The translations under genes and the position numbers were made by a program. Positions 1 to 38,829 of a stretch of DNA of 38,829 nt are shown piece by piece. Each line of letters begins with the position of its first letter. The stretch's first letter is position 1. The notes beneath the pieces were generated by a model that was not told the origin of the DNA, made no database searches, and saw only the letters and a list, made by a program, of their open reading frames with translations. Origin of the DNA: a virus; IMG/VR virus record IMGVR_UViG_3300028590_000049, positions 1-38,829 of that record; one strand, written 5' to 3'.

Positions 1-193
1 ACGTAGTGGCAAGCAACTAAACACAGCGCAGCGGGTCAGCCTTATACGCGAGAGCCGCAATTTTTGGAATCGGGAGGGGGGCTTCGAGTCTCCTGCGATA
101 ACGGATTAGTCCCCTCGTCACCCCACCCCACTTTGGACACTTAGTCACCGGGAATCTTTTGAAACCTCCCACCCCCCTTCAAGAGTCCCGCCG
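1..193. other. Gene-free left end
   Basis: No open reading frame with coding character is visible here. The stretch holds a G-tract (about 73-80) and C-rich runs near 120-180. I see no convincing promoter or terminator. The first gene starts at 194. If the molecule is circular, the last open frame (from 38787) would continue into this stretch and stop at 18-20. Confidence 0.5.
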
Positions 194-421
194 ATGCTTA
201 CTAGACGCCACCTATTCCGCACCCTCTCAGCCGTTGCTCTGGCCCCGCTGGCGAAGTGGTTGCCGAAGGAAGGTGCCTACACCAAGCTGTATGGCGAGTC
301 AGAGATGCCGGGCATGGTGTACTTCTCTCGCATCCAAGACTCGTCCGATTGGGACTACGACACGACGCGGGTGTTCGTTGAATCTTACAATCAACTGCCC
401 GCCACCCAGGAGGAAGCGTGA
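194..421 (+). CDS. Small protein with twin-arginine-like N-terminus, unknown function
   Basis: A 75-residue protein. The N-terminus reads MLTRRHLFR followed by a short hydrophobic stretch (about residues 10-20) and then a charged, acidic remainder. The TRRxLF pattern resembles a Tat signal (consensus S/T-R-R-x-F-L-K), but the hydrophobic part is short and no clear AxA cleavage site follows, so export is uncertain. Its TGA stop shares a base with the ATG of the next gene (421), and its 3' end carries that gene's Shine-Dalgarno AGGAGGAA (408-415). No strong Shine-Dalgarno precedes its own ATG. Position just ahead of the terminase genes suggests a packaging-operon passenger. Function not recognised. 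Confidence 0.6.
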   Translation: MLTRRHLFRTLSAVALAPLAKWLPKEGAYTKLYGESEMPGMVYFSRIQDSSDWDYDTTRVFVESYNQLPATQEEA

Positions 422-1110
422 TGCCTGACCCATTGCCCAAAGGCCCCAACGCCATCACTAAGGCCGATGCTCCGGCCCATGTCGACGGGATGCTCGCCAA
501 CCCTTCGCGTGAATTCCAACTCTGGCTGAAGGCCCAGAACCTTACGACCGAGGACGCGCTAAAGGCCCACCCCCACGTCGAGAACCAGCGGCGCTCGTTT
601 GAGTCTCGGGGGCTGTGGGCTGGGGCTGAGGCGTGGATGTCGCGTGAGCGTGAGTCTCTGGTCAGCCGAACGTGGAATGTGACGAAGTACAAGACCGTGG
701 CGAAGGAGATTTGCTGGCGGTTTGTGGATGCGCGGATGAGGGATTCCGAGCCGGTGACGCTGCCGGATGTAAAGGGCGACGCTGACGATATCGCGTTCCT
801 GCCGAAACACCTCAAGTGGGTGATTCTTCACCCCGGCCTGTTCGGTGATGACGAGAATGCAGCGCGGGTGGCGCTGTCGAAGAAGTACGAAGAGGACAAC
901 CCGCCCCCGAATCAGGCGGCGATCAACACATTCCGCTATTGCCGGATGGACCCGAAGGGGATGGAAAAGACCCTCGACAAGATCAATACGATCATCCTGG
1001 CGGCGAAGCGCAAGCCGGAAGATGAAACCGAATTGCCGAAGTCTCGTGAGGAGCAGTCGATCGAGTCGCTTGAGGAAGAACTTGCTTTTGCGGCGGAGGA
1101 AACCCGATGA
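421..1110 (+). CDS. Hypothetical protein, candidate small terminase subunit by position
   Basis: 229 residues from ATG 421, chosen over GTG 418 because AGGAGGAA (408-415) sits 5 nt from the ATG and only 2 nt from the GTG. The protein is charged, with no membrane segment or signal. A Pro/Asn-rich patch lies near residue 160 (NPPPNQAAINTF) and the C-terminus is strongly acidic (SIESLEEELAFAAEE), a feature of some small terminases. I cannot see a clear helix-turn-helix, so the assignment rests on gene order: two genes upstream of the large terminase. The stop overlaps the next start (ATGA at 1107-1110). Confidence 0.4.
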   Translation: MPDPLPKGPNAITKADAPAHVDGMLANPSREFQLWLKAQNLTTEDALKAHPHVENQRRSFESRGLWAGAEAWMSRERESLVSRTWNVTKYKTVAKEICWRFVDARMRDSEPVTLPDVKGDADDIAFLPKHLKWVILHPGLFGDDENAARVALSKKYEEDNPPPNQAAINTFRYCRMDPKGMEKTLDKINTIILAAKRKPEDETELPKSREEQSIESLEEELAFAAEETR

Positions 1111-1355
1111 GTTTGAAAACGACGATCACCACTCTAGACGAAATCACAATTCGCCCAATTCCCGAGTATGGTGCGTCAAAGCTCAAGGTCACTGCAAGAA
1201 AGGGCGATTTGGAGTCGGTGGTTTTTGGCGACGCAAGAGAGCCGTACCTTGAAACCCACCTAACTGAGTTGATTAAGTCGGTAGTTGCTGGGCTTATGCA
1301 GCAAGAGAGCTATCGCCTTGCCAAAAGCCACCCTACCACCATAGACTCCCACTAG
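1107..1355 (+). CDS. Hypothetical 82-aa protein upstream of the large terminase
   Basis: Starts at ATG 1107 in an ATGA overlap with the previous gene, implying translational coupling. 82 residues, mixed alpha/beta character, no Cys pairs, no membrane segment. The ends are hydrophilic; the middle (TITTLDEITIRPIPEYG) looks like beta strands. Not recognised. Its last codons contain the promoter-like elements that precede the terminase gene (TTGCCA at 1318-1323, TAGACT at 1342-1347), so the 3' end appears to do double duty. Confidence 0.6.
   Translation: MSLKTTITTLDEITIRPIPEYGASKLKVTARKGDLESVVFGDAREPYLETHLTELIKSVVAGLMQQESYRLAKSHPTTIDSH
1318..1347 (+). promoter_or_regulatory. Putative sigma70-type promoter for large terminase
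   Basis: TTGCCA (1318-1323), an 18-nt spacer, then TAGACT (1342-1347; matches TATAAT at positions 1, 2, 4 and 6). The same layout occurs before the portal gene: TTG box, 18 nt, TAnAnT, 5 nt, then TAGGAACTGCGCA. The predicted transcription start falls in that repeat. The element lies inside the end of the preceding gene. Each box alone is weak; the shared geometry is the support. Confidence 0.4.
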
Positions 1356-1365
1356 GAACTGCGCA
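1353..1365 (+). repeat. 13-nt leader repeat TAGGAACTGCGCA, copy 1
   Basis: Identical to 3301-3313. It starts 27 nt before the terminase GTG (28 nt before the portal ATG in copy 2), and in both places it begins 5 nt after a TAnAnT box. A 12-nt partial match (AGGAACTGCGCA, 4794-4805) occurs inside the portal coding sequence with no promoter-like context. Confidence 0.5.
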
Positions 1366-1379
1366 GCCCGTCCTGGCCT

Positions 1380-3263
1380 GTGCCATCTCGCAAAGTCCGT
1401 TACGACGGTTCGATCACTCCACTGGTCGCCGCGTGCAAGTATTACCGGCATGTGCCGAAAGATGATGCGCGTCAGCGCAAGTTTCGGCTCAACCTCCGTC
1501 GCCGGTGCGTCGCTGACGTTGCTTACCGCAAGCAGATTCTCAAGGCGTGCGCGGAAGACCCGCTCTTTTTCTTCAACGTCTTCCTGTACCTGATCGAGCC
1601 CCGCGAACAGGAAGTTCGCCTCTTCAACACCTGGCCGCACCAGGACACTGTGATCGCCGAGATGGCGGACGGCTGGGGCAAGCGACACTTCACCGGCGAC
1701 AAGTCGCGCGAGCAGGGCGCGTCGTGGATCATGGCCGGCATGTTCGTCTGGTCGTTCACGTTCCACAAGTATTCCTACCTGGGATTCGGCTCGAAAGATG
1801 ACGAGACGGCCGACGATCCCGATGACATGGGCTCGTTCGGCGCGAAGATCGACTTTCTCTTGGAGCGATTACCGACATGGATGAAACCGGAGTATCGGCG
1901 CTCGACCAGCCGTCACGCTTGGAAGCGAACAAAGAACGGCAAGGTCGACAAGAGCGGCAATTCGATCAAGGCGTTCTCAGCCACCAGCGGCATCGGCCGC
2001 GGTAATCGCTTCACCGTCTTCTTTGTGGACGAAGGGGCGTTCTTCCCGGCCGGCAGCGACTACGAGGCGGAAGCGGGCCTCATCTACGCCACCGATTGCC
2101 AGATTTGGTGGTCGACTCCCAACGGCAAGAACAACGCCTTCTACGACCGCGTGCATGGCAAGAGCAAGGCGACGCATCTGGTCCTGCACTTCTTCGACAA
2201 CCCGGTTCACGGGAAGGGGCGGTACACGACATCGGCCGGCAAGCTGTTCGTGCTCGATGGAGAGGAGATTCCCGGCTACGACTACGTTCTCGACGGCATG
2301 GAGCGGACGCCGTGGGGCGACGATAAGTGGCGCGATCACGGCGAAGACAACCTGTGGCTCGCGCGAGAACTCTACATCGACTACGGAGGCTCGAAGGGGC
2401 GGCCATTCCCGTCCGAGGTGATTGATCGCTCGAAGCTGACGTGTATGCAGCCGCTCGACACAGGGATGCTGCTGTTTGACTGGTCACATCCGCAGAACGT
2501 GAAGGAGCTTACATGGGTGCGCGGGGCTGGTTACAAGTTCGATCTGTGGCGCAGAGTCGACGAGTTTGGCAAGATCCACGTAGCCGATCCGGTGGTGGGG
2601 GCCGACATTGCGCTGGGCAACTCGGGCGACGCTTCCAGCAATTCCGTGCTCTCTATCTGGGATGGACTCAACAACGAACAAGTCGGCGAACTGGCCATTA
2701 ACTCCCTCTCGCCGATTGAGTTCGCCCGCTTGACGGTTGCGGTGTGCTATTGGCTCAATGCGAGCGGAAAAACCTTCCTCATCTGGGAAAAGAATGGCGG
2801 CGCCGGTGCGACCTACACCGACGAGATGATGGCGCTCGGATACGCCAACGTCTACATGGAGTCGAGCGGCGGCGATGACAAGTTCACGGTCAAGAAAACC
2901 GACCGGCCCGGCTATCACACGCAGAAGACGGCCCAAACGCTGGTCCCGCTACTGTCGGCAATGGAGCGGAGTTTGGTGACGATCCACAGCCACCCGCTCG
3001 TGGCCGAGTGCGGGGAGTACGAGATCGACGACAAAGGGAAATGGATTCATCCGCGCAGCGTGAATACCCGCGATTCCAGCGCCAAAGGCGAGGGACACGG
3101 CGACCGGGCGATTGCCGCTTCGGTGGCGATGCGCGGGCTGCGCGAGCGCAAGCCACTGGCGGTGAAGGCCAAGCCGAAGGTCGATCCGCGGTCGCTTTTG
3201 GGGCGTGACAAGGCGCTCAAAGAGCGCGAGCGGTTCCAGCGTCGCCGACTTTCTCGATGGTAG
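1380..3263 (+). CDS. terL: Terminase large subunit
   Basis: 627 residues from GTG 1380; the phage DNA-packaging motor, which cuts concatemeric DNA and drives it into the prohead with ATP. Visible motifs: Walker-A-like KSREQGAS (108-115), Walker B FTVFFVDEGAF (211-221, D217 and E218), coupling motif STPNG (245-249), then an RNase-H-like nuclease with GAD (D409), E470 and HGD (D575). Length and motif order fit the T4-type terminase superfamily. The start lacks a strong Shine-Dalgarno; GTG 1380 is the first start after the preceding gene and follows the promoter-like element by 32 nt. The lysine/arginine-rich tail (590-627) is typical for contact with the portal or DNA. Confidence 0.93.
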   Translation: MPSRKVRYDGSITPLVAACKYYRHVPKDDARQRKFRLNLRRRCVADVAYRKQILKACAEDPLFFFNVFLYLIEPREQEVRLFNTWPHQDTVIAEMADGWGKRHFTGDKSREQGASWIMAGMFVWSFTFHKYSYLGFGSKDDETADDPDDMGSFGAKIDFLLERLPTWMKPEYRRSTSRHAWKRTKNGKVDKSGNSIKAFSATSGIGRGNRFTVFFVDEGAFFPAGSDYEAEAGLIYATDCQIWWSTPNGKNNAFYDRVHGKSKATHLVLHFFDNPVHGKGRYTTSAGKLFVLDGEEIPGYDYVLDGMERTPWGDDKWRDHGEDNLWLARELYIDYGGSKGRPFPSEVIDRSKLTCMQPLDTGMLLFDWSHPQNVKELTWVRGAGYKFDLWRRVDEFGKIHVADPVVGADIALGNSGDASSNSVLSIWDGLNNEQVGELAINSLSPIEFARLTVAVCYWLNASGKTFLIWEKNGGAGATYTDEMMALGYANVYMESSGGDDKFTVKKTDRPGYHTQKTAQTLVPLLSAMERSLVTIHSHPLVAECGEYEIDDKGKWIHPRSVNTRDSSAKGEGHGDRAIAASVAMRGLRERKPLAVKAKPKVDPRSLLGRDKALKERERFQRRRLSRW

Positions 3264-3265
3264 GC

Positions 3266-3295
3266 TTGACTTTTCCATTACGCATTGTCTAAAGT
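3266..3295 (+). promoter_or_regulatory. Putative sigma70-type promoter for portal gene
   Basis: TTGACT (3266-3271), 18-nt spacer, TAAAGT (3290-3295), in the only real gap of this module (3264-3328). The boxes are followed after 5 nt by the repeat TAGGAACTGCGCA, exactly as upstream of the terminase. The gap is visibly richer in A+T than its surroundings. A 16-nt reading with TCTAAA (3288-3293) is also possible. Confidence 0.5.
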
Positions 3296-3300
3296 TCTCG

Positions 3301-3313
3301 TAGGAACTGCGCA
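3301..3313 (+). repeat. 13-nt leader repeat TAGGAACTGCGCA, copy 2
   Basis: Exact copy of 1353-1365, beginning 28 nt before the portal ATG. Expected to lie at the 5' end of the transcript from the adjacent promoter. It could act in transcript initiation, translation or protein binding; the sequence alone cannot say which. Confidence 0.5.
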
Positions 3314-3328
3314 ACAGCCCCGCGCGCA

Positions 3329-5116
3329 ATGGCCGACTCTCTGTCGACCAAAGAAATCGAACGCTTGCGAAACGCTAGCCAGGAGAATTACCGGCTGGCG
3401 GCGCCGCTGCGCAAGCTCCGCGCGGAAACGCTGAAAATCTACGCCGGGACCGATTTCCCCGGCCTCGATGGCGACGATTACGCTGATCTCGTCAACCTGA
3501 TGCGGGACTCCGCGCAGGCGAAAATCTACTCGATGGCGGCCAACCGCCCCCGCGCGCTGGTCCTGAGCCACGATCCGAGCCTCAAAGCGTGGGCGAAAAA
3601 GATTGGCCGCACGCTCGACGCCTACTCGAAGCGAATCCGCCTCGAACGCCCCCTTCAGCGGTGTGCCTTGGAGGCATTCTTCGGCTTGGGCATCGCCAAA
3701 GTCGCGATGATCGAGTCCCCGCACGTCGAAGCCGGGGCGGCGCCATTCGCGCGTCGGGGAAAACCGAGCGTCGTGGATTGCTCAATCGACCATCTCTGCT
3801 GGGATTTGGAGGCGACCGACTTCGACCTGTGCTCGTTCATCGCCGACAGATACCGCGTGCGACTGTCGGAGGTGGTGGAGAACGACAAGTTCCCCGCCTC
3901 GGTGCGTGCAGAACTGAAAGAGCGTGGCAGCGAGCCGATCATGGCCGCGCAGACGCAGGATTGGGCGGAGTCGATTTCAACCTCGAATCTCACCGAGACG
4001 GCCCGGTTCGAGGACTGGATTTACCTCGCCGACTTCTATATCCCCAGCCGCCGCTGCATCTACACGTTCGTTGTGGATGACGAGTTCCGCATCATCGGCG
4101 ACAAGGAACTGGCCCACTTTGACTGGGAAGGCAAGTCGACCGGCCCCTACAGCTTCCTGTCGTTCGGGCGCGTGCCGGGAAACACGAAGCCATCGAGCCC
4201 TGCGCAGAACCTGCGGAAGCAGCACGAGTTCATCAACACGATCTACCGCAAGACGGAAGACGAGGTGGAGGACTCGAAGATTGTCTTCACGACCCCATCG
4301 GGCAGCGAAGACGATGCGATGCGGATTCGTGATGCAGTGAATCTGCAAATCGTCTCCGTCAACTCAAACCAGGCGCTCACGCCCCATCAGTTCGGCGGGC
4401 CAAATCAGGCATCGTTTGGCGTGCTGGTTCACTTGCTCGACATGTACGGCAAGCGTTCGGGGAACCTCGACCAGAAGCTCGGCCTTGGTCCGTCCGCGGA
4501 CACAGCCAAGCAAGAGGGCATGATCGCCGCCGCCTCAGGCGCGAGTGAAGCTGCCGATAACGCCGAGTTCTTGGGATTCGTCCGCGAGATCATGGTGGAA
4601 CTGGCGGGCGTGCTGTGGCGTGATGCGACGACGCATCTTCCGATGACGCTGCAAATTCCTGGCGCGGGAGTCTCGGTCATTGACGACTGGTTCCCGTCCA
4701 GCGTTGACGGCTCGCGTCGCGGCGAGTTCGAGGACTACGAGATCGACATTGAGCCGTACTCGTTGGCCTACAAGCCGCCGTCGCAGCGGGCTGAGGAACT
4801 GCGCATGCTCTGGAACGAGAGTATGCCCGTGTGGCAGATGATGGCCGAACAGGGCGTGCAGCCTGACTTCGGCGAATACTACGCGCTCCAGAGCGCCTAC
4901 CGTAACGCTCCCGAGATTCGGGACATCTTCAAGTTCAACCGCCCTGCGCCGCCGCGCGGTCCTGCCGAGGAACAACGGGGAAGTCTCAAGCCCGGCGGGC
5001 CGAAAGAGTACCTCCACCGCTCGGCTGGACCGCAAGGCGGAGGGGGCGGGGCAAGCGACCAAGCCATGCAACTGATGGCTGCATCGGCCGCTGACAACCG
5101 CAATGGGAACGTCTGA
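3329..5116 (+). CDS. Portal (head-tail connector) protein
   Basis: 595 residues. The portal is the dodecameric ring at one capsid vertex through which DNA enters and leaves and on which the terminase docks. Support: position directly after terL, length in the podovirus portal range (500-720 aa), a wing/stem-like central part (QNLRKQHEFINTIYRKTEDEVED, about 290-312, is the kind of helix seen in portals), repeated acidic loops and a Gly/Ala-rich disordered tail (570-595). No protease or fused MuF domain is visible. Its stop overlaps the next start (TGATG, 5114-5118). Confidence 0.85.
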   Translation: MADSLSTKEIERLRNASQENYRLAAPLRKLRAETLKIYAGTDFPGLDGDDYADLVNLMRDSAQAKIYSMAANRPRALVLSHDPSLKAWAKKIGRTLDAYSKRIRLERPLQRCALEAFFGLGIAKVAMIESPHVEAGAAPFARRGKPSVVDCSIDHLCWDLEATDFDLCSFIADRYRVRLSEVVENDKFPASVRAELKERGSEPIMAAQTQDWAESISTSNLTETARFEDWIYLADFYIPSRRCIYTFVVDDEFRIIGDKELAHFDWEGKSTGPYSFLSFGRVPGNTKPSSPAQNLRKQHEFINTIYRKTEDEVEDSKIVFTTPSGSEDDAMRIRDAVNLQIVSVNSNQALTPHQFGGPNQASFGVLVHLLDMYGKRSGNLDQKLGLGPSADTAKQEGMIAAASGASEAADNAEFLGFVREIMVELAGVLWRDATTHLPMTLQIPGAGVSVIDDWFPSSVDGSRRGEFEDYEIDIEPYSLAYKPPSQRAEELRMLWNESMPVWQMMAEQGVQPDFGEYYALQSAYRNAPEIRDIFKFNRPAPPRGPAEEQRGSLKPGGPKEYLHRSAGPQGGGGGASDQAMQLMAASAADNRNGNV

Positions 5117-5373
5117 TGAAGCGAGAAGACTTTCTAGCGAAGAGATCAAACGTCCACAGCCAGAGCATCGGCCTTGCTGTGTCGGACGTGAAACATGCGC
5201 ACGAGCGTAACGAGTTTTTCCGTCAGAACGGCATCGCCGCTGAACATCCCATCGGGAAGAACGGCGAGATCATGCCACTCGAATTCCGCGACCGCAACGG
5301 GCGGCGCGAGGCTCACCGCATTCTCGGAGTCCACGATCGTGACGCGGGCTACGGGGACCATGCGGGCAGCTAA
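5116..5373 (+). CDS. Small head-module protein, unknown
   Basis: 85 residues from ATG 5116, overlapping the portal stop by one base. Hydrophilic, rich in His, Arg and Glu (e.g. DVKHAHERNEFFRQNG), with no Cys and no membrane segment. Many podoviruses carry a short gene between portal and scaffold. I do not recognise this one, and the coupled start is the main reason to believe it is translated. Confidence 0.6.
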   Translation: MKREDFLAKRSNVHSQSIGLAVSDVKHAHERNEFFRQNGIAAEHPIGKNGEIMPLEFRDRNGRREAHRILGVHDRDAGYGDHAGS

Positions 5374-5388
5374 ACCAAAGGATTGTCC

Positions 5389-6276
5389 ATGTCAGTAGAA
5401 ACGCCAGAAGCCCCTGCGGCTGCTGAAACTCCTGAAGCCCCCAATGACTTCCAGGCGACGCTCAACGCCGCGATGGAACTGGCTGACGCTCCGCCCGTTG
5501 AGGAAGTGGAGGAATCAGCCGAGGGCGAGGAAGTCGAACAGCCGGAGGAGCAACCGGTCGAACCCGAGGCGGTGATTGAACCGCCGAAGGAAGGCCCCAA
5601 GCCAATCGTCGCGCCCGTGAGTGCGGAGTGGTTGAGCGAAGCGATTCGCTTGAACGTGCCGCGCCAAGTCCTGAAGTTCGCGCGCAGCGACGAAGAAGTG
5701 CGCGAGATGATCGTCGAGTTCGGCGACCAACCGGAGCCGGAAGCGGAGTCCGTTGCCGAGTTCCCGATTGCCGCCGATGACTTCGACGCCACCGACCCAA
5801 CTCACAAAGCCCTCAAGGCGATGTGGGAACAAAACCAACAGCTTCGTGGGGAACTGAGCAAGGTTACCCAATCGACGACGGGGCTGATTACCGAGCGCCA
5901 GCGCGAAGCGATTCTCGCCGAAGAGGCGGAGTTCGATGCGGCGTTGGACGCTCTTGATATTCCCGAACTTGGCGAACGCGGCTCACCGGCCCGCAAGGCA
6001 GCGTGGGCGCCCTACAAGTTCTTCCAGCAACAAGGCCAAGGAGTTTCCAAGGCCGAACTTGCTAAGCGGGCGGCCTTCGCCGGCAACCCGGACCTGATCG
6101 CCAAACACGCGACCCAAAAGCAGCTTGAAGCCATCACTGGCCAACAGCATCGAACGCTGGGCGCCGGACCTGCGAAGCCGCCGGCCATCAAGCCGCCGAC
6201 TCCCAAAGACACATTCCTTGCAACGCTTGACGACGCTTTCAAGAAAGAAGCGAAGCGCATGCAAGAGGCGGGTTAA
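5389..6276 (+). CDS. Capsid scaffolding protein
   Basis: 295 residues from ATG 5389 (AAGGA at 5378-5382, 6 nt away; an upstream TTG at 5383 would overlap the Shine-Dalgarno). Scaffold proteins line the prohead and leave or are cut before DNA packaging. The first 75 residues are very acidic and Pro/Glu-rich (runs such as EEVEESAEGEEVEQPEEQ), the middle has a helical, coiled-coil-prone segment (about 140-205), and the C-terminus is basic (KKEAKRMQEAG), the usual capsid-binding end. Position between portal and major capsid agrees. No protease motif is visible. Confidence 0.8.
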   Translation: MSVETPEAPAAAETPEAPNDFQATLNAAMELADAPPVEEVEESAEGEEVEQPEEQPVEPEAVIEPPKEGPKPIVAPVSAEWLSEAIRLNVPRQVLKFARSDEEVREMIVEFGDQPEPEAESVAEFPIAADDFDATDPTHKALKAMWEQNQQLRGELSKVTQSTTGLITERQREAILAEEAEFDAALDALDIPELGERGSPARKAAWAPYKFFQQQGQGVSKAELAKRAAFAGNPDLIAKHATQKQLEAITGQQHRTLGAGPAKPPAIKPPTPKDTFLATLDDAFKKEAKRMQEAG

Positions 6277-6325
6277 CCGCTCCCCCAATCGCTAAAAGAA
6301 ACCTGCCAGCTAAGGAGTTGGAGCA

Positions 6326-7432
6326 ATGCTGCCCCAGTCCATTCCAGACGTGGTGTCAAGCTACCTCGCGTCTGTCGATTTGCAGAAGTACACCGATGTG
6401 GCGCGCAATCGCCAGTTCTCGACGTTTGCCGAGGACTTTGTCGACAATCCTGTCGTCAAGAAGGACACGAAGAAAGCGGTCGAGTACCGCATGGAGTACA
6501 TGAACCGGGGTTACAACAACACCCGGACCAAGAGCATCGACTCGCCGGATGCGCCGAACCGCGGCAACGTGTCCACCTACGGGGTCATTAACATGGCCTT
6601 CCAAGACACGCATTACATCGTGAACAAGTTGGAGCCGGCCTTCACCGGCGGGTCCAAACAAGAGGTGGTCAACTACCTCGACATGCACTTGGTCAACATG
6701 TACGACCGGTTCTTCGAGTTCAACGACGACCGGCTGTTCACGCTGCCGACGTACCCGAACACGACCGACCCGCTGTTCTGGACGATTCCGTATTGGGTCA
6801 CTCCCGAACCGAGTTCAACCAACACGTTCGGTTTCCGCGGCGCCAACCCTGGCAGCTACTCGGCGGTAGGCGGCATCGACCGTTCGACTGCTGCGAACGC
6901 CGGTCAGCGCAATGGCGTCGGTCGCTACGCCGAGATCACGCAGGCTGACTTCTGCAAGCTCGCCGCTGAGGCCGTGCAGAAGTGCCGCTTCAAGCCGTAC
7001 TACGGCGTGGCGAAGGCGCGGGCTACGGAAGTCGGCAGCGATCAACGCTTCCGGTTCTACTCCGACTTCGACACATGGCAGTCCTACCAGGACATCGCCT
7101 ACGTGTCGAACGACAACATCGGCGAGGACCAGGGCAAGTACCGTGGCGGCAAGCAGGCCAACTCCAACGTGTTCATGTCGAACAGTTGGGTCTGGGTGCC
7201 GGACAAGCTCGACAACGGCACCGAGTCGGCGGTCATCGGCGACGGCTACTTCTACGGCCTCGACCTGTCGACGTGGGAACTCCACCACTACGGCGACTGG
7301 TTCATGAAGTTCGAGAAGGACGCCATTCGCCTGGAAGACAGCCACAACATGCTGATTAGCTGGATGGAAGCTCCGTTCCAGTTGGCGTGCCGTAGCGGTC
7401 GCAGCAACTTCGTTCTCACCCCGCAAGCCTAA
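6326..7432 (+). CDS. Major capsid protein
   Basis: 368 residues from ATG 6326, with AAGGAG at 6311-6316. Placed immediately after the scaffold, which is the diagnostic order. The length suits an HK97-fold shell subunit without a fused scaffold. The sequence is soluble, rich in aromatic and Asn/Asp residues, and shows strand-rich stretches (e.g. FVDNPVVKKDTKKAVEYRMEYMNRGY near 38-63) that fit an N-arm and E-loop. I assign it by order, length and composition rather than by a unique motif. A 39-nt gap separates it from the next gene, which looks like a decoration protein. Confidence 0.82.
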   Translation: MLPQSIPDVVSSYLASVDLQKYTDVARNRQFSTFAEDFVDNPVVKKDTKKAVEYRMEYMNRGYNNTRTKSIDSPDAPNRGNVSTYGVINMAFQDTHYIVNKLEPAFTGGSKQEVVNYLDMHLVNMYDRFFEFNDDRLFTLPTYPNTTDPLFWTIPYWVTPEPSSTNTFGFRGANPGSYSAVGGIDRSTAANAGQRNGVGRYAEITQADFCKLAAEAVQKCRFKPYYGVAKARATEVGSDQRFRFYSDFDTWQSYQDIAYVSNDNIGEDQGKYRGGKQANSNVFMSNSWVWVPDKLDNGTESAVIGDGYFYGLDLSTWELHHYGDWFMKFEKDAIRLEDSHNMLISWMEAPFQLACRSGRSNFVLTPQA

Positions 7433-7471
7433 CCCTGAGCGTTCAGCGACTTAACCTGAAAGGGCAAATAG

Positions 7472-8212
7472 ATGAACTTCGCACTTCAGACTGAGTCCAA
7501 CGCCCGCGGTTGGACCAGTGAAATTTTCAAGCACTCGAACCGGGAGTCGAATCTTTCCGACATCTCGTTCTATGCTTTGGACAAGACGATCGACTTCCAC
7601 GACAACTACACGGGCTCGGCCGGCGACTACACGCTGAGTGCAGCAGGATCATCGCCTACGTTCGCACGCGACGCGACCGTGCCGAACATTGGCGTGTGGC
7701 TGCTAGATTGCGCTTCGTCGACTGATAACCAGGGTGGCAATCTTCAGTGGTTGAGCCTTCCGGTAGCAGTGTCAGCGACGAATACTCTTGGTTTTGAGGT
7801 TCGCCTCAAGGTTGAGGATATTGCCACGGGACCACAGTTTTTCTCCGGCGTGCACGCGGTCGATACGGCCATCATCTCGTCGGGTGTGATGGACGGCACG
7901 GCGAGTTCGTATGCAGGCTTTATGAGCCTGACGGACAACAACGTCGTCCTGCCGACTTCGGCTGACAACACGGCGGCTGAGACAGGCGCCACGGTCGATA
8001 CGCTGGTCGACGGCACCTACGTTCGCTACGGCGTGCGGATCGTCCGTCGCGAGCGCGTCGAGTTCTACAAGAACGGCGTCAAGGTCGCGACGCACACGAC
8101 CCGCATCCCGGCTGCGGCCGAGATCATGTACCCGTCGTGGGTTTGCCAATCGGCTGGCACGACCGACCCGATCGTTCACCTCGATGCGTTCCGCATTGCG
8201 GTGAACAACTAA
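7472..8212 (+). CDS. Probable capsid decoration protein, concanavalin/LamG-like
   Basis: 246 residues from ATG 7472. Beta-rich, Ser/Thr/Gly-rich and without Lys-rich ends. The middle and C-terminal half have the strand pattern of a jelly-roll lectin-like domain: LGFEVRLKVEDI, then FSGVHAVDTAI, VRYGVRIVRRERVEFYKNGVKVATHTT and IVHLDAFRIAV, closely resembling LamG/concanavalin-type domains in phage head proteins. The pattern Y-K-N-G-V-K-V-A is typical of the strand that carries a ligand-binding turn. Following the capsid gene, it probably sits on the capsid surface and may bind glycans. A strong GC hairpin follows the gene. Confidence 0.6.
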   Translation: MNFALQTESNARGWTSEIFKHSNRESNLSDISFYALDKTIDFHDNYTGSAGDYTLSAAGSSPTFARDATVPNIGVWLLDCASSTDNQGGNLQWLSLPVAVSATNTLGFEVRLKVEDIATGPQFFSGVHAVDTAIISSGVMDGTASSYAGFMSLTDNNVVLPTSADNTAAETGATVDTLVDGTYVRYGVRIVRRERVEFYKNGVKVATHTTRIPAAAEIMYPSWVCQSAGTTDPIVHLDAFRIAVNN

Positions 8213-8226
8213 GTCCCCCCTGTCGC

Positions 8227-8259
8227 GCGGCCGGGGGAACCCTCTCCGCCCCCGGCCGC
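8227..8259 (+). terminator. 11-bp GC hairpin after the capsid genes, no T-run
   Basis: Perfect inverted repeat: GCGGCCGGGGG (8227-8237) and CCCCCGGCCGC (8249-8259) with an 11-nt loop. It lies 15 nt after the decoration gene stop and just before the Shine-Dalgarno AAAGGAG (8263-8269) of the next gene. There is no T-tract, so it may act as a partial terminator or a 3' stabiliser of the abundant capsid mRNA rather than a full stop. Confidence 0.6.
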
Positions 8260-8275
8260 TGTAAAGGAGTTGTTT

Positions 8276-8524
8276 GTGGGCGATCGCCAATTCAACGAGA
8301 TGGATCTGCGTTACCTGAAGTCCATGCGGGCTCCGCTGGAAGACGAACGGTTTCAGAAGGCGTACTTCGCGAAGCGCGATCGCTGGGAACGTATGCACCC
8401 GACCGGCGCACTGCCGTCCGCCAACTTGCTCGATCTGGTGTGTGACTTCGAGGACATGATCGCCCGCGAAAAGACCGAGGCGATTGCCGCCAAACCAGCC
8501 AAGAAACTTGAGAAAGTCGCCTAG
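8276..8524 (+). CDS. Hypothetical 82-aa protein
   Basis: Start GTG 8276, chosen because AAAGGAG (8263-8269) lies 6 nt upstream; the in-frame TTG at 8270 abuts the Shine-Dalgarno. Charged helical protein with a Lys/Ala-rich tail (AAKPAKKLEKVA). Its stop TAG overlaps the next gene's GTG (TAGTG), implying coupling. Position between decoration protein and head-tail adaptor suggests a small structural or assembly role. Not recognised. Confidence 0.6.
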   Translation: MGDRQFNEMDLRYLKSMRAPLEDERFQKAYFAKRDRWERMHPTGALPSANLLDLVCDFEDMIAREKTEAIAAKPAKKLEKVA

Positions 8525-9519
8525 TGACCGCCAACTCTCTAGCCGTGAGCTACACAGACCTCCAATCGGAGGTGGCGCTAGCGCTCGGCTGGAACCCAAC
8601 GGCGGCGAGCTGGACACCGGCGCAGACCAATTCACTCTGGCCGCGAATCAACAAGAAGGCGCTGTATCAAGCGTACTTCCCCGAGCCGTTCCCCGATGAG
8701 CGCGTGGGCCACGGCTGGAGCTTCCTCAAGCCGCGCGGCTCGCTGACGCTGAATGCCCCCTACTCGACTGGCACGGTCACGATTGTCGCTGGAGTGGCGA
8801 CACTGGCAGCCGGAACGTGGCCTAGTTGGGCGGCGTCCGGCGATCTGTGGGTGGGGACTGGCCGCTATCCGGTCAACACTCGTGACAGTAACAGCCAACT
8901 AACGCTGGTTGATACGTCGGTGACGGCGAGCGCTGGCACGTCGTACCGTTTGATCCAGCACGCCTACGACCTGCCGAGCGACTTCCAGCGGATGCTGTCG
9001 AACGCGCTCACCTATCGCCGCGATCAATCGGCGTGCGGGACGATTGAACTTGTTCACCCCGGCGACCTGATGCGGGCTGACCGCGACGGAAGCGAGGGTA
9101 CGCCAACCAAGGCAGCGGTGACGCCCGTGGCGCCCACGGCGACTGACGATGCCCGCTGGGTATTGCAGTTCGCCGACCCGTTGCCAAACCAAGCCTTCGT
9201 AGTTGAGTACGACTACGAGGCGTCACCGCCGCTCCTCGATGGAACCGGCGTCAAGGTCTACCCCTACGGCGGCCCACCGTTCTCGCGCATGTTCCTAGCG
9301 AGCTACATCGACGCGGCTTACCAAACCATCCGCGACAGCATGGAGATGCACGGCCCATTCCTGGAGGCGTTGCGGCAAGCGGTGATGTACGACCGCGCCG
9401 CGCACGCCCCGCACACGATGGGATTCGGAGCGCGCAGCAAGGGCTCCCGTCAGTTTGATTACTCACGCCAGCGCGTCTCGTCCTACCGCGGCTATGACTT
9501 TACCGAACTAACCTCTTAA
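8524..9519 (+). CDS. Probable head-tail adaptor protein
   Basis: 331 residues from GTG 8524, translationally coupled to the previous gene. The N-terminus (YTDLQSEVALALGW...) and the segment HAYDLPSDFQRMLSN (about 148-162) resemble podoviral adaptor or tail-tubular proteins that bind under the portal. The C-terminal part (DAAYQTIRDSMEMHGPFLEALRQAVMYDRA, about 268-297) is helical and could insert in the portal ring. The centre is beta-rich (about 75-145). The order portal, capsid, adaptor, nozzle supports this. The exact family is not certain. Confidence 0.5.
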   Translation: MTANSLAVSYTDLQSEVALALGWNPTAASWTPAQTNSLWPRINKKALYQAYFPEPFPDERVGHGWSFLKPRGSLTLNAPYSTGTVTIVAGVATLAAGTWPSWAASGDLWVGTGRYPVNTRDSNSQLTLVDTSVTASAGTSYRLIQHAYDLPSDFQRMLSNALTYRRDQSACGTIELVHPGDLMRADRDGSEGTPTKAAVTPVAPTATDDARWVLQFADPLPNQAFVVEYDYEASPPLLDGTGVKVYPYGGPPFSRMFLASYIDAAYQTIRDSMEMHGPFLEALRQAVMYDRAAHAPHTMGFGARSKGSRQFDYSRQRVSSYRGYDFTELTS

Positions 9520-9534
9520 CTCTACGGAGTCACC

Positions 9535-10428
9535 ATGAGCACTGGACATCGTTTCCTCACCGACTACGGCAAGGCGCTTGGGCCTGGCGGCAATCACACG
9601 ATTCTTGCTCCGTCTAGCGGCGGGACGTTTGAGCAGAAAGGCATGGCCTACGGCACGGCGACGGTTGGCGCCGGAACTTACATTCTGCCCGACGACGGCC
9701 TTCCGATGATCGTGCGCGCAACCGGGGCTGTTGTTATCAACAGCGAAGCCAGCGTAATGGTTACCACTCTGGCCGATGGGCAAGCCGCGATCTTCCTCCC
9801 GCTAACCAGCACGACATGGTCGGCCGTTATCCTTGACACTGGGGCGTCAGCTTCGCTCAAGGAACTGGAGGCGACGCTCACGACTCAGTACGGATACATC
9901 TACATTCCGCTCACGTCATGGCGCGAAGTCGTCAGCAACGACGTGGCGGCGCTCGCTACGGCCGGAACCACGGGCTCCGGCGGCGTTCTCGCAACGGACA
10001 CGACTCCCACCCTGGAGTACGTCAACGGCGACACCGACAGTACGCTGCGGATGCTGTGGGCCACGTCGAACGTCGACCCGATTGTGACGCAGGTTATGCT
10101 GCCGTCGGATTGCGACATTTCAGCGGGCATCGCGTTCAAGGCGGCTGGCCTAATGAGCGGTTCGTCCAACGCCCCCGTCTTGTCACTGGACACCTACTTC
10201 TACGCGGGCGCCGCCGTCGTCACCGCCAAGGTTGAGGACGATACGACTGCCTTTGGACCGGCTCTGTCAACTGTCACGGCGTCCATCGCCACTGGCGACA
10301 TCCCGAGCACGGCAGCCGGCGTGCCGGTCTTTGCCACTATCGAAGTAACGCCGGGCGCTCACGCCACCGACACGTTGCAGATCACCGGCACCTGGATTCA
10401 GTACACCAAGAAGCTGCTGACGGCCTAA
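9535..10428 (+). CDS. Virion structural protein with a C-terminal domain common in environmental phages
   Basis: 297 residues from ATG 9535 (GGAG at 9526-9529). Two parts are visible. Residues 1-110 are a Gly/Thr-rich beta domain ([25 protein letters not shown]). Residues 117-297 form a domain I recognise from many marine and metagenomic phage structural proteins: [36 protein letters not shown], the variable strands, then [19 protein letters not shown] and a final W-x-x-Y-T-K-K. Its role is unknown; surface decoration is plausible. The TAA stop overlaps head-to-tail with the stop of the minus-strand prepilin gene (10425-10428). Confidence 0.6.
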
Positions 10429-10850
10429 TAGCCGGGCTTCACGGTTGCGACGTAATCGACATGTCCATCTAGGAACAAGGCCAACTTCCGTTCGTGATGA
10501 ACTTCATACAAATCGCAGATGACAGTGATCTTCTCGGACGGAAGCTGAAGACGCTCCGTGATGACGATACGTCGTTCGCCGACGCAGATTTGAGAGTAGT
10601 CGAGTCCATCGTTCAGTTGGTACTCGGGGCACCGGAGTTTCTTCTGACCAGCGTTCAGGACGGGAAGTCGCTCGCCCCTTCCTTCGCGGGCGTGCATGTC
10701 GACGCCGAACTGGTGGAGATTGTGCCGGCACTCCGCCTCCCGAGCTGCGGTGCGGGCAGCCTGTACTGCCGGGAAGAGAAGACTTGCCAGCAGAGCGAGC
10801 ATTGCCATCGAAACTAGCAACTCGACCAACGTGAACCCCCGGCATTTCAT
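10425..10850 (-). CDS. Type IV pilin-like / DUF1559 (H-X9-DG) protein, phage cargo
   Basis: 141 residues from the ATG at 10850 (AAGGA 7 nt upstream on the minus strand). The N-terminus is a class III signal: basic MKCRG, then FTLVE with the cut expected between G5 and F6 and glutamate at mature position 5, followed by a hydrophobic helix to about residue 28 ([19 protein letters not shown]). The next segment [20 protein letters not shown] is the hallmark of planctomycete DUF1559 proteins, and [10 protein letters not shown] near the end is their H-X9-DG type motif. It is shorter than typical members. It is the only minus-strand gene within the virion block and has its own promoter. Probably host-derived; a role in pilus or surface change is inference. 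Confidence 0.8.
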
Positions 10851-10892
10851 CGGAGAATCCTTAACGAAAGTCAGCAGAAAAGCGGACCAACA

Positions 10893-10927
10893 GGCGCCAT
10901 TTAAGACGCAAAAAGGCGCCAAGTCAA
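10893..10927 (-). promoter_or_regulatory. Promoter of the prepilin-like gene with two GGCGCC sites
   Basis: On the minus strand: TTGACT (10927-10922), a 17-nt spacer, TTAAAT (10904-10899). Two GGCGCC palindromes lie at 10915-10920 in the spacer and 10893-10898 directly after the -10 box, 22 bp apart, i.e. on the same helix face. They look like an operator, or a 6-bp hairpin with a 16-nt loop. The predicted leader to ATG 10850 is about 40 nt. Confidence 0.55.
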
Positions 10928-10980
10928 TGGAATTTCCAACAAAATGAGGTCTTTGGGGAAATCGCCCTAAAGTTTTGAGT

Positions 10981-12507
10981 GTGCCGCAGCCCCGTCCATT
11001 CTCGATTACCTTCCCGCTGGGGGGGCTTGACAGGCAGTTTGCGATCCAGTCGCAACCGCCGTTCACGACTGCTGCGTGCCTGAACGTCTATCCGATTGAC
11101 ACCAGCACGGGGCGGGCGCGGGGCGGCGTCCGTCCCGTCCTAAAGCAGCTTGTATCGACGGGCTTTGCTCCCTACCACTGGTCGAAGATCAGCTACCTCG
11201 ACACGACGATCAAGGAAGGCGTTCTTCTTTGCAACGCGGGCGGCACCTACTCGTCGCTCGATGGCGTGACGTGGACGGAACGCATCGCCACGAACCCAGC
11301 TTCCTCTTTGGCTAGCTGCGTCGCTTACAACGGTTATATCTACCAGGCTTCGTATGGCGCGAACACGAAGCAGGCAACGGTGTTGGGCGCATCAGAAGCC
11401 GACCTGTCGAATGCTGGCGGCGGAACCGCCCCGACTGGCGCCGGAATCGTGTGGGTCCATCAGGATCGCCTCGCGCTCGCCAAGGACCATCAGATTTACA
11501 TGACGGCGGTTGGCGATGCGACCAACCACGATTACTCCGACACGACTAGTGGCGGTGCGTGGACGAACACCGGTAGCGAAGGCGGGCAGTTGGGCCATGC
11601 CGTCATTGCCGCGCTCAACCACAACTACGATATCTCGCTCGTTGGATCGACGCGATCAATCTACGCCGTCCTCGGCAACCCGCGCGTCAGCGGTACGCGG
11701 CGCGTGAGCGATTCCATTGGCCCGCTCAACAACAACTGCTGGTGCAAGGGCATCGACGCGAACGGCGACAACAGCACGTTCATTTTGAGCTACGACGGCC
11801 TCTACATGATCCCGGCCGGCGACTACTCGAAGCTGGTGAAGTTGTCGAAGAATAAGATCCCGGTGGAGATGACCGGGGTGAACCCGGCGGCCGGCGACGT
11901 GGCCTGCATCGGTTTCGACAACATGTGGTCAGGAATCTATATCACGATCAACCCCAACAGCGGGGACGACGTGAATTACTTCTACCACATCCCCACCGAT
12001 AGCTATTGGCCGCTCGCACTTCCGATTACCCCGCAAGTCTACGCCACCTTTCCCGCCGTACAGACCTCGGTTCGCTCCTCCATCCTGCCGATTGGTAGCG
12101 GCGGTAGCGTGCGGCAGTTCGACAATGCTGCCTTGCAAGGCGGATCGAACGAAAGCATCGACAGCTACTTGCTCCTCGGTCCGATTCGGTTGAGCGGAGA
12201 GGACCGCGAGGGAATGTTGGTCTCGTTGACTGCGGCGCTCGCCACCGGCAGCGAGTCGGTGAACTGGGAAGTCTACTGCGGCGACACGGCGGAAGAGGCG
12301 TACACGAAAGCGATCGCGGCTAGCACGCCCGACTTCACCGGCACGTCTTGGACCTATTCGAGCGGTCGCCACTTCAACTACCGGCAGTATCCGCGCACGC
12401 GCGGGGCGTACATGTACCTGCGGATTGCCGACGTGTCGAACGAACGGTGGCTGATCGAGGAAATCATCGGCGAGCGTGCCGATGCAGGGTGGAGGCGCGT
12501 GTCATAA
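10981..12507 (+). CDS. Probable tail nozzle / hub protein
   Basis: 508 residues from GTG 10981 (or 510 from TTG 10975; no clear Shine-Dalgarno for either, and TAAAGT at 10968-10973 sits close upstream). The short N-terminus ([28 protein letters not shown]) is typical of podoviral nozzle proteins, which begin with a small beta barrel naming the gene product and then a beta-propeller-like body. Repeated strands such as [20 protein letters not shown] and [28 protein letters not shown] fit blades of a propeller (P22 gp10 / T7 gp12 type). The C-terminal third forms another beta domain. Followed directly by the fibre gene (ATG 12508 next to TAA). Confidence 0.55.
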
Positions 12508-13722
12508 ATGCCTGCACCTAGCAACAGCAACAGTCTGACTCTCGGAAGGCCCATCATTGATACGGTCCTTATTTCCGATCCGGGCTCGCGTATTCTGTGG
12601 GAACAGATGCACGGGACGTGGATGGGTCAGGGCTGCCCTTCTCCAGCGAAAGACGGCGACACAACCTACCAAGCCCTCTACGCTCGATACATCGCCGACG
12701 AGTGGTTCATCTACGCCGGCAAGCCAACTGACCCGATGAACCCCGATTTGGTCACGTCGCCGTTCTCGGGGTCTACGTCGATCGCTGTTCTCGACGAAGG
12801 TGTTGCGCTGGGGTCGTTTGATGAGATTGATTTTGTTGGCGCGGGAGTCGTTGCAACTGATGCTGGCGGCGGCAGAGTAACTGTCACCATCGCAGGCGGC
12901 GGCGGAGCGACGTACACGGCAGGCGACGGCATCGACATTGACGGTTCAAACGTCATCTCCGCCGAGCTTTCCACCAACGGCGGGCTGGAGTTCGACGGCA
13001 GCGGGATAGCAGTCAGCATCGGCGACGGCCTGGAAATGTCGGCGAACGATATCGTCGTCAAGCCCCACACCTACATCGACGTGACTGCAAGCGGCGTGGC
13101 GGTCGACTTTACGGAAGTCGCTCACTACAGCGGTTCCGACTATCAATTCCTCATCAACGATACCGGGACGTTCGAGTGGAACACCGGCGTCGGCGGGTCG
13201 GGCATTACGTTCAGCAACGGCGGCAACGAGTTTGAGATCATCGCCGACGTTCACAACGACAGCCACGTTGGCCTTGTCGACCCGACAACCGGCGAAGACT
13301 CTGTAGCGAACGACGCCCAGATTGGCATTCTCTGGCACGAGATTGAGGGATTCGACGACGGGCGCAACCAGCTTCACGGTCACGTCGCCGACGACCCGAC
13401 CAAGCCAAAGGTAACGTGCAAGACGACCGAGGATTGGCTGGAACTGCTGGAAAGCTACGACTCCTCTAAGAGCATGGTCGTCTACAACGATTCGACCAAT
13501 GCAGGAACGGAGGGTGACGAGCGGGTTCGGTGGGTTGAGTCTCCGCAGAAGGTCATTTGGGGCCTAGACCCAGATGGAGGGCACACGATCACGACGAGCG
13601 GCACGACGCTAACGCTGACGCTCAAGGTCACTAAGTACACGTTCGATGCAGTCAACTTTGTGAGCGCCGTCGATGCGGACGTGACGGTTACCTACGAAGG
13701 AACGGAGTGTGCAACACCATAA
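12508..13722 (+). CDS. Probable tail fibre / receptor-binding protein
   Basis: 404 residues; its ATG follows the previous stop without a gap. Residues 1-75 form a putative virion-attachment part. Residues 90-180 show fibre-type repeats seen in phage fibres and collar proteins: GAGVVATDAGGGRVTVTI, YTAGDGIDIDGSNVISAEL, GLEFDGSGIAVSIGDGLEMSANDIVV. Such GDGIxI..NVIS units form beta-helical or triple-stranded shafts. The C-terminal 200 residues are a beta-rich, Asp/Thr-rich tip ending in CATP. No collagen-like repeats or chaperone domain are seen. A role in host recognition is inferred from these repeats and from the location after the nozzle. Confidence 0.6.
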   Translation: MPAPSNSNSLTLGRPIIDTVLISDPGSRILWEQMHGTWMGQGCPSPAKDGDTTYQALYARYIADEWFIYAGKPTDPMNPDLVTSPFSGSTSIAVLDEGVALGSFDEIDFVGAGVVATDAGGGRVTVTIAGGGGATYTAGDGIDIDGSNVISAELSTNGGLEFDGSGIAVSIGDGLEMSANDIVVKPHTYIDVTASGVAVDFTEVAHYSGSDYQFLINDTGTFEWNTGVGGSGITFSNGGNEFEIIADVHNDSHVGLVDPTTGEDSVANDAQIGILWHEIEGFDDGRNQLHGHVADDPTKPKVTCKTTEDWLELLESYDSSKSMVVYNDSTNAGTEGDERVRWVESPQKVIWGLDPDGGHTITTSGTTLTLTLKVTKYTFDAVNFVSAVDADVTVTYEGTECATP

Positions 13723-14462
13723 TGGCAAGCGAACTCCGTTTTCTCAACGACAAGCTGCTGTTCGACAGCGACAAGCTCGCCATGAGCGAGGACTGCTGCT
13801 GCGGGTGCGACTGCGAAGCAGAAGGAGCATCGCCAGTCGCGGGTTTCTCTTACGAACAGACCGATGACGACCCGTGCACGCTGGACTTGTTCGACGAATC
13901 AATTGCCGGTTCCTGCGGAAGTATCGTTGCGTGGAATTGGTACAAGAATGGCGTCCTTGTCAGCACAGACCAGAATCCAACTGGGGTCACCTACGCCAAT
14001 GGCGACGACTTCACTCTGGAGGTAACCGACTCCTCCGGCTGCACCGACTCAGCGGTAATGGAGGTAGTCTGCGGACAGCCGGTAGCAGAGTGTTGTACGT
14101 GCTGGGACACGACGTTGCCGAACTCGGTGAACGTGCATATCGAAGGCTACCCGAACCTCTGCGCGTTCATTAACGGAGATTACGAAGTCCCCCTAGTCGA
14201 AGGCAGTTGCGTCTACCGCGTCGAAGTTCCTCAACCAGACCCGACAGATAATATTCATATCGAAGTCTCAATGGATATCTTCCTACGAGTCACGGTGCGA
14301 CCGGCCTTCCAAATAAACTCAGACATTTTCGAGGAATCTTGCTTTGCGGGCGGCGACTGCACAACCAGAACGGCGGGTCCGATTGTCCGCTCGACGAACG
14401 CCTTCTGGACCTGCGACTTCCCCAACCTCTATCCGCCACCGACCGTAACGGTGTCGTGGTAA
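13722..14462 (+). CDS. Cysteine-rich protein with PKD-like Ig domain
   Basis: 246 residues from ATG 13722 in a TAATG overlap, with GAAGGAACGGAG (13695-13706) upstream. After a short N-terminus (LLFDSDKLAMSED) comes a cysteine cluster CCCGCDC (residues 22-28). Then a PKD-like Ig fold (about 37-117): SPVAGFSYEQTDDDPCTLDLFDES, IVAWNWYKNG, YANGDDFTLEVTDSSGC. A second cysteine group, CCTCW, lies at about 126-130, followed by a beta-rich C-terminal domain. About 20 cysteines is unusual for a virion protein and suggests disulphides or bound metal. The position after the fibre suggests a fibre partner or adhesion protein. Family for the C-terminal part not recognised. Confidence 0.6.
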   Translation: MASELRFLNDKLLFDSDKLAMSEDCCCGCDCEAEGASPVAGFSYEQTDDDPCTLDLFDESIAGSCGSIVAWNWYKNGVLVSTDQNPTGVTYANGDDFTLEVTDSSGCTDSAVMEVVCGQPVAECCTCWDTTLPNSVNVHIEGYPNLCAFINGDYEVPLVEGSCVYRVEVPQPDPTDNIHIEVSMDIFLRVTVRPAFQINSDIFEESCFAGGDCTTRTAGPIVRSTNAFWTCDFPNLYPPPTVTVSW

Positions 14463-14479
14463 AAACCCCAAGACTTCCA

Positions 14480-14788
14480 ATGCGAAGACTAGAACACCGA
14501 CGCAGGAGTGGTGCGTATGACGCCAAACTGAAAGATCGCAATGAGCAGCGGGAGCGTGCAGCCTTAAACCAGCGGACAGGCGTCCTTGGCGACGCCATCG
14601 AATCATTCCTAACCAGCCACGGCGTCACGAAAGAATGGTATATCGAATTCAAGAAAGAGCACGGGCTGCCGCCGACTTGCAACTGCGATGCTCGCCAAGA
14701 GTGGCTTAATGAGACTTCGGGCGCCCATCCCACAATAGCGAACATCGGCGTAAAATTACTCGCCGCCCTCACAAGGAAGAAGCCATGA
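14480..14788 (+). CDS. Hypothetical 102-aa protein with C-x-C motif
   Basis: 102 residues taken from ATG 14480; the open frame extends further upstream into the previous gene, but that part is clearly out-of-frame read-through. Basic N-terminus (MRRLEHRRRSG), helical middle, then PPTCNCDARQEWLNE, a C-x-C...R-x-x-WLN motif found in small phage and planctomycete proteins. The ATGA overlap at 14785 couples it to the next gene. The motif and the coupling make this a likely gene; the role is unknown. Confidence 0.55.
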   Translation: MRRLEHRRRSGAYDAKLKDRNEQRERAALNQRTGVLGDAIESFLTSHGVTKEWYIEFKKEHGLPPTCNCDARQEWLNETSGAHPTIANIGVKLLAALTRKKP

Positions 14789-15900
14789 CCAGCGCCCAAA
14801 TCAAACGCCTTCAGGACGAATCACGCGAACGATTCCGCCTGGCCAAGCGCCGCCTGCAATCGGCAGCCGGGACGGAGAACGGCTACACCTCGCGCAACAA
14901 GGGCTTCACCGACCGCAGCAGCTACACCAGCGGTGGGCTGGCGCGGGGCGAGCGCCCGATGTTCGAGGGCGAGTTCAACGTCCGTGCCGGGCGTGACCCG
15001 ACCGACGCGGAGGTGATGGCGTATATTGAGGCGACGGGGGGCGATCCGGCGGCGAAGAAGATCCAGCAGATGATGGAGCGGTCGAAGTCTGACAAGTCGC
15101 GCGAGGCGCTGAGGCAACGGTTGCAGGGGCAGGCCGGCACGCAGCAAGGGAGTTCCCTAGTCGACCAGATGCTTGCCAGCGCGAAGTCGGCCGTCGACCA
15201 AGCCAACGCGGCCAACGACGCCCGCTACGGCGAAGTGAAAGACAGCAACACCGCCCTTTACGGTCGCGTGATGGATAAGGTAGGCGACTGGGGAGGCGTG
15301 CAGTCGAAGCTCAACGAGGAGCGGGCGGCTGAGTCGTTGAGCAACCAGAAGGCGTACTTGGCGTCGCGCGGCCTCGCCAACAGCAACGTGCTTCCCGCAT
15401 TCCAAACCCGCAACGACCGTGACCTCGCACTCACCCAACAAGACCTGAGCGAGAAGAAGAGCGCCCGCGAGATCGCTTACGACATCGACCTGACGAACAA
15501 CGCGAACGCCTTCATCGAGCGCCGCAACGACATCGCGCCGGACTTGGCGCCGTACTACCAGATTGCGATGGAGCACGCCAAGAGCGGTGCGGGGCAAGCT
15601 CCAGTGGAGGCGGCGACCGGCAAGGCGAAGCTGAAGCGGCGTGGCGGTGGTGGCGGTATCGGCAGCCCAATGAACGCGCTACTCGCCTCTCGGCGCGGCG
15701 CTCAACTCCAGGCGTCACTTGGCGGGGTATATGGATACGGCACTGCCAACCAAATGGTTTCGCAGGGCAATCAACTCGCCCAGACGGCGGCCTACGGAAA
15801 TGCCCCGGTCAACTACGGACCTAGTTACTACTCCAACGCATTCCCGCACCGGCCTGGTGAGTCAAAGGACGCAGCCTACTATCGCCGGATAAACTCATAA
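14785..15900 (+). CDS. Putative internal virion (ejection) protein
   Basis: 371 residues. Highly charged and helical with long Gln/Ala/Asn-rich stretches: VDQMLASAKSAVDQANAANDA (about 125-145) and the segment SLSNQKAYLASRGLANSNVLPAFQTRNDRD (about 184-213), which resembles podoviral ejection proteins. A Gly-rich basic linker (KAKLKRRGGGGGIGS, about 277-291) precedes a small-residue tail (GGVYGYGTANQMVSQGNQLAQTAAYG). No enzymatic motif. Three long genes of this kind in a row before the integrase (14785, 16346, 17551) match the T7/P22 ejection set that is stored in the capsid and injected with DNA. Confidence 0.55.
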   Translation: MTSAQIKRLQDESRERFRLAKRRLQSAAGTENGYTSRNKGFTDRSSYTSGGLARGERPMFEGEFNVRAGRDPTDAEVMAYIEATGGDPAAKKIQQMMERSKSDKSREALRQRLQGQAGTQQGSSLVDQMLASAKSAVDQANAANDARYGEVKDSNTALYGRVMDKVGDWGGVQSKLNEERAAESLSNQKAYLASRGLANSNVLPAFQTRNDRDLALTQQDLSEKKSAREIAYDIDLTNNANAFIERRNDIAPDLAPYYQIAMEHAKSGAGQAPVEAATGKAKLKRRGGGGGIGSPMNALLASRRGAQLQASLGGVYGYGTANQMVSQGNQLAQTAAYGNAPVNYGPSYYSNAFPHRPGESKDAAYYRRINS

Positions 15901-15910
15901 GGAGACGATT

Positions 15911-16336
15911 ATGCTCTACGACAACGGAGGCATGGGCGGGCGTCCGCCGTCAATGCCCGCATACCGACCACCGGCCGCGCCGCAAACCACCAACTACCAG
16001 AATCAGGCGCTGTTTAACCTTGGCCAGATGGATAGGCGACACCCCGCCTATCACCAACTCCAGCAGGCCCAAGGGCAGAGCCACCAAAACCCGATGGAGC
16101 AGGCGGGGAGTTGGAACACGGCGTTCAGCCAACCGCAAATGTCGCTGTACTCCCAGCAGATGCGTCCGCAATACCAGTTCGGCGGCGCGGGTGGCATGAC
16201 TGGGGGCGGGATGCAGGCGATGGGATATCGGCGCCGACGCCCCATGTACGCGCGAGACATTAACGGCCGCCTCCCTGAGCAATGGGGTTACCAGCAGCAG
16301 CCTCAGTACGACCGTCCGCCGATGCAACTACGATAG
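15911..16336 (+). CDS. Gln/Pro/Gly-rich low-complexity virion protein
   Basis: 141 residues from ATG 15911 (GGAG 15901-15904). The protein is almost entirely low complexity: Met, Gln, Pro, Gly, Tyr and Asn dominate (e.g. PAYRPPAAPQTTNYQNQALF, QQPQYDRPPMQLR), with one basic patch GYRRRRPMYARD. No fold, membrane segment or catalytic motif can be seen. Gene order between two ejection-type proteins suggests a capsid-internal or flexible linker protein. The frame is convincing because it is bounded by short gaps and a good Shine-Dalgarno. Confidence 0.55.
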   Translation: MLYDNGGMGGRPPSMPAYRPPAAPQTTNYQNQALFNLGQMDRRHPAYHQLQQAQGQSHQNPMEQAGSWNTAFSQPQMSLYSQQMRPQYQFGGAGGMTGGGMQAMGYRRRRPMYARDINGRLPEQWGYQQQPQYDRPPMQLR

Positions 16337-16345
16337 GAGCCGACT

Positions 16346-17542
16346 GTGGCCGTCAATCACGTCTACGTCCCCGACCAAGGATTCGTCGCACAGGCGATCA
16401 ACGAGGCCGGCGCTGCGCAGTATCGCCAAGGCCAAGATGATCGGCTGCGCGCGATCGAGCAGTACAACGCGCAGCTAGAGCAACGGGACCAGCACTTCTA
16501 CGACAACCTGGCGTACCAGCAGGGGGCGCAGGCGCTCGACTACGCGACGAACCAGGACGCTCTTGGCCTGCGTGCCTACGAGTCTGACCAGAACCGGATG
16601 GCGGGACTGGCCGACAGTCAGATGCGCCAAGAGTACGGGCTGGCCGACACGGCGCTCCGCGGCGACATCCAGGCCCAGTTGCAAGGGCGGCAGACCGCGG
16701 GGCAGATGGCCCGCGACATGCAGAACGCGCGGCTAGAGCAAGCGATGAGCGAGCACGACGCCATTCAAAAGGCATGGCTCGACGGCGAGCACTTCACATC
16801 CGAGGACCAGTTCAAGCAGGCCAAGACGGCGTGGGAAGGGAAGTGGGGGCCGCTAGGGCTGACGTGGGGGTTGCCCGATCAGATTGCCGCGCAGCAGGCC
16901 GAGCAGAGCGACGCGGAAATGGTGGGGCAATTGGAGTCGACGTTCTTCACCAGCCAGGTGGATGGCTCGCCACTCATCCCGCAAGGGGCTGTGCAGTCGA
17001 TGCTGAAGCTGGGGATGGAGCCGAAAGAGATCGCGGCCTTGGGCGTGAAGATGCAGGCGGAGTCAACTCGGATTGCGGGGATGAAGCAGAAGGAGGGGGA
17101 GGCGGAGCGGAAGACTCAAGAGAAGATCCAAGAGAAGACCGTCACCAACGCCCAGGACACCTACAAGCATGGCCAGCAGGCGCACGGTGATTATTTGCAG
17201 GCGCAGGCCGAGCATGTCGCCAATGTTGCGGAGTACGAGAACAAAAAAGCGGCTCACTCGCTGGCGATGGAAGAGTGGGAACAGGCTAAGAAAGAATGGG
17301 CGGCCATGCCCGCACCGGGAGAGGGTAAGGTCAAGAAGCCATTCACGCAGGCTCGCCCTTCTTTTACTGACGTTCCTCCAGTAGCGCCGCTGCCGATGCA
17401 GTTTGCCGGTTCTACCGGATTCCCGGTTGCCCGTTCCGTTGCCGAAGTGCAGCAAAAACTAGCGAGCGGTGAGTGGGCCGAAGGCACGCCGTTCCTCACG
17501 CCTGACGGGCAAGTCATGTTCGCGCGACTCCGGCAGCAATAG
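16346..17542 (+). CDS. Putative internal virion protein, coiled coil
   Basis: 398 residues from GTG 16346 (TAGGAG at 16334-16339 overlaps the previous stop). The N-terminal 120 residues are Gln/Ala/Asp-rich helix (INEAGAAQYRQGQDDRLRAIEQYNAQLEQRD), and residues 240-320 form a long coiled coil (GEAERKTQEKIQEKTVTNAQDT...). A Pro-rich linker near 325-350 leads to a small C-terminal domain (AGSTGFPVARSVAEVQQKLASGEWAEGTPFLTPDGQ), a pattern often seen at the ends of podoviral internal proteins. No enzyme motif. Likely injected with the DNA together with its two neighbours. Confidence 0.5.
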   Translation: MAVNHVYVPDQGFVAQAINEAGAAQYRQGQDDRLRAIEQYNAQLEQRDQHFYDNLAYQQGAQALDYATNQDALGLRAYESDQNRMAGLADSQMRQEYGLADTALRGDIQAQLQGRQTAGQMARDMQNARLEQAMSEHDAIQKAWLDGEHFTSEDQFKQAKTAWEGKWGPLGLTWGLPDQIAAQQAEQSDAEMVGQLESTFFTSQVDGSPLIPQGAVQSMLKLGMEPKEIAALGVKMQAESTRIAGMKQKEGEAERKTQEKIQEKTVTNAQDTYKHGQQAHGDYLQAQAEHVANVAEYENKKAAHSLAMEEWEQAKKEWAAMPAPGEGKVKKPFTQARPSFTDVPPVAPLPMQFAGSTGFPVARSVAEVQQKLASGEWAEGTPFLTPDGQVMFARLRQQ

Positions 17543-17550
17543 GTACACAG

Positions 17551-20500
17551 ATGGAAGACTGGTCTGTATTTGAATCCGCCTCTGGGCCGGCAGTGGCGGG
17601 AGGATCACCGCCTCCAACTGAGGACTGGTCTGTCTTTGAGTCGGCAATGCCCGCGCAGCCGAAGGCTCCGGTAGCCGAAGACTTCGACTACCTCAACGGC
17701 GATCTTTCGGAAGTTGATGGCTTCAGCGAGTCGAGCCCTGAGTGGCAGGCGCAGATGGCCAAACTCCAGGAAGGGTGGCGCCAGACCGCCCAGACCGACC
17801 CGGAAGCTGAGCAGCGTGCTACCGAGTGGTGGCAGCAAAAGGAACAGGAAGCACAGATCGGCGAGCTCCCGCCCAACGCCACCGAACTTGAGCAACTCAC
17901 CTTCAATCGCCGAAAGGAACTCATCACCGGCGAGCCGTCCGATAACGACGTGCCGGGGTTTGAGGCCGCCTACGAGAACGAAGCCGACCCCACGCTGAAG
18001 CAACAACGACTCGCTGAATTGCGGGCAGCCCAGCAGCGCTATCGCTATCGCAAGGCGCAACTGGCGGGCGAAATCGCCAACATAAAATGGACCGGCAGTT
18101 CTCCCGACCGGAAGATCGCGGAAGAACGTTCCGCGGTTGAAGCTGGCCTTGGCCCGGACATGCAACTCGCCAACGCGCCGATCATGCGCGGGGCGACGAC
18201 TGGCGTGGCGAACGCGGCGAGCAACGTGGCCGAGTCGTTGCTGCGGATGGCTCCGGCCATTGGCGGTGAAGACCCACTCTCAGAAATGGCCGATGTGATT
18301 GGCCGTGAGCGGATGGCTGAAGGGCAGCGTCAAGCGTACCTGGACAACGAGCAGGGGGCCGCTGCGGCGCTCCCTAACGCTGTCGTGCAGATGACAGGTG
18401 AATACCTCCCCTTGGCTGCTGCGGGCGTCCCAGCGGCCGTACAGGTCGCTGCAAGGGGGATGAATGACGCTTACCTCAAGAGCAACGATCACGCCTACGC
18501 GCTCACGTCCGGCATCATTCAAGGCGCATTGACCTACGCTGGCGGCAAGCTCGCGGGCGGTACGTTCATTGACATGCTTTCCGGCAAGGTGGCTGGTAAG
18601 TCGCTGGGGCCGCTACTTAGTGGCTTCGGCTGGGAGTCGGCTGAGGAACTAGGCCAGCTATTCGCCCAGGCAGCGCTTGACCGCGGCTGGGGCGTAGGCG
18701 ATGGGAAGATGCCGACGCCCAAGGAAGTGATGTGGACGCTGGCGGTTGTGGCCGGCGCCCGCGGCATCGGTACGGGCATGTCCGCCAACATCGAGGACGA
18801 TGGCGTCAATCAGCCGGCGCTCTTCGATGAACTGAAGAACTTCGCTGACCGCAAGTGGCCGTCTCGCAAGTCCGCCAAGGAGGCTGGCGTCGACCAGATC
18901 GCAACGACCGCCAAGGAGCGGTCGAGGCTGGCGAGTGATATCCGCGACCGCCTGTCCGCTGAGGATGTTACCAAGCAACTCTACGACGCCGCACCGTCGC
19001 GAGAAGCGGCAGAGCTAGACATCGCAATGCTTAAGGCAAGGGCCGCAAGCGCGGCTGTGACGCTTGACGAATACGTTGGGAAGCGACTTAAGCGAATCGA
19101 AAAAACAACAAGAGCAGAGGCGGGGCCACTAAGAAGTGGGCGAGTGCGCCCTGATGGGCGGCGTGCGGAAATTGAGTTTCTACAGGAGGGGCGGGCAATT
19201 ATCCGCGCCTTTGAAACACAAACAGAAGCCAGTATCCCCCACGAATTGTTGCATCTATTCCGCAAGGACTTAGAGGAGGCTGGATGGGAAGACGAACTTC
19301 GCAGGGTTGAGCGATGGGCGGGGGTAAGGAACGGGAAGTGGGATCGCAAGGCAGAAGAGAAGTGGGCTCGCGGCGGCGAGCGATACCTTGCTGACGGCAA
19401 GGCTCCGGTCCCGCACCTCCAGGGAGTGTTTGATAAGTTCAAGGAGTGGCTGGGGAAGATTTACTCCGTCATCACCAAGTCGCCCATCAATATCGACATC
19501 CCACCCGATATTCGCGCTGTTTACGATCGGTTGTTTACGCCGGCCGAAGGTTGGTCAGTTCAGCCTGAACTCGCTGGACAGGCGGCGGATGTGCCAACGG
19601 ATGTGCGCGAAGCGCGCGCCAAACCTGCGCCAAACCTGCGTGAAACTACACAAGACATCCTCTCCCAAGCACCCGTCTCCCCCGACCTTGCCGCCAAGAA
19701 CGCCTCAATGGACGAGGCCCGCGCGGCGATGGGGCTCCCGGCGATCAACCAGCCAGCGGCTCCCGGCGCCAACATGCCGCACCATGTCGCTGAGCAGGAG
19801 GCGATTCGCCAGAGAATCCCCGAGCGCGCCGCCGGCATTGTCATGGATTACCTGTCGGAGAAACGGAAGGATCTGCCCAGCCAGATTGAGATCGCTGGCA
19901 TGGCGGTCTATGGCGACCGCCTCAACGAAGTCTATGCCCGCCTCTCAGAAGACGTGAACAACCTCACGCTCGACGAAGGGGAACGGATGACCAAGGCGGC
20001 AGAACTGGAGCGGATTGAGCAAGATTTCGACTTGCTCAGCCGTGCGATGCGACAGATGGGAACCGCCCAGTCACAAGCGTTCTCTCAGCGCAAGCATGTC
20101 GTCGGCAGCGACTACCGACCGCTGGCCGTCGAAAGCAAAGCTGCCGCAGCAAAAGGCAAGAAGCTAACCCCCGACGAAAAGCGGAAGGTCAAGCAGGCGG
20201 TCGACGAGCACGCCAAGGCAGAGGAGAAGCTGGCGGACCAGGAGAAGAAAGAGGCAGCCGCTACCAAGACCAAGCGGGAGAAGATCAAAACCGAGGCCAA
20301 GAAGCTGAAGGAGAAGATCGCTAAGAAGAAACTCCCGACCGACCTCACGAAGTACGCCCGCGACCTCGCCAAGCAATTCCTGGCGGAAGGCGTGACCGGC
20401 AGACGCCAACTCATCGACAAGGTGCAGAAGGCCGTTCGTGAAGTCTTCCCCGAGACGCAGCGACGCCAGGTGATCGACGCCATCAGCGGATACGGCGACT

Positions 20501-22764
20501 TCACGCAACTGTCGAAGGATGAGGTGAGCGTCCGGCTCCGTGACCTGAAGGGGCAACTTCAGCAGATCGGAAAGTTGAAGGACATGTCGGAGGGGAAGGC
20601 GCCCGCCAAGACCGGCATGGAGCGGCGCACTCCCAGCGACGAAGAGCGCGGGCTTATCAAGGAGGTAAATGAAGCGAAGAAAGAGGGCGGCTACGAAGTC
20701 ACCGACCCGGCCAAGCAGTTGGCCAGCGCCCTCTCGACGATGAAGACGCGGCTGCGGAATCAGATCAAAGACTTGCAAGCACAGATCGACAGCAAGCAAA
20801 AGCGCATCAAGGACAAGAAGGACGCGCCGACCGACGAAGAAACAAAGCGACTAACCGCCGAGCGTGACGAACTCAAGAAGCAGTTCGAGGATATCTTCGG
20901 CAAGCCGGAGTTGACTGACGAGCAGCGAGTGGCAATCGCCGAGCGGGCGGTCAAGAAGTCGATCGCAGAATACGAACGTCGGCTGGCCGCTGGTGAATAC
21001 CCAGTCGCTCCCGCCAGCAAAACACCCCAAACACCAGAGTTGCTTAAGCTGCGATTGGAGCGCGATCGCCTGCGCGCACAGTATCAGTCGGGCAAGCCGG
21101 TATCACTTGATGAGAAGAAGAGGATTGAGGCAGCAACAAAGGCTGTCGAGAAGTCAATTGTCGACCTTGAGCGGCGACTGAAGGAAGGCGACTACTCCAG
21201 TAAAGCTAAGCGACCAGCGCCTAGCGACCCAAAACTGAAAGCACTTCGGGATAGGGCGGAGTCGCTGCGCAAGAAGTATGCCGAATCAAATCCCAACCCA
21301 CCCGGCTTGGACCAAGCCAAGGAAAAGCTAGAAACCCTGCGTGCCCACCTTCGCAACGGCACACTACCGGAGCCAGTAGCACGCACAGAAACACGCAACC
21401 CCGCGGCCAAGGCACTGCAAGAACAATTGGCCGACGTGCGGAAGCAACTCTCTCAATCGGAGCCAGCGCAGAAGGCACGCCTATTGAAGACCATCGGCGA
21501 ACTTCAAGCCAAGCTCCAGGCCGGCAACTTCTCGTTGCCCGAAGGCGCTCCACGCCCAGTGTCGCCAGAGATCGAGCGGTTGCAGTACGAGCGGGACAAG
21601 GCACGCCGGAAGATTCGGACGGAGATCAATGCCCTCAAGCCACAGACTATTTGGGGTCATGTGTCGAGTCCGTTCAACGCCGCCCGCAGCATCATCACGA
21701 CGATGGACTTGCCGCCGGTGTTTCGCCAAGGTGCGTTCATTGCACTAGGAAACCCCGGACGTGCCGCGAAGGCCACGGCTGCCGGCATCAAGGGAATGTT
21801 CTCGGACTTCAACGCTCGCAAGTCACTGGCGGAAATCCAAGCACGCCCCAACGCCCCACTGTACGCCAGAGCGAAGCTATACCTGGCTGACATGGATGGG
21901 TCGCCGTCTGCGCGAGAGGAAGCGTTCGTTGGTCGCCTTGTCGAGAAACTTCCCGGTGTGCGATCCATCGTCAGCGCGAGCGAGCGGAACTACACGGTGT
22001 TCCTCAACCAGCTACGCGCCGACACATTCGACGCAATGGCAGCTTCGCTCAGTCGCAACGGCGAGCCAACGATGGACGAGGCCAAGGCGATTGCAAAGTT
22101 TATCAACGTGGCCACCGGGCGTGGTGACTTCGGGACGTTCGAGACGACAATGACCGGACTGGCGCCGGTGTTCTTCTCGCCACGATACGCAGCAAGCCGG
22201 TTCCAGCTACTAGCAGGGCAGCCGCTATACGGTGGCACCGCGGCGACCAGAAAGCTGATTGCCCAGGAGTACGGCAAGGCACTCGTAGGCGCTGGGCTGA
22301 TCTACGCGCTCGCTATGGCTGCTGGCGCAGAACTGGAAGAAGATCCAACTAACTCTGACTTCGGAAAGATCAAGGTCGGCAACTCGCGGCTCGACCCGCT
22401 TGGCGGACTATCCCAAACGGCGGTGGTAACGTCGCGCATGGCCCACGGAGTCAAGGAGACTGTCGGCTCGTGGATTAGCGGCGAGCCAAGGGAGACGAAC
22501 TTCGTGAAGAACGAGGCACGCATGGCGGGGCAATTCCTGCGCAACAAACTCTCGCCGATTGCAGCCACGCTGATGAATCTAGCCACGGGGGAGACTTCGA
22601 CTGGCGATAAGGTTACGCCGGGCCAAATGGCTAGCGATCTGACGATCCCTCTCTCGCTGCGGGATATCAAGAACGCCACCGAGGAGCATGGCGTGCCGGG
22701 TGGCGTAGCCCTGTGGCTCACTTCGCTGTTCGGCGTCGGCCTTCAGACCTACGAAGACAACTAG
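17551..22764 (+). CDS. Giant polyvalent ejection protein with zincin motif (1737 aa)
   Basis: 1737 residues. In order: an exact 9-residue N-terminal duplication EDWSVFESA (2-10, 24-32); an Ala/Gly-rich part with membrane-prone helices (about 250-420); a metallopeptidase-like domain with HELLH (H564-H568) and a conserved later segment (WARGGERYL, E610; GVFDKFKEWLGKIYSVI about 628-644) as in phage polyvalent proteins; a charged coiled-coil part (about 850-1130) ending in four approximate 50-60-residue helical repeats (about 1131-1356); and a C-terminal domain containing FFSPRYAASRFQLLAG (1541-1556) and KIKVGNSRLDPLGGLSQ (1606-1622), a signature I know from very large phage proteins. Probable role: ejected with DNA, cleaving host or virion proteins and forming a conduit. 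Protease activity is inferred. Confidence 0.75.
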   Translation: MEDWSVFESASGPAVAGGSPPPTEDWSVFESAMPAQPKAPVAEDFDYLNGDLSEVDGFSESSPEWQAQMAKLQEGWRQTAQTDPEAEQRATEWWQQKEQEAQIGELPPNATELEQLTFNRRKELITGEPSDNDVPGFEAAYENEADPTLKQQRLAELRAAQQRYRYRKAQLAGEIANIKWTGSSPDRKIAEERSAVEAGLGPDMQLANAPIMRGATTGVANAASNVAESLLRMAPAIGGEDPLSEMADVIGRERMAEGQRQAYLDNEQGAAAALPNAVVQMTGEYLPLAAAGVPAAVQVAARGMNDAYLKSNDHAYALTSGIIQGALTYAGGKLAGGTFIDMLSGKVAGKSLGPLLSGFGWESAEELGQLFAQAALDRGWGVGDGKMPTPKEVMWTLAVVAGARGIGTGMSANIEDDGVNQPALFDELKNFADRKWPSRKSAKEAGVDQIATTAKERSRLASDIRDRLSAEDVTKQLYDAAPSREAAELDIAMLKARAASAAVTLDEYVGKRLKRIEKTTRAEAGPLRSGRVRPDGRRAEIEFLQEGRAIIRAFETQTEASIPHELLHLFRKDLEEAGWEDELRRVERWAGVRNGKWDRKAEEKWARGGERYLADGKAPVPHLQGVFDKFKEWLGKIYSVITKSPINIDIPPDIRAVYDRLFTPAEGWSVQPELAGQAADVPTDVREARAKPAPNLRETTQDILSQAPVSPDLAAKNASMDEARAAMGLPAINQPAAPGANMPHHVAEQEAIRQRIPERAAGIVMDYLSEKRKDLPSQIEIAGMAVYGDRLNEVYARLSEDVNNLTLDEGERMTKAAELERIEQDFDLLSRAMRQMGTAQSQAFSQRKHVVGSDYRPLAVESKAAAAKGKKLTPDEKRKVKQAVDEHAKAEEKLADQEKKEAAATKTKREKIKTEAKKLKEKIAKKKLPTDLTKYARDLAKQFLAEGVTGRRQLIDKVQKAVREVFPETQRRQVIDAISGYGDFTQLSKDEVSVRLRDLKGQLQQIGKLKDMSEGKAPAKTGMERRTPSDEERGLIKEVNEAKKEGGYEVTDPAKQLASALSTMKTRLRNQIKDLQAQIDSKQKRIKDKKDAPTDEETKRLTAERDELKKQFEDIFGKPELTDEQRVAIAERAVKKSIAEYERRLAAGEYPVAPASKTPQTPELLKLRLERDRLRAQYQSGKPVSLDEKKRIEAATKAVEKSIVDLERRLKEGDYSSKAKRPAPSDPKLKALRDRAESLRKKYAESNPNPPGLDQAKEKLETLRAHLRNGTLPEPVARTETRNPAAKALQEQLADVRKQLSQSEPAQKARLLKTIGELQAKLQAGNFSLPEGAPRPVSPEIERLQYERDKARRKIRTEINALKPQTIWGHVSSPFNAARSIITTMDLPPVFRQGAFIALGNPGRAAKATAAGIKGMFSDFNARKSLAEIQARPNAPLYARAKLYLADMDGSPSAREEAFVGRLVEKLPGVRSIVSASERNYTVFLNQLRADTFDAMAASLSRNGEPTMDEAKAIAKFINVATGRGDFGTFETTMTGLAPVFFSPRYAASRFQLLAGQPLYGGTAATRKLIAQEYGKALVGAGLIYALAMAAGAELEEDPTNSDFGKIKVGNSRLDPLGGLSQTAVVTSRMAHGVKETVGSWISGEPRETNFVKNEARMAGQFLRNKLSPIAATLMNLATGETSTGDKVTPGQMASDLTIPLSLRDIKNATEEHGVPGGVALWLTSLFGVGLQTYEDN
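20941..21618 (+). repeat. Four imperfect coding repeats inside the giant protein
   Basis: Protein-level repeats of 50-60 residues. Each has a helix ending in a short L-x(R/A)-x-L motif, then G-(E/D/T/N)-(Y/F/L), a Pro-containing loop, and a second charged helix: YERRLAAGEY (unit 1), LERRLKEGDY (unit 2), LRAHLRNGTL (unit 3), LQAKLQAGNF (unit 4). The second helices read LKLRLERDRLRAQY, LKALRDRAESLRKKY, AKALQEQLADVRKQL and IERLQYERDKARRKI. The units have diverged too far to be seen easily in the DNA. Confidence 0.65.
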
Positions 22765-23078
22765 CGGAACCGCGCCTCATTCGCCATATCCTGCAAATCC
22801 CACTCCATCATCCGCAGGGTGAAGTTGGCTTGACGCATCTCGCGCAGTTGGTCCTGTTCAGTGGACCAGCGGCTAATGCCGTAGTCGTAGCGTGAGATCG
22901 GGGCCACGTAGCGCGGCGCGCAGTACGGACGGTAGACCGGGGCATAGTAGTACGGCATGGCCGCCGACTGCTGCGCCTGGTTGATCTGCCCTTGGTAGGC
23001 CGCGTTCATCTGCCAGATGTTTTGGGCGGAGGCAGAAGAAGCTGTGAGGATGAGAGCGGCGATGAGCGCGGAACGCAT
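22761..23078 (-). CDS. Secreted small protein downstream of integrase
   Basis: 105 residues from the ATG at 23078 (AAGGA 10 nt upstream on the minus strand). Clear Sec signal peptide: MRSALIAALILTASSASA with an AxA-type cut after residue 18. The mature part is Tyr/Pro/Ala-rich (AMPYYYAPVYRPYCAPRYVAP), then a charged helical tail (WSTEQDQLREMRQANFTLRMMEWDLQ). One cysteine. It is the last gene of the minus-strand integrase operon and shares the four bases CTAG with the stop of the giant plus-strand gene. As a prophage-expressed exported protein it could alter the cell surface, for example to block superinfection; this is inference. Confidence 0.65.
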   Translation of the reverse strand: MRSALIAALILTASSASAQNIWQMNAAYQGQINQAQQSAAMPYYYAPVYRPYCAPRYVAPISRYDYGISRWSTEQDQLREMRQANFTLRMMEWDLQDMANEARFR

Positions 23079-23080
23079 GG

Positions 23081-23275
23081 CTACGGTTCCTTAATGGATG
23101 GCCATTGGTCGCGAGGCAAGTCTACTACGTCAATGCGGATGATACGCTCGCGACCAGGGCTACGCAACCAAACTTGATTACCGTCTATGTACACCGGCAT
23201 GAAACCCTTGCCCCAACCGGGCGGAAGGTTAGCGGCAATGTGATTAGCCACTTCCTCAACTGTCGGTTTTTCCAT
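23081..23275 (-). CDS. Hypothetical 64-aa protein in integrase operon
   Basis: 64 residues from the ATG at 23275. The open frame runs back to 23326, but this inner start overlaps the integrase end by only 20 nt and has AAGAG just before it. Sequence: a short helix (TVEEVANHIAANLPPGWGKG), then a beta-like part (FMPVYIDGNQVWLRSPGRERIIRIDVVD). No Cys and no membrane segment. It lies between the integrase and the exported protein with 2 nt to the next gene. Not recognised; the coupled layout argues for co-expression with the integrase. Confidence 0.6.
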   Translation of the reverse strand: MEKPTVEEVANHIAANLPPGWGKGFMPVYIDGNQVWLRSPGRERIIRIDVVDLPRDQWPSIKEP

Positions 23276-24128
23276 CACTCTTGCCGGGCCTGAACAGCAA
23301 ATCGACAGCGGATGCCGTTTTAACAATCCGCGGATCGAGATAGCCGCGCGTCACTGTGCGCGATGTATGACCGAGCAGTTCGGTCGCATTTCCGCCCGCC
23401 GCTTCGTAGTGGCTGGCCGTCGAGCGACGAATGCGATGGAACTTGCTCCGACGATCAGCCGGCAATCCTCCTTTCATCAACATCTTTGTGAGACGGTTAT
23501 AAAGCGTGCCGTTGTCGTAAGGCCAAAAGAATGGCCGGTACTCACGCGGCAGCCTGTGCAACAGTTGTGCCGTCTCCTCTGCAATCGGATAAATCCGATC
23601 TGTGTGGCCGCCCTTGCGGACTTCTGCCGGTAGGAAAACCGTCAACCCCTCCAGGTCAACGCCATCCCACCGAAGATCCATCATGGCCGCAATCCGCTCG
23701 CCTGTGTCCCAGAGGCAAGAGAACAGCGCCGACCACCACAACTGGCCGTCCACGCTCCCTACGTCCACAGCATACTTCGTACATGCGAAGAGTTTGCGAA
23801 GCTCTTCGACAGTCCACGCCCGAGGGATTCGATGGGGGACGCGGACTGGATGCGACGTAGGCCAAACGTCTAAGTAATTCTGCTTACAGGCGAACCGCCA
23901 CAGAGCGTATAGCTTTCTCTGTTCGCCCGCAATAGTCCCCGCGGAGGTCTCTCGTGTCTGGCGGCGTACAACATGTTGCGCCATTCGATCCTCTGTCAGA
24001 TCCTCGACTTCGGCATGTCTGAGTAACGTAAGCGAGAATTGCCGAATGGCCAGCCTGAAAAGCCGCTCTGTACCCTCTTTCGGGTGGGTCCGTGCCTTGT
24101 ACTCCGAGAGCAATTCCAAGAGTCTCAT
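23256..24128 (-). CDS. int: Tyrosine site-specific integrase
   Basis: 290 residues. It recombines the phage attachment site with the chromosome during lysogeny. The N-terminal SAM-like core-binding domain spans about 1-95 and the catalytic domain 100-275. Catalytic set visible: R145 (DTGERIAAMMDLRW), K172 (RKGGH), H231-x-x-R234 (FHRIRRS), H254 (LLGHTSRTVTRGY) and the nucleophile Y263 (GYLDPR). All six positions are present, so it should be active. It has no long arm-binding N-terminal domain, so it is a compact integrase. The minus-strand direction away from the control region is typical of temperate phage lysogeny cassettes. Confidence 0.93.
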   Translation of the reverse strand: MRLLELLSEYKARTHPKEGTERLFRLAIRQFSLTLLRHAEVEDLTEDRMAQHVVRRQTRETSAGTIAGEQRKLYALWRFACKQNYLDVWPTSHPVRVPHRIPRAWTVEELRKLFACTKYAVDVGSVDGQLWWSALFSCLWDTGERIAAMMDLRWDGVDLEGLTVFLPAEVRKGGHTDRIYPIAEETAQLLHRLPREYRPFFWPYDNGTLYNRLTKMLMKGGLPADRRSKFHRIRRSTASHYEAAGGNATELLGHTSRTVTRGYLDPRIVKTASAVDLLFRPGKSDGKTDS

Positions 24129-24405
24129 CTGCGCACCCTTCTCCCATGTGCGACGTGGAAGGCCACGTTCACAGGATCGGCGCCGAATCCGTGGCTAGTT
24201 CATTGCAGATTCTTAACCTGCACAACCACGTCCACGTCTTTGGGGTAAATACCCACGCGGATGGATAAAGAAAGCCGATTCCACGGCTTATAGCGGCTGC
24301 GGCGTCGAACGGAGGCGGGCAAACCTCGCCGCGCGAAGCCTCTCTCCGGCAGTTGAAGTCTTCACCATGTATAGGCGTTTTTGTTTTGTCAAGTAAGTGT
24401 CCACT

Positions 24406-24466
24406 CTGCCAGCCGGGCCGACAGCACAAAAAGCCGTCGTTTGGTGTGACAACCCCCGGCTGGCAG
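24406..24466. repeat. 12-bp perfect inverted repeat in lysogeny control region
   Basis: CTGCCAGCCGGG (24406-24417) and CCCGGCTGGCAG (24455-24466) are exact reverse complements with 37 nt between them. The right arm ends 5 nt before the -35 box of the HTH gene promoter. Candidate binding sites for a regulator or for the integrase/excision factor; a stem with a 37-nt loop is less likely. Confidence 0.6.
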
Positions 24467-24470
24467 CCTA

Positions 24471-24499
24471 TTTGCATTGACATTGCTGCGTGTTAATAT
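24471..24499 (+). promoter_or_regulatory. Putative promoter of the HTH gene
   Basis: TTTGCA (24471-24476), 17-nt spacer, TAATAT (24494-24499). The predicted transcription start, about 7 nt downstream, falls on the ATG at 24506, so the transcript could be leaderless. A TTGACA at 24477-24482 is too close to TAATAT to pair with it. Confidence 0.45.
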
Positions 24500-24505
24500 G
24501 AGGGC

Positions 24506-24739
24506 ATGGAACCGATGTTGAGCGGAACCTACGTTACCGTAACAGAAGCGGCTACCGAGCTTGGTATTAGCCGCCAGCGAGTTCATGGACTTATTAAAAG
24601 CGGGCAACTTGTCGCTGAAAGCATCCATGACCGGCTGTTGGCAATCCCGCGTAAATCACTGGACGCGATCAAAAAGATAGAGCGACCAGTTGGCGTCCAT
24701 TTAGACAAGCGGTCAAAACCGAGCCGCCGCGCCAGTTAA
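24506..24739 (+). CDS. Small HTH (MerR/excisionase-type) DNA-binding protein, candidate phage repressor
   Basis: 77 residues. Residues 9-52 form a winged HTH of the excisionase/MerR type: YVTVTEAATELGISRQRVHGLIKSG is helix-turn-helix, and LVAESIHDRLLAIPRKSLDAI is the wing and last strand. The basic tail (HLDKRSKPSRRAS) could add DNA contacts. Start: ATG 24506 has no Shine-Dalgarno; ATG 24515 (M4) has AGGG 9 nt upstream and is an alternative. It stands alone between its own promoter and a terminator, beside the integrase and upstream of an operator-like dyad, so a repressor or excisionase role fits. Which of the two is undecided. Confidence 0.7.
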   Translation: MEPMLSGTYVTVTEAATELGISRQRVHGLIKSGQLVAESIHDRLLAIPRKSLDAIKKIERPVGVHLDKRSKPSRRAS

Positions 24740-24752
24740 TTTAGGGGATTTG

Positions 24753-24779
24753 AAGCCGGCCAAAAAAGTCGGCTTTTTT
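24753..24779 (+). terminator. Rho-independent terminator after the HTH gene
   Basis: Stem AAGCCGGC (24753-24760) with GTCGGCTT (24768-24775), one G-T pair, loop CAAAAAA, then T-run 24774-24779. This separates the HTH gene from the early promoter 15 nt further on. Confidence 0.85.
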
Positions 24780-24789
24780 ATTTGCTGGT

Positions 24790-24821
24790 GATATTGACAC
24801 GCGGCAATATCTTCCGATAAT
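24790..24821 (+). promoter_or_regulatory. Early promoter with overlapping operator dyad
   Basis: TTGACA (24794-24799, full consensus), 16-nt spacer, GATAAT (24816-24821, 5 of 6). A 7-bp dyad GATATTG (24790-24796) / CAATATC (24805-24811) with an 8-nt spacer covers the -35 box. This is the best promoter in the window and should drive the early genes from 24914. A dyad over the -35 box is the standard layout for repression; the ATTGACA...AATAT words also occur at the HTH gene promoter (24476-24499). Confidence 0.7.
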
Positions 24822-24913
24822 CAATGCCGTCACACCAATTCTGACGGCACTTCTTGCGGCCTTCTCGCCGCCCGAGTGTCGCCCGTCCGACAACTCATTT
24901 GCATGGAGGCATC

Positions 24914-25279
24914 ATGGGCCCAGACGCCGAAGGCGCTCCGTACCACGTATATCTCATTCGCGACCCTTTTCGCGACAGCGTGGTCAAGGTTGGCGTAACG
25001 AGGAATCCGCAGAATAGGCTTCGCAGCTTTCAGAACGAGAAGTGGTTTTATGGACACTCGGCTCTGACTGTTGAAATGCGAGACAAGGGCGTCGCCCCCA
25101 CAATGCTCCTGTTGGCGAAGACGCGCACTCGCGCGGCTGCGTGCAAGCTGGAGGTCATTATCTCCGCAAGCCTGCGAGTAGCTGGGCTCACTGTCTTGAA
25201 TAAAGAAGGGGCCGGGCGCGCAAAGGCGATTCTTTCGTCTGCCGTTGAGGGGCGTGTAATCAATCCTCGCAGCGCCTGA
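24914..25279 (+). CDS. GIY-YIG-like nuclease (T5orf172-type variant)
   Basis: 121 residues from ATG 24914 (GGAGG 24905-24909, 4 nt away). The N-terminal YHVYLIRDP...VVKVGVTRNPQNRLRSFQ follows the GIY-YIG pattern with VYLI for GIY, KVG for YIG and a conserved Arg (R36) nine or ten residues on. CKLEVIISASL (about 76-86) gives the catalytic Glu (E79) and TVLNKEGAGR the late Asn. This KxG form is typical of T5orf172/MUG113 proteins. It is the first gene after the early promoter. Likely a metal-dependent DNA nuclease acting on host or phage DNA; target unknown. Confidence 0.65.
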   Translation: MGPDAEGAPYHVYLIRDPFRDSVVKVGVTRNPQNRLRSFQNEKWFYGHSALTVEMRDKGVAPTMLLLAKTRTRAAACKLEVIISASLRVAGLTVLNKEGAGRAKAILSSAVEGRVINPRSA

Positions 25280-25346
25280 CCAACCGCACCTAATCCCCGC
25301 GTGGGCGAAGTAGCCCCGCCGCCTCTTTAGTCACACGGAGAGAAGT

Positions 25347-26150
25347 ATGAGCCCAGCCGTGCCACCAACATGGCAAACCAAAGATGGCAGCGTGCAGCTC
25401 TATCTTGGCGATTGCCTAGATGTGCTGCCGGGGCTGGAGGCTGGGAGCGTGGATGCGGTGGTGACATCTCCGCCGTACAACACACTCCCGAAATCTCACA
25501 AACCGAGTGGCCTGCACGGTCAACGAAAAACCGGCGTCAATCAGTGGATTGCAAAAGCGGTCGACAGCTACGCCGACGCCATGCCTGAAGATGAGTACCA
25601 GAAGTGGCTATGCGACGTGCTTGATGAATGCCGACGATCCTGTCGTGGCCTCGTGTGGGTGAATCACAAGATTCGATATCGCGACGGCGAGGCGATACAC
25701 CCTGCGAGGATGTTCCCCTGGCCTATCTACTCCGAGGTAATTTGGGACCGTGGAGGAAGCATGGCATTGAATTGCAAACGATACGCGCCATCAACAGAGC
25801 ACCTTCTAGGATTCGGTCGCCCGGTTGTCTGGAATGACAACCTCAATACGCTCCTATCAGTGTGGCGAATCGGGTTTGACCGTGACGACAACGACCACCC
25901 CTGCGCCTATCCGGTCCCGTTGGCCGAGCGCCCGATTATCTCCTCCACCGCCGTCGGGATGTGGGTACTCGATCCGTTTACCGGCTCCGGCACCACCGGC
26001 GTAGCCTGCGTCCGCACAGGCCGCAAGTTCATCGGCATCGAGAAAGAAGAGAAGTACTTCGACATCGCCGTGAAGCGCATCGAGTCCGAGCTAACCCGCA
26101 CCCCGCTGTTCGACGAAGCCCCAGCCATTGTGCAGAGGGAGTTGATATGA
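25347..26150 (+). CDS. DNA methyltransferase, beta-class (N4-cytosine / N6-adenine)
   Basis: 267 residues; transfers a methyl group from S-adenosylmethionine to the exocyclic amine of a base. Motif IV TSPPYN (40-45) comes first and the SAM-binding motif I DPFTGSGTTG (209-218) last, which defines the beta order. The early GDCLDVLPGL (21-30) is the usual lead-in. TSPPY favours N4-cytosine, though some N6-adenine enzymes have it too. No restriction gene is adjacent, so it is an orphan methylase, probably protecting phage DNA. Start ATG 25347 follows GGAGA. Its stop overlaps the next start (ATGA). Confidence 0.88.
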   Translation: MSPAVPPTWQTKDGSVQLYLGDCLDVLPGLEAGSVDAVVTSPPYNTLPKSHKPSGLHGQRKTGVNQWIAKAVDSYADAMPEDEYQKWLCDVLDECRRSCRGLVWVNHKIRYRDGEAIHPARMFPWPIYSEVIWDRGGSMALNCKRYAPSTEHLLGFGRPVVWNDNLNTLLSVWRIGFDRDDNDHPCAYPVPLAERPIISSTAVGMWVLDPFTGSGTTGVACVRTGRKFIGIEKEEKYFDIAVKRIESELTRTPLFDEAPAIVQRELI

Positions 26151-26452
26151 CCCCGACCTCAGCCGGCCACGACCTGACGCGAGCCGACCGAGAGCAGACC
26201 TGCGACGTGATCGAAGACGCAGCCGGGTTTGTGTCAACGGTAGCCAAGAACCAACGCATTCTCTTCTCCGACCTGATCGTTGACGAGGAGTGCATCGCGG
26301 AGATTGTTGGCGACTCGGTTCACTTCTCGATGCCGCGAGTGACGGTGGTTGTGCCGCTGGATAAGTGCCAGTTTGCGGACCAAGTGGCGAAGTGGATCGC
26401 CGACTCTTATGCGACGTTCGCCAAGGCGATGTTCGAGGACTTGAGGACCTAA
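26147..26452 (+). CDS. Hypothetical 101-aa early protein
   Basis: Starts at ATG 26147 in an ATGA overlap with the methyltransferase, so it is probably co-translated. Acidic, mixed alpha/beta: TRADREQTCDVIEDAAGFVSTVAKN helix, then LFSDLIVDEECIAEIVGDSVHFSMPRVTVVVPLDK strands, and a final helix (QVAKWIADSYATFAKAMFEDL). No membrane segment and no metal ligands beyond scattered Cys. Not recognised. Coupling suggests a partner of the methylase, but this is inference. Confidence 0.65.
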   Translation: MTPTSAGHDLTRADREQTCDVIEDAAGFVSTVAKNQRILFSDLIVDEECIAEIVGDSVHFSMPRVTVVVPLDKCQFADQVAKWIADSYATFAKAMFEDLRT

Positions 26453-26490
26453 CCGCCCCACCCCGGCCTAACCCGCAAAGGAGAGTGATG

Positions 26491-26778
26491 ATGAAGCAGA
26501 AGATTGAGATTGAGGTGGATGTGCCGGACGGCATGGAGATTGACGGCGAACCGATCATCCTCGGTGGTGAGCGCACGCAAGGGTTTTACTTCTCGTTCAA
26601 GGCCGTCGAGCCGAAGAAGGAGAGCCGGTGGACCAATGTGTATCGCGAAAAGGAGTACGAGAGTCTGAGCTACGCCAACAACGGTGCGGGCTCTCATCGT
26701 GTTGCGTGCATTCGCATCGACTACGAGAACAACCACCCCGTCTCGGTCGCCCTTGAGAGCGTGGAGGGGAAGGGATGA
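26491..26778 (+). CDS. Hypothetical 95-aa early protein
   Basis: Start taken as ATG 26491, 7 nt after AAAGGAG (26477-26483); ATG 26488 directly before it is only 4 nt away. The N-terminus is strand-like (KQKIEIEVDVPDGMEIDGEPIILGGE), the middle aromatic (GFYFSFKAVEPKKESRWTNVY), and the end strand-like (VACIRIDYENNHPVSVALESVEGKG). No Cys pairs. A small beta-rich phage protein, not recognised. Its stop overlaps the next start by ATGA. Confidence 0.65.
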   Translation: MKQKIEIEVDVPDGMEIDGEPIILGGERTQGFYFSFKAVEPKKESRWTNVYREKEYESLSYANNGAGSHRVACIRIDYENNHPVSVALESVEGKG

Positions 26779-26984
26779 TAGGCAAAGTCACCGTCCGCAG
26801 CAGTGAGTTCTCCAAGTCCGCGTCAGACCTCTATGGTCGAATCGTAGACAGCATCTGCGACAAAGCCCATGAGTTTACCGCTCAGCGAACGCCAGTCGGC
26901 AAAGAGCTTGTTGTATCTCGTGGGGATGTCCTGAAGGCGTTGCAGGTCATTGCCCAGATTTACGAACCTCCCCTAACCCCATGA
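26775..26984 (+). CDS. Hypothetical 69-aa early protein
   Basis: ATG 26775 in an ATGA overlap with the previous gene. Helical, mixed charge: SEFSKSASDLYGRIVDSICDKAHEFTAQ, then KELVVSRGDVLKALQVIAQIYE. One Cys, no motif. The even codon use and coupling argue that it is real. Function not recognised. Confidence 0.6.
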   Translation: MIGKVTVRSSEFSKSASDLYGRIVDSICDKAHEFTAQRTPVGKELVVSRGDVLKALQVIAQIYEPPLTP

Positions 26985-26991
26985 GTGAGTG

Positions 26992-27300
26992 ATGAGTAAG
27001 CACACGACCAAGAGCTACCGCGTTAACGTCCAACCACTTCGCCCCGGCGATTTTGGAACTTGTTTCATTAGCGGACAGACGCGAACGCCGCAGGAAGAGT
27101 TGCGGCTGTGCGAAACCATCGTCTGTCAGATTCGACGGCACGTCGATGACATCCAGACCCCGTGGGTCAGCTACGACATCGAAGAGACCTGCGAGTTCTG
27201 CGGTTCTAAGTGGACCGAGGGTGACTCGCCACACAACGGCGGCTGCTGCCACCAGGACTGCGAAGTCTTTGAGAAGCAGGAAGCGGAGCAACACCAATGA
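26992..27300 (+). CDS. Zinc-ribbon-like early protein, 102 aa
   Basis: Start ATG 26992 (an in-frame GTG lies at 26989), 7 nt after the previous stop. The C-terminal half carries ETCEFCGSKWTEGDSPHNGGCCHQDCEVF: C-x-x-C, a histidine, then C-C-H-x-x-C, a likely single zinc site. The first half is basic with strand-like segments. One of several small Cys-pair proteins in the early region. DNA, RNA or protein binding is possible; target unknown. Confidence 0.65.
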   Translation: MSKHTTKSYRVNVQPLRPGDFGTCFISGQTRTPQEELRLCETIVCQIRRHVDDIQTPWVSYDIEETCEFCGSKWTEGDSPHNGGCCHQDCEVFEKQEAEQHQ

Positions 27301-27371
27301 CCTTCGACCTCCTATCCCTCGCCGTGCTCGTCGTGAGCGTTGGGCTGTCGGGGTGGTTTTGCTGGATGTGA
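27297..27371 (+). CDS. 24-aa single-span membrane microprotein
   Basis: ATG 27297 overlaps the previous stop (ATGA) and ends at TGA 27369-27371. MTFDLL, then about 18 hydrophobic residues (SLAVLVVSVGLSGWFCWM), enough for one membrane helix. Such tiny membrane proteins occur in phage early operons and as holin-like or regulatory peptides. The overlap is the main support; expression is unproven. Confidence 0.4.
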   Translation: MTFDLLSLAVLVVSVGLSGWFCWM

Positions 27372-27375
27372 ACAT

Positions 27376-27552
27376 ATGAAAACAGAATCCGACAAAGAGC
27401 GCCGCAGGAACAAGCACCGCAACGAGCGGCGGGTGATGTTTGCCACGTTGAGCCTTGACCCGAAGGCGATGGTTCGATGCTCGACGTGTGGCGGGATGGT
27501 GAAGGCTCCGTGCCTCAAGTGCCAGATTGACTCACTGAAGGGGATGAAATGA
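27376..27552 (+). CDS. 58-aa zinc-ribbon protein upstream of ERF
   Basis: Starts at ATG 27376, 4 nt after the microprotein stop. A strongly basic N-terminus (SDKERRRNKHRNERR) is followed by CSTCGGMVKAPCLKC: C-x-x-C-8-C-x-x-C, a short zinc ribbon. ATGA overlap with the ERF gene (27549). The basic arm plus zinc ribbon suggests nucleic-acid binding, possibly an accessory to recombination. Not named. Confidence 0.6.
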   Translation: MKTESDKERRRNKHRNERRVMFATLSLDPKAMVRCSTCGGMVKAPCLKCQIDSLKGMK

Positions 27553-28250
27553 CGACCGCTCTAACGACTACCAACAACGATGGCGCCACGCTGCTGACCA
27601 TCATCCAACAGGCCGCGAACCAGCCCGACCTTGACGTGGCCAAGATGCAACAACTCATGGAGTTGAAGCGCGAGTGGGACAAGGACCGGGCGGCTGAGGT
27701 ATACGCCGCCGCTATCTCCGAGTTCCAGCGGAAGTGCCCGCAGATTCACAAGGGACGCAAACCAGTATCGGGACCGGCGTATACCTACGCCTCCTACGAC
27801 GACGTGATGGCGGTGGCCGCTCCCATTCTCGCTGAGTGCGGGATCGCGGTCACGTTCTCGACCGAGCAAGTGGACAAGTCGATTCGCATGAACTGCCGGC
27901 TGCGGGTTGGAACGCACGTCGAGGATCACGCCTTCACGGTCCCGATTCCCGACATGCGGGTGAACGAGACGCAGAAGTTCGGCGCCGCGTTGAGCTACGC
28001 CAAGCGATATGCCTTGCAAGGCGCATTGAACATCGTGGTCACGGATGAGGATACCGACGCGGGAAACCTCGCCGACAATCCCATCACCGACGACCAGGCG
28101 TTGCAGATTGAGGACTGGATCGCCACCACCGGCGCTGACCGTGCCCGGTTCCTGAAGTGGGCCAAGGTCGACCGCATCGCCGACCTGCCCGCGAGCAAGT
28201 ACCAGAACGCTATCGACCTCTTGTCCAAAAAGCAGGGGGCGGCGAAATGA
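27549..28250 (+). CDS. erf: ERF-family single-strand annealing protein
   Basis: 233 residues. ERF proteins anneal complementary single strands during phage recombination and genome circularisation. The hallmark GAALSYAKRYALQGALNIVVTDEDTDA region spans 145-171, preceded by conserved IHKGRKPVSGPAYTYASYDDVM (66-87) and the PILAECGIAV segment. Length is normal. ATGA junctions on both sides couple it to a zinc-ribbon gene and to the YqaJ exonuclease, the usual annealase/exonuclease pair. C-terminal residues 178-233 look like a short helical tail. Confidence 0.9.
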   Translation: MTTALTTTNNDGATLLTIIQQAANQPDLDVAKMQQLMELKREWDKDRAAEVYAAAISEFQRKCPQIHKGRKPVSGPAYTYASYDDVMAVAAPILAECGIAVTFSTEQVDKSIRMNCRLRVGTHVEDHAFTVPIPDMRVNETQKFGAALSYAKRYALQGALNIVVTDEDTDAGNLADNPITDDQALQIEDWIATTGADRARFLKWAKVDRIADLPASKYQNAIDLLSKKQGAAK

Positions 28251-28984
28251 AAGTCCACATGTGCGAGCAAGGCACGCCAGAATGGCTCGACATCCGAGCC
28301 GGCGTCGCCACCGCTTCCGAGTTCAACAACATCCTCACGCCGAAGCAGGGAAAGCTGTCCGAGGCGTGGAAGGGCTACGCCGCCCACCTGATTTCAGAGC
28401 GGCTTATTGGTACGGCAGACCCGTGGCGGTTCGAGGGAATGACCGCCGACATGCGGCGCGGGGTGGAGTTCGAGCCGGAGGCCCGCGACTTCTTCGCGTT
28501 CGTCATCGGCGAGGACGTGCAGCAAGTTGGCTTCTGCGTTCACGACAACGGCCAATGGGGCGCTAGTCCCGATGGCTTGCTGACTCGTCGCGGCCTAGAG
28601 CTGAAGTGCCCTGCCCCCAAGACGCAGATCGAGTGGGTCTACGAAGGCAAGTTGCCCGAACAACACAAGAACCAGTGCCACGGCGGCATGATCGTAACCG
28701 GCCTGGATGAATGGCTGTTCGGCTCGTACTGCCATGGCTGCCCGTCGCTGATGGTCGAGGTGAAGCGAGACGACTGGACAAAGCGGCTAGAGGAAGCCCT
28801 GCACCAATTCAACGGCCGCATGGCCAAGATGCTCGCCGTCGTGATGGAGAAGCGGGCCGAGACGATAGACGCCCGCATCCGGCAGCGCAACGACCAGACG
28901 CCCGACATCGACAAAGCGTTAGTTCCGCCGAGTGCGCAACTTGGCTCGCTGGATACGGACCCCTTCGGGGCGCCCGTGTTTTGA
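28247..28984 (+). CDS. YqaJ-type (lambda exonuclease-like) viral recombinase
   Basis: 245 residues from ATG 28247. The enzyme chews 5' strands to give ERF its single-stranded substrate. PD-(D/E)xK nuclease signature: GTPEWLDIRAGVATASEF (9-26), GVEFEPEARDFF (72-83), GASPDGLL (D109), LELKCP (E118, K120). The D-9-E-x-K spacing resembles lambda exonuclease (D119, E129, K131). ATGA overlap with ERF implies a stoichiometric pair. The tail (205-245) is polar and Pro-rich. Confidence is high. Confidence 0.9.
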   Translation: MKVHMCEQGTPEWLDIRAGVATASEFNNILTPKQGKLSEAWKGYAAHLISERLIGTADPWRFEGMTADMRRGVEFEPEARDFFAFVIGEDVQQVGFCVHDNGQWGASPDGLLTRRGLELKCPAPKTQIEWVYEGKLPEQHKNQCHGGMIVTGLDEWLFGSYCHGCPSLMVEVKRDDWTKRLEEALHQFNGRMAKMLAVVMEKRAETIDARIRQRNDQTPDIDKALVPPSAQLGSLDTDPFGAPVF

Positions 28985-29060
28985 AACCCAGGGTCGCGCC
29001 CCGACCGCCGCCCCCGTTGTTGTCTACCACGGACAAGCGGCGGCGGGGCCGATCTTTGAC

Positions 29061-29462
29061 ATGAAGCGCAAGAAGCCACTTCAACGCCGTACCTGGATGA
29101 AGCGACAGAGCGATGCCAAACGCAAAGAGAAGCGAGACACCGATGGACCGCGACGGAATTACCGGCTGGAGTTCCCGACCTGCCAGTGTTGCGAGAGACG
29201 CCGGAGTCGGCACACGCATGAGATTGCGAGTGGTGGCGCCCGAGCGAACGCCGTTTACTTCCGCGCGGCTTGGCTGGCGGTCTGTATGGCGTGCCATCGG
29301 GAGATTCACGAAACGCCTGACTGGCCGGTGAGTCGCCAGCTTTACCAGAAGTGGAAGCACGACCGGAAGTTTTACTGCCGCAGGACGGTCAATCGACTGA
29401 GGGGCCGGGACGAAGAGGCAATCACCCAAGAGGAAGTAGACGCATGGTCGCCCAACGCCTAA
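29061..29462 (+). CDS. HNH-like (recombination-type) nuclease fold protein
   Basis: 133 residues from ATG 29061. A strongly basic N-terminus (MKRKKPLQRRTWMKRQSDAKRKEKR) is followed by a treble-clef/HNH-like core: CQCCERRRSRHTHEIASGGARAN, then AVCMACHREIHETPD. The C-x-x-C and C-x-x-C-H-x-x-I-H pattern and THEI fit HNH endonucleases, though the classic HNH triad is only partly visible. It overlaps the next gene by 19 nt. Possibly an endonuclease for recombination intermediates or a mobile-element relic. Confidence 0.6.
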   Translation: MKRKKPLQRRTWMKRQSDAKRKEKRDTDGPRRNYRLEFPTCQCCERRRSRHTHEIASGGARANAVYFRAAWLAVCMACHREIHETPDWPVSRQLYQKWKHDRKFYCRRTVNRLRGRDEEAITQEEVDAWSPNA

Positions 29463-29710
29463 CCGAACGCCAGCGAGACATCGTGAAGTTCATCGCGAAC
29501 TTCTACGCAGAGAACCACGTCGGCCCAACCCGCCGGGAGATTATGGAGCACTTCGGCTTCGCGTCCACCCAGGCGGTCACGGGACATATCAAGTCGCTCC
29601 TGAAGAAAGATGCGATCACCGTTTACGAGAACACCGCCCGCGGCATCCTGCCCAAGAGCGTGCGGGTGAAGTGCCCGTGCTGCGGTGAGAGGTTTGACCA
29701 ACAGCTTTAA
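29444..29710 (+). CDS. LexA-type DNA-binding domain plus zinc finger, no protease
   Basis: 88 residues from ATG 29444 (GAGGAAG 29430-29436). Residues 5-70 match the winged helix of LexA: LTERQRDIVKFIANFY, GPTRREIMEHFGFASTQAVTGHIKSLLKKD, NTARGI. LexA normally continues into a self-cleaving S24 peptidase domain, absent here; instead there is a short tail with CPCCGERF (77-84), half of a zinc knuckle. A stand-alone LexA reader that cannot self-cleave could hold SOS-type operators or the phage's own promoters. Effect inferred, family clear. Confidence 0.75.
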   Translation: MVAQRLTERQRDIVKFIANFYAENHVGPTRREIMEHFGFASTQAVTGHIKSLLKKDAITVYENTARGILPKSVRVKCPCCGERFDQQL

Positions 29711-29722
29711 CGAGGTGCGCCG

Positions 29723-29902
29723 ATGATCGGACCAGTCAACGACTACCGAGACATTTACGTCGCAGCGTGCGGCAGGGATTTCACGAGTTGGGAAACCGGC
29801 AAGCTGCACGAGCGAAGCTGCCCGATGTGTGCTGGCGAACTCGGCGTTCGTGATGAGGAGTGCGACGCTGACGACCGTGGGATTTGTTACGAGGAAGACT
29901 AA
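29723..29902 (+). CDS. 59-aa Cys-rich protein
   Basis: A short frame from ATG 29723 to TAA 29900-29902, 12 nt after the LexA-like gene. Contains C16, then SCPMCAGEL (C33, C36), and C47 and C55 near the acidic end (GICYEED). The C-x-x-C pattern suggests a zinc site. The next gene has a strong Shine-Dalgarno that begins after this stop, which supports this frame as a separate gene. Not recognised. Confidence 0.5.
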   Translation: MIGPVNDYRDIYVAACGRDFTSWETGKLHERSCPMCAGELGVRDEECDADDRGICYEED

Positions 29903-29920
29903 CCGCGAAAGGAGGATCGC

Positions 29921-30127
29921 ATGGCCACCAGGACACCGCTACAGCCCACCGAACAGTGCGAACTGTTCCACACGGTCGGCTGTCACGTCTACCTCATCCG
30001 CTACCCGCAAGGGCAAGAGGATCGAGCGCGAGAGTGCGCTTACCGCTGGGTGCGCAATCCAGAGTTGGCGTTCACTTGGTCTGACGCGGTGGACGTTTAC
30101 TCGCGTCGGATTGGAATGTGCAACTAA
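29921..30127 (+). CDS. Hypothetical 68-aa early protein
   Basis: ATG 29921 preceded by AAAGGAGGA (29907-29915), one of the strongest Shine-Dalgarno sites in the window. A mixed protein: PTEQCELFHTVGCHVYLIRYPQGQE, then ECAYRWVRNPELAFTWSDAVDVYSRR. A few Cys, no clear motif. The good ribosome site suggests strong expression. Not recognised. Confidence 0.65.
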   Translation: MATRTPLQPTEQCELFHTVGCHVYLIRYPQGQEDRARECAYRWVRNPELAFTWSDAVDVYSRRIGMCN

Positions 30128-30147
30128 CCGAAATGAGAGGTGATGGG

Positions 30148-30393
30148 ATGGAATTGAAAGAATTGCTTGAGTTTGTCCCATTAGTCGGTGAGATCGGAAA
30201 ACCACTAATGGGCCAAGTTGCCGACGTTCTCGACTCTGAAGAGTTTCGTCGGGTGATGGATGTAGCCACTGAGATGTCGGCCCGTCAGTACCACCAACTA
30301 ATCAATCGCGGCGTTCCGGCTGAGCACGCAATCTTGCTGGCCGTTTCGACGAAGGTGGCGTTGGCCGACATCGCCAACAAGCAGAAAAAGTAA
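30148..30393 (+). CDS. Hypothetical 81-aa helical protein
   Basis: Start taken as ATG 30148, 7 nt after GAGAGG (30135-30140); ATG 30133 is another option but lies inside the Shine-Dalgarno area. All helical: ELLEFVPLVGEIGKPLMGQVADVLD, EEFRRVMDVATEMSARQYHQLINRG and HAILLAVSTKVALADIANK. A short hydrophobic part (HAILLAVSTKVALADI) might touch a membrane but is too polar for a clear span. Not recognised. A 6-bp hairpin (30394-30411) follows. Confidence 0.6.
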   Translation: MELKELLEFVPLVGEIGKPLMGQVADVLDSEEFRRVMDVATEMSARQYHQLINRGVPAEHAILLAVSTKVALADIANKQKK

Positions 30394-30432
30394 CGCCGCC
30401 CACCCGCGGCGGCAAGAGATGAGAGGAAAGCT

Positions 30433-30924
30433 ATGGACAGCAAATACTCACGAGCCACCAGCAAGTACCACTGTCGGTGGATGATCCGCAGGGATATGGC
30501 CGAAGTGCTCAACATCGAGCACGGCGTCTTTGAGTTCCCTTGGGCTGAGGATGATTTCATCCGCTGCCTGCGAATGCGGAATTGTATTGGATTCATCGCC
30601 GAGGCCAACGAACGGGTTCTTGGCTTCATGATTTACGAGCTGCACCAAACTCGCGTGCATCTACTGAACTTCGCAGTTCACCCCGAGTTTCAAGGAATGG
30701 GCGTCGGCGGGACATTAATGTCCGTTCTCCAAGGGAAGTTAGCAGAGAAACGCCGCGTTAGGATCACCACGGAAGTGCGGGAAAGGAATCTCGACGCCCA
30801 ATTATTTTTCAAGCGGTTCGGGTTTCGGGCCGTCTCGGTTCTTCGGACCTACTACGAAGACTCCGACGAAGACGCCTATCTCTTTCAGTACCGCATCGCG
30901 GATGAAAGCGAGGTGCTGGCATGA
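30433..30924 (+). CDS. rimI: RimI-like N-acetyltransferase of planctomycete type
   Basis: 163 residues. GNAT enzymes move an acetyl group from acetyl-CoA to an amine; RimI acetylates the N-terminus of ribosomal protein S18. Seen: MIRRDMAEVLNIEHGVFEFPW (17-37), FIRCLRMRNCIGFIAE (42-57), LLNFAVHPEFQGMGVGGTLM (77-96, acetyl-CoA motif Q87-x-x-G-x-G), ITTEVRERNLDAQLFFKRFGFRAVSVL (111-137) and the C-terminal YYEDSDEDAYLFQYR. As I recall the family, this wording is close to planctomycete chromosomal RimI. A phage copy suggests capture from the host; substrate is not proven. ATGA overlap with the next gene. Confidence 0.8.
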   Translation: MDSKYSRATSKYHCRWMIRRDMAEVLNIEHGVFEFPWAEDDFIRCLRMRNCIGFIAEANERVLGFMIYELHQTRVHLLNFAVHPEFQGMGVGGTLMSVLQGKLAEKRRVRITTEVRERNLDAQLFFKRFGFRAVSVLRTYYEDSDEDAYLFQYRIADESEVLA

Positions 30925-31028
30925 GCGAGTTCATTTGCCACGGACATCGCCTGGAGAGGTCGCGCAACCGCTGGCGGTGGACGGCTTCGTTCTTGATTCT
31001 CGCCGTCGCCTGGAGGCTGTGGGCGTGA
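30921..31028 (+). CDS. 35-aa putative membrane microprotein
   Basis: ATG 30921 overlaps the rimI stop, and the TGA at 31026-31028 overlaps the next GTG. Basic N-terminus (CHGHRLERSRNRWRW), then TASFLILAVAWRLWA, a short hydrophobic segment of about 15 residues. Could be a membrane anchor. Both coupled ends favour translation, but the length leaves real doubt. Confidence 0.4.
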   Translation: MSEFICHGHRLERSRNRWRWTASFLILAVAWRLWA

Positions 31029-31435
31029 ACCAACTCGACCTATTTTCGGTGTCCCCCGCCGAGCCGACAGTAGCCCAAGCCGCCAGCGAGCGCCAAGCGA
31101 TCGAGGCGAGGCATCGGGGCGAGCGGCTGAAGCGTATTGGCATGGAAAGGGCCACCTGGGGCAAGGAACGCCTACTAGGCCACGCCCGCGAGATCGCCCA
31201 CGACGTAGCCCGAGGCGAGTTGCCCGGCGCCGACGGGCTCACCTGCCGCAATGGAATCTGCACCGCCGATGATGTGGCTGCCCAATTCGAGCGCGAGGGC
31301 TTGGAGTGGATTGGCAACGCCGCGGGACAATTGTTTCAAGACGGCAACTGGACGTGGACCGGACGGATGGTGAAGTCGGCTCGCGCCCATGCCCACCAGA
31401 ACTTACTTCGTGAATGGAAGTGGAAGCAAGGATGA
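31025..31435 (+). CDS. Protein with N-terminal beta-clamp motif QLDLF, upstream of RusA
   Basis: 136 residues from GTG 31025, in a GTGA overlap with the microprotein. The first residues are MNQLDLFSV; QLDLF fits the bacterial sliding-clamp binding consensus QL(S/D)LF exactly. The rest is helical (VAQAASERQAIEARHRGERLKRIGMERATWGKERL) with two Cys (LTCRNGICTADDVAAQFEREGLEWIGNAAGQLF). Just before RusA, and coupled to it by ATGA, it may bring replication or repair enzymes to the host clamp. Clamp binding is inference from the motif. Confidence 0.6.
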   Translation: MNQLDLFSVSPAEPTVAQAASERQAIEARHRGERLKRIGMERATWGKERLLGHAREIAHDVARGELPGADGLTCRNGICTADDVAAQFEREGLEWIGNAAGQLFQDGNWTWTGRMVKSARAHAHQNLLREWKWKQG

Positions 31436-31785
31436 GCAGCTACGGACTAACCCTCCCGTTCCCCCCATCGACGAACACCATGTACCGCCGCGCCGGTCAC
31501 GTTATGCACCTAAGCGCCGCCGGCAAAGCGTTCAAGACTGAGTGTGCCAAGCAGATAGCCGAGACGATGGGGCCGGTCGACAAGATTCAGGGTCGCGTCG
31601 GCATCCAGATTGAGTTGTTCCGCAAGGACCGCACCGCCTACGACATCGACAACTACGTCAAGAGCGTGGTTGACGTGCTCAAGGGGACGTTTTTTGAGGA
31701 CGACCGGCAAGTGGACTGGTTGGTTGTGAAGCGACGCGAGGTGACGCCTCCGGGCTTCTGTGAAGTGATCGTGAGCGAACTTTAA
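31432..31785 (+). CDS. rusA: RusA Holliday-junction resolvase
   Basis: 117 residues, the normal RusA length. RusA cuts four-way junctions left by phage recombination. Motifs: LPFPPSTNTMYRR (8-20), the catalytic aspartates in AYDIDNYVKSVVDVLKG (D71, D73) and FFEDDRQVDW (D90/D91), matching D70, D72 and D91 of E. coli RusA. Conserved C-terminal VKRREVTPPGFCEVIV. ATGA overlap with the previous gene. It completes a set with ERF and YqaJ. Confidence 0.92.
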   Translation: MSSYGLTLPFPPSTNTMYRRAGHVMHLSAAGKAFKTECAKQIAETMGPVDKIQGRVGIQIELFRKDRTAYDIDNYVKSVVDVLKGTFFEDDRQVDWLVVKRREVTPPGFCEVIVSEL

Positions 31786-31804
31786 CCAAATTCACGCCCG
31801 GCCC

Positions 31805-31893
31805 CCAGCGGAGTCTGAACCGCTGGACCGGGGATGACGGGGGCGATTGTTTCGCAGGCGGGGGCTGGTTATTCAAGTTGGCCAGTCCCCGCC
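31805..31893 (+). promoter_or_regulatory. Two hairpins in the leader of the next gene
   Basis: Hairpin 1: CCAGCGG (31805-31811) with CCGCTGG (31820-31826), 8-nt loop. Hairpin 2: GGCGGGGGCTGG (31857-31868) with CCAGTCCCCGCC (31882-31893), 12 bp including one G-U, 13-nt loop, ending 12 nt before the Shine-Dalgarno GGAGG (31906-31910). No T-run. A structured leader or weak terminator after RusA; the 126-nt gap holds nothing else I can see. Confidence 0.5.
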
Positions 31894-31914
31894 GTTCCCC
31901 GGTTTGGAGGAATG

Positions 31915-32277
31915 ATGAGCGAAGCCAAGAAAGCCCCGCCGAAGCCGCTAAGGGTTATGCTCGCTTGCAACGACTACCGAAACGGCATGTTCCAGGGGTG
32001 GTTTGATGCCGTCGCCATCGACAAGTACGAGGCGGAGTTGGATGGCCCGCAAACGCGACTTAAGTTCCTGGCTCGCGATGAAGGCTGCATCACCAACCGC
32101 GTCCGCATTGGCCGGAAGGTATTCGAGCACGCTGGCGTAGCGGAGTGGGTCGGCAACTGGTGCTGGGACGAGATTCACATTGTCGACGGCCGGAGATTGC
32201 TGGAGCACCTGAAGGCTCGGGGCTTTCGATGCACAGCCGGACACACGCAGTTTTTTGAGTGGTTCAATAAGACCTAA
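31915..32277 (+). CDS. Hypothetical 120-aa early protein
   Basis: Start ATG 31915 after GGAGG (31906-31910); ATG 31912 is alternative. Basic, with KAPPKPLRVMLACNDYRNGMFQGWFDAVAIDKYEAEL, then helices (VFEHAGVAEWVGNWCWDEIHIVDGRRLLEHLKARGFRCT). Not recognised. The start context TTGGAGGAATGATGA is duplicated before the methyltransferase gene (32308-32322). Confidence 0.6.
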   Translation: MSEAKKAPPKPLRVMLACNDYRNGMFQGWFDAVAIDKYEAELDGPQTRLKFLARDEGCITNRVRIGRKVFEHAGVAEWVGNWCWDEIHIVDGRRLLEHLKARGFRCTAGHTQFFEWFNKT

Positions 32278-32285
32278 CCCCCCGC

Positions 32286-32304
32286 CCCCGATGCCCCACA
32301 CCTT
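32286..32304 (+). repeat. 19-bp direct repeat, left copy flanking the C5 methyltransferase
   Basis: CCCCGATGCCCCACACCTT, identical to 33639-33657. It ends 14 nt before the start codon at 32319. With the right copy it brackets the methyltransferase gene exactly. Confidence 0.8.
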
Positions 32305-32307
32305 TAG

Positions 32308-32322
32308 TTGGAGGAATGATGA
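32308..32322 (+). repeat. 15-nt start-site repeat TTGGAGGAATGATGA (other copy 31904-31918)
   Basis: The same 15 nt, comprising Shine-Dalgarno GGAGG and a double ATG, precede two consecutive genes. The spacing makes the second ATG the more likely start in both. It suggests that an upstream leader was duplicated when the gene was added or moved. Confidence 0.6.
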
Positions 32323-33638
32323 CGCTCTCGTTTGGCAGTTTGTTTGCCGGCATTGGCGGGTTCGACCTCGGCTTAACCCGCGCAGGCTTCACCGGAATCT
32401 ACGCCGCAGAAATGGACGCCAAATGCAACAGCGTTCGCAGGAGACATTGGCCAGATGAAACGCAGTACACAGAAGTCGCTTTTGTGGGACGAGGACAGCG
32501 ACCAGAACTCGTCTGCGCAGGATGGCCCTGCCAAGGCAACAGCGTGGCGGGAAAGCGTGGTGGCATGGCTGACGGCCGAAGCGGACTCTGGAGCGAAGTC
32601 GTTAGGATTCTCGGAGTACAACGTCCCCGTTGGTTTCTGGGAGAAAACGTCCCCGGCATCTTGTCCGTCAACGGCGGAGAGGATTGGGCCACCGTCCTCG
32701 CGGACCTGGGGCGGCTGGGGTATGGGTTCGCCTACCGCATTCTGGACGCTCAGTGGTTCGGAGTTCCCCAGCGGCGCCGGCGTGTGTTCATTGTCGGATG
32801 TCTTGGTGACTGGCGAAGTGCCGCCGAAATACTTTTTGAGTCCGAAAGCCTGCCGTGGAATTCTCCGCCGAGCAGAGAGTCGCAGGCGAGAGTTGCCGAC
32901 TGCCTTACACGAGGCGCTGACAGCAGTGGCCGGGGAGGATACGCCGGACGACGACGGGAGGACGACGTGAACCTCGTTTCTCACTCGCTGACCGCCAACG
33001 GATTCGACGCCTCCGAGGACGGTACTGGTCGCGGTACTCCGCTGGTCGCTCACGCCTTAACGGCTTGTAAGACGGCGAGCGGACGCGTGGACCCCAGCAA
33101 CGACACGCTGATTCCGTTCGACACCGGACAAGTGACCAGCAAGCAAAACCGGTCGCGCTGCGAACCGGGCGACCCTTGCCACACGCTACCGGCTCAAGGC
33201 CACGTTCCTTCAATCGCCTATGCCATCCAAGAGAGGGCCGTTTCGGAGAACCCGAATACAGGCCCACAGGGTAAAGGCTACGCGGCTGAGACGGCGTACA
33301 CGCTTGAGGCTCGCCATCATCAGCAGTCAGTCGCTTATTGCTTCACAGACCAACGGGGGCGACAGAACGAAAGCGGCATAGCAACAGAATACGCACACAC
33401 GCTTCACGCAGCCAAAGGGCAAAGCGAGCAGCAGATCGTCTCTAACCGCTTCGGCGTGCGTCGCCTTATGCCAATCGAGTGCGAGCGGCTGCAAGGCTTC
33501 CCAGACGACTGGACGCGATTTGGAGCGGATGGTGAGGAAATGGCCGACTCAGCAAGATATCGGATGTGCGGCAACGCTGTAGCGGTTCCGTGCATCGAGT
33601 GGATCGGCAGACGCCTGATGGAAGCGGCTGGAGACTGA
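32319..33638 (+). CDS. dcm: C5-cytosine DNA methyltransferase
   Basis: 439 residues from ATG 32319 (or 440 from 32316). It methylates C5 of cytosine in a specific sequence. Motif I FAGIGG (9-14), motif IV PCQ with the catalytic cysteine (C71), ENV (109-111), motif VIII QRRRRVF (151-157), motif IX ECERLQGFPDDWT and motif X GNAVAVP (418-424). The long variable region (about 175-395), with recurring A-x-T-L-x-A units (HSLTANG, HALTACK, HTLPAQG, YTLEARH, HTLHAAK), is the target-recognition part and may read more than one site. Unpaired with a restriction enzyme. Bracketed by 19-bp direct repeats. Confidence 0.92.
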   Translation: MTLSFGSLFAGIGGFDLGLTRAGFTGIYAAEMDAKCNSVRRRHWPDETQYTEVAFVGRGQRPELVCAGWPCQGNSVAGKRGGMADGRSGLWSEVVRILGVQRPRWFLGENVPGILSVNGGEDWATVLADLGRLGYGFAYRILDAQWFGVPQRRRRVFIVGCLGDWRSAAEILFESESLPWNSPPSRESQARVADCLTRGADSSGRGGYAGRRREDDVNLVSHSLTANGFDASEDGTGRGTPLVAHALTACKTASGRVDPSNDTLIPFDTGQVTSKQNRSRCEPGDPCHTLPAQGHVPSIAYAIQERAVSENPNTGPQGKGYAAETAYTLEARHHQQSVAYCFTDQRGRQNESGIATEYAHTLHAAKGQSEQQIVSNRFGVRRLMPIECERLQGFPDDWTRFGADGEEMADSARYRMCGNAVAVPCIEWIGRRLMEAAGD

Positions 33639-33657
33639 CCCCGATGCCCCACACCTT
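33639..33657 (+). repeat. 19-bp direct repeat, right copy flanking the C5 methyltransferase
   Basis: CCCCGATGCCCCACACCTT, starting at the base directly after the TGA stop (33636-33638) and identical to 32286-32304. The distance between copies is one gene length, which suggests a cassette. Confidence 0.8.
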
Positions 33658-33679
33658 GCTAAACAGATGAGAACGAGAG

Positions 33680-34459
33680 ATGGCGAAGGAAAAGCTACCG
33701 GCGATTCACCTCTATCCAGGTGACTGGCTGCGCGATGCCATCAGCGGTTGCTCGCTAGCCGCTCAAGGGCTGTGGCTGCGGATGATGTTCGTCGCCCATG
33801 ACGCCCCTGTTTATGGTGAAATTTTTGCTTGCGATTTGCTTGCGTCAAAAGTGGGAATTGCGCGCAGATGCGGCTGTTCTGTCGAAGAATTTGAGTCGCT
33901 GTTTACTGAGCTTTTAGAGGCAGGAGTACCGCGAGTTGTTAATGGAATGATCGTCTCCAAGCGAATGATCGACGACGCAAAGCTAAGGGACATAAGGGCT
34001 AAGGCTGGTCGTAAGGGCGGCAAGCAAACAGGCAAGCAAAACTCAAGCAAACGCCAAGCAAACAGGCAAGCAAACATCAAGCAAAACACTGAAGATGAAA
34101 ATGAAAATGAAGATGTATCTGAGAATGAATCTTTAGATTCATTCGAGGAGTTCTGGAAGGCGTTTCCCTCTGGTCGCAAGAAATCCAAAGGGCGCGCGCG
34201 AGCGGCTTTCGAGAAGGCTGCCAAGAAGTGCGAGCCGACCGAGATCATCAATGCCGCTGCTGAGTACGCAGCCAGCCACGAGGGTCGTGGTGAGTTTGTG
34301 AAGATGCCTGAGACATGGCTTAACGGCGAGTGCTGGTTGGATGACCGCGCCGCATGGAATGCGAAAGGTGGAGAATATGGACGACGCAGTGATATTGGCC
34401 CAGGTCAACGACATGATCCAACAGCAGCGCAAGGTAGCCGCGGAGTCCTCGGCTTCTAG
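33680..34459 (+). CDS. Replication initiator-like protein (DUF1376-type) carrying the candidate origin
   Basis: 259 residues. The N-terminus AIHLYPGDWLRDAISGCSLAAQGLWLRMM (about 8-36) is the DUF1376-type start of phage replication proteins. Residues 114-140 are a low-complexity Lys/Gln/Asn linker, and 150-225 hold the usual C-terminal part: FEEFWKAFPSGRKKSKGRARAAFEKAAK, EYAASHEGRGEFVKMPETWLNGECWLDD. Such proteins sit before a helicase loader in many phages and are thought to bind the origin. The linker DNA carries six CAAGCAAA repeats, an AT-rich zone and a palindrome. The 3' end overlaps the loader start by 83 nt. Confidence 0.75.
   Translation: MAKEKLPAIHLYPGDWLRDAISGCSLAAQGLWLRMMFVAHDAPVYGEIFACDLLASKVGIARRCGCSVEEFESLFTELLEAGVPRVVNGMIVSKRMIDDAKLRDIRAKAGRKGGKQTGKQNSSKRQANRQANIKQNTEDENENEDVSENESLDSFEEFWKAFPSGRKKSKGRARAAFEKAAKKCEPTEIINAAAEYAASHEGRGEFVKMPETWLNGECWLDDRAAWNAKGGEYGRRSDIGPGQRHDPTAAQGSRGVLGF
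34021..34144 (+). other. Candidate replication origin: six iterons, AT-rich zone, palindrome
   Basis: CAAGCAAA at 34021, 34033, 34044, 34055, 34067 and 34078 (spacing 12, 11, 11, 12, 11). They fall in all three codon phases, so protein repetition does not explain them. Bases 34088-34144 have 16 G or C of 57 in an otherwise GC-rich phage. A perfect palindrome, GAATGAATCT (34123-34132) / AGATTCATTC (34135-34144), 2-nt spacer, closes the set. The layout parallels the lambda origin inside the O gene. Confidence 0.75.
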
Positions 34460-35165
34460 GTCTCCCAGCCCCGTTGCGTCGATCATGTCCCGCCTGGACA
34501 TCGAGCCGGTGTCGCCGGAAGTGCTGGCCGAACGCGAGGCTGCTGCCGCCTCCAAGGAAGCCAATCGCAAGGCCGCTGAGAATGCCCGGCGAGCGGAACT
34601 GTTGGCGCATCGCGTTGGCAAGCGATACGCCGGCGTTACGCTCGAAGGCTTCGAGGCTGGACACGACGCTCAGCGGGAAGTTTTGAAGCACGTCCGCGAC
34701 TACTCCGAGAACGTCGAGGAGCGGATTGCCACCGGCTCCGGCCTGTTCCTCATCGGCCCGCCCGGCACCGGCAAGGACCATCTGGCCATCGCCGTGCTGT
34801 TTGCAGCCGCCGCCAAAGGCGTCAATGTCCACTGGACGGACGGCATGGAGTTGTTCGCCAGCGCCCGCGACAACATCGACACAGCGAAGACGGAGGCGTC
34901 TTGGATGCACGCCTACACCAACCCGACCATGTTGGCCATCAGCGATCCCGTCCCGCCGCTTGGCTCCGTCAAGGAAGGTTTTCAGTTGGCAACGCTGTTC
35001 AGCATCATCGACCGGCGCTACCGCGACATGAAGCCAACGCTGCTAACTCTCAACGTCAACGACCGGGATGAGGCCGAGAAGCGGATGGCGCCCAACATCG
35101 TGGACCGACTAGCGCATGGTGCGCTGGTGCTGCGATGCGACTGGCCGAGCTACCGACTCAAGTGA
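34377..35165 (+). CDS. Helicase loader (DnaC/IstB-like AAA+ ATPase)
   Basis: 262 residues from ATG 34377 (GGTGGAG 34367-34373). Loaders place the replicative helicase on origin DNA. Walker A GPPGTGKD (127-134); Walker-B-like LAISD (186-190), in which the usual second acidic residue is Pro (SDP rather than DD/DE); sensor segment TLLTLNVN (222-229); late NIVDRLAHGALVLRCDW (240-256) with the arginine finger R244. The N-terminal 80 residues are charged and helical, a likely helicase contact. Starts inside the initiator gene, 83 nt before its stop. No replicative helicase gene is visible, so the host DnaB is probably used. Confidence 0.82.
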   Translation: MDDAVILAQVNDMIQQQRKVAAESSASRSPSPVASIMSRLDIEPVSPEVLAEREAAAASKEANRKAAENARRAELLAHRVGKRYAGVTLEGFEAGHDAQREVLKHVRDYSENVEERIATGSGLFLIGPPGTGKDHLAIAVLFAAAAKGVNVHWTDGMELFASARDNIDTAKTEASWMHAYTNPTMLAISDPVPPLGSVKEGFQLATLFSIIDRRYRDMKPTLLTLNVNDRDEAEKRMAPNIVDRLAHGALVLRCDWPSYRLK

Positions 35166-35199
35166 AGTGCAAGGATTTCCCCGACACGAGGAGTGAGTG

Positions 35200-35454
35200 A
35201 TGAGCGAAGCGAAGAAAACCTGCCGCCACAAGCGGGCGTGGCCGACGATCTTCAATCAGCAGCAAGGATACCTTTGGTGCTCCGACTGCGGTGCTATCCG
35301 GCTGCTCAGGACAACCGCCGAGTATGGCGACCTGAGAAGCGGAACGAGCAATCACACAGGCGGGTTTGTCTACGCACAGGATCGCTGGCTCTATCCGCGT
35401 GGGCACGAGGACGTGCTGAAGCAGCTTGAGCGAGAGGGGGGAAGACATGCGTGA
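35200..35454 (+). CDS. Small zinc-ribbon protein, 84 aa
   Basis: Start ATG 35200 after GAGGAG (35188-35193). CRHKRAWPTIF...YLWCSDCGAIRLLR: C-x-H spaced to C-x-x-C, a zinc-ribbon fold as in many phage accessory proteins. The rest (GFVYAQDRWLYPRGHEDVLKQLEREGG) is polar. Overlaps the next gene by 8 nt. Not recognised by function. Confidence 0.6.
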   Translation: MSEAKKTCRHKRAWPTIFNQQQGYLWCSDCGAIRLLRTTAEYGDLRSGTSNHTGGFVYAQDRWLYPRGHEDVLKQLEREGGRHA

Positions 35455-35869
35455 ACCATGTCCAAAGTGCGGCGCGAAGCGGACTCAATTCGAGGGCCAG
35501 ACTTCGTGGGAGTGCGGCAGCTACAGCATGTACGTCCCTGGGCTCAATCCATTCTGGGCACACGCCGAGTCGGAGCACTGCCGATGCCGGCAAAGGATAA
35601 CTGAACTGGAGAAGCAAATGCGACCAGACGAAACCATTGCCGACTGGGTGATAAACGAACTGTGCGACGAACTTGAATGCGACGGTGACGAGATTGTCAA
35701 CCGCGTGAGAGCACTAAAGCAAACGCTGGCGAAAATGAGTGAAGCGGCAGGTGAGTCGCATCGTCGTGTTCAGGAACTTGAGGAGGGCATCAATCGAGTG
35801 CTGCCGGACCTCAATTGCAAGATGCTCACCCCTTACTACAACGACCTGAAAAGCATTTTGCGAACCTAG
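35447..35869 (+). CDS. Zinc-ribbon plus coiled-coil protein
   Basis: 140 residues from ATG 35447. N-terminus REPCPKCGAKRTQFEGQTSWECGSYSM: C-x-x-C then ECGSY, and later HCRCRQ. After residue 40 a helical coiled coil (QRITELEKQ, RVRALKQTLAKMSEAAGESHRRVQELEEG). It resembles the product of 37141-37773 (CPxC...ECGSY...H-x-C then coiled coil), so the two may be paralogues. Function unknown. Confidence 0.6.
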   Translation: MREPCPKCGAKRTQFEGQTSWECGSYSMYVPGLNPFWAHAESEHCRCRQRITELEKQMRPDETIADWVINELCDELECDGDEIVNRVRALKQTLAKMSEAAGESHRRVQELEEGINRVLPDLNCKMLTPYYNDLKSILRT

Positions 35870-35909
35870 CCCGCCGCTAAGTGCGTCAACGAGACAAGGA
35901 GCGAAAGTG

Positions 35910-36107
35910 ATGAAGGCGACCGAACTGGCGAACCGGCTTTTAGATGCCGCAGCGATGCTGGGTGACTTCGATGTCGTCTGCCGCGACAAGAACGGTAAGG
36001 CGGAGACGGCGGCTAGTGTCGTCCACCTGTTTTGGAACAACGTGTTTATCGTCTGCTGCGAAGCAGAGTGGCACGAGTTGGTGTCGAACGCTGAGAGCTT
36101 AAAGTAA
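35910..36107 (+). CDS. Hypothetical 65-aa protein
   Basis: Start ATG 35910 with AAGGAG (35896-35901); GTG 35907 is an unlikely alternative. KATELANRLLDAAAMLGDFDVVCRDKNGKAETAASVVHLFWNNVFIVCCEAEWHELV, alpha then strands, resembling small phage proteins of one helix and a beta sheet. Not recognised. Confidence 0.6.
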   Translation: MKATELANRLLDAAAMLGDFDVVCRDKNGKAETAASVVHLFWNNVFIVCCEAEWHELVSNAESLK

Positions 36108-36130
36108 CCGCCCCCCTCCCCGGAGCCAGC

Positions 36131-36748
36131 ATGAGCCGCCCGATCATCCTCAGCCTGTGTGACTACAGCGGGGAGTGGTCGCGCCCGTACCGAAAGCGAT
36201 ACGAAGTCATCATGGTCGACCTGAATCATCCGCCCGGCGAATGGAGGCAACGAGACGGCTCGTGGAAGGTGGGCGCCGACGTGTCCCACTGGGACTTCCC
36301 CTGGCGTCCGCACGGCGTCCTGGCCGCTCCGCCATGCACTTGCTTCTGCCGGCCGGCGTCACGCTGGTGGGCTCGACAGGACGCTGACGGCTCAACCCAA
36401 CGGGACATCGCCGTGATGCGCGCTTGCCTTCGGCTCTGCAAGTTGGCGACCGGCTGGTGGGCGTTAGAGAACCCGCCTGGCCGTCATCAGAAGTTGATTC
36501 CCGAACTCGGCAAGCCAGCGTGGCAGTACCAGCCGTGGGAGTACGGCGACGCATGGGGGAAGCAAACCTACATCTGGGGAACGGCGAAGAAGCCGCGAGT
36601 GCTGGAGCCGGTGACGCCGGAGCCAACGCGACGAACGCCCAACGGCAAGACGCAGGGGCGCATCGCGTTCATGTCGAGCAGTTGGAAGCGAGAGCGAGAG
36701 AAGACGCCGCGCGGTTTTGCGTTGGCGTTTGCGAGAGAGAACCCCTAA
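36131..36748 (+). CDS. C5-methyltransferase-like protein of phage type
   Basis: 205 residues from ATG 36131 (GGAG 36122-36125). A recognisable phage family: IILSLCDYSGEWSRPY (motif I-like), YEVIMVDL, VLAAPPCTCFCRPASRWW (PC-containing loop as in motif IV), WWALENPPGRHQ (ENP motif), QYQPWEYGDAWGKQTYIWG and the TPRGFALAF end. It is half the size of a true Dcm and lacks its normal C-terminal motifs and a clear target domain, so activity is uncertain. A DNA-modification or SAM-binding role is the best guess. Confidence 0.65.
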   Translation: MSRPIILSLCDYSGEWSRPYRKRYEVIMVDLNHPPGEWRQRDGSWKVGADVSHWDFPWRPHGVLAAPPCTCFCRPASRWWARQDADGSTQRDIAVMRACLRLCKLATGWWALENPPGRHQKLIPELGKPAWQYQPWEYGDAWGKQTYIWGTAKKPRVLEPVTPEPTRRTPNGKTQGRIAFMSSSWKREREKTPRGFALAFARENP

Positions 36749-36803
36749 CCCCCGCGCCCTGGACGCCCCGTCCACTTACCGCTGACCACGAGAGAGGATT
36801 GTG

Positions 36804-37154
36804 ATGACAACCAATAATGAAATGAAGGAACGAACACGCATGATTCAACAGACGATTCTCAGCCGAGTCGAGCCGCAGGAATTCACCAAAAGGCCCGTGA
36901 CCATCAAGGCCATGCACTTCGACGGAACCAACACAAAGGAGTGCTGCCAGTTTATTGGTCGCCAGAGCATCGGTAGTTGCACTCCTGGCGAGTGCATCGA
37001 AATCTTCACCCTTGAAGGACCAATGCGAGCGAGTGTTGGCGACTACATCGTGTGTGGCGTGAAGGGCGAGTTCTATCCGGTTAAGCCGGAAATATTCGTT
37101 GCGACGTACCTTGCTACCCGCCCAACCCCCAGAGGCGAAGATGAGCGAGAGTAA
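36804..37154 (+). CDS. Conserved phage protein (GDYIVCGVKGEFYP family)
   Basis: 116 residues from ATG 36804 after GAGAGGA (36791-36797). The segment VTIKAMHFDGTNTKECCQFIG, then CIEIFTLEGPMRASVGDYIVCGVKGEFYPVKPEIFVATY, is a pattern I know from many phages; function unknown, sometimes annotated as a structural or regulatory protein. Ends 14 nt inside the next gene. The short internal hairpin TGGAC/GTCCA lies in the preceding gap (36749-36803). Confidence 0.65.
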   Translation: MTTNNEMKERTRMIQQTILSRVEPQEFTKRPVTIKAMHFDGTNTKECCQFIGRQSIGSCTPGECIEIFTLEGPMRASVGDYIVCGVKGEFYPVKPEIFVATYLATRPTPRGEDERE

Positions 37155-37773
37155 GTGCCCGACCCAATGCCCTGAGTGCAAGGCGGCGTTCAATTCGTAC
37201 AGCACGATTCGCTACCCGGCAGACGACAACCGCATCCGGGTATCTGGCGACTACGAGTGCGGTTCGTACTTCGTCAACATGGAGGGCGATTGGCAATTCA
37301 ACCAAGTCCACGCCTGTGAGATCGCCCGCCTTCAGTCCGCGCTCGAAGCGGCGGAGGGACAACGAATTGATGCGGTGGAGAGCGATCTCCGCAACAGGAT
37401 GCTCTTGGAAGATGCGGAAGAGAAACTCACCGCCGCGACCGCCCGAGCCGAGGCGATGGAGAACCGCATCAAAGAGTACCGCGCCAAAGTCGAGGAGCTT
37501 GAGCAAGCCAAGGCCAATTACCACGACAAGTGGCTGAATGAAAAAGAGAAGCACGAGGAGCTTGTTCTTTGGCGCTGGCTAGTAGAAATGCAACTGACGG
37601 TTCAGGCGATGGCTAGTTCAGTCCCAGATAAACCGTACTGGGCTGTGCTAGATGTCGACGGCGAGTGCCTTGGCGAAGGACCGACGGCCGTAGAAGCAAT
37701 CAATGAGTCTCGCAAGCTGTTCGACGTAACCGCCCTTCTCCCGCAGCCGAAGGAGGTGGGCGATGGGAAGTGA
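37141..37773 (+). CDS. Zinc-ribbon plus coiled-coil protein, paralogue of 35447 product
   Basis: 210 residues. CPTQCPECKAAFNSYST (two Cys pairs), DYECGSYFVNMEG, HACEIARLQS, then a long coiled coil (LQSALEAAEGQRIDAVESDLRNRMLLEDAEEKLTAATARAEAMENRIKEYRAKVEELEQAK) and a C-terminal domain VPDKPYWAVLDVDGECLGEGPTAVEAINESR. The N-terminal layout parallels the 35447 protein. The C-terminal part resembles a small nucleic-acid or peptide-binding fold; not assigned. Overlaps the next gene by 11 nt. Confidence 0.6.
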   Translation: MSESKCPTQCPECKAAFNSYSTIRYPADDNRIRVSGDYECGSYFVNMEGDWQFNQVHACEIARLQSALEAAEGQRIDAVESDLRNRMLLEDAEEKLTAATARAEAMENRIKEYRAKVEELEQAKANYHDKWLNEKEKHEELVLWRWLVEMQLTVQAMASSVPDKPYWAVLDVDGECLGEGPTAVEAINESRKLFDVTALLPQPKEVGDGK

Positions 37774-38308
37774 GCGCAAACTCCTCTACGCCGACGAAGT
37801 GAAGGCGGCGATTGACCGAGCGTTTGGTTCTGTAACTCCACTAAGCCGACTGGCGTACAAGATTCTGTGCCAGCGTTCCATCGACGCCCTCCCCGCCGCC
37901 AACACACGGGAGCCCCAAATGATCCACTCATCCGAAAAAGTCACCCTCCCAACCGGCGAGTCGGTAGTCATCTACTGGACCGAACCGGAAGGGACGCCGC
38001 TTCGCGCAGGCATCGCCATTCAGGCAAAAGGGTTCTGCATTGCGGCGCAGGGGAAGGCGGAGTCGATGGCGCTCTTTGGGGGGCTGCCTGTGGGTGGAGA
38101 GCGGAGCGGGCCGGAGAGGCCGCCGATGCTGTTGGTCACGCTCAACAAAGGCTGGCAGCCGGAGTGGTGGATTCGCCACCTGGACGTATGGCGCCTGACG
38201 AACGGCGCTGAAACGCGCAGTAAGTATATCTACGAAGTCGACCGCACCGCCTCTGACGCCGAAGCGTTGCGTTTGTTTGACGCCGACGTGGCCGCGAGTG
38301 GGCGGTGA
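37763..38308 (+). CDS. Hypothetical 181-aa protein
   Basis: ATG 37763, overlapping the previous stop by 11 nt. The N-terminal helical part (MGSERKLLYADEVKAAIDRAFGSVTPLSRLAYKILCQRSIDALP) is followed by a beta domain with KVTLPTGESVVIYWTEPEGTPLRAGIAIQAKGFCIAAQ and WQPEWWIRHLDVWRL. Many Trp in the late part. No catalytic motif visible and family not recognised. Neither lysis nor DNA function can be assigned. Confidence 0.55.
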   Translation: MGSERKLLYADEVKAAIDRAFGSVTPLSRLAYKILCQRSIDALPAANTREPQMIHSSEKVTLPTGESVVIYWTEPEGTPLRAGIAIQAKGFCIAAQGKAESMALFGGLPVGGERSGPERPPMLLVTLNKGWQPEWWIRHLDVWRLTNGAETRSKYIYEVDRTASDAEALRLFDADVAASGR

Positions 38309-38323
38309 GCGAAAGGGAAAAGC

Positions 38324-38545
38324 ATGTCAGATGCAACGAAAGAACTACGCCGCAGCGCGGCTTACCAAGTCAACCGTTCAGCCGTCGAGACGTTCGCTGA
38401 GATGCTGAACGTATACAAGGGGCTTGAGCCCGCCCTTCGCGATAGCGCCGACCGAATGGTTGAGATTATGGGCGAGGCTGACACGACAGAGAGCGAGTGG
38501 AACCTGTCGATGCACACGCTCATGGAGCTTCTTTTGGGTGACTAA
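38324..38545 (+). CDS. Hypothetical 73-aa helical protein
   Basis: ATG 38324 after AAAGGGAAAA. All helical and acidic: SDATKELRRSAAYQVNRSAVETFAEMLNVYKGLEPALRDSADRMVEIMG, then TESEWNLSMHTLMELLLGD. Size and composition resemble small antitoxin or repressor partners, but no toxin-like partner is next to it. Not recognised. Confidence 0.55.
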   Translation: MSDATKELRRSAAYQVNRSAVETFAEMLNVYKGLEPALRDSADRMVEIMGEADTTESEWNLSMHTLMELLLGD

Positions 38546-38577
38546 CTAAGCCGCGGCCGCGCCGCAGAGGAGTGGGT

Positions 38578-38790
38578 GTGCTAACAACTCTTGTGCTAAC
38601 CATCGTCGCAATGATGATCGTGCAGGCTCTTAACGTCGACCGATTCTGCCTGATGCAGAAGAATATCGACACGCTATACCGCCTTAACGGCGAGCTTAGG
38701 AAAGAGCTTCTGGTGGAGCGTGCTAGGCGTGAAGGCGTGTTGAGGAGTTGGCTTTCGTCCGACGCATCCGCCGGCGGGAGGGGAGCATGA
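38578..38790 (+). CDS. 70-aa membrane-anchored coiled-coil protein
   Basis: Start GTG 38578 with AGAGGAG (38566-38572), 5 nt away; GTG 38572 overlaps the Shine-Dalgarno. MLTTLVLTIVAMMIVQAL is one N-terminal transmembrane helix, then DTLYRLNGELRKELLVERARREGVLRSWL, a short coiled coil. This is the layout of Rz/spanin-like inner-membrane proteins and of some holin partners, but nothing else in the window confirms a lysis role. Confidence 0.5.
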   Translation: MLTTLVLTIVAMMIVQALNVDRFCLMQKNIDTLYRLNGELRKELLVERARREGVLRSWLSSDASAGGRGA

Positions 38791-38829
38791 GCGACCGCCA
38801 CGAACTAGGCAAAACAATCTGCGCCTCAT
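38787..38829 (+). CDS. Partial gene at the right end
   Basis: ATG 38787 overlaps the previous stop (ATGA) and has GGGAGGGGAG (38776-38785) upstream. Only 14 residues (MSDRHELGKTICAS) are inside the window. If the molecule were circular, the frame would stop after 20 residues; more likely the gene runs past the window edge. Confidence 0.4.
   Translation, partial: MSDRHELGKTICAS

Follow-up and report, generated by a model that had tools for sequence, protein, structure and literature searches.

We analysed the window, which is the whole stretch of 38,829 nucleotides, and conclude from its sequence that it very probably holds a replication origin within the coding region of its replication initiator gene, built of short iterons that are predicted to be bound by the product of the same gene. 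An origin at this place had been claimed in the earlier note, and the claim is supported by a repeat array that lies beside an unstable tract, by the family to which the initiator belongs and by a layout that is kept in relatives.

Iterons in the initiator gene

The array at 34021-34085 consists of six exact copies of CAAGCAAA at steps of 12, 11, 11, 12 and 11 bp, all as described earlier. The copies are read in three codon phases (2, 2, 1, 0, 0 and 2, giving KQ, KQ, SSK, QAN, QAN and KQ), again as described, and the 11-12 bp steps support the view of short iterons placed about one helical turn apart. An inverted pair of the same word at 33824-33842, for which TRF reports a period of 11 (33824-33844), had been overlooked and is added here. 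The gene and its iterons are:

33680-34459, plus strand: initiator gene, 259 amino acids (phrog_270 ‘replication initiation protein’, E 2.5e-23)
33824-33831, minus strand: inverted iteron CAAGCAAA, region I copy 1, exact match
33835-33842, minus strand: inverted iteron CAAGCAAA, region I copy 2, exact match, 11 bp from copy 1
34021-34028, plus strand: iteron 1 CAAGCAAA, exact match
34033-34040, plus strand: iteron 2 CAAGCAAA, exact match
34044-34051, plus strand: iteron 3 CAAGCAAA, exact match
34055-34062, plus strand: iteron 4 CAAGCAAA, exact match
34067-34074, plus strand: iteron 5 CAAGCAAA, exact match
34078-34085, plus strand: iteron 6 CAAGCAAA, exact match; the six-copy array is absent from 5000 synonymous recodings

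Of ten copies of the word in the contig (1.1 expected), eight fall inside the initiator gene. When 7-mer clusters with at least five copies in 120 bp were sought, the CAAGCAAA array was the sole one in the contig, with no second dense cluster by this measure. As a null model, synonymous codons were permuted within the gene, leaving the protein and the codon usage unchanged. Under this model the linker reached at most five exact copies, in 5 of 5000 permutations, and at no time six; about 1.3 exact words are expected from the composition of the linker alone. The count of eight in the whole gene compares with a null mean of 2.4 and a maximum of 5, and two exact inverted copies in nucleotides 100-220 of the gene were obtained in 0.2% of the 5000 permutations (P=0.002). 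The same recoding test applied to lambda O as a positive control recovered the known iterons (10-mer, P=0.005). The six-copy array was thus never reproduced by synonymous recoding, and the earlier view that the repeats appear to be selected at the level of DNA is supported.

Unstable tract and hairpin after the array

The AT-rich run (16 G/C of 57 in 34086-34142) and the 10-bp palindrome (arms 34123-34132 and 34135-34144, both perfect) reported to follow the array were confirmed. The features of this segment are:

34083-34143: AT-rich tract, a presumed unwinding element that spans the codons for EDENENEDVSENESLDS; holds the 60 bp of lowest stability in the contig
34092-34113, minus strand: run of eight T, one at every third base, TnnT-like; equalled but not exceeded in length by others in the contig
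34123-34144: inverted repeat with 10-bp perfect arms and a 2-nt loop; P=0.01 within the gene

The 60 bp beginning at 34083/34084 have a stability of -68.3, the lowest value in the 38.8-kb contig (next lowest -74.0; mean -90.6, s.d. 4.4), and synonymous recoding seldom gives DNA this unstable (P=0.002). The hairpin arms at 34123-34144 are the longest in the contig among inverted repeats with a loop of at most 10. Three extremes of the contig thus coincide inside 34021-34144: its densest grouping of short words, its least stable 60-bp stretch and its longest inverted repeat with a short loop. This arrangement is not confined to the window: in 53 of 64 relatives, stability within the gene is lowest in a 60-bp stretch that begins at nucleotides 300-480, around and just behind the iterons.

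The linker portion that follows the iterons (34086-34130) encodes EDENENED, which places a T at every third base of one strand. DnaD of B. subtilis recognises TnnT pairs in single-stranded DNA (PMC10201434). We treat the run as a lead and not as evidence, because the encoded amino acids already dictate it (P=1.0 under synonymous recoding). Short repeats after the iterons are also present in the linkers of L007-L086, as poly-Ser in most and as VSVSDS or NSNSNS in others, and these too put a T at each third position of one strand.

The initiator and its neighbours

The phrog_270 profile covers residues 23-235 of the initiator (P0001), which comprises a winged-helix N-domain (about residues 1-113), a disordered linker (about 114-147) and a helical C-domain (about 149-230). 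In a structure model built from 33 sequences, the pLDDT is below 50 at residues 118-147, the N-domain is helical and winged-helix-like and the C-domain is helical; the linker is of low complexity and modelled as disordered. The best Foldseek matches of the N-domain are winged-helix proteins (CRP, MarR and the DnaD NTD) at probabilities of more than 0.9 and yet with E values over 0.1, and a sequence search of solved structures gave no credible relative. Projected onto the protein, the direct array lies over the linker, while the other iterons lie over the loop between the helices of residues 26-40 and 57-63.

Among 33 family members, 19 match phrog_270 and 5 match phrog_678 (‘replication initiation O-like’). 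The Pfam family Phage_rep_O matched neither the initiator nor any of 39 family members, DUF1376/YdaU (PF07120) scored 14.1 bits, below the cut-off of 30.1, and no RepA_N domain was found by Pfam. No close relatives turned up in the genome-contig collection. The end of the initiator gene is overlapped by the following gene:

34341-35165, plus strand: DnaC-like helicase loader gene (phrog_50, E 3.4e-31; PF01695, E 1.6e-13)

Its first ATG is at 34341, the likelier start being the ATG at 34377, which is preceded by GGAG. In relatives, the next gene encodes a DnaB-type helicase in 15 of 38 cases and an IstB/DnaC-type loader in 6 (together 21 of 38).

The window comes from a poorly known phage lineage. 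Ten other open reading frames compared with PHROGs gave just one weak terminase match and two DNA methyltransferases, and the product of the large open reading frame at 12508-13722 has no relative among isolated phages.

Same geometry, different words in relatives

We compared the initiator with relatives from 80 IMG/VR loci, which share about 29-51% identity in the best segment. The earlier note had looked to homologues for conservation of the array, and most of them (23-37% identity) retain the spacing, with a word that varies by lineage and with mixed codon phases; homologues that lack the words do not retain the Lys/Gln linker. The linkers of 65 homologous initiators show maxima in the distance between repeats at 11-12, 22-24 and 34-36 bp. 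Repeated 7-mers are found 16 times at 11 bp (1.2 expected), 49 times at 12 bp (14.1), 6 times at 22 bp (0.7), 8 times at 23 bp (0.85), 10 times at 34 bp (0.85) and 4 times at 35 bp (0.15), and lags of 10 or 13-17 bp are nearly absent. Because 11, 22, 23, 34 and 35 are not multiples of three, their enrichment does not stem from protein repeats.

The nearest relatives of the window in the tree (99/99 support) are L007, L014 and L032, which use three different words in mixed codon phases: GTCACC at nucleotides 372, 384, 396, 407, 418 and 429 in L007, TGTCAC at 358, 369 and 380 in L014, and ATTCCAC at 352, 363 and 374 in L032. A large sub-group of relatives has the words AAGGTTA/GGTTAACC. In L039, L059, L076 and L078, GC-rich words such as AAGGGGGG or AACCCCCC replace A-rich ones in the linker (at about nucleotides 350-450). 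Word class clusters on the tree, yet at least 15 changes are needed. Some relatives had no significant array by the single-word test. Isolated phages yielded no close relative of the L102 DNA.

A second cluster in the DNA encoding the DNA-binding domain

A single-gene statistic allowing one mismatch was dropped for its low power, and a held-out-word test was used instead, in which a word derived from the linker only is scored in the remaining regions of that gene. Over 54 genes, the linker-learned word was present 71 times in nucleotides 100-220 (26.2 expected, s.d. 3.9) and at expectation in the three other gene regions. Relatives are not statistically independent; thinning to one gene per 50%-identity group retained the signal (23 vs. 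9.7, s.d. 2.6). One member, L004 (about 23% identity), has GCATATG at 135, 146 and 157 and then again at 314-336. In the set selected for a CAAGCAAA array, which includes some near-duplicate genes, members of this initiator family have 15 exact upstream copies against about 1.7 expected, often inverted and at 11-12-bp steps, and 18 other initiator types bearing the word do not show them. The second cluster is common in the family but not universal, and none is evident in L007, L014 and L032.

The word in other initiators

A blind query of IMG/VR with CAAGCAAA-N3/4-CAAGCAAA-N3/4-CAAGCAAA returned 84 stretches, of which 80 were analysed and 39 fall in the initiator family of the window. The remaining stretches with 11-bp steps are mostly in other initiators (DnaD-like, O-like, primosomal, DUF1376 and DUF6291); a few are in structural or other genes, chiefly in an in-frame 12+12 form. 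Matches of the triple word in the genome collection were set aside, 42 of 60 being in-frame 12+12 tandem repeats and 3 lying in the initiator family. In one locus (L150:144-1763) the CAAGCAAA array, with 11-bp steps, lies not in an initiator gene but close to where a DnaB-type helicase gene ends. The three phases of the word read KQ, SK and QAN/QAK, all of them hydrophilic and stop-free, and this may simply be why it recurs in linkers.

Proposed mechanism and alternatives

In the mechanism that we propose, the winged-helix N-domain of the 33680-34459 product would bind the CAAGCAAA iterons. The 11-12 bp spacing of the six direct copies would bring the protein molecules into line on nearly one face of the helix. 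The inverted pair 180 bp upstream may hold a second patch of protein, with the DNA between the two looped or bent. The resulting nucleoprotein complex would melt the adjoining AT-rich tract (34083-34143), where the C-domain and the DnaC-like loader would place the host helicase. The words could be kept in any codon phase because linker and loop tolerate almost any hydrophilic sequence.

Could the repeats instead be control sites of the initiator, serving autoregulation, copy control or handcuffing, while replication starts elsewhere? Plasmid iterons often have a regulatory role, and the inverted cluster at 33824-33842 could have this function. GC skew gives no origin signal here: the cumulative curve has no minimum at 34 kb, the skew being weak and the contig possibly incomplete. 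The array, however, borders directly on the contig's minimum of stability and on a hairpin, in an order shared by most relatives, and the contig offers no other iteron cluster of at least five copies; we consider this alternative unlikely. It is very unlikely that the words are bound by a host protein or another phage protein and that the initiator gene merely carries the site. Initiators of DnaD-like, O-like and DUF6291 type also carry CAAGCAAA with an 11-bp step, which would fit such a protein, and a single cognate initiator does not on its own account for a word common to several unrelated initiator types. Yet close relatives differ in their words, which a constant host factor would hardly permit, and the hydrophilic, stop-free reading in all phases is a simpler reason for a common word.

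Selection for a linker rich in K, Q, S, A and N, with the DNA repeats as a by-product, would agree with the disorder and low complexity of the linker, whose composition gives the 1.3 exact words mentioned above. Against it stand the failure of synonymous recoding to produce six copies, the strong enrichment of non-codon lags across the family and the occurrence of the words, partly inverted, in the region coding for a folded domain. Protein-level repetition is ruled out as the cause by the first two of these observations, and we regard this reading as extremely improbable.

Comparison with known origins

The intragenic iteron origin, our preferred explanation, has well-studied counterparts. 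In lambda ori and its variants in Stx phages, iterons lie in the middle of gene O beside an AT-rich zone, and a helicase-loader gene comes next (PMC7466680). The window likewise has iterons within the initiator coding sequence, an adjoining AT-rich zone that is predicted to melt, and a loader gene next. The annotated lambda iterons, four in number, measure about 18-19 bp, are imperfect inverted repeats in themselves and start 20-24 bp apart; the word of the window, in contrast, is 8 bp long and non-palindromic, is repeated every 11-12 bp and has an inverted pair upstream. The earlier label ‘lambda-O-like’ is therefore apt for the mechanism and not for the family, since there is no Pfam lambda-O match and there are no 18-bp iterons; membership of the lambda-O family was rejected on the negative Pfam scan.

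In SPP1, oriL lies in gene 38, which encodes the replisome organizer G38P, and combines direct repeats with an AT-rich unwinding element, the loader and helicase being gp39/gp40 (PMC6316719). We liken the two by description, and SPP1 has a second origin, oriR, elsewhere, whereas the contig lacks a second dense cluster. In the RepA_N plasmid pSK41, a winged-helix N-domain binds Rep boxes central in rep, over a dispensable linker, and the fold is DnaD-like (PMC5703833). In the window, the repeats are predicted binding sites and lie over a linker that is modelled as disordered and may be dispensable; pSK41 differs in that it belongs to a plasmid family and has a different N-domain and four Rep boxes, and no second upstream cluster is mentioned in its description.

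By analogy, we propose that the origin of the window works like lambda ori, SPP1 oriL and the pSK41 RepA_N origin. The phrase ‘new origin type’ used in the earlier note is too strong, as lambda, SPP1 and RepA_N plasmids already provide intragenic origins with iterons and an AT-rich tract; the system is a new and apparently widespread variant of these. On balance, we favour the view that it represents a large undescribed class of phage origins. In this class, the genes of winged-helix initiators would carry family-specific words of 6-8 bp along the linker, spaced by 11 or 12 bp without regard to codon phase. Often there would be a further cluster, frequently inverted, in the DNA that codes for the DNA-binding domain itself, and an unstable tract would follow. 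Words would turn over between close relatives, and some, such as CAAGCAAA, would re-arise in unrelated initiators, few words being permissive in all three frames.

If this is true, the origins of many uncultured phages, none of which is known so far, could be read from sequence by finding the initiator and then searching for 11/12-bp repeats while ignoring the codon frame. Because close relatives have different words at the same places, they would also form a natural data set on the joint change of an initiator and its DNA word, and the protein-coding linker would be an example of selection on DNA across three reading frames.

The Rac prophage carries an active origin, oriJ (PMC3945230); no mapping of oriJ to the DUF1376 gene ydaU was found in the papers examined. 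Nor was a pairing of DUF1376 with iterons found in the open-licence library that was searched. The gene after ydaU in Rac is ydaV, whose annotation reads putative ATP-binding protein. The linker of E. coli K-12 ydaU (L088:5120-5977) has three copies of TGTTCAAACA, at nucleotides 393 and 426 and reversed at 449 (P=0.005, synonymous recoding). Its word is another one and its spacing wider than in the window, and Rac ydaU is a possible entry point for experiments.
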